From: a virus
DNA length: 30,200 bases
Reading direction: 5' to 3' (one strand)
Virus record (IMG/VR): IMGVR_UViG_3300045978_000294
Span: 1-30,200 of that record
Each line of letters begins with the position of its first letter. The first letter of the stretch is position 1. Of the stretch, positions 1 to 30,200 are shown piece by piece. Under the pieces are notes generated by a model that worked only from the letters and a program-made list of their open reading frames with translations, was not told the origin of the DNA and ran no database searches. Made by a program: the position numbers and the translations under genes.

Positions 1-393
1 ATCGGCCTGGGCGCCGGGGTGTATGATCGGCTGGCGGAGCTGCGCACCGAGGGCAAGATCACGGCGCGCGTGGTGGCCGTGAACGTGTCGCATGAGCCGC
101 CACAGCCACGCAAGGGCGAACCCCGGCCACGGCTGCTGCGGGATTATCTTTGGCTGGAGATGGCGCGCTGGCTCCGCGAAGAGGAACCGATCTTTCGCGT
201 GGACGACCGCGAGGCTGGCGAGGACCTGGCAGGGGAACTCGCGAGCGTGCGCTACCGGTTGGACTCGGACGGCTGTATCGTGGTGGAAGCGAAGGACGAC
301 ATGAAGAAACGCTTAGGGCACTCGCCGGATCTCGCCGATGCGCTGGGCTGTACGTTTGCGCCAGAGGCTGGACGGCGACTGCGCGCCTGGTAG
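1..393 (+). CDS. Large terminase subunit, C-terminal nuclease end (5'-truncated by window)
   Basis: The reading frame is open from base 1, so the gene begins outside the window; the GTG at 19 is only an internal codon. The visible residues start IGLGAGVYDRL and end with a segment around KDDMKKRLGHSPDLADAL. That segment matches the last conserved block of large terminases (KD-x-KKR-x-x-SPDxADAL), where an acidic residue late in the RNase-H-like nuclease helps bind metal. The protein would cut concatemeric phage DNA and, through the ATPase half lying upstream, drive it into the prohead. The portal gene follows after 9 nt, the usual TerL-portal order. The family is well supported by this motif and the context; the ATPase domain cannot be checked here. 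Confidence 0.88.
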   Translation: MGLGAGVYDRLAELRTEGKITARVVAVNVSHEPPQPRKGEPRPRLLRDYLWLEMARWLREEEPIFRVDDREAGEDLAGELASVRYRLDSDGCIVVEAKDDMKKRLGHSPDLADALGCTFAPEAGRRLRAW

Positions 394-402
394 GAGGATC
401 GC

Positions 403-1761
403 ATGGCTGACACCAACGGCCACACCCTCACCACCGACCCCGGCCTCCTGCGCCAGTTCGCGGCGGTGACCGCGCGCACCCTGCGTGACCTCTTTCCCCC
501 CTGGCAGTGGCAGCCGCAGCGCAACCTGAGCGCCATCCTGGGCTATAAGCCCGACCTCACGTACGCCGACTACAAACGCTGCTACGAGCGCCGCGACATC
601 GCACATCGCCTGATCCGTGCCTACCCGGAAGCCACCTGGAGCCAGCCGCCGACCGTGCAGGAAGACGATCAGACCGACGTGGAGACGCCGTTCGAAGCGG
701 CGTGGAACGGCCTGGTGACACGTCTGGGGGTCTATGAACGGCTCGTGCGCACGGATGTGCTCGCGAACGTCGGGCAATACAGTGTGCTCCTCATCGGTCT
801 GCGCGGGCAGGCCAACCTGGAGACGCCGGCGCAGCGGGTACGTCGTCCAGAGGATGTGCTGTTCCTGGCGCCATACAGCGAGGAGTTTGCCGAGATCGAA
901 CGTATGGAGACTGACCCCGCCTCGCCGCTCTTTGGGCGACCGGCCGTGTACAAGGTGAACTTCAGCCGCAGCGCCCAGATCGGCCAGCGCCCGCTGCCGC
1001 GTCGTGTCGGCCTGGTGCATGCCAGCCGCGTCATCCACGTGGCGGAAGACTGTCTCGATGACGAGGTGTACGGCGTGCCGCGGCTCAAGCCGGTGTTTGA
1101 CCGCCTTGATGATCTGCTGAAGGTGGCTGGAGGAAGCGCGGAGTTCTTCTGGCGGTCTGCGCAACGGTTGATCGGACTCGAAGGTCGCGATGATTATCAG
1201 TTACAACCAGGAGATGAAGAGGCCTTCAAGAAGGCGATTGAGGAATTTCAGCTCCGGCTGAAAGACTATATCCGTGTCGAAGGCGCCACGATTAAAGAAC
1301 TGAGTGGCAGTGCAGCCAGCCCGAGAGACCATTTCGATATTCTGATCGACCTGATTGCGGGGACGACCGGGATTCCCAAGCGGATTCTGACCGGGAGTGA
1401 GCGGGGGGAACTCGCGAGTACCCAGGATCAAGAGGCGTGGCTGCAGCGCATCTCCCGGCGCCAGACGACGTTTGCGGAGCACGCGATGCTGCGGGCGCTG
1501 ATTGACCGGTTGCTGGGGCTCGGGGCCTTGCCGGAGCCGGGACACCCGTATCAGGTGGTGTGGGAAAATTTGTTCGCGCTCAGTAGTGAACGCCAGGCAG
1601 AAGTGGCGCAACGGGTGGCCACAGCGCTGAGTCAATACGCCGGACCGGGCATGGCAGAAACGGTGGTGCCACCGGAGGAATTTCGCGCCACCTACCTTGG
1701 GTTGCCGCCGGAGTCCGAGTACGCCGTACCCGATATCGGCGCGGATGACGAGGACCTCTAG
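403..1761 (+). CDS. Portal protein (DUF1073-like)
   Basis: 452 aa. The ATG follows AGGAGG with normal spacing. The portal dodecamer sits at one capsid vertex, docks the terminase and becomes the DNA channel to the tail. Features fitting a DUF1073-type portal are an N-terminal segment with YERRDIAHRLI and WSQPP, a central SRVIHVAEDCLDDEVYG stretch, and a C-terminal part with GIPKRILTGSERGELAST followed by a helical segment and an acidic tail. Portals of this class are usually 430-500 aa, so the length fits. Its position between terminase and an F-type head protein supports the call. The assignment rests on recalled family pattern and order, not on an alignment. Confidence 0.85.
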   Translation: MADTNGHTLTTDPGLLRQFAAVTARTLRDLFPPWQWQPQRNLSAILGYKPDLTYADYKRCYERRDIAHRLIRAYPEATWSQPPTVQEDDQTDVETPFEAAWNGLVTRLGVYERLVRTDVLANVGQYSVLLIGLRGQANLETPAQRVRRPEDVLFLAPYSEEFAEIERMETDPASPLFGRPAVYKVNFSRSAQIGQRPLPRRVGLVHASRVIHVAEDCLDDEVYGVPRLKPVFDRLDDLLKVAGGSAEFFWRSAQRLIGLEGRDDYQLQPGDEEAFKKAIEEFQLRLKDYIRVEGATIKELSGSAASPRDHFDILIDLIAGTTGIPKRILTGSERGELASTQDQEAWLQRISRRQTTFAEHAMLRALIDRLLGLGALPEPGHPYQVVWENLFALSSERQAEVAQRVATALSQYAGPGMAETVVPPEEFRATYLGLPPESEYAVPDIGADDEDL

Positions 1762-1763
1762 CG

Positions 1764-2036
1764 ATGCGCAACGAAGACAAGGATGAAGCATTCAGCCACA
1801 AAGCGTGGCTTGTCATGCAGCAGTGGCAGGATATGATGCAGGAGTCCCCGGATGAGGCGTCAGCGATGGGCATGTTCGTTTTACTCGCCGATAGCCTGTT
1901 GCATTGGCTTGCCTTCAGAAATCAATGGAGCCACGAAACGGTCATCCTGCACTGGTACAAGGTCATTACGCCGTATATTGTTGAGACCGTGGAAGAACGT
2001 TGGAGCGAGGAAGGCGACGAGGACGAGGAGACCTAA
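1764..2036 (+). CDS. Small acidic protein of unknown function in head operon
   Basis: 90 aa, starting 2 nt after the portal stop and ending 3 nt before the next gene, so it is almost certainly translated as part of the head operon. The middle is amphipathic and rich in Trp and aromatics (WLVMQQWQDMM, LLHWLAFRNQW, LHWYKVITPYI), suggesting a small helical bundle. The C-terminus is a run of acidic residues (EERWSEEGDEDEET). No signal peptide or catalytic motif is evident. I do not recognise the family. Its place between portal and minor head protein suggests an accessory head or assembly role, which is inference only. Confidence 0.6.
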   Translation: MRNEDKDEAFSHKAWLVMQQWQDMMQESPDEASAMGMFVLLADSLLHWLAFRNQWSHETVILHWYKVITPYIVETVEERWSEEGDEDEET

Positions 2037-2039
2037 CCC

Positions 2040-2981
2040 ATGCCCCTCACCCTCACCGTGCAGGTCGCCGAGCCACCACGCTTCACCGACCGCTCATCGC
2101 GCGTGGCGAACTGGCGCCGGCTGCACGCCATTGCCGACCTGGCCTACCCGCAGCTCCGCACGCTCTGGGCAGCGGTGTTCACGGACTACAACGCGGCTCT
2201 CGACACCGACGCCATGCGCGAGGCGCTCCGGACCGGCAATCTCCTGGCTGTGGAAATGCTCATCGCCCCGGCCTGGCGTGCGGTGAGTGCGGAGGCGAGG
2301 CTGCCCCTGCAAGCGCTGCTCCGGGAGACCGTCAGCCGCAGCGCGGAAGCCGTGCTCCCCGCCACAGAAGCGCTGTTGGGCGCCGACATCGCCGTGCAGT
2401 TCGGGGTGGTCGTGCCCCAGGCGCTCACGGCCGTGGAGACCTATGCCGGGACGCAGATCGTCGAGATTGGCGAGACCACACTCCGGAACGTGCGTGACGT
2501 CATCCGCCGGGGTGTCGAGGAAGGCCGCAGCCTGACGCAGATGATGCGCGACCTTGAGGCCTTCGTGGGGCTGCCCTCGCGCCAGACGCAGGCGCTCGAG
2601 ACCTTGCGGCAACGCCTGCTCGACGCCGGGAAGACGCGCGCCCAGGCGCAGGCCGCCGTGGAGCGGGCCGCACGGCTGGCGCTCTCGCGGCGCCTGGAGG
2701 CGATTGCGAGAACGGAATCGATCGCGGCTGCCTCGATGGGCCAGCAGGGGATCTGGGAGGAAGCGCAGCGCCAGGGGACGCTCGATCCGGCGCGCTTTCG
2801 CCGCACCTGGCTGGTCACCCCGGACGACCGGCTCTGCCAGCGCATCTGTGCGCCGATCCCCGGCATGAACCCGAACGGCGTAGGCCTGCACGAGCCGTTT
2901 CAGACGCCCATAGGACCGGTCATGTTTCCGCCGGCGCATCCGCAGTGCCGCTGTGCCGTGAACGGGAGGGTGCTGGCGTGA
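2040..2981 (+). CDS. F-like minor head / head morphogenesis protein
   Basis: 313 aa. The C-terminus carries the signature of the Mu gpF / SPP1 gp7 family: an RTESIAAASMGQQ helix, then DDRLCQRICAPIPG, and finally PPAHPQCRCAVN. This Cys/His-rich end (C-x3-C, HPxCRC) is the hallmark of the domain. Proteins of this family are carried inside or at the portal of the prohead and are needed for head assembly or DNA exit. The N-terminal two thirds are helical, with no recognisable motif. The order portal, small ORF, F-like protein is typical. The stop codon overlaps the GTG start of the next gene, implying translational coupling. Confidence 0.88.
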   Translation: MPLTLTVQVAEPPRFTDRSSRVANWRRLHAIADLAYPQLRTLWAAVFTDYNAALDTDAMREALRTGNLLAVEMLIAPAWRAVSAEARLPLQALLRETVSRSAEAVLPATEALLGADIAVQFGVVVPQALTAVETYAGTQIVEIGETTLRNVRDVIRRGVEEGRSLTQMMRDLEAFVGLPSRQTQALETLRQRLLDAGKTRAQAQAAVERAARLALSRRLEAIARTESIAAASMGQQGIWEEAQRQGTLDPARFRRTWLVTPDDRLCQRICAPIPGMNPNGVGLHEPFQTPIGPVMFPPAHPQCRCAVNGRVLA

Positions 2982-4117
2982 AACTGGCGCTTATCCAGAA
3001 AATCCGCCATGGGGCCATCTGGCAGGCCATGCGCGAGCGGGGATGGACACAGCGCCAGCTCGCCGACTATCTGGGCATTCGTGAAGAGTCCTGTGGGTGC
3101 ATGCTGGCATTCAAATGGATTCCCGCCAATCCCGAAGTGCATACCAAGCTCATGGAACTCACCAACATTGCGATTGACGATCTCTTTCCCCCGGAGCTCT
3201 CTGCGCTCCTCAAAGACGTACCCACGACGCAGGAGCAACTGCGTGACGTGGAGCCCCAGCAGCTTCGGCAGGCGATCACCCGACTAGCGCTGCCGAGTGC
3301 CGAAGCGACCGCCATGGAGCATGAAGACCAGACGCGCCTGCACAGCGCCCTACATAAGGTCTTGAGCCCCAAAGAATATCGCATTGTGTCGAGTCACTTT
3401 GGGCTGGATGGACACGAGCTGACGTATGGCGAAATCGGGCAGAAGTTCGGTGTCTCTCGCGAGCGTGTGCGCCAGATCGCAGCCCAGGCGCTCCGCAAGC
3501 TCAAGCATCCACGATTCAAGACTCTGCTCGCAGAGACGCCCATCTCGCCTGTAAAGCCGGAGACCGTCACGCCATTCCTGGCACAGCCAGAGCCCGCCAA
3601 GCCCACGCCCAAGAAAGCTCCCACGCCCAAAAAGCCGATCCTGAAATTTGTGCCGTATCCGGGCTTCTTTCACGGCTATATCGGCGCGGCGACGTTGAAG
3701 CAGCTGGTTGAAACGACGAGTGGCGTGCGGCTCACGGATGGCTGCTATGTGCTCGCGGTTCCCTGGAGGATCCTGGCGATCCATGCGTCCGCGCACACAT
3801 GCTGGGAGCAGCGCAAGCGCTTTCGTCCGGATGACCAGGCACGACTCACATTCCTGTATATAGTACAAGAAGGCCACAAGATCTTTGTCAACGCCCAAAG
3901 GATGGATGCAAGTCCAGGGCCCTACCGCTTGCTCACTCCCTTCTCACGCATGGAGACGAACGAGGCAGGCCAGCCCCAGTATGTCAGCTACGGCATGGGC
4001 GACGTGATCATGGCGACTGCAGCCGAACTGCAGGCGTTTAATGATCGGCTGGAACCAGTGAGGGGGGCCCCCGCGCTGCCGGCACCGCGCGCGGCAGTGG
4101 AACAACGCTATGCCTGA
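2978..4117 (+). CDS. Chimeric regulator: HTH + sigma-70 region 4 + capsid-neighbour domain
   Basis: The GTG at 2978 overlaps the previous stop (GTGA) and follows GGGAGGG, giving 379 aa. Four parts are visible. Residues ~1-70 look like an XRE/Cro-type helix-turn-helix (MRERGWTQRQLADYLGI). Residues ~115-175 are a clear sigma-70 region-4-like HTH (LTYGEIGQKFGVSRERVRQI then LRKLKHP), the -35-binding fold. A Pro/Lys linker (PKKAPTPKKP) leads to a segment of unknown fold. Residues 314-361 share 27 of 48 identities with the 74-aa protein at 7361. No sigma region 2 is visible, so it is not a full sigma factor. It may regulate late transcription or couple it to head assembly; this is inference. Its placement inside the head operon is unusual. 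Confidence 0.75.
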   Translation: MKLALIQKIRHGAIWQAMRERGWTQRQLADYLGIREESCGCMLAFKWIPANPEVHTKLMELTNIAIDDLFPPELSALLKDVPTTQEQLRDVEPQQLRQAITRLALPSAEATAMEHEDQTRLHSALHKVLSPKEYRIVSSHFGLDGHELTYGEIGQKFGVSRERVRQIAAQALRKLKHPRFKTLLAETPISPVKPETVTPFLAQPEPAKPTPKKAPTPKKPILKFVPYPGFFHGYIGAATLKQLVETTSGVRLTDGCYVLAVPWRILAIHASAHTCWEQRKRFRPDDQARLTFLYIVQEGHKIFVNAQRMDASPGPYRLLTPFSRMETNEAGQPQYVSYGMGDVIMATAAELQAFNDRLEPVRGAPALPAPRAAVEQRYA

Positions 4118-4361
4118 CTCCCCCCTCTCTCTCCTCGCCATCCTCGAGCGCCACGGCATTACGCGCGAGGTCCTCGAATTCTGGGTGCACGTCCTGGAGA
4201 GTCGCACGAACGGCTCCGTGACATTTCATCAGAACGAGCAGGGCTATCTGACGCGGTGTGAATTGCGCCTGGTGGCTCAGGCCAGCGCCATCGATGCGCA
4301 ATCGCGCGTGACAAATGTGTTCACGTCCTCTATACTTCGCCAAAATTGTCGCCCCTCCTGA
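4110..4361 (+). CDS. Small protein of unknown function
   Basis: 83 aa. Its ATG overlaps the end of the preceding regulator gene by 8 nt, consistent with coupled translation. The N-terminal ~60 residues (ILERHGITREVLEFWVHVL and NEQGYLTRCELRLV) look like a small folded domain. The C-terminal 20 residues are encoded over a predicted promoter (4308-4336), so they may be poorly constrained. I do not recognise the family. It forms a two-gene unit with the upstream regulator and may act with it, but nothing in the sequence shows a function. Confidence 0.5.
   Translation: MPDSPLSLLAILERHGITREVLEFWVHVLESRTNGSVTFHQNEQGYLTRCELRLVAQASAIDAQSRVTNVFTSSILRQNCRPS
4308..4336 (+). promoter_or_regulatory. Predicted sigma-70-type promoter inside the head operon
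   Basis: A GTGACA box (4308-4313) lies exactly 17 nt upstream of TATACT (4331-4336). These differ from the TTGACA/TATAAT consensus by one base in each hexamer, with ideal spacing. It stands out in this GC-rich sequence and overlaps the 3' end of the 83-aa gene. Expected initiation is near 4343. The next feature downstream is an intrinsic terminator at 4396-4441, so transcripts would be about 100 nt unless termination is overridden. Confidence 0.6.
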
Positions 4362-4441
4362 GCGGAGAGGAGGAGACGCGCCTCTAGTCAGACCTAAGCG
4401 CCACTGTCCCGGCTGCGTGCTGGATGGTGGCGCTTTTTTTT
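4343..4441 (+). ncRNA. Candidate ~100-nt small RNA between promoter and terminator
   Basis: Transcription from the promoter at 4308-4336 to the terminator at 4396-4441 would make an RNA of about 99 nt. Its 5' half holds a hairpin in which CCTCCT (4354-4359) pairs perfectly with AGGAGG (4368-4373) across an 8-nt loop; the 3' half is the terminator stem. One arm is an anti-Shine-Dalgarno-like sequence and the other a Shine-Dalgarno-like sequence, so opening the hairpin could expose either. No good ORF lies within it. It could instead be the attenuated leader of the protease gene starting 12 nt after the terminator. Existence is inferred from signals only. Confidence 0.45.
4396..4441 (+). terminator. 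Intrinsic (Rho-independent) terminator
   Basis: A perfect 9-bp outer stem, AAGCGCCAC (4396-4404) with GTGGCGCTT (4427-4435), encloses a second stem, CCGGC (4409-4413) with GCTGG (4419-4423, one G-U pair). It runs straight into eight T residues (4434-4441). It lies on the plus strand in the middle of the head gene cluster, 12 nt before the protease start. Late transcripts coming from upstream must read through it, be antiterminated, or be re-initiated downstream. Confidence 0.85.
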
Positions 4442-4452
4442 GCGAGACACGC

Positions 4453-5904
4453 ATGCCACGCACGACACGGCGCCTCACCATCCAGACTGCCCTGACCGTC
4501 CCACCGGCACATCTCACCCTGAACAACCGCGAATACCTCACCGCGCCCGCTGTGCTCATTGTGGAAGGCGTATTGAACGACGCCTACATTCCCGGCAGCG
4601 AACTCGTTGCACACGACTGGAACAATGTCCCCGTCGTCATCAATCACCCGCTCGATCCGCAGGGCGTGCCCATGAGCGCACGGACTCCCGAGGTCCTCGC
4701 GCAATCAGGTGTCGGCCATCTGTATCACGCACGCCTAGGGGCAGGCCAGCGTCAGGGCCATACGGTCACCAGTTTGCAGGCCGAACTTTGGCTGGACGTC
4801 GCCCAGGTACAGACCTTGGGAGGCGAAGCAGCGCAGGCCATGACGATGCTGGAAGCGCAGACACCGCTCGAACTCTCGACGGGCTTTTACTCCTATGCCG
4901 AAGAGACGTCTGGGATCTTCTACGGGGTGCCCTATCGCGAGATTCATCATGATCTCCGCCCCGACCATCTCGCCCTCTTACCGAATGGCATCGGCGCCTG
5001 CGACTGGCAGAGCGGCTGCGGCTCGCCGCGCCTCAACCAGCAGTGCATCTGCCATCAGGAGACGCCTATGGACCATGCTCAGGCGCGCGGCTGGCGCGGC
5101 TTTGTGCACACCCTGAAAACCTTTGTGCAGCAGGAAGAGGCCGGGAGCACGTCTGGTGCACCGGCCGTCTTTGTCAACGGGTACTATGTGGGGGATGGTG
5201 CGCAGGAGCAGGTCTGTGCCCTGGCGCGGCAACTGCCGACACCACCGATCCGGACGAACCAGACCGACGCCGACACGCGCGAAGCACTCTATGGTGCGCT
5301 GGCACGCGAGATGGGGGTGGATTTCACCCCGATTTTTATCGATGCAGTCGATATGGCGAATCAGACGTTCACGTACCGGCAGGGTGAGCGCTTGATGCAG
5401 CGCTCATGGACCGTCGAGGACGGCCAGATCGTGCTCACCGACGGCGCCCAGGACGTTCAGCGCTCGACGTCGTATCTCCCTGTGACCCAACAACAGGAGG
5501 ACCCCCCTATGGCCACAGAGGCCGTCAAAGCGCGCGCCACTGCGCTCATTCAGCACACGCACACGAAGTGGCAGGAGAGTGACCGCGCTGTGCTCGAAGC
5601 GATGAGCGAAGCACAGCTCGCCTATCTCGAACCGGACGAGGCCGCACTGGCAGCACTCCAGGCGCAGGAAACCCGCAAGGCGGCGTTGATCACGGCGCTC
5701 GTCGGCAACAGTTGGTGCGTGCTGAGTGAATCGACGCTCAAGGGCATGAGTGTCGAGGACCTCGAAAAGCTCACCACCATGGGGCCACAAGAGGCGTCCT
5801 ATGCCGGGCAAGGGTTGCCGGTCACACGCACGGCCGGTGACGAGGACAGCGCCTGGCAACCGCTCTCCATCCTCACGAAAAAGGAGGTGGCCAGTGGCCG
5901 ATAA
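4453..5904 (+). CDS. Prohead protease (DUF2213-like) fused in frame to a scaffold-like region
   Basis: 483 aa from the ATG at 4453. The frame is open further upstream to 4315, but that would run through the terminator. There is no strong ribosome-binding site before 4453. The N-terminal ~200 residues resemble DUF2213 prohead proteases, with NHP (VVINHPLDPQG), ELSTGFYSYAEE, and REIHHDLRPDHLALLPNG near the end of the protease domain. Such enzymes cleave scaffold and capsid during maturation. Residues ~206-483 are of a different character: hydrophilic, with Glu/Ala/Gln-rich helices near the end, as expected of a scaffold. Two internal Met codons (206 and 353) are preceded by good Shine-Dalgarno sequences, suggesting separately made scaffold products as with lambda C/Nu3. 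Confidence 0.78.
   Translation: MPRTTRRLTIQTALTVPPAHLTLNNREYLTAPAVLIVEGVLNDAYIPGSELVAHDWNNVPVVINHPLDPQGVPMSARTPEVLAQSGVGHLYHARLGAGQRQGHTVTSLQAELWLDVAQVQTLGGEAAQAMTMLEAQTPLELSTGFYSYAEETSGIFYGVPYREIHHDLRPDHLALLPNGIGACDWQSGCGSPRLNQQCICHQETPMDHAQARGWRGFVHTLKTFVQQEEAGSTSGAPAVFVNGYYVGDGAQEQVCALARQLPTPPIRTNQTDADTREALYGALAREMGVDFTPIFIDAVDMANQTFTYRQGERLMQRSWTVEDGQIVLTDGAQDVQRSTSYLPVTQQQEDPPMATEAVKARATALIQHTHTKWQESDRAVLEAMSEAQLAYLEPDEAALAALQAQETRKAALITALVGNSWCVLSESTLKGMSVEDLEKLTTMGPQEASYAGQGLPVTRTAGDEDSAWQPLSILTKKEVASGR
5068..5904 (+). CDS. Candidate nested scaffold protein from internal in-frame start
   Basis: An in-frame ATG at 5068 (codon 206 of the protease gene) follows AGGAG (5057-5061) after 6 nt. 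The 15 bases from AGGAG through the ATG plus one (5057-5071) are identical to the start region of the ordinary gene at 25158 (25147-25161). The product would be 278 aa, beginning MDHAQARGWRGF just after the DUF2213-like domain ends. Nested protease/scaffold genes are known in lambda (C/Nu3) and several other phages. That this start is used is inference. Confidence 0.5.
   Translation: MDHAQARGWRGFVHTLKTFVQQEEAGSTSGAPAVFVNGYYVGDGAQEQVCALARQLPTPPIRTNQTDADTREALYGALAREMGVDFTPIFIDAVDMANQTFTYRQGERLMQRSWTVEDGQIVLTDGAQDVQRSTSYLPVTQQQEDPPMATEAVKARATALIQHTHTKWQESDRAVLEAMSEAQLAYLEPDEAALAALQAQETRKAALITALVGNSWCVLSESTLKGMSVEDLEKLTTMGPQEASYAGQGLPVTRTAGDEDSAWQPLSILTKKEVASGR
5509..5904 (+). CDS. Candidate second nested product (short scaffold) from internal start
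   Basis: A full AGGAGG (5495-5500) lies 8 nt before an in-frame ATG at 5509, codon 353 of the protease gene. This is as good as most real starts in the window. The product would be 131 aa, beginning MATEAVKARATALIQ, helical and rich in Ala, Glu and Gln over its first ~60 residues, which suits a scaffold core. It may be an alternative to, or made together with, the 278-aa product. Confidence 0.45.
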   Translation: MATEAVKARATALIQHTHTKWQESDRAVLEAMSEAQLAYLEPDEAALAALQAQETRKAALITALVGNSWCVLSESTLKGMSVEDLEKLTTMGPQEASYAGQGLPVTRTAGDEDSAWQPLSILTKKEVASGR

Positions 5905-6337
5905 CGACCAGATCATGCGTTGGGGTCCATGCAATCAGGCCCATGCCACCGCGCAAGCCGCGATCACGCCAGGTGATCTCGTGGAAATCATCCCAACGGC
6001 CGGCGCCGACAAGGGTAAAGTCCGTCGCCATAGCACGGCCGCGGGCCGAGCAGATCCGCTCTTTGCCGACGGCAACTGGCAATTTGGCAAGGACGCCACC
6101 AATGACTATGCGGCCGGTGATACCGTGCCGACGCTGGCCCCCGCACCAGGGGCGCGCATCTTCGCGCGCTGTGCCACGGGCGTCGCGATCACGGTGGGGA
6201 CGCCGCTCGAATCGGCAGGGAATGGGTTGCTCAGGGCGGTGACCACCGGGCCGGCCATTGCCGTGGCCCTCGAAGACGAATCCACCGTAGGCGAGCCGAC
6301 GCCGGGCCGCCTGCTTGTGCGCATCGTGGCGCAATAA
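5894..6337 (+). CDS. Capsid decoration/stabilising protein (DUF2190-like)
   Basis: 147 aa. The start is GTG at 5894, overlapping the previous stop by 11 nt and preceded by AAGGAGG; upstream in-frame codons belong to the protease region. The sequence has the pattern of small beta-rich decoration or head-fibre-like proteins: ITPGDLVEI, AAGDTVPTLAPAPGARIFA, GVAITVGTPLESAGNG, and a closing GPAIAVALEDE...GRLLVRIVAQ. Its place directly before the major capsid gene is where decoration proteins usually lie. Such proteins bind the outer face of the expanded capsid. Family identity is from general pattern and position. Confidence 0.68.
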   Translation: MADNDQIMRWGPCNQAHATAQAAITPGDLVEIIPTAGADKGKVRRHSTAAGRADPLFADGNWQFGKDATNDYAAGDTVPTLAPAPGARIFARCATGVAITVGTPLESAGNGLLRAVTTGPAIAVALEDESTVGEPTPGRLLVRIVAQ

Positions 6338-6346
6338 GGAGTCTGT

Positions 6347-7348
6347 ATGACGGTTGCTCTCGAAACCCAGGCCATGCACGGCGGGCCGCCGCAGTCGCTC
6401 CTGTCGCCACCGGGGATTGCGCACCTGCGCCGGCTGGTGACCCAGCAGCGCGCCTCGCAGCTCTATACGCATGCCACCCTGCTGCGCGAGCAGTGGCTGG
6501 AAATCGATAATCTCTGGCTGCGTGTCGCAGAGCAGTATATGGGCGCGGTGATGGATCTGACCAGTCGCGGCCTGACGTTGACCATTCCCTCCCTCGGCGT
6601 TGCCGCCTCGCAGTATCAGGCGATTAACCGCATGGACCCGGCGACCACGGACATGCGGGCTTCTGCGGCGGGCAACAATCAGCGCTTGCGCGTCACGCCG
6701 CGTCTCGTGCCCTTGCCGTTTGCCTTCGAAGACTACGAGTTTGACATTACCGAACTCGAAGCCGTGCAGCGCCTGGGGGGCACGCTTGATACGGCCTACG
6801 CCGAAGAAGCGCAGCGCTCGGTCGCTGAAACGTTTGAGTCCTGGCTCGTCAACGGGGCGCCGGACTACTCCGTCGACGGCAATACGATCTATGGCTACCG
6901 CACGCACCCGAACCGGATCATTGGGACAGGCACGTCCTGGGCCACCGCGACCAATATCTACCCCACGATCCACAAAATGTTTACGGACATGATCACGATC
7001 AATCGTCCAGGTCCCTATGGTTTATACATGAATGTCGCCCAGTTCGGACAGCTGCATGCGGAACAAGGCGTGGATCGCGCCTGGAACGTCTATCGCCGCA
7101 TTGTCGAATCCTTCCCGCAGATCCAGTCCATCAAACCATCCTTTGCCGTGCCTGCTGGTGAGCTGGTGCTGGTCGAGCTGCAACGGCGGACGGTCGATGT
7201 GGCCATCAAGATGGACCCGGCTAACGTACCCTGGGAAGGCATGGGCGGCCTGGTCCAGCATGTGCGGGTCCTGGGATCGGTTGTGCCGCGCGTCAAGGCC
7301 GACGGCGAAAATAAGACGGGTGTTGTCCACTACACCGGTGTGGCATAG
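6347..7348 (+). CDS. Major capsid protein (HK97-type expected)
   Basis: 333 aa, ATG after AAGGAG. The call rests on position (protease, decoration, then this, then connectors), size and composition. The N-terminal region is helical (RASQLYTHATLLREQWLEID). Later parts show beta-rich segments typical of an HK97 fold, such as RGLTLTIPSLGV, LVPLPFAFEDYEFDI and a C-terminal VQHVRVLGSVVPRVKA. A helix near residues 145-168 (AYAEEAQRSVAETFESWLVNG) could be the spine helix. No N-terminal delta domain of usual HK97 length is obvious, in keeping with a separately encoded scaffold in the upstream gene. Confidence 0.82.
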   Translation: MTVALETQAMHGGPPQSLLSPPGIAHLRRLVTQQRASQLYTHATLLREQWLEIDNLWLRVAEQYMGAVMDLTSRGLTLTIPSLGVAASQYQAINRMDPATTDMRASAAGNNQRLRVTPRLVPLPFAFEDYEFDITELEAVQRLGGTLDTAYAEEAQRSVAETFESWLVNGAPDYSVDGNTIYGYRTHPNRIIGTGTSWATATNIYPTIHKMFTDMITINRPGPYGLYMNVAQFGQLHAEQGVDRAWNVYRRIVESFPQIQSIKPSFAVPAGELVLVELQRRTVDVAIKMDPANVPWEGMGGLVQHVRVLGSVVPRVKADGENKTGVVHYTGVA

Positions 7349-7360
7349 GAAGGGGGACCT

Positions 7361-7585
7361 GTGAGTGAAACGATTGGGCCGCATCGCTTGAAGAGTCCGC
7401 TGTCGCGCCTGGAGACGGACGCTGAGGGCAAGCCAGTCACGAAGCAGTATCAGACGGGTGAGGTGATCACGCCGACGGAGGCAGAGCTGAAGGCCTTTGG
7501 GGATCGCCTGGAGCCGGTGACAGACGCGTCAGCCCCAGCAGAGGAACCGCCTGCGGAAGAACCGGCGCCCAGAAGCCGCCGCTAG
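7361..7585 (+). CDS. Small capsid-neighbour protein sharing a domain with the upstream regulator
   Basis: 74 aa, GTG start after AAGGGGG. Residues 6-53 (GPHRLKSPLSRLE through DRLEPV) are a compact domain with a TGEVITPTEAELKAF core. It aligns without gaps to residues 314-361 of the regulator at 2978, with 27 of 48 identical. The C-terminal 20 residues are a low-complexity Glu/Pro/Ala tail ending RSRR. Small proteins with a GD/EVI...TEAEAxxL pattern are common just after capsid genes in siphoviruses; their role is unknown to me. It may be a connector accessory. The shared domain is the main point of interest. Confidence 0.6.
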   Translation: MSETIGPHRLKSPLSRLETDAEGKPVTKQYQTGEVITPTEAELKAFGDRLEPVTDASAPAEEPPAEEPAPRSRR

Positions 7586-7593
7586 GAGTCCCT

Positions 7594-7950
7594 ATGCCGC
7601 AACGTGTCAGCGACGCCGAGGTGCGCGTTATCTTTCCCACGACGCTGCCGACGCTGCAGCCGTTTATCGAGACGGCGAGTGTCTACGTCGATACGCATCT
7701 GGCTGGGACGGGGACAGCAGAGCCCGTGCTGAAAGAGATTGAACGCTATCTGAGCGCCCACTTCGCCTGCTTCGCGGACCCCCGCGCCCTGAGCGTTGCG
7801 GACGGCGATACCAGCGTGACACTGCAACGCGGCCAGGCGGGACAAGGATTGCACGCGACGCAGTACGGGCAGGCCGCGCTGGCGCTCGATGGCACGGGGA
7901 CGCTGCTGGCGCTCGGCACCAAGAAGCGGATGGTGATCAAGCTCTACTGA
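7594..7950 (+). CDS. Head-tail connector (adaptor)
   Basis: 118 aa, ATG after AGGAG. The N-terminal half is helical and has the gp6/DUF4054-like adaptor layout: RVSDAEVRVIFPT, then PFIETASVYVDTHLAG, then LKEIERYLSAHFA. The C-terminal half is beta-like, with YGQAALALDGTGTL. Adaptors of this kind form a dodecameric ring under the portal. It is the first of a run of connector/neck genes (7594-9036), in the usual order. Confidence 0.68.
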   Translation: MPQRVSDAEVRVIFPTTLPTLQPFIETASVYVDTHLAGTGTAEPVLKEIERYLSAHFACFADPRALSVADGDTSVTLQRGQAGQGLHATQYGQAALALDGTGTLLALGTKKRMVIKLY

Positions 7951-7960
7951 GGGGTCCCCT

Positions 7961-8302
7961 ATGCTCTCGCAACTGGTGATGGACCAGCTCGGCTGGCACG
8001 CGCGGCAGATGTATGGCGGGCTCATGGAGTCGGTCACCTACCGGCACCGCAGCGCCCCGAACGCCACGCCGACGCTGTACACGGTCTGCGCGCGTCTCAA
8101 GCACTACCGCGCCAACGAGATCGACCTGGAGCAGATCCTGCGCAACGACCTGGAGCTGCGCCTTCAGACGTCTCTGGTCACCTGGACGCCGACGCGCTAT
8201 GACGATGTCGCGCGCGCGGATGGCACGACGTGGCAGGTGCTGAACATCCTGGGAGGTCCTGGTCATCCCTGGTACAGGATGCAGGTGAGGCAGGTGGGCT
8301 GA
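7961..8302 (+). CDS. Head closure / neck protein
   Basis: 113 aa, ATG at 7961 preceded by a GAGGGG-type site. It has an N-terminal helix (LVMDQLGWHARQMYGGLM), then a strand-rich part (VTYRHRS, LYTVCARLKHY, ADGTTWQVLNILGG) ending in HPWYRMQVRQVG. Length and location between adaptor and the gp10-like protein match head-tail stopper proteins. I see no diagnostic motif, so the role is assigned by order. Its TGA overlaps the next ATG (TGATG). Confidence 0.55.
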   Translation: MLSQLVMDQLGWHARQMYGGLMESVTYRHRSAPNATPTLYTVCARLKHYRANEIDLEQILRNDLELRLQTSLVTWTPTRYDDVARADGTTWQVLNILGGPGHPWYRMQVRQVG

Positions 8303-8529
8303 TGCACGTGGGAGAACCGCTCAAGCCGACGGATCGCTATGTGCTCTTGCGTGAGGGTATTCCCTGCTTCACGACATCGCGCAAGAAAGACCTGGTACCC
8401 TATTTGTGGGGACGCATCCTACGGAGTGCTCCGCACGCCCCGGCGCGGTATGTGGTCCTGGACTATGAGGTGCCATACGTCGTCGATACGGCGAATGTTG
8501 ATGCGTTTGTGGCAGCGTTACCGGAGTAA
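8302..8529 (+). CDS. Small neck-region protein of unknown function
   Basis: 75 aa from the ATG at 8302, which overlaps the previous stop, so translation is probably coupled. The sequence (YVLLREGIPCFTTSRKKDLV, then YVVLDYEVPYVVDTANVDAF) looks like a small alpha/beta domain. No family is recognised. Its position among neck genes suggests a minor connector or assembly factor. Confidence 0.5.
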   Translation: MHVGEPLKPTDRYVLLREGIPCFTTSRKKDLVPYLWGRILRSAPHAPARYVVLDYEVPYVVDTANVDAFVAALPE

Positions 8530-8532
8530 CCC

Positions 8533-9036
8533 ATGGCTGAGTCCTTCATCACCTACAAGCTGACCGTCCCACGTATCCCGCTCCTCGATCCCGCGCAACG
8601 GCGCCAGGTCCTGACGCGGGAAGCCGCTATGGCCGTGCGACAGATTGTCGAAGCGGTGGCCAGCGAAGCGCGCGAGCGTACACCGGTGAACACGGGAATA
8701 CTGCGGGCCTCGATTGGCACGGATGTCTCCCTGGGCACCGCGGCTGGCGTGCTGGTGCGCGGCAGCGTCTTTACCGGGTCGCAGGCGCCCTACGCGCCGT
8801 ATGTGGAAGAGGGGACGGCGCCGCACTGGGCGCCCATCGGCCCGCTCAAGCTCTGGGCCAGGCGGGTCCTTGGCAACGAACGGGCGGCCTATGCCGTGCA
8901 GCGCGCCATCGCCAGGCGGGGCACACGCGGCCGGCATATGTTCCGGGATGCCATGGCGGCAGTCAGACCACGCATGGAAGGGATACTCAGGCAGGCCATA
9001 GAGCGGGCCGCCAGGATACTTCAGGGGGGCACATGA
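8533..9036 (+). CDS. HK97 gp10-like neck / tail-completion protein
   Basis: 167 aa. It contains the signature of the HK97 gp10 family: RTPVNTGILRASI (the TPVxTGxLRxSI block) and QAPYAPYVEEGTAPHWAP (YAxxVEEGTxPH). These proteins join the head connector to the tail terminator. The family is usually 110-170 aa and the length fits. The C-terminal region is rich in Arg and Ala and helical. The last codons overlap the next gene by 4 nt (ATGA). Confidence 0.85.
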   Translation: MAESFITYKLTVPRIPLLDPAQRRQVLTREAAMAVRQIVEAVASEARERTPVNTGILRASIGTDVSLGTAAGVLVRGSVFTGSQAPYAPYVEEGTAPHWAPIGPLKLWARRVLGNERAAYAVQRAIARRGTRGRHMFRDAMAAVRPRMEGILRQAIERAARILQGGT

Positions 9037-9380
9037 GCGATACCGAGATGATAGACGGCTATGCCATTGTCGAATTGATGGGTCATCAGACCATCGCCGG
9101 TCACGTCATGACAGCGGTGCTCGGGAGTACGGTCATGCTCCGGGTGGATGTGCCAGCACGCGGTGAGCACCTCGGCTTCACGCGGTATTACGGCATGAGT
9201 GCGCTCTACAGCCTGACCCTGGTCTCGGAAGAGGTCATGCTCGCCGCGCTTGACGAGCTGCACCCGCGACCCGTGACGGTGTACATGCCGCGCTTGTTAC
9301 CCCCGAAGGAAGAGACGTCCTATGCGGCCAACGTCTATGAGTATCGCGATGAGCACGAGGACGACAGCGATGCCCCTTGA
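9033..9380 (+). CDS. Conserved small protein (MGH...AGxV / YYG family), unknown function
   Basis: 115 aa, beginning on an ATGA overlap. The core has the pattern YAIVELMGHQTIAGHV, then VMLRVDVPA, then FTRYYGMSALYSLTLVSEEV. I recall this arrangement (E-x-MGH-x-x-xAG, LRVDVP, YYGxSA-Y-LT) from small uncharacterised proteins scattered through phages, plasmids and bacterial chromosomes; it was not searched. The acidic C-terminus (DEHEDDSDAP) is variable-looking. It sits between neck and tail-terminator genes, not a usual structural slot, so it could be a moron. Confidence 0.55.
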   Translation: MSDTEMIDGYAIVELMGHQTIAGHVMTAVLGSTVMLRVDVPARGEHLGFTRYYGMSALYSLTLVSEEVMLAALDELHPRPVTVYMPRLLPPKEETSYAANVYEYRDEHEDDSDAP

Positions 9381-10296
9381 TGCCATCCTGCAGGCGCTCC
9401 TGACGCCACTGCAGGCGATCCCTGCCATCGGCCAGGTCTACCCCTACGAGCGGATTGCCCTTGAGCCGACGACACTCAATGGCACGATCGGTCCGCTGCC
9501 AGCGCTGCGCTACTGGTGCCTGTCACGCGCCGGCACCACGGAAGTCTGGCGCACCAACGGCACTGTCGAGCGTCTGCACCGGTTGCGGCTCACGGGTTTT
9601 CTGGCCCTGGATGATCCGGCCGCCTCGGAGCGCGTCATGCAGGATCTGCTGGACGAGGTGCAGGCCGCGTTGTCGCAGGTGGTGACCATTCCGGGCAGCG
9701 CCGAGTATGTCAGCGCGCCACTGCTCGAGCGGCAGGAACCACGGCGACTGGCCGACACGGTGGATGCGCATGTGAGTGAGACGTTCATCGCCGTATCGGA
9801 GTATCTGGAGGTTGCGCCAGCGGCCAACCCCGATGCAACGATCACCACGTACCGCGCCCTGGGCGACTGGCTGGTCGCGCAACTCGGAACCATTCCGGAT
9901 ATCGGCCTGGTGCATCCCTACGAGCGCCTGATTGTCGAGCCGGATCTGGCTCCCGGCGTGTTTGGCGAGACGCAGCAGGTGCGCGCCTGGACGCTGACGC
10001 GGCACAGCATCCTGCCCGAGCGGCTGCCTGGGATCACGCAGCGTGCGCAGGACCGTCTTGTCTTGCGGGGATATATGAGCGTGGACGATACGCAGGCCTC
10101 CGAACTGGCCTTCCAGGATCTGCTCGAAGCCGTGGCGACCACGCTGCGGCCGATGCATACAGTGGGGAGTTTTGACCGCGTCGGACCCCTGACGATTGAG
10201 CAGGTCGGGCACGTGCGGCTCGGCCAGACCCATCTCTGTCATGCGGCGCAGTGCACCTTGCCTGTGGAAGCCTGGTCGCTGGCGCTGACTGCGTAA
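9370..10296 (+). CDS. Tail-terminator-like protein with tandemly duplicated domain
   Basis: 308 aa; the ATG at 9370 overlaps the preceding gene by 11 nt. Two homologous halves are visible. Residues ~5-145 and ~160-300 each contain IPxIGxVxPYER, EP, RxWxLxR, a basic R-L-x-L-x-G stretch, DDxxASE and QDLL(D/E)xV. Each half is about 140 aa, the usual size of a single tail terminator such as lambda gpU. The slot between the neck protein and the tail tube is the terminator's. The duplicated form is unusual: a ring of three double subunits could replace six single ones, which is inference. Confidence 0.65.
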   Translation: MPLDAILQALLTPLQAIPAIGQVYPYERIALEPTTLNGTIGPLPALRYWCLSRAGTTEVWRTNGTVERLHRLRLTGFLALDDPAASERVMQDLLDEVQAALSQVVTIPGSAEYVSAPLLERQEPRRLADTVDAHVSETFIAVSEYLEVAPAANPDATITTYRALGDWLVAQLGTIPDIGLVHPYERLIVEPDLAPGVFGETQQVRAWTLTRHSILPERLPGITQRAQDRLVLRGYMSVDDTQASELAFQDLLEAVATTLRPMHTVGSFDRVGPLTIEQVGHVRLGQTHLCHAAQCTLPVEAWSLALTA

Positions 10297-10312
10297 TGAA
10301 GGAGGCAACGGC

Positions 10313-11500
10313 ATGGCGGCACCGCCAAGTGTGACAAGCATAGGCTATCTGACGCGGATCGGCGTAGGAGAGGAGGCGGATTACGGCGTGCCGATTCTCA
10401 CCACGCAGGTGCTCCCGAGCGTCTCTGAATCGCTCAATGATGTGTATGCAGAAATTCCGGACCTGTCCCTGCAGGGCTCGCCGATTGTCGATACGCCAGA
10501 GAAGGGGAACTTTAGCGCCACCGGCGATGTCGTGGTGCCGATGCGCTACCTCAATGAGTTTGTCCTGCTCAAGCACTTCTTTGGCGACTTCGCGGCCGGC
10601 CGCTATGACCTGGTGCCATCCCTCCAGGGCAAGGCCATTACCGTGGCCATTGACAAGCAGGTGCTAGGGGTCTGGGAGTATCCAGGCACAAAAGCCACGC
10701 AGATTGTCTGGACCTCAAACGCTGATGGCGTGCAGCTCCAGACCTCGATGATTCCCGGCGCCTTGAACCTGAATTCGTCGCTCAACACGTCGGGCCATCT
10801 CACCACGCTGGTGCAGGATGCGCGCCTGCTCCTGCATCATCATCTGGTCCTGATGGTGGGCACACAAGATCATGCCCTGGCCTTGCCGGCCGATGATCTC
10901 TGCGTCAGCGAGCTGACCCTGACCCTGGGACGCCCGATGGCGACCGATTATACCAACTGTTCGCAAAACCCGATGGAGCCCATTGAAAACGATTTCCTGA
11001 ATTTCCGTCTGGCGGTGACGTTTCCCAGGTTCCGCACGGAGGAAGAGCAAATCATCACCTGGCGCCAGAACTACACGCGCTTACATGCCTCGCTCGCCTA
11101 TACGCACCCGGTCAATGGCCGCACGAAAACTATCATTATCCCGAACCTGGTGTTCGTGACCGCGACCGCGCCGACCACCGGCCCTGGACCGCGCGTACTC
11201 TCGGCAGAGGCCTCGATTAGCCAGGGGAAAGATGTCACCACATCGGACCAGGTGAGTTTTCAGGCCAGCGACCGCTCGATCAACCTCACCGGCGGGGCGT
11301 TCCCGGCGCTCTATCCTGGTGCCACGGTCACCGTCAGCGGCGCGGCCACGGCGGGCAACAACGGCGCGTTTGTCGTGGCCACCTGGGCGCCGGCGAAGAT
11401 GACCCTGACGGCTGACGCCACCACGATTGTTGACGAAGCCGTAGGCGCCACGGTCACGGTGAGTACGAGTAATCCCCCGCTGTTCATGCTTGAAACCTAG
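10313..11500 (+). CDS. Major tail (tube) protein with C-terminal appended domain
   Basis: 395 aa, ATG after AAGGAGG. The first ~290 residues have the layout of a phage tail tube protein: opening GYLTRIGVGEEADYGVP, STGD-like FSATGDVVVPMRY, then long strand-rich stretches and PMEPIENDFLNFRLAVTFPR. Subunits of this type stack as hexameric rings to form the tube. Residues ~295-395 look like an added beta domain (RSINLTGGAFPALYPGATVTVSGA, GNNGAFVVATW), as seen on other tail tube proteins, exposed on the tail surface. Followed after 13 nt by the Glu-Pro microprotein. Confidence 0.75.
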   Translation: MAAPPSVTSIGYLTRIGVGEEADYGVPILTTQVLPSVSESLNDVYAEIPDLSLQGSPIVDTPEKGNFSATGDVVVPMRYLNEFVLLKHFFGDFAAGRYDLVPSLQGKAITVAIDKQVLGVWEYPGTKATQIVWTSNADGVQLQTSMIPGALNLNSSLNTSGHLTTLVQDARLLLHHHLVLMVGTQDHALALPADDLCVSELTLTLGRPMATDYTNCSQNPMEPIENDFLNFRLAVTFPRFRTEEEQIITWRQNYTRLHASLAYTHPVNGRTKTIIIPNLVFVTATAPTTGPGPRVLSAEASISQGKDVTTSDQVSFQASDRSINLTGGAFPALYPGATVTVSGAATAGNNGAFVVATWAPAKMTLTADATTIVDEAVGATVTVSTSNPPLFMLET

Positions 11501-11513
11501 AAAGGAGCCAGTC

Positions 11514-11624
11514 ATGTCTGAAGAACCAGAACCGGTCCCAGTCCCCGAGCCCGAGCCAGAGCCAGAGGCCGAGCCCGAACCCGAACCCGAGCCCGAGCCA
11601 GACGCAGTCGCCACCCCGAGCTGA
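11514..11624 (+). CDS. Glu-Pro repeat microprotein (36 aa)
   Basis: The ATG at 11514 follows a strong AAAGGAG site. The protein is MSEEPEPVPVPEPEPE..., about nine EP dipeptides broken once by EA, ending DAVATPS. It is extremely acidic and would be an extended, stiff polypeptide. It fits neatly between the tail tube stop and the next start, each about a dozen nt away, which supports real translation. An alternative is a remnant of a C-terminal extension of the tube gene. Function unknown; a charged spacer or assembly aid is possible. Confidence 0.55.
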   Translation: MSEEPEPVPVPEPEPEPEAEPEPEPEPEPDAVATPS

Positions 11625-11635
11625 GAGACAGAGCC

Positions 11636-12127
11636 ATGGCCGCACCGGTGTATGTTCTCCTCGAGACGCCGATCCTGTTTGCGGATAGTGCGCAAACGCC
11701 GAACGTGCAGTTCACCCTGAGCGCCCTGGCGAGCCTGGCCGGCCGGGTCTCGGCCCAGTATGACCGTGGCGCCGCGGCGCATGCCGGGTGGTACGAGTGG
11801 CGTTTTTCCTGCCAGCTTACCGGCACCAACGTCGTCGGGGCAGCCGTCGAGCTGTACATCGCGACCAGTGATGGCGCTGCCATGGATGGACAGGTAGGCA
11901 CTGTCGATGCGGCCCTGGCAACGGACAAGCGCAACAATCTCCGACCCATGGGGACGCTCGTGGTCGACCAGGTCACGACGAACGTGACCATGACAGCGTC
12001 GGGCGAAATCTACCTGCCGCAACGCTATCTCAGCGTGGCAGTCTGGAATGCGACCACGCTGCCGTTCAAAACCGATACCGCAGTACACCGCCTGACGCTG
12101 ACGCCGTTCGCAGAACAGGCGGGTTAA
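11636..12127 (+). CDS. Tail-associated beta-rich protein, unknown function
   Basis: 163 aa, ATG at 11636 after a weak GAGAGACAGAG stretch. The sequence is almost entirely predicted strand: YVLLETPILFADSAQTPNV, WYEWRFSCQLTGTNVVG, VELYIATSDGA, ISLPQ-like IYLPQRYLSVAVWNATTLPF. This looks like a single jelly-roll or Ig-like unit. Similar small proteins occur beside LamG-containing tail genes in other phages, as far as I recall. It probably decorates the tail or belongs to the tail assembly group; the exact role is unknown. Confidence 0.5.
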   Translation: MAAPVYVLLETPILFADSAQTPNVQFTLSALASLAGRVSAQYDRGAAAHAGWYEWRFSCQLTGTNVVGAAVELYIATSDGAAMDGQVGTVDAALATDKRNNLRPMGTLVVDQVTTNVTMTASGEIYLPQRYLSVAVWNATTLPFKTDTAVHRLTLTPFAEQAG

Positions 12128-12128
12128 C

Positions 12129-14483
12129 ATGCTCCGGGCGATGGGGGCACTGCCCTGGCGCAAGCCTGCCTTCGGGACCCCGCTCAACCGCAGCGAGCCG
12201 CTCACGCGTGGCCTGCTGGCGTGCTGGCTCTGTCAGGATGGCGGCGGGACGCGCTTACGTGACACCACGGGCCGCTTCCATGGCACCATTCCCGCAGGCA
12301 CAGTGGTCTGGTCGGCGGATGATCGTTTTCGTGGGCGAGCGCTGCGCCATCCGACTGGTCCTGTCACCCCGATCAGCGTGGCGCTGCCGACGCTGACGCA
12401 ATGGACCGTCGAAGTGTGGGCGCGGCGAGACAATGTGGCGGGGTATGGCGCGGTCTTGACGCAGGGCAATACCAGGGGGTTCTATACCAACACCATGAGT
12501 GCCGGCACGTACCGCATCGATTGGTACGATGGCGGCAGTCATCTGAGTACCACGCCGCTCGCGGCGGGGGTCTGGCAGCACCTGGTCGTGACGTACACCG
12601 CCGGCACGATGCGCTTTTATGTGCATGGGCGCCTCGATACGACGACCGCGTATAGCGCCACACCGTTTCAGGCGACGCTCCTCAGTGGCGAGGCGGGCGC
12701 CGGCACGTTCCTGGGCAATATCAGCCTGCTCCGGGTCTGGCAGCGCGCCTTGACGCCTGGCGATGTCCGCCGCCTGTCCCAGCGTCCGTTTGCCATGTTT
12801 GCGAGCCCACCCCGAGCGCTGCCCCTCCTTCCTGATGAGGGCGGCGTCCTGGTGCGGACGCAGGCCAGTCAGACGCTTCAGGCCAGCGCGAACCTGACGT
12901 TGGAGGCGGAGGCAGCGCTGGCGCAGGCCGGACACCTGCTCCTGGCCACGAGTGCTCTCCTCGTGCGTGCCGATGCCGCCGTGGCGCAAACCGGGCAGAC
13001 GCTCCAGGCCAGCCTGGTCTTGCTGCTGCCGAGTAACGCCGAGGCGGTCCTCACCCAGGCGAGCCAGACGCTTCAGGCCAGCGGGACTGCGGCAGCGGTG
13101 CTCAGTGCGCAGGCGGTCCTCACCCAGGCGAGTCAGACGCTCCAGGCGAGCGGCACTGTTCCTGTTGCCAATACCGGAGCGGCGACGCTGGCGCAGGGCA
13201 GCCAGACGCTTGCGGCTATCGGGGTCAGTGGACTCTTTGCCAGCGCCGAGGCGTATCTGAGTCAGGCGAGTCAGGGATGCCAGGGGACAGGCAGCCTCCT
13301 GCTCCTGGCCCTTAGTACGATGGAGCAAGGGAGCCAGGCGCTTGCCAGCGCGAGCATTATTTTTGATCCCCCGGAGCTGTCGCGTGGCGTCCTCACGATT
13401 GCCGGCTTTGCCCATGAGTCAGGGAGCAATGGCAGTCAGTGGCCAGCCGCGAGCGCGGCCCAGGTCTCCGAACGCTTGCCGCTTCTCGATGCGACCTTTG
13501 AGCCTGGCGTGCAGCAGACCCCTGTCGTGACGCGTGCCGCCAGCGTGGGGCCTGCGGCCCTGGATCTGGCGATCCGCCTCCCGAGCGTACGGCTGCGCTT
13601 TCGCTGGCGCTACCAGGGACTCGAAGCGCTCCTGGCCTGTGCGCTCGGGTATATGCCGGCGACGCTGCCAGAGGTCCTGGGGCCTGGCGTGTATCGTCAC
13701 CTCTACGAACTCAGCCCGGATCTGGCCAGCGAGCCCTGGCCGAGCGTCGACGCCCAACCGCCGACTGCGCGGCTGGTCAGGCGCGGGACCTTGGCTGTTG
13801 ACCGGCAGGTGAGTATCTGGGAGCTGGTGAGCGGCATGGTACAGACGCTGATACTCAGCAGCGATGGCCCGGTCATGACCGGGGAGGTGGTGCTGGTTGG
13901 CGCCCGCTTGCGGCAGCGCGGCACGGTGAATACGCGGAGCATGCTGCGCGCCCTGCCAGCCGTTGCCTGGCCGACGCTGCTGACGCATCAGAGCACGCTC
14001 TGGCTCGGAGAGCAGAGTTCGTCGCGTGCCCTCAGCGCCGCTGATGCGATGTGTTACACGAGTCTGGAGATGCGCCTGGAGAACCAGCTCGAAGGGGCCG
14101 GGAGTCGGCGCACGGATCTGGAGCCCGAAGAGTACATACGGCGCAGCCCGCCAGAACTGACCCTGACCGTCACGATTCCCCGTTATGCCGTGGATACCTG
14201 GCTGGATGCCTGGGGGAACCAGGCGTCCATGATGGCGCAGCTGACCTTTCGTGGGCCGCTGATCGGTGCCAGCGCTACCCCGTACCAGCAGACCTGGCAT
14301 TTACCGTCCCTGGCCTGGAGTGCTGTCACACCCGGGCCCGTGGCGCCGGGGTTGCCGCAGGTCCAGCATGTGCTCGTGGGCACGGCCTGGCCGCAGCAGA
14401 TGGCCGGAATGCCAGCGCTCACGCATGCGGGGCCGCTGGGGCTCGAACTGCTGTGCGGCGTAGCCGCGCACCCACTACTTTAG
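12129..14483 (+). CDS. LamG-type domain + QASQTLQ repeats + tube-like domain fusion
   Basis: 784 aa, starting 1 nt after the previous stop with only a weak ribosome-binding site. Residues ~20-225 are a concanavalin A-like LamG_3 domain (RGLLACWLCQDGGGTRLRD, WTVEVWARRD, WQHLVVTYTAGTMRFYVHG, LLRVWQRALTPGDV), a sugar- or protein-binding jelly roll. Residues ~242-409 are eight ~21-aa repeats. Residues ~430-784 resemble a tail tube-type fold, with RFRWRYQGLEALLACALGY, SGMVQTLILSSDGPVMTGEV and LTLTVTIPRYAVDTW. The protein may insert into the tail tube and display the LamG domain outside. The tube-like call is from overall pattern and gene position and is the least certain part. Confidence 0.6.
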   Translation: MLRAMGALPWRKPAFGTPLNRSEPLTRGLLACWLCQDGGGTRLRDTTGRFHGTIPAGTVVWSADDRFRGRALRHPTGPVTPISVALPTLTQWTVEVWARRDNVAGYGAVLTQGNTRGFYTNTMSAGTYRIDWYDGGSHLSTTPLAAGVWQHLVVTYTAGTMRFYVHGRLDTTTAYSATPFQATLLSGEAGAGTFLGNISLLRVWQRALTPGDVRRLSQRPFAMFASPPRALPLLPDEGGVLVRTQASQTLQASANLTLEAEAALAQAGHLLLATSALLVRADAAVAQTGQTLQASLVLLLPSNAEAVLTQASQTLQASGTAAAVLSAQAVLTQASQTLQASGTVPVANTGAATLAQGSQTLAAIGVSGLFASAEAYLSQASQGCQGTGSLLLLALSTMEQGSQALASASIIFDPPELSRGVLTIAGFAHESGSNGSQWPAASAAQVSERLPLLDATFEPGVQQTPVVTRAASVGPAALDLAIRLPSVRLRFRWRYQGLEALLACALGYMPATLPEVLGPGVYRHLYELSPDLASEPWPSVDAQPPTARLVRRGTLAVDRQVSIWELVSGMVQTLILSSDGPVMTGEVVLVGARLRQRGTVNTRSMLRALPAVAWPTLLTHQSTLWLGEQSSSRALSAADAMCYTSLEMRLENQLEGAGSRRTDLEPEEYIRRSPPELTLTVTIPRYAVDTWLDAWGNQASMMAQLTFRGPLIGASATPYQQTWHLPSLAWSAVTPGPVAPGLPQVQHVLVGTAWPQQMAGMPALTHAGPLGLELLCGVAAHPLL
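12852..13355 (+). repeat. Eight ~21-residue coding repeats (QASQTLQASG type)
   Basis: Within the LamG fusion gene, units of the form (L/V)TQASQTLQASG recur eight times, separated by ~10 hydrophobic or Ala-rich residues. Two central units are nearly identical at DNA level (13044-13088 and 13113-13157, offset 69 bp), which suggests recent tandem duplication. The same motif recurs about 22 times in the gene at 26781. Confidence 0.8.
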
Positions 14484-14492
14484 GAGTGTGGT

Positions 14493-14927
14493 ATGAGCGA
14501 AGGGCAAGACCTCCCACGTCCCGTCTTTCTCATTACGGACCGTGAGCGTTTGAGCTTTACGGTCGACGAGGCGACCTTTTACTACCGGCGTTTGCCCCCC
14601 TCGAAGCGCCACGAACTGCTTGTGACGCATAGCCAACGTGGGCTGTATGACGCCCAGACGCTGGCGGCATTACAACTCGCCATTGCGACCTACTGTCTGC
14701 GGGGCTGGGACAATGTCCTCGATGCGAACTTGCAACCGGTGCCGTTCCTGGAAGAGATTATTCCGTGCCTGCCCTGGTCGGTGATTCAGCGCATGGACGA
14801 GCTGGCGATGGAAAGCTCGCCTGAGCAACTGAGGGCACGTTACCAGGATTTTTTAGCGACCGGTTCACTCTCGTCTCCCCTCGCACGGGTGAACCCCTTA
14901 CCTGTTGGGGATGTCGGCAGCAATTAG
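14493..14927 (+). CDS. Tail assembly chaperone, short form (G-like)
   Basis: 144 aa, ATG after AGGAG. It lies directly before the tape measure with a -1 frameshift signal near its 3' end, the defining arrangement of gpG-type chaperones. Sequence features fit: FTVDEATFYYRRLPPSKRHELL, then ALQLAIATYCLRGWDNVLD and VPFLEEIIPCLPWSVIQRM. This compact helical domain binds tape measure protein and keeps it soluble during tail assembly; it is absent from the mature virion. It terminates at TAG 14925-14927 when no frameshift occurs. Confidence 0.85.
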   Translation: MSEGQDLPRPVFLITDRERLSFTVDEATFYYRRLPPSKRHELLVTHSQRGLYDAQTLAALQLAIATYCLRGWDNVLDANLQPVPFLEEIIPCLPWSVIQRMDELAMESSPEQLRARYQDFLATGSLSSPLARVNPLPVGDVGSN

Positions 14928-15205
14928 GGGAGGAGGCGGAGCCGATTCCGTGTGACACGGGCGGTTTAGCGGCGTGTTACTACTGGCGCACGCATGGCGC
15001 CAGTCCGGGGACGCCGGTGCATGCCGAGGATCTGCTGGCCTGGGAGGTGTACTGGCAGGCGCAGCGCGTCGGCTGGGAAGCGGTCTGGCACCTCAGGCGC
15101 CTGGACCGCTTGAGCGAGTACGACGCCGATTGCTTGCTCATCCGTGTGGCGATGCTGGCTGATGCGGTGCGGCAGCAGCAGGCCGTGCAACAGGAGATGC
15201 GTTAA
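14493..15205 (+). CDS. Tail assembly chaperone, frameshifted long form (GT-like)
   Basis: This is translated from the same ATG, with a -1 slip on T TTT TTA (14849-14855). Codons 1-121 are in the G frame; reading then resumes at 14855 in the -1 frame and is open to TAA 15203-15205, giving 237 aa in total. The 116-aa T part begins SDRFTLVSPRTGEP and contains C-W-G-C, then YYWRTHG and DLLAWEVYWQAQRVGW. The frame has no suitable start of its own in the overlap and ends 0 nt before the tape measure ATG (TAAATG). GT bridges tape measure and tube subunits during assembly. The frame, slippery site and hairpin all agree. Confidence 0.85.
14849..14895 (+). promoter_or_regulatory. Programmed -1 ribosomal frameshift signal
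   Basis: The heptamer T TTT TTA (14849-14855) is a canonical X-XXY-YYZ site in the chaperone frame. Six nt downstream is a hairpin, GGTTCAC (14862-14868) with GTGAACC (14889-14895). It extends inward by one U-G and one C-G pair to 9 bp, with a 16-nt loop. Heptamer type, spacer and stem all match known -1 signals. The shift joins exactly to the open T frame. Confidence 0.9.
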
Positions 15206-18200
15206 ATGCCGCCGATTATCCTTGAGATCTTGGTTGATAGCGACCGTGGCGTCGTCGAACTAAAGCAGTTTGATAAAGCGGTCCAGGACACCACCAAGAG
15301 CGTGGACGCGGGGAATCAGACACACAAAGAAGGCGCCCAGGCCAGCAGTGTGTTTGGCAGCTCGCTGGCCCAGAGCGCCAAGTCCGCCACAGCCCTCTCC
15401 CTGGCCTTTGCCGGGATCGCCGGTATTGGCGCGACGCTGGGAGCGGCAGCCAGCAGCGCGGCCTCCTTTGAGGCAGCCCTCAATGCGATTGCCGCGCTGG
15501 GCACGGTCAGTGCGCGCCAGCTCACCACCCTGCGCGAGCAGCTCCTGGCGCTGCCGCCGGCGCTGGGCTCGTCAACCGAGCTGGCCAAGGGCCTCTACGA
15601 TATTCTCGGCGCCAACGTGCCTGCCGAAAACGCCATTACCGTCCTGACTCGGTCCGCCGAACTGGCGAAAGGGGGACTCGGGAACCTCGATACCGCCATT
15701 AACGCCGTCACAAAATCAGCGGCCGCATTCGGTATCCCCCTCTCCGAGGCGCAGTACGTCACCGATGTCTTCACGCAGACGGTGGTCCGGGGCCAGGGCC
15801 GCATGGAAGAATTTGCCCAGGCCTTCCCCCAGGTGGCGGCCACGGCGGCGGCGGCCGGGTCGAGTTTTGTCGACACCAACGCGGCGATCGCCGTCCTGAC
15901 GCAGACCTTCAAGAACGCCGACACTGCCGCCACGGGCCTCAATTCCTTCTTCCAGCAACTGATTCAAAACAGTGGCAAGCTCGCGGCCGAGGGGATTAAC
16001 GTCAAGCAGGTGCTGGCGGAAGAGGGCTTAACAGGGTTGTTTCGGCGCCTCTCCGAAGCCACGGGCGGCAGCGCTGAGCGCTTAAAAGAGTTGATCAACG
16101 ACTCAGAAGGCTTCCGCGCCGCGCTCACCCTCACCGGGACGCAGTTCCAGACCTTTAACGAGACCGTAGAATCGTATGCCAACGTCGCCGGCCTGGCGCA
16201 GCAGGCTGCCAGCAAGAACCTGTCGGGCGCCACGGCAAGCTGGCACACGTTTCTCAATACGCTCGATCGCCTGGTGCAGGAAGTGGCGCCGCCGCTCCTC
16301 GAGGCCTTTACGCGCATTACAGGGGTGGCTGCGACCCTGGCTGGCGATGTCACCAAGCTTTACCGCGCCTTTGCCCAGAGCGAGTTCCTGCAGTCCCTGA
16401 TCGCTGACTTCAAGACGTTTTTTGGCATCATTGGTGACACGCAGGCCGTACGCGACCTGGCGGGCGCCATGGGCGAACTCAATCAGAGCATGCTCACCGC
16501 TACGGGGAGTTCGGGGGAGATGTACAACGCTCTCGACGTGCTGGACCAGCTCCTCAAGGGCAACGTGCGCCCAGCCATCGATTTTGTCACGGCAGGCTGG
16601 GATTTGCTCAACGCCGCCTTTGATTACACCGTGGCCGGGGTGATCAAGCTCGGGCAGTATTTTGTTGATGGCCTGGTAGTGCCGCTGTCCCAGGTGATCG
16701 CCGCGCTGGATCAAGCGGCCACGGCGCTCGGCATCTCTGATGGCCGCTTCAGCACGCTCGGAGAGACGGCCAAGCAACTCAGCGTCGATTTGTCGCAGGC
16801 CAGTGCCACCTTTGTGGAAATGGCGGACGAGTACGTTCTGGGGACGCACCGCCTGAGTACGGCCCAGGAACGGGCCGACAAGGACGTGCAAGTGACGACC
16901 AAGAGCGTCCAGACGCAGGGTACGGCCCTGAAGGACCAGGGCGCTGCGGCCTCCACGGCGACGCACCAGACAACACAGCTCAGTGCCGCGCAGCAAGACC
17001 TCAACAAGGCCTTCGAGGACGCGAACACTGCGGCGAGCAAACTGAAGGGGACGCTGGAAAAGCTCAAGCTCGGCGATGTGATGAAGGCCATTTCCACCGT
17101 CGAGTTGAGCAATGCGGTGGGCGCGGTCATGGAAGATCTGCAGACCATGGAAGCAAGCGGCAAATTTTCCGCGCGCCAGATTGCTAAGGCCTATGAGGAC
17201 GCAGCGGCGGTCTTGCGTGAACGCTTTGGCTTCCTGCCCGGCGTCTTTCAGCAGGCCTTTGATCGCATGCGGGCGCAGGCCCTCAACACAGAAGATGGCG
17301 TCGTTCTGGCCTTTGAGCGCATGGGGGTGAAGATTCGCGGGGACTTGCAGCAGACCGCGAGGGAAGCCTTGAACGATTTTCAGGCGATCCTCGACTCCGG
17401 CGGAGCTGTTCCGCGCGAGTTGCTCGATGTCTACCTGGATGTCCTGGACCAGATCGACAAGGCCGGCTTCCAGCGCCTGCCTGAAAACTTTCAGGCGGTC
17501 AATCAGCGCATGCTCGATGTGGCCAGGAAGGCCGGGGTCGACTTGCCACAGCCCTACGTCGACGCCTTTGGCCAGATTGCCACGGCGGGCAAGCAAGCCG
17601 CTGAGGCGATCGATCTCTCCTGGCTGCAAAGCCGCGGCGTCCTGGAGCGTGCCCGAGGGACAGTGGAAGACCTCGCCGAGTCGGTCGTAAAGCTCAGCGA
17701 TGAAACCCAGCGCTTGATGGATTTGCAGATTTCCGTCGAGACGCGGTTTGCCAGCGATGTGCCTGGATTGCTGAAACAGTACAATCAGGCCGTGAAGGAA
17801 CTCTACAACCTGCAAAGCAATGTGATCACCATGGCGGGCGGGGCACCGGGGGAGCGGGACTTTCGGATCAATCAGCAGCTCGAAATCATCAAGGCGATTA
17901 TCGCCGCGCTTGCCAAGCTGGGCGTGAACGAGCTGGGCCAGGCGCTGCCTGGCACCACGGGCGGAGGCATGGGCGGCGGGGGCATCCCCACGAGCGGCGG
18001 AGCCGGGAGCATCACGACTGGCGGCATACCGTCACGCACGACAGGCATCCCGAGTGCGAGCAGCCCGTACCAGGCGGTGCCGTCTGCGCCGCTCGGAGGG
18101 ACGTCGATACAGAGTGCGCCGCTGCCCACGTCGACCACGCAGCGCACCTATACCATGTACATTCAAACCCAGGCCACGGACGCCGCAACGCTGGCCAGGG

Positions 18201-18256
18201 ATCTCGTGCCGTATCTGCGCCAGTCGGATCTGTCGCCGCGGCCACTCGGAGGATAG
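15206..18256 (+). CDS. Tape measure protein (TP901-type core)
   Basis: 1016 aa; the ATG directly abuts the chaperone stop. Residues ~60-330 match the phage tape measure core: FEAALNAIAALGTVSARQL, a run of Ala/Gly-rich helices, then PQVAATAAAAGSSFVDTNA and ALNSFF-like GLNSFFQQLIQNS. A hydrophobic stretch near 60-95 could be the membrane-active part. The rest is long helical, with a Gly/Ser/Thr-rich C-terminal tail (~910-980) that may be trimmed. Tape measure length sets tail length at about 0.15 nm per residue, predicting roughly 150 nm. No lytic transglycosylase or peptidase domain is obvious. Confidence 0.92.
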   Translation: MPPIILEILVDSDRGVVELKQFDKAVQDTTKSVDAGNQTHKEGAQASSVFGSSLAQSAKSATALSLAFAGIAGIGATLGAAASSAASFEAALNAIAALGTVSARQLTTLREQLLALPPALGSSTELAKGLYDILGANVPAENAITVLTRSAELAKGGLGNLDTAINAVTKSAAAFGIPLSEAQYVTDVFTQTVVRGQGRMEEFAQAFPQVAATAAAAGSSFVDTNAAIAVLTQTFKNADTAATGLNSFFQQLIQNSGKLAAEGINVKQVLAEEGLTGLFRRLSEATGGSAERLKELINDSEGFRAALTLTGTQFQTFNETVESYANVAGLAQQAASKNLSGATASWHTFLNTLDRLVQEVAPPLLEAFTRITGVAATLAGDVTKLYRAFAQSEFLQSLIADFKTFFGIIGDTQAVRDLAGAMGELNQSMLTATGSSGEMYNALDVLDQLLKGNVRPAIDFVTAGWDLLNAAFDYTVAGVIKLGQYFVDGLVVPLSQVIAALDQAATALGISDGRFSTLGETAKQLSVDLSQASATFVEMADEYVLGTHRLSTAQERADKDVQVTTKSVQTQGTALKDQGAAASTATHQTTQLSAAQQDLNKAFEDANTAASKLKGTLEKLKLGDVMKAISTVELSNAVGAVMEDLQTMEASGKFSARQIAKAYEDAAAVLRERFGFLPGVFQQAFDRMRAQALNTEDGVVLAFERMGVKIRGDLQQTAREALNDFQAILDSGGAVPRELLDVYLDVLDQIDKAGFQRLPENFQAVNQRMLDVARKAGVDLPQPYVDAFGQIATAGKQAAEAIDLSWLQSRGVLERARGTVEDLAESVVKLSDETQRLMDLQISVETRFASDVPGLLKQYNQAVKELYNLQSNVITMAGGAPGERDFRINQQLEIIKAIIAALAKLGVNELGQALPGTTGGGMGGGGIPTSGGAGSITTGGIPSRTTGIPSASSPYQAVPSAPLGGTSIQSAPLPTSTTQRTYTMYIQTQATDAATLARDLVPYLRQSDLSPRPLGG

Positions 18257-18259
18257 GGC

Positions 18260-18634
18260 ATGCTGCCGCAATTCGTCAAAGAGGGGGTGCCGCCCGTGAC
18301 CCTGGGGCGGGGCCAGATGTGGCCAGCGCAGAGCAGTATCGAAACCGGGCAAGTCGTGGCGCTCACCGATGGCACACAGGCCCTGGCCTACAAATTCGCC
18401 GTGCCACGACCGCGCTACACGGTCCAGTTCACCGGCCTGTCGCAGGGGGATTTTGATGCACTGTGGGCCTTCCTGTGGCATCCCCTGGTGGATGGCAGTC
18501 AGCAGCCGTTTACCTGGATCGATGAGCGCGGCGTCAGCCGCCAGGTGCGTTGGCTCCTGGACACCGCCTTTACCTGGGAAGAGACCTCGGCAGGACGCCT
18601 GAGCGTGACTTTAGTATTGCGCGAGGAGGGCTAA
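18260..18634 (+). CDS. Distal / minor tail protein
   Basis: 124 aa, starting 3 nt after the tape measure stop. It contains RYTVQFTGLSQGDFDALWAF, FTWIDERGVSRQVRWLL and a closing LSVTLVLREEG: strand, helix, strand elements as in small distal-tail-type beta domains where a coat of strands surrounds one helix. Position immediately after the tape measure is where distal tail or lambda M-like proteins sit. The role is inferred from order and pattern. Confidence 0.6.
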   Translation: MLPQFVKEGVPPVTLGRGQMWPAQSSIETGQVVALTDGTQALAYKFAVPRPRYTVQFTGLSQGDFDALWAFLWHPLVDGSQQPFTWIDERGVSRQVRWLLDTAFTWEETSAGRLSVTLVLREEG

Positions 18635-18636
18635 GG

Positions 18637-20610
18637 ATGCGTACCGTGTCCGCGGCCTGGGCACCCCTGGTGGCCACGTACCGGGAAGGGCGGGGCGTAG
18701 AAGACTACCTGGCCGTGCTCGTGCCCAGTCGCAACCTGGCGCTCACCTCGCGGCTCTGGCCAGAGGGCTGGCTGCCGGCCGGGATCACCGTCTATCCCTC
18801 CCTGGCGGCGCGTGGCCAGGGTATCGGCAGTATCAGCGTTGAGCTGGCGGATGATCGGTCCTCGCGCCTGGGAACCGTCAACTGCCAGGTGCGCATCCAG
18901 GCCGGCCAGGCCGGGGCGCCGCTGAGCAGTCTGCAGCAGTTACTCCTGACACTGGCGGAGCAGCCCGCCGTGGTCTGCGCCGGGTTTCTAGGAGGGTTGG
19001 CGCACGCTGATGCCGAGATTCTGACGCTCTTTAGTGGGCGCATCGCCACGCCGCGTCTGGCGCGTGGCCTACTCACCTTCACGATCGTGGATGGCAGCAA
19101 GTACGATCACCGTGATATTGAGGTGCCGCTGGGCAGTAGCGTCTTTCCTGGCGCACCGCTCGAAGCCCACGGGCTGTCGATTCCCCTGGTCATCGGGACC
19201 GCGCTGGGCGTGGCGCCGACGCTGGTCTCGTCGCTGGCCAACGGCACGCTCGCCACGCCATTGCCGGCTGCAGACGTGGAGACGATCAATCTGGAGGAAA
19301 CCGGGGCGAACTTCCCGGAAGCCGGCGCCGTGCTCATTGACAGCGAAACCATCACCTATAGTGGCCGGCGTATCGGGCTGCTCCTGGACGGTGCCTCGGC
19401 GCTGCAACTGCTCAACCCGGTGCGCAGCGCTCCGGTCGAGCATCTGGCCGGTGCCGCCGTCACGTTGGCGCCACCGCTCGTCTACCGCTACCTGATCGGG
19501 CTGGGCCTGACGCCGCTCGAACTGCTGGCAGTGCGGGACCAGGACGGCGTGATTGCTGAATATACGTTTGTGCCGAGTGCGCCAGGGCTGCCAGCCGATA
19601 CCGCAGTGCTCGAACTCCCGAGCGCGCACGAGGGCGTCCAGGTGGATGTCCAGGTGATCCCAGAGCCGCCGCTGCCGCCCCTGCTCAATGGCGGCTTTGA
19701 AGCGGGGACGCTGGCGCCTTGGACAGCCCTGGCCGGGAGCACCGCAGCGGTCGTCTTGCAGGAGACGCAGGCCGGGACGTACAAGCTGCAGCTGCAAGAG
19801 GTCGGGACGGCCCTGGCCGGCGTCACGCAAGACGTCGCCGTGCAGGTTGGCGAGCGCTACGTACTGCTGTTTCACTGGCGCACGCCGATTCGTATGGCGG
19901 ACAACTTGCTCGATAATGGCGATTTCGGGGAACCCCCGGACGTGTTCTGGGAAATTATCATCGCGGGCGCCGAGTATCCTGAGCCCACCTATGACCCGCC
20001 CCCCGTGCCCGTGGCGCCGCCTGAGCCGCCGCCTGAGCCGCCGCCGCCAAGTGTCGTCGATGAGCATGGCCGCCTGGTCTTTACGCTCCCTCCCGCACCG
20101 TTTTATGAGCTGCCTGATCCTCTGGAGCCGGCCGGCTTTCTCACGGCCGCTGGCTATGCCACCTACCATATTGCCATGCGGCAAACGCTCAACGCTGCGC
20201 TGACGCCAGGGCAGGCGATCATGATTGATGTGCGTGCGGCAGCGTTTATTCAGCGCGCGGTGCCGGGGCTGGTGCCTCCGACCGTCACCATCTCGGAGCC
20301 CTCCGGGGTGGCCGGCAACTTCGGAGTGCCGACGCTCCCTGGGCATCTGCCGCCGCTCAGCGAAGTGACCATTAACGCGCGGCTCTGGCCACTCAATCCC
20401 AATGCCAGTTTTCCCGCCTGGCAACGCTTTTTGCAGCCGGATCAACCGCCCAGCACGGAGGGACGTCTGGTAGAATTTCGCTTGCCGCTTGGGCAGGATC
20501 GCATGGTGCCAACCCAGACTAACTATCAGTTTGAAGTGGTCGTCAGCGGGGTCTATATCGGCACCATTCCCCCGATTGTGGTGAGCACCGCCGTGGTCTC
20601 GGTGGCATAA
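18637..20610 (+). CDS. Tail tip protein with interrupted carbohydrate-binding-like module
   Basis: 657 aa, ATG at 18637 after GAGGAGG. Residues ~1-345 look like a baseplate/tail-tip protein (EDYLAVLVPSRNLALTSRLW, ISVELADDRSSRLGTV, LLTFTIVDGSKYD, DSETITYSG). Residues 349-418 match the first half of a CBM4/9-like module (NGGFEAGTLAPWTALAG, then VTQDVAVQVGERYVLLFHWRT). The expected second half is not here but at the start of the next gene. From residue 420 a different segment follows: a second NLLDNGDF opening, a Pro-rich linker (PPEPPPEPPPP), then ~190 residues of unrecognised strand-rich sequence to the stop. Confidence 0.65.
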   Translation: MRTVSAAWAPLVATYREGRGVEDYLAVLVPSRNLALTSRLWPEGWLPAGITVYPSLAARGQGIGSISVELADDRSSRLGTVNCQVRIQAGQAGAPLSSLQQLLLTLAEQPAVVCAGFLGGLAHADAEILTLFSGRIATPRLARGLLTFTIVDGSKYDHRDIEVPLGSSVFPGAPLEAHGLSIPLVIGTALGVAPTLVSSLANGTLATPLPAADVETINLEETGANFPEAGAVLIDSETITYSGRRIGLLLDGASALQLLNPVRSAPVEHLAGAAVTLAPPLVYRYLIGLGLTPLELLAVRDQDGVIAEYTFVPSAPGLPADTAVLELPSAHEGVQVDVQVIPEPPLPPLLNGGFEAGTLAPWTALAGSTAAVVLQETQAGTYKLQLQEVGTALAGVTQDVAVQVGERYVLLFHWRTPIRMADNLLDNGDFGEPPDVFWEIIIAGAEYPEPTYDPPPVPVAPPEPPPEPPPPSVVDEHGRLVFTLPPAPFYELPDPLEPAGFLTAAGYATYHIAMRQTLNAALTPGQAIMIDVRAAAFIQRAVPGLVPPTVTISEPSGVAGNFGVPTLPGHLPPLSEVTINARLWPLNPNASFPAWQRFLQPDQPPSTEGRLVEFRLPLGQDRMVPTQTNYQFEVVVSGVYIGTIPPIVVSTAVVSVA

Positions 20611-20621
20611 AGGAGGAGCGC

Positions 20622-22838
20622 GTGGCTGAAGAGAGCAGGCAGGGGCGTGCGATTATTCGCCTGGGAACGCCGACGAACCCGACCCTCTATACAGCGCGGG
20701 TGCTGCGCGGACCGTCGAGCTGGCAGCGGCTCGCGCTGGCCTTTGTCGCCACCGAGCCGACCCTGCGCATTTCCTTACTGGGGCAGGCCGATACGCCAGG
20801 GCAGACGGTGGAATTCGACGGCATCCGGTTCTTGCCGCCTGGACGCAATCCCGTCCTGCTCATGGCCACCATCTTTGCGCGCTTTTTGCCGCATCTGGAG
20901 CTCGACCAGGCCAGCGTGACGGCCGCCGCTGAGCGGCGCAATGAATGGCTGTTTAGTGGCTATATCCCTGACCCTGGGCGCACCGATAACCTGCTGACGC
21001 GCATGGCGCAGGAGTGCTTCTGCACGGTGTTCAAGGACCTCGACGGCGTCTACAGGATTACGGCCGATGATCCGGACCATCTGCCAGTCCTGCATCTGGA
21101 CAGCCAACACGACATTGTCCAGGAGACGCTTGAGGTCCAGGGCCTGCCGATGGAGCAGGCCTACACGGATTTTTACCTGTGGTATCAGCGGGTCACGTCG
21201 CAGGTCACCACGAGCCAGGCCGGGCAGTACGCCGCCGTACTCTATGTCACACCAGACGACTCGATCAGCCAGTACGCCGAACTCCAGACGCTCTGCGCGC
21301 AGGCCGCCGACGCCTTGCAGACGCGCACGCGCTTTGATTTCCACTGCGACTTCATCGCCGACCCGGCCACCGCCGACCTGCTCCTGTCGCGCCTGGTGCG
21401 CCAGCTCACCGTGCTCAGGCGCGAGGTGTCGCTGTCGGCGACGCTGCCGGCCCTGCCGCTGAGCGTGACCGATCATGTCGCGGTGCGTGCACCGCTGCTC
21501 GGCCAGCAGCCATTTGTCGGGGAACTGCGGCGGGCGGCGGTGGGCTTCACGTCGCAGGCGCCAGGTTTGGCGATGGCGCTCACTTTGCGCGAATCGGGTT
21601 TACTGCGCGGCGTGTGGGAGTCGTGGGACACCACCGCTGGGGATACGGCCGCGATGGGACCACGCGGCTCAACGCGGGTGCGGGAATCCTGGGAGCATGT
21701 GCAGCGCTGGTTCCACCATACCTCTTTTGCGGCGTATGGGGCAGGGGGTACCTGGTGTCCGGCGCTGGCCGGGCTGTTTTCGCCGGCCCTGGCCAGCGAA
21801 CAAGAACAGCTCTACCTGGCCCTTGGGCCAGGACTCAGCGCGTTGCCCTCGGCGCGGACCGCGCCCCCGCTCTGGAAATTCACCAATGCCAATGTGGCGA
21901 CAATGGCCTGGAGTTCGGCGCTGACCGCCAGTAGCGCCGGGGCCGGCACCGCGCTCACCATGCTCACCGGAGCCGGAACCCCGCCGGCGCTGACCCCCTA
22001 TGCCGCGCTGATTCCTCCTGCGGCCGTCACCCCGACGCTCTGGCAACTCGACCCCGCCAATGCTGCGGCAGGGCAACAGCTTGCGACGGTCCCTGGGGGG
22101 CTCACAGGGTCGCGGGTCTGGAGCATGTTCCATGACGGCGTCAACCTGTATATCGGTTTGGCCAGGGGCGAGGTCTACCGCATCGCGTCCGGAGGTGGCG
22201 CGACGCTGGTGCATACGGTCGATCCAGGGGGGTCTCCTGGCCGGCGCGTGCGGTCCATGATGCTCGTGGCCGGAGGCGGCGCGTACTGGATCGCCGCCGA
22301 TAATGTCTCGCTCACCAGTACGCCCTCCGCGCTGATTTACCGCTCGAATGTCACGGTGCCGCCGAACTGGAACATCTATGCTATTGGCGGCACGCAGGTG
22401 TGCAACTTCGTGGCATGGAACGACACCCTCTGGATTGCCAGCGGTCTCGGCGCCGGCGCTGGCGCAGGGACGCGAGTAGACCTCTGGGCGCTGGCGGGTG
22501 ATGGGGTCACCTGGAGTATCCGCTACACCATAAGCGGCCTGACCGATGCGCTCCCGAGCAGTCTGGCCGCGTATGATGGCAGGCTGTATCTCGGCCTCAT
22601 GTCCATGACACAAACCACGTCTCTCAAGCAGATCTGGCGCTCGGATACGACTGGCGATGCCTGGGAGCTGGATATCGATGTTGCGGTCGCGTTTCCCGCT
22701 GACCTCAACACCGGTGTGACGGCACTGGGCGTGGCGCGGCGGCGCCTGTACGCGGCAACCGGTACCCCGTTCGGTGGACCAAGCAGCGGCGTGCAGGTCT
22801 ATTGCAGTCCAGGCCCGGAAGCCATTACAGGAGCCTGA
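20622..22838 (+). CDS. Tail hub-like protein with C-terminal propeller-like region
   Basis: 738 aa, GTG start after AAGGAGGAG. Residues ~12-75 look like the second half of a carbohydrate-binding module (LYTARVLRGPSSWQRLALAF, VEFDGIRFLPPG). Residues ~80-340 resemble tail hub/baseplate proteins (NLLTRMAQECFCTVFKDLDGVYRI, SDHV-like LPLSVTDHVAVRAPL, GFTSQAPGLAMALTLRES). Residues ~360-738 carry repeated blade-like strands (VWSMFHDGVNLYIGLARGEVYRI, GTQVCNFVAWNDTLWIASG, SSLAAYDGRLYLGL, VARRRLYAATG), suggesting a beta-propeller fused to the hub. It would sit at the tail tip and contact the cell surface. Domain calls are from pattern only. Confidence 0.6.
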   Translation: MAEESRQGRAIIRLGTPTNPTLYTARVLRGPSSWQRLALAFVATEPTLRISLLGQADTPGQTVEFDGIRFLPPGRNPVLLMATIFARFLPHLELDQASVTAAAERRNEWLFSGYIPDPGRTDNLLTRMAQECFCTVFKDLDGVYRITADDPDHLPVLHLDSQHDIVQETLEVQGLPMEQAYTDFYLWYQRVTSQVTTSQAGQYAAVLYVTPDDSISQYAELQTLCAQAADALQTRTRFDFHCDFIADPATADLLLSRLVRQLTVLRREVSLSATLPALPLSVTDHVAVRAPLLGQQPFVGELRRAAVGFTSQAPGLAMALTLRESGLLRGVWESWDTTAGDTAAMGPRGSTRVRESWEHVQRWFHHTSFAAYGAGGTWCPALAGLFSPALASEQEQLYLALGPGLSALPSARTAPPLWKFTNANVATMAWSSALTASSAGAGTALTMLTGAGTPPALTPYAALIPPAAVTPTLWQLDPANAAAGQQLATVPGGLTGSRVWSMFHDGVNLYIGLARGEVYRIASGGGATLVHTVDPGGSPGRRVRSMMLVAGGGAYWIAADNVSLTSTPSALIYRSNVTVPPNWNIYAIGGTQVCNFVAWNDTLWIASGLGAGAGAGTRVDLWALAGDGVTWSIRYTISGLTDALPSSLAAYDGRLYLGLMSMTQTTSLKQIWRSDTTGDAWELDIDVAVAFPADLNTGVTALGVARRRLYAATGTPFGGPSSGVQVYCSPGPEAITGA

Positions 22839-22839
22839 C

Positions 22840-23469
22840 ATGGCCTTTCCAGACTGGGAGTTTTTCATGGCCCACACCAGCCAACAGGCGTATCTCGACG
22901 TCTCCGCGCCGATTGTTGGCACGGGTTCGCTGCGCATGCAAGGCTCGGCCGCTGGCGTGGGCGCCGTGCAGGCGCGCTACGGCCAGGAGAGTAACCGGGG
23001 CTTTCGCCAGGGGCGGGTGACCACCCTGCTGCAGCCACGCGGCGGGCTGGCGGGGCAGGATATGTTCGGGCTCTACGCGGCGACGTCCCAGGACGATCTG
23101 ACAGGCACGACAGGCACCGCGTATGCTGCGCTGCTCGTCGTCGGCAGTACCCCGCAGAGCTGGGAGCTGCGGGTGGTGCGGGTGACCGCGGGCTTTAGTT
23201 CGACGCTCACCGTGCTGCAAACGACGCTGCTCACACTGGACATTGGCCAGACCCTCGCGGTGCAACTGCAGTGGCTCTCCGAATCCTCGTTCGGGACTGC
23301 CCTGCGCGTGGCCACCGGGGCGGCGCTCGACTACAGCGATCTGGCAGCGCAGCCCATTGTGCAGCAGCCAGGCGTACTCCTGCAATCGTCGGCGGGCGAA
23401 GGTCTGGTGGCGGTGCTCACCGCCAGTGGCAATGGTCTCTTTGACCAGACCCAACTCGAAGAAATTTGA
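22840..23469 (+). CDS. Tail tip protein, beta-rich, unknown specificity
   Basis: 209 aa, ATG at 22840 with CAGGAG upstream, 1 nt after the previous stop. The sequence reads as a single jelly-roll-like domain (GSLRMQGSAAGVGAVQARYG, DMFGLYAATSQDDLTG, AYAALLVVGSTPQSWELRVVRV, LAVQLQWLSESSFGTAL). It resembles concanavalin-like domains that report on binding rather than catalysis. It belongs to the receptor-end cluster. No catalytic motif is seen. Confidence 0.5.
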   Translation: MAFPDWEFFMAHTSQQAYLDVSAPIVGTGSLRMQGSAAGVGAVQARYGQESNRGFRQGRVTTLLQPRGGLAGQDMFGLYAATSQDDLTGTTGTAYAALLVVGSTPQSWELRVVRVTAGFSSTLTVLQTTLLTLDIGQTLAVQLQWLSESSFGTALRVATGAALDYSDLAAQPIVQQPGVLLQSSAGEGLVAVLTASGNGLFDQTQLEEI

Positions 23470-23481
23470 AAGGAGGTGACC

Positions 23482-23700
23482 ATGGGCCTCACCATACAAC
23501 GTCCTGGGATACCCGTGCCGCTACCGATTGGACGCGGAGGCACTGCTGGTACCACACCGGAAGCGGCGCGCACGAATCTGGAGTTGACCGATCTCGCCAC
23601 AGCAGACGTCGGCGCGGGCCTGGAGTTAAGCAATGGCGTGCTCAGTGCTACGGGCAGCGGCGACAGTCGGCGGCGCCTCTTTCTGCACATGGGGTCATAG
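23482..23700 (+). CDS. Small tail-cluster protein
   Basis: 72 aa from the ATG at 23482, which follows AAGGAGG at 6-nt spacing; the in-frame GTG at 23476 overlaps the ribosome-binding site and is unlikely. The sequence contains TPEAARTNLELTDLATADVG and LELSNGVLSATG, typical of a short fibre-attachment or trimer segment. The next gene begins 2 nt after its stop. Confidence 0.5.
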   Translation: MGLTIQRPGIPVPLPIGRGGTAGTTPEAARTNLELTDLATADVGAGLELSNGVLSATGSGDSRRRLFLHMGS

Positions 23701-23702
23701 CG

Positions 23703-24026
23703 GTGGCGATCAAGCAACTCTGTGGCGTTGCGCTGCCGTCCAGCGTGTTGACCAGTGTGTATACCGCGCCTGCGGAGGTCGCCATCTCCACGCTCGTCGT
23801 GACGAATCGTGGAGCCAGTGCGACCACGTTTCGCCTGGCCCATGCGCCAGGGGGGGCGGCGGACGCGCCAGGGCAGTATTTTGCCTATGACGTGCCCATT
23901 GCACCCAATACGATGGTGCCTTTCACCATGGGTATTTGCCTCAGTGCTGGTGATGCATTGCGGGCGTATGCAGGGAATGCCAATCTGACGGTGATCGCCT
24001 GGGGCGAAGAAGGTTCTAGCCTATGA
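23703..24026 (+). CDS. Conserved phage structural protein of receptor-end cluster
   Basis: 107 aa; a GTG start at 23703 is chosen because it lies 2 nt after the previous stop and begins the recognisable sequence. The pattern VAIKQLCGVALPSS, VYTAPAEVAISTLVVTNRG, FRLAHAPGG, YFAYDVPIAPNTMVPFTMGICLSAGD is one I recall from many phage structural clusters: a small beta sandwich of ~110 aa. It probably forms part of a fibre or tip. Its end overlaps the fibre gene start (ATGA). Confidence 0.6.
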   Translation: MAIKQLCGVALPSSVLTSVYTAPAEVAISTLVVTNRGASATTFRLAHAPGGAADAPGQYFAYDVPIAPNTMVPFTMGICLSAGDALRAYAGNANLTVIAWGEEGSSL

Positions 24027-25144
24027 GCGTTACTCCCTATCCGAATCCCGTTGACGCGCTTGATCCAACCTTGCAGGCGCTTGCGGCACTCCCGACCAGC
24101 GCTGACCGCGTGCCGTATTTTACGGGGGTGGATACGGCGACCACGGCGGCGCTGACGGCGTTTGCGCGCTCGCTGCTCGATGACGCGGACGCGGCGGCGA
24201 TGCGCGCAACGCTGGGGCTGGGGACGCTGGCGACACAGGACGCCAACGCCGTGGCGATTACCGATGGCCGCATCAGCCTGGGTGGGCACGCCTCCACCGG
24301 CGTGCTCGATGTGCAGGGCAGTGTGGTGGCGAGCGATGAACCGGGAAACTATTTTACGGTGCGTGCCTGGCCGGTCGCGCCGAGCGGCATCAGTACCGCG
24401 CAACCCATTCGTGTCGAGCCCATTACCGGGGCTGGTCTCAGCGGGTGTACGTTCTATGGCCTTGGCGTGCAGAATCAGTCGGCGTCCTTAAGTGGCGCGA
24501 CGGCCTTGATCCTCAATATCTCCAGTGGCAGTAATCGCTATAACGTTCGCGCCTCGGGCACCGCGCAGAACTACTTTGCGGGCAACGTCGGGATTGCCAA
24601 CTCCGCGCCGAGCTATCCGCTCGATGTGACGGGGCATGTGAACGTGACCAGCTCGCTCATGCTCAATGGGATGAGCGCGTCGAATCGCCTTTCCGTTGAA
24701 TATAACCGCACTACGGGATCTGGCGTGACTATCCGCCCTAGCGCCGATACGGGCGGCGGCAACACGATTCTTTTCCAGAATGCCGCTGGAACGGCTGTAG
24801 GGGCGATCACCACCTCAGCCACCGCCACCACGTATGCCACCTCCAGCGACCGCCGCCTGAAACGCAACGTGGCCCCCCTCGCCAACGCCCTCGCCACGCT
24901 GCGCCAGGTGCGGCCGGTGGCGTTTCGGTGGAACGTGGATGACTCGCCTGGCGAAGGCTTCCTCGCTGACCAAGTACAGCAGCTCATCCCGACCGCCGTG
25001 ACCGGCGAGCCGGACCAAATCGACGCGCAGGGCCATATCGTTCCACAAGGCATGGATCACAGCAAACTTGTGCCGTGGCTGACAGCAGGGCTGCAAGAAC
25101 TCGCAGCCCGCCTGGAGGCCATTGAATCGGCCCTTGGCCTCTAA
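24023..25144 (+). CDS. Tail fibre with S74 intramolecular chaperone (self-cleaving)
   Basis: 373 aa. The N-terminal ~85 residues are a common fibre stem pattern (LAALPTSADRVPYFTG, LTAFARSLLDDADAAAMRATLGLGTLATQ). The middle is strand-rich. The C-terminus is a peptidase S74/endosialidase-type chaperone: SSDRRLKRNVAPL, then RPVAFRWN, GFLADQVQQLIP and a final helix for trimerisation. In this family Ser of SD-x-R-x-K and the Lys five residues later form the cleavage dyad; here these are Ser275 and Lys280. Cleavage would release a ~99-aa chaperone and leave a mature fibre of ~274 aa. This is the best candidate for host recognition in the window. Confidence 0.85.
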   Translation: MSVTPYPNPVDALDPTLQALAALPTSADRVPYFTGVDTATTAALTAFARSLLDDADAAAMRATLGLGTLATQDANAVAITDGRISLGGHASTGVLDVQGSVVASDEPGNYFTVRAWPVAPSGISTAQPIRVEPITGAGLSGCTFYGLGVQNQSASLSGATALILNISSGSNRYNVRASGTAQNYFAGNVGIANSAPSYPLDVTGHVNVTSSLMLNGMSASNRLSVEYNRTTGSGVTIRPSADTGGGNTILFQNAAGTAVGAITTSATATTYATSSDRRLKRNVAPLANALATLRQVRPVAFRWNVDDSPGEGFLADQVQQLIPTAVTGEPDQIDAQGHIVPQGMDHSKLVPWLTAGLQELAARLEAIESALGL

Positions 25145-25157
25145 GAAGGAGACGCCT

Positions 25158-25445
25158 ATGGCAGTGTCGAATCTCGAACGCGATACCATGGCAAAGAGTT
25201 TTGCCATCGCCAAAACGCTCCTGCTCGATGTCCTCCCGAAACTCCAGGGCACCGACGTGATCTATAACAGCGTCGGCGGCGTGAAAGAAACCCTGGACCA
25301 GAACGAAATGAATGAACTACCCGAACTGAGCGGCTTAACCAAGACCCAGATGGATGACGGCGTGTATGCGCTCTGCGCCGTGATCCTGCCTGCCATCCAG
25401 AATAATTACGCGCAGCTCTCGCAGCTTGCGGCCCGCTTTCTGTAG
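25158..25445 (+). CDS. Small helical protein, unknown function
   Basis: 95 aa, ATG at 25158 after AAGGAG; upstream in-frame codons overlap the fibre gene and lack a site. Mostly helical (RDTMAKSFAIAKTLLLDVLPKL, TQMDDGVYALCAVILPAIQ, YAQLSQLAARFL). I do not recognise it. It lies between the fibre gene and a small coiled-coil gene. It may be a fibre assembly accessory, without direct evidence. Confidence 0.5.
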   Translation: MAVSNLERDTMAKSFAIAKTLLLDVLPKLQGTDVIYNSVGGVKETLDQNEMNELPELSGLTKTQMDDGVYALCAVILPAIQNNYAQLSQLAARFL

Positions 25446-25455
25446 GAGAGAGACC

Positions 25456-25698
25456 ATGGAGGAGTCGCTTGTCAGTGCCAAGCTGGCGGTATTGCGTCCT
25501 GCCCTGGCGCAAGTGCAGGCGGAATTGCTGTATACGCAGCGCAAGGTGAAGTCACTGCGGCAGAGTGAACAACACCTGTCAGTGGCGATCAGCGTGCTCG
25601 AAGAACTGACCAGGGAAGGCACGACAGCTCCAACGAGTACCCCTGCCCCGGAGCGCCGTGAAGCCGTCGTTATTGCCGATGGAGTCACGCATGAGTGA
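25456..25698 (+). CDS. Small coiled-coil protein
   Basis: 80 aa, ATG at 25456 with TAGGAGAG upstream. Residues ~5-52 show heptad-like spacing of hydrophobics (LAVLRPALAQVQAELLYTQ, VKSLRQSEQHLSVAISVLEEL), followed by a flexible Thr/Pro tail. It could form a short trimeric stalk or an assembly chaperone. Its stop overlaps the next ATG by 8 nt. Confidence 0.5.
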   Translation: MEESLVSAKLAVLRPALAQVQAELLYTQRKVKSLRQSEQHLSVAISVLEELTREGTTAPTSTPAPERREAVVIADGVTHE

Positions 25699-26347
25699 GC
25701 CGCAGTACGGGCAGGCATATCGCATGAGCGTGGGCCTGATCGAGCTGGCCACCGGGACATTCATGCTCAGTCCGCCGCTGGCCACAGGGGATTTTCGCAT
25801 CTCCAAAGACTTTGGCGCGTTTGCCGATCTTGGGACACTGCCTACGGTCACGCCTGCCAACTCCGGCCAGGTCCAGGTGAGCCTGTCAGCGACGGAGATG
25901 ACCGCCGCGCATCTCCTGATCGTCGCACGCGACCCGGACGGCATCTGGCAGGAGGTGCTCGTGGAGATGCACACGACGCAGATGGTCGGCAGTGATGGCG
26001 GGGTGCGCATCAGTAGTGATCCGCAGCCCGTGCTCGGGGTGAACGTGCTGGAGCTGGCGGGGGATGCCAGCAGTCCGGTCATTCTGGATCGCAGCGTGCG
26101 CACCATGGTGCGCGGCGTGGTCGCCACCGGGGCAACGGTCACGGTCATTCCGACGAGTAGCCTCACGCCCGCGGCCGTCAGCGCCAACGAGTTTGTGAGC
26201 CGCGTGGTGATTTTTGACGAGGACACGCTGACGCCCGCGCTGCGCGGTACAGCCACGGATATTACGGCTTCGACGGCGACCGGGGAACTCAGCGTGAGTA
26301 CCCTCCCAGTTGCACCGGTCGAGGATGATACATTTCTTATCGTGTAG
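25691..26347 (+). CDS. Conserved tail-cluster protein with two beta domains
   Basis: 218 aa from the ATG at 25691. The first ~105 residues carry a pattern I recall from other phage tail clusters: PPLATGDFRISKDFGAFADLGTLP, then VQVSLSATEMTAAHLLIVARD, DGIWQEVLVEMHTT. The last ~85 residues form a second beta unit (ILDRSVRTMVRGVVATGATVTVIPT, ALRGTATDITASTATGELSVS). It probably belongs to the virion surface or tail appendages. Confidence 0.55.
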   Translation: MSEPQYGQAYRMSVGLIELATGTFMLSPPLATGDFRISKDFGAFADLGTLPTVTPANSGQVQVSLSATEMTAAHLLIVARDPDGIWQEVLVEMHTTQMVGSDGGVRISSDPQPVLGVNVLELAGDASSPVILDRSVRTMVRGVVATGATVTVIPTSSLTPAAVSANEFVSRVVIFDEDTLTPALRGTATDITASTATGELSVSTLPVAPVEDDTFLIV

Positions 26348-26358
26348 GAGGATAGGCT

Positions 26359-26763
26359 ATGTTGCAGTATTCCGTTGCGCTTCGCAATGCTCAACTCGAC
26401 GAGGTGGAGACGGTGTTAGGCGTCAGCGCGCAGCTTATCGTGCGTAGCGGGGCACCACCTGCCAACTGTGCGGCGGCGGATACCGGGACGGTCCTGGCGA
26501 CGGTCTTGCTTCCCTCGGATTGGATGGCCCCAGCCGCGAATGGCTCCAAAGCCAAGAGCGGCACCTGGCAAGACCTCTCTGCCGATGGCACCGGCGTGGC
26601 CGGGCACTTTCGCATGAAGGACCAGGCCGGCACCACCTGTCACATGCAAGGGACCGTGACCGGGACCGGTGGGGGAGGCGATATGGAGGTAGACAATACT
26701 TCATTTAATACTGGTCAAAGTTTTACTATAGTGACCTTCCAAATCAACGCCGGCAACGCCTGA
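26359..26763 (+). CDS. Conserved small tail-cluster protein
   Basis: 134 aa, ATG after TAGGAGG. It begins LQYSVALRNAQLDEVETVLG and continues VLATVLLPSDWMAPAANGSK, GHFRMKDQAGTTCHMQG and a closing INAGNA. I recall this order of motifs from unannotated proteins in phage structural clusters. The last ~20 codons (26690-26740) are strikingly AT-rich compared with the rest, using ATA, ACT and TTT codons, while the protein ending still looks like the family. Confidence 0.55.
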   Translation: MLQYSVALRNAQLDEVETVLGVSAQLIVRSGAPPANCAAADTGTVLATVLLPSDWMAPAANGSKAKSGTWQDLSADGTGVAGHFRMKDQAGTTCHMQGTVTGTGGGGDMEVDNTSFNTGQSFTIVTFQINAGNA

Positions 26764-26780
26764 GCTGTAAAGGCTAACCC

Positions 26781-28691
26781 ATGCCGCCACGCACGCGCCT
26801 GCTCGGATCTGGTCTGCCGGGGCGGGCGCGCGCCCAGGGGCGTCATGCCCAGAGCGCGCTGACGCAGGCCAGCGACAGCCTTCAGAGTACAGCGTTCCTA
26901 GAGCTCCAGGCCGCAGCAGGCCTCTCCCAGGCAGACCAGACGCTTCAGGGCTATGGGGGGATCACGCACACCGGTCTGGGCCTCGTCCAGGCCACGCAAG
27001 ACTCCCAGGGCCTCCAGAGTGCGTCCTCCCTGGAACTCCAGGCAGCCGCCGCACTGACGCAAGCTGACCAGGCCTGTAGCAGCACTGCGCAGCGTGCGAG
27101 TCGCGGCCAGCTCGCCGCTGCACAGGCGCCGGACACCGTTGCCAGCAGTGCGGCACTGCCCCTCCTGGCGCACGTGCAGCAGACCCAGGCAGCCCAGACG
27201 ACGCAGGCGCAGGGACAGCTCTCCTTGCGCGCCACCCTCGCCGCCCAGCAAGCCAGTGACACCCTCACCAGTAGCGGCGCAGGGGCACTTGCCGGGCTGG
27301 GCGTGGTCCTGGTCACGCAGGATGGCCAGACGCTCCAGGCGCAGGGGCAACTGTCCTCGCAGGCGACGCTTGCGAGTGTGCAGGCGAGCGATACGCTCCT
27401 GAGTACTGCCCAGCTTGCCATTGCGGCCTCCGTTGTCGCCGGGCAGGGCAGCGCTCTCCTCAGCAGTGCGGCGATCGTGCAGGCGTTGACGTCTGCAGAC
27501 GTCACGCTGACCCAGGACGCCCACACCGCCCAGAGCAGCGCGCGAGTCTCGCTCCAGGCGCAGAGCACGCGCCTGCAAGCCAGTGACAGTCTTCAGGCTG
27601 CAGCAACGCTCGATCTGCGGGCGACGGTCCTGCGTATCCAGGATGCGCAGGGCAGTGCCAGTGTAGGGAGGGTTGCTCTCGCAGCCCAGTCTCTGCTGAC
27701 ACAAGCAGCGCAGACCAGCCAGGGCACCGCGCAGGCCGCGCTCCGCGCCCAGTTCGTCGCCCAGCAGGGCAGTGACGTGTTAGCCGCGAGCGCGGCCTTG
27801 CACGAGCATTATCGCGCCACGCTGGACCGCACGCAGGAGGAGCAGGGCCTTCAGGCTAGCGCGCGGCTGGCGATCCAGGGACAGAGTACGCGCACCCAGG
27901 ACGCGCAGACGCTCCAGAGCACTGTCTCCATGGCCGAAGGCCTGCGGGCTGTGAGCATCCTGGCGCAGGATGCTCAGTCCCTGGTGGCCACCGCCGAGGG
28001 TGGCAAGGTGGGGTATGCGGCGCTGCCCCAGGCCGGCGACCGTGCGCAGAGCACCGCTGTCCTGGAGCTTCAGGGCCGCGCCGCGGCGATGCAGGGCAGC
28101 GATACGACGCAGGCCATCGGCACGCTGGCGCTGACTGGTGCCGCAGCCATCCCGGCTGCCGGGGATACCCTGGTCAGTCGTGGCGCCGTCGAGATGCAGG
28201 CGCAGCTTGCCAGCGTCCAGCAGGACCAGCGACTCATTGCCATTGGCTATGCCGTTTTGCCGCCGCCGGCGGTCGCCATCTGTGCCAGCGTGTCCCTGGC
28301 GCCACGCCTGCACGCCAGCCTGGCGCTGGCTCCCCGCCTGCGTGCAGAGCAGACCGTGCGTCCTGTGGTCGAGGCAGCGCTCGAGCTGTCGCCGACGCTC
28401 AGTGCCAGGCTGAGCGTGACGCCAGACATCGAGGCACAACCGGCGGCGCCGGCCGCACTCCACCTGGCGGAGATCACGGTGGCGCCTGTGGTGGCCGCGG
28501 CCATCACTGCCGGGCCGATCCTCGCGGCGACTGTGCAGTGCCAGCCAGTGCTCGCTGCCTCTGGCCGGCTGCGGCCGATGCTGTGTGCTCAGGGCAGGCT
28601 GCGGCCGGCGCTCGCTCTCGGCCGCATCGTGACGCAATGCGCCGAATTGGAGGTATCCTATGTCGGGGATTCTCTATGCCTTGAACGATAA
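26781..28691 (+). CDS. Long QASQTLQ-type repeat protein (virion surface/tail appendage candidate)
   Basis: 636 aa, ATG after AAAGG. Residues ~27-489 consist of about 22 degenerate ~21-aa units of the form LTQASDSLQSTAxLxLQAxAA. The rest is a second repetitive region with ~10-residue periodicity (SLAPRLHASLALAPRLRA, GRLRPMLCAQGRLRPALA). Hydrophobics alternate with Gln/Ser/Thr, consistent with a beta-solenoid or stacked-hairpin rod. There is no signal peptide or catalytic motif. The unit is related to the repeats of the LamG fusion at 12129. Such sequence often makes elongated fibres; adhesion is inference. The 3' end overlaps the next gene by 32 nt. Confidence 0.6.
   Translation: MPPRTRLLGSGLPGRARAQGRHAQSALTQASDSLQSTAFLELQAAAGLSQADQTLQGYGGITHTGLGLVQATQDSQGLQSASSLELQAAAALTQADQACSSTAQRASRGQLAAAQAPDTVASSAALPLLAHVQQTQAAQTTQAQGQLSLRATLAAQQASDTLTSSGAGALAGLGVVLVTQDGQTLQAQGQLSSQATLASVQASDTLLSTAQLAIAASVVAGQGSALLSSAAIVQALTSADVTLTQDAHTAQSSARVSLQAQSTRLQASDSLQAAATLDLRATVLRIQDAQGSASVGRVALAAQSLLTQAAQTSQGTAQAALRAQFVAQQGSDVLAASAALHEHYRATLDRTQEEQGLQASARLAIQGQSTRTQDAQTLQSTVSMAEGLRAVSILAQDAQSLVATAEGGKVGYAALPQAGDRAQSTAVLELQGRAAAMQGSDTTQAIGTLALTGAAAIPAAGDTLVSRGAVEMQAQLASVQQDQRLIAIGYAVLPPPAVAICASVSLAPRLHASLALAPRLRAEQTVRPVVEAALELSPTLSARLSVTPDIEAQPAAPAALHLAEITVAPVVAAAITAGPILAATVQCQPVLAASGRLRPMLCAQGRLRPALALGRIVTQCAELEVSYVGDSLCLER
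26859..28247 (+). repeat. About 22 degenerate ~21-residue coding repeats
   Basis: The core is Q-A-(S/D/G)-(D/Q)-(T/S)-L-Q-(S/A)-(T/S/A)-(A/G), recurring roughly every 21 residues across this span; examples are TQASDSLQSTA, SQADQTLQGYG, VQASDTLLSTA and TQDAQTLQSTV. DNA conservation between units is low, unlike the two near-identical units in the gene at 12129, so this array looks old and diversified. Confidence 0.75.
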
Positions 28692-28995
28692 TATCGTGCG
28701 CGTCGAGCAGGCACACGCCATTACCGAGACCGGCGACAAGCTTTATCTCGGGGCTGGCGCGCTGGTCGAGTGTGCGCTCACCGATATGCAAGACGTGCCC
28801 ATTGCCGGCGAGGTCTGGCCGCTGGTGCTGGAGTATGTGCCAGGGAGTCAGGGCGATTTTGAGGGCGTGTTGCGGGACACCCTCGAGTTGCCGCAGGTTG
28901 GCGACTGCGTCAAGGCCAGATTTACCATCGATAACGGTCCGGACCAGCGGGCAGTATTTACCACGACGTTTGTCGTCCATCAGCGCGACTGGTAA
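28660..28995 (+). CDS. Conserved small beta protein of tail cluster
   Basis: 111 aa. The ATG at 28660 follows TTGGAGG and lies inside the end of the repeat gene, overlapping it by 32 nt. The sequence has VECALTDMQDVPIAGEVWPLVLEYVPGSQGDFEGVL (read in parts) and an ending VVHQRDW. This fits a small immunoglobulin-like unit often found near the end of phage structural operons. Its exact role is unknown. Confidence 0.55.
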   Translation: MSGILYALNDNIVRVEQAHAITETGDKLYLGAGALVECALTDMQDVPIAGEVWPLVLEYVPGSQGDFEGVLRDTLELPQVGDCVKARFTIDNGPDQRAVFTTTFVVHQRDW

Positions 28996-29004
28996 GGTGT
29001 CGCT

Positions 29005-29358
29005 ATGCAAGTCCGAGTGACAGTGATCGCCGCCTGTCTCTACGTCGTCACCATACTGCTCTGTCTGCTCCTTCTGGGCTGTACGGGCGAGCTGTTGCAA
29101 CGCTTGGAGCAGGACATCGTCGCCCTGAGAGAGCGCGTCCAGGCCAGGGAAGAGGTGAGAATTCAGGTCGCCGGGGCGACGCCGACAACGGTTGCGGGGA
29201 CCCTGCAAACACCGCAGGAGCCGCATGTGTCGGTCGGGCTGCCGCCGTGCCCCCCTGCTGTCTCCACACCGGCGCTCCATCGTCAGCGTGACGCCCGTGA
29301 GTCCCTGGCCCGGAAGTGGATCAAGCACAAGCGTGGCCACAAGGGCAAACGACGTTAG
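29005..29358 (+). CDS. Lipoprotein-like protein with coiled coil; possible outer spanin component
   Basis: 117 aa. The N-terminus is a signal-like hydrophobic stretch (residues ~5-25) ending in a lipobox LLGC with Cys26. A coiled-coil segment follows (LLQRLEQDIVALRERVQ). The middle is Pro-rich (VGLPPCPPAVSTPA) and the C-terminus is very basic (KHKRGHKGKRR). A lipidated, Pro-rich small protein after the tail genes is reminiscent of Rz1-type o-spanins, which would act in outer-membrane disruption and imply a Gram-negative host. No partner Rz gene, holin or lysin is visible here, so this is tentative; the Cys could also simply lie in a membrane anchor. Confidence 0.45.
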   Translation: MQVRVTVIAACLYVVTILLCLLLLGCTGELLQRLEQDIVALRERVQAREEVRIQVAGATPTTVAGTLQTPQEPHVSVGLPPCPPAVSTPALHRQRDARESLARKWIKHKRGHKGKRR

Positions 29359-29792
29359 GAGAGGACTATGCCAAAAAATCTCTGGAAGGCGGCGGCGCTG
29401 GGGCACCTGGTATACGAAGCGTACTGGCAGTCGTGGGGCGCGATGCCGCTGGCCTGGGAGCGCCTGCCACGCCGCGAGCGCATGGCCTGGCAACACGCCG
29501 CCTGGCAGCTCATGCAGGAAATCGGGCTGGTGCCGAGAACCTCGCGCCACCCGCAGGCGCGTACCAGTGCCTCTGAGCAGCAGAGCGAGATCTCCTCCGC
29601 CCGTAACTCTTGCACATCATTTGGTGTCTCGCGTGTCCGAAGGCTCTCTGGTCCATAGAGCGCCAGCACCGCCTGTGCGGCGGCCTCCCAACGGGCCTGG
29701 GCCGGGGCCGAGAGGTCGCGCCACGCCTCCGCATACGGCAGGGTGGCGCGGTACGCCGCGTAACAGATCTGGCCGGGGGGGAGGTCAGGCAT
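29355..29792 (-). CDS. Small AYxxW-type protein on minus strand, converging on and overlapping its paralogue
   Basis: 145 aa if read to the TAG-side end at 29355; the ATG at 29792 (or 29795) follows GGAGGG on the minus strand. The N-terminal ~45 residues (MPDLPPGQICYAAYRATLPY, AWRDLSAPAQARWEAAAQAV) match the same pattern as the plus-strand gene at 29368: Y-x-AY, W-x-x-L, W-x-x-AA. The C-terminal ~90 residues run antisense to that gene and look less protein-like, so the true conserved part is probably short. Its start overlaps the stop of the zinc-type gene upstream, indicating an operon. Confidence 0.5.
   Translation of the reverse strand: MPDLPPGQICYAAYRATLPYAEAWRDLSAPAQARWEAAAQAVLALYGPESLRTRETPNDVQELRAEEISLCCSEALVRACGWREVLGTSPISCMSCQAACCQAMRSRRGRRSQASGIAPHDCQYASYTRCPSAAAFQRFFGIVLS
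29368..29658 (+). CDS. Small AYxxW-type phage protein
   Basis: 96 aa, ATG after AGGAG at normal spacing. The first ~50 residues carry a pattern common in small phage proteins: LVYEAYWQSWG, then WERLPRRERMAWQHAAWQLM (AY...W-x-x-L...W-x-x-AA). The remaining ~40 residues are low in recognisable structure and are encoded opposite the minus-strand gene 29355-29792, so the frame may be constrained by that gene. It is the last plus-strand gene of the late cluster. Function unknown. Confidence 0.5.
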   Translation: MPKNLWKAAALGHLVYEAYWQSWGAMPLAWERLPRRERMAWQHAAWQLMQEIGLVPRTSRHPQARTSASEQQSEISSARNSCTSFGVSRVRRLSGP

Positions 29793-29961
29793 CATCGTCC
29801 GGGCCCTCCCCGTCGAGGCAGCGGTCAATCTGCTCCAACTCGTGGCAGCGGTCGCAGCGGTCGCCCTCGCCCACGAGGCTGGCACAGTCACAGGCCAGCG
29901 CGGCGGTGGCACGGCGCGTGGTTAGGAGGGCGGTCCGTTCCGCAGGGGTGAGGTCAGGCAT
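29785..29961 (-). CDS. Small CxC/CxxC putative zinc-binding protein
   Basis: 58 aa; the minus-strand ATG at 29961 follows GGAGG by 9 nt. It contains CDC (Cys24, Cys26) and CDRC (Cys37, Cys40), spaced as in a small zinc knuckle or ribbon, followed by an acidic tail (DGEGPDDDA). Its first 12 bases are identical to those of the next minus-strand gene (both begin MPDL). It overlaps that gene's start by a few bases. It could be a DNA- or protein-binding accessory; no family is recognised. Confidence 0.5.
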   Translation of the reverse strand: MPDLTPAERTALLTTRRATAALACDCASLVGEGDRCDRCHELEQIDRCLDGEGPDDDA

Positions 29962-30200
29962 GGGATGGGTCCTCCGGGGCGGGCACGGCCCAGAGGCGCC
30001 GGGCCAGGGTGGCCACGAGCGCCGGCGGCTCGTAGACCAGGCGCAGGCACCTGGCATCCGCCCAGGGCGCCAGGACGAGCTTTTTGCGCACCAGGGCATC
30101 GACAATCTGCAAGGGTTTCAGGCTCAAGGACGGCGTCCGGCCCTGGAGCATGGCGGTGAGCATCCGGCGTTGCGCCGGGGTGAGGCGCCGGAGCGCCGCC
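29954..30200 (-). CDS. Unknown minus-strand gene, 5' end outside window
   Basis: The minus-strand frame is open from the window edge to 29954. The visible residues include LRRLTPAQRRMLTAMLQG, before an internal Met at 30163, and end RRLWAVPAPEDPSHA. The LTPAQRRxLxAM helix is common to small winged-helix-like or DNA-associated phage proteins, so a role in regulation is possible but unproved. It overlaps the next minus gene by 8 nt. The start is not in view. Confidence 0.45.
   Translation of the reverse strand, partial: AALRRLTPAQRRMLTAMLQGRTPSLSLKPLQIVDALVRKKLVLAPWADARCLRLVYEPPALVATLARRLWAVPAPEDPSHA

Follow-up and report, generated by a model that had tools for sequence, protein, structure and literature searches.

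The tail region of this phage raises the question of how a single carbohydrate-binding-type module (CBM) came to be divided between two adjacent genes, and whether its halves still work together. The window analysed is the whole of a 30.2-kb uncultured virus record, which carries a siphophage-type structural module of portal, head genes, tape measure and tail genes; all of the sequences are uncultured, and the proteins are known here from their genes alone. The tail module is marked by the tape measure gene (15206 to 18256; PHROG 'tail length tape measure', E = 1.3e-30), and its genes and their parts described here lie on the forward strand. It is followed by a gene for a small distal-tail-like protein of 124 aa (18260 to 18634), the assignment of which is weak, as its resemblance to DUF2460 (Pfam E = 0.0049) falls below the cut-off; this gene is 79-89% identical in relatives and adjoins the hub gene in every one. 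Directly behind these lie the genes of interest, P0001 (18637 to 20610, 657 aa) and P0002 (20622 to 22838), in the position of a siphophage hub or Tal, and from this gene order behind the tape measure gene we infer that they encode the tail hub. No gp27-like or lambda J-like match was found for the hub by sequence, nor any match to solved hubs, and a full-length AlphaFold2 model of the intact hub described below was too poor for use (pLDDT 37). Further downstream, the window has an S74 gene at 24023 to 25144.

P0001 begins with a hub N-terminal part (about residues 1-342; 18637 to 19662) that is conserved in relatives, with identities of 77-81% in those sharing the split arrangement and 64-67% in the intact relative. 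There follows the first half of a CBM_4_9-type module (19681 to 19887), assigned by its match to the PF02018 profile, such that the protein reads ...LLNGGFEAGTLAPW...GERYVLLFHWRTPI up to 19890. Another 238 residues then precede the stop codon, corresponding to a fast-evolving nested module with a proline-rich loop (19894 to 20607), which belongs to no known family. From its GTG at 20622, P0002 has a short N-terminus and then runs IIRLGTPTNP...SSWQRLALAF...VEFDGIRF, the usual ending of a CBM_4_9-type module; this second half (20652 to 20831) is assigned on the basis of a profile shuffle test and the predicted fold of the intact relative. Hence the proposal of a sequence-only reading of this DNA, that one module is shared between the two genes and that a second module of about 238 residues occupies the gap between its first half and the stop, was borne out. 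The remainder of P0002 consists of the hub C-terminal part (20832 to 21620; 79-86% identical in split relatives and about 70% in the intact one) and a variable, repeat-like and beta-rich extension of about 400 aa (21639 to 22835), with a mean pairwise identity of 43-61% as against 84-94% in the hub part. This extension, which is possibly propeller-like and had no Pfam or PHROG match, is found in all split relatives and is lacking in the intact one, the hub of which ends soon after that point.

The break between the genes (20608 to 20624) is composed of a TAA stop codon (20608-20610), an AGGAGG motif (20611-20616), a 5-nt spacer and the GTG start (20622-20624). The same arrangement is present in all six of the close relatives, which are viral metagenomic contigs (L004 to L009) with flanks 77-86% identical to the window; two of these, L007 and L009, yield identical proteins in this region. 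In the window, 11 nt separate the stop from the GTG; the distinct relatives have 9, 10, 10, 11 and 14 nt there, and across the split relatives the reading frame of P0002 is offset from that of P0001 by each of the three possible values (0, 1 and 2). Every P0002 start has a Shine-Dalgarno sequence matching at five or six of six positions, a quality found at only 5% of the GTGs in the window, and lying 5-7 nt before the GTG. As this sequence touches or overlaps the stop codon, translation of the two genes is suggested to be coupled. An assembly artefact is ruled out by the recurrence of the break on six relative contigs. So too is programmed frameshifting or readthrough, because the offset assumes all three values and every relative starts P0002 from a Shine-Dalgarno sequence and GTG of its own. 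Fragmentation by a mobile element was considered and rejected as well: no homing endonuclease or intron lies at the break, which amounts to only 9-14 nt in all relatives, and the nested module itself has no nuclease match in Pfam and is present without a break in the intact relative.

The evidence that the two halves belong to one domain comes from profiles and from structure prediction. The Pfam CBM_4_9 family (PF02018) matches P0001 residues 349-411 over profile positions 4-69 of 136, with no extension into the second half, and the scores of the first half, 26.0-31.5 bits, are just above the curated cut-off of 25.9. A local CBM profile was built from five plasmid-encoded CBMs, and the joined halves were scored against it in comparison with the first half joined to 1000 shuffled versions of the second. 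None of the shuffles scored as well as the true pair in the intact relative L015, and few did so in the window (15), L008 (19) and L004 (33); in L006 the second half brought no gain, 392 of the 1000 being as good. Amongst solved structures, the profile of the joined halves best matched 8xmz, a porphyran-binding CBM, over positions 9-123 of 139 (E = 0.015), compared with positions 9-41 (E = 0.17) when the first half was used by itself.

An AlphaFold2 model of L015 residues 347-725, for which the split halves were supplied as alignment rows, is of moderate confidence, having a mean pLDDT of 56 and values of about 65-79 in the CBM strand regions. With VIA-align, 8xmz, CBM16, CBM4-2 and the CBM4 structure 1gui all aligned to it over 123-127 residues (Z 10.9-12.0), with matches spanning model residues from about 5 to about 379, a range that gives the first and last residues only. 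Since the halves measure about 135 residues when joined and about 68 each, the aligned length implies that both are used, although this is judged from length and not from a residue map. A Foldseek search with the two-domain model was uninformative, giving low TM-scores over the whole chain. In the predicted structure of the intact sister, therefore, both halves fold as one CBM beta-sandwich. The module may bind carbohydrate.

The sequence-only reading had suggested looking for a relative with an uninterrupted gene, and one was found. In a sister phage about 65-70% identical to the window in the flanks, represented by contigs L015 and L016 from metagenomes 3300014879 and 3300021081 (which agree at 10,980 of 10,981 positions), the locus is a single continuous open reading frame of 1028 residues. 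Its product is ordered as hub N-terminal part, CBM first half, nested module, a proline-rich linker ATPAAPEDPPEDVVLQGTG, CBM second half and hub C-terminal part, and it reads VVAATPAAPEDPPEDVVLQGTG where the split clade has a stop and a start. Measured between the nested module's final conserved strand and a conserved QG, the interval is about 16 codons (48 nt) in L015; in the split relatives it holds the stop, 9-14 nt and six codons. On this comparison a large insertion at the break is excluded, and the stop and start either arose in the short linker that follows the nested module or were lost from it. The module and the gene break are thus independent features, because L015 carries the former in frame without a stop or start. 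The L015 linker also contains GGAGGAC-GTG in frame (4985-4994), near the position of the P0002 start in the split clade but with a spacing of 2 nt, possibly a weak internal start. Elsewhere in L015, two successive open reading frames (7377 to 9520) end in S74-chaperone-like C-termini that closely resemble one another, which suggests that a tail fibre was duplicated.

These observations are probably best explained by fission: P0001 and P0002 would be two pieces of one siphophage tail-tip gene, of the baseplate hub or Tal type, with the CBM completed in trans. The starting form, kept by L015 and L016, would have been a single chain in which the CBM halves flank the nested module and are themselves flanked by the two hub parts; in the clade of the window, the gene would then have been interrupted within the short linker that follows the nested module, giving rise to the stop, Shine-Dalgarno sequence and GTG. 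Coupled translation could supply P0001 and P0002 in similar amounts, and the products would form parts of a trimeric tail-tip hub, in which the hub parts bring the chains together, the CBM beta-sandwich is completed by the two chains, and the nested module is held outside and displayed at the seam, facing the receptor. Whether the virion thereby contains a natural split domain, with each tail-tip protein contributing half of a carbohydrate-binding beta-sandwich that is completed only on assembly, we regard as an evenly balanced proposition.

The strongest alternative, which we consider unlikely without dismissing it, reverses the direction: two adjacent hub genes sharing one domain would be the older state, and L015 and L016 would have joined them. 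Two-gene hubs with a domain spread over both proteins do exist, in lambda and RcGTA (PMC10721106). Judged by the sequences compared, fusion in L015 would be as short a path as fission and the direction is unrooted, as only one intact lineage was found and no outgroup hub was found in the viral or genome collections; the sole match amongst phage records, over 43 residues of Vibrio phage 1.262.O at E = 0.6, was uninformative. However, a CBM beta-sandwich lying on two chains must once have been on one, and fission on the branch of the window requires no prior break followed by a re-joining.

If fission did occur, it might have abolished the CBM, such that the halves no longer pair and each persists merely as a hub part or linker. 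This would suit a first half that now ends in a long foreign module, and the pairing of the chains is something we infer. Against it stand the patterns of selection, estimated as dN/dS by the Nei-Gojobori method for the computed pairs in the split clade, with values that are approximate because synonymous sites approach saturation in some of the pairs. They are 0.11-0.17 for the hub N-terminal part and 0.10-0.15 for the C-terminal part, and 0.09-0.12 and 0.07-0.18 for the first and second halves of the CBM. Hence both halves are under strong purifying selection, at the level of the hub, which argues that each continues to be required at the protein level despite the break; the conserved strand residues of the CBM halves are also kept in all split relatives. 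Loss of the CBM is therefore quite improbable, and the earlier suggestion that the halves are still used together seems likely to be right.

The nested module behaves differently, with a dN/dS of 0.28-0.42, clearly above those of the CBM halves and the hub, and an identity to the window of 50-57% in split relatives; the L015 module is 36-43% identical. Such fast change fits an exposed part facing the receptor, and the module is probably a decoration of this kind. No match to it was found in Pfam or by sequence in the PDB. It contains a proline- and glutamate-rich stretch, PPEPPPEPPPP (19993 to 20052), whose length differs among relatives and which L006 and L015 lack, constituting a flexible loop that expands or shrinks. 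That the module is a second copy of the CBM was rejected, as it has no profile similarity and scores -4.1 against the local CBM profile; its start, N..NGDF..W, is no more than suggestive. It is the interrupted CBM fold that points to this module having been inserted into the CBM, since no relative lacking it, nor any wider homologue, was found among viral contigs, genomes and phage records. The weakest account of the locus, namely the sequence-only proposal that one insertion of about 770 bp marked by ATTCG (19888 and 20655) made nested module, stop and start together, would explain both the separate evolutionary rate of the segment and the presence of the pentamer at its two edges in the window, but is very improbable given that L015 and L016 carry the module in frame with neither stop nor start, which contradicts it unless they represent a re-fusion, and that ATTCG is absent from the relatives and hence a chance occurrence.

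The intermediate steps between one- and two-protein siphophage hubs are rarely seen, whereas here near relatives display the two forms. With the break lying in a linker inside an interrupted domain, it becomes testable how structural phage genes can split without loss of function, as does the completion of a sugar-binding domain by two chains during tail assembly. Were the split domain real, the effect of the break on host recognition could be compared directly between intact and split phages. The locus also carries a warning for annotation, in that the N-terminus of P0002 looks meaningless unless it is joined to the preceding gene.

Several known systems bear comparison, the nearest being the hubs of T5, lambda and RcGTA. 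In T5 a single protein, pb3, forms the hub, and its HDII-insertion domain has a plug domain nested within it. In lambda (gpL/gpJ) and RcGTA (gp13/gp15), the C-terminal end of one protein and the N-terminal end of a second share the HDII-insertion domain between them, and in lambda the plug has a gene of its own between those for gpL and gpJ (PMC10721106). The present putative hub resembles these in consisting of a single protein in some phages and a pair in others, with L015 and L016 providing the single-chain counterpart. It differs in that the divided domain is CBM_4_9-like, that both states are found in close relatives with flanks about 65-70% identical, that the nested module remains part of the first chain, and that the two genes adjoin one another directly. 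The evolved Dit and Tal proteins of siphophages carry CBM insertions, and in Brussowvirus Tals a pair of modules is inserted between gp27-like sub-domains 3 and 4 (PMC7291167, PMC9437275). These share with our locus the insertion of carbohydrate-binding-type modules in tail-tip proteins near the tape measure gene; however, those described are single chains with modules in series, whilst here one module is nested in another and it is there that the gene break falls. Genes in pieces are known from T4-like phages, as in nrdA of Aeh1 and gene 43 of phage 25, and the split NrdA reassembles and works experimentally (PMC2988022). There a continuous phage gene became two coding regions, the products of which must reassemble, as is proposed for the present locus, but here the break comprises 9-14 nt with no homing endonuclease or other inserted element, and the product is a structural protein and not an enzyme. 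No published account of a CBM-type domain divided between two phage genes was found in the open-access literature, which is weak evidence of absence. What sets the locus apart from these systems is that a CBM-type domain is spread over two genes, that close relatives show both the split and the intact form, and that no mobile element lies at the break.
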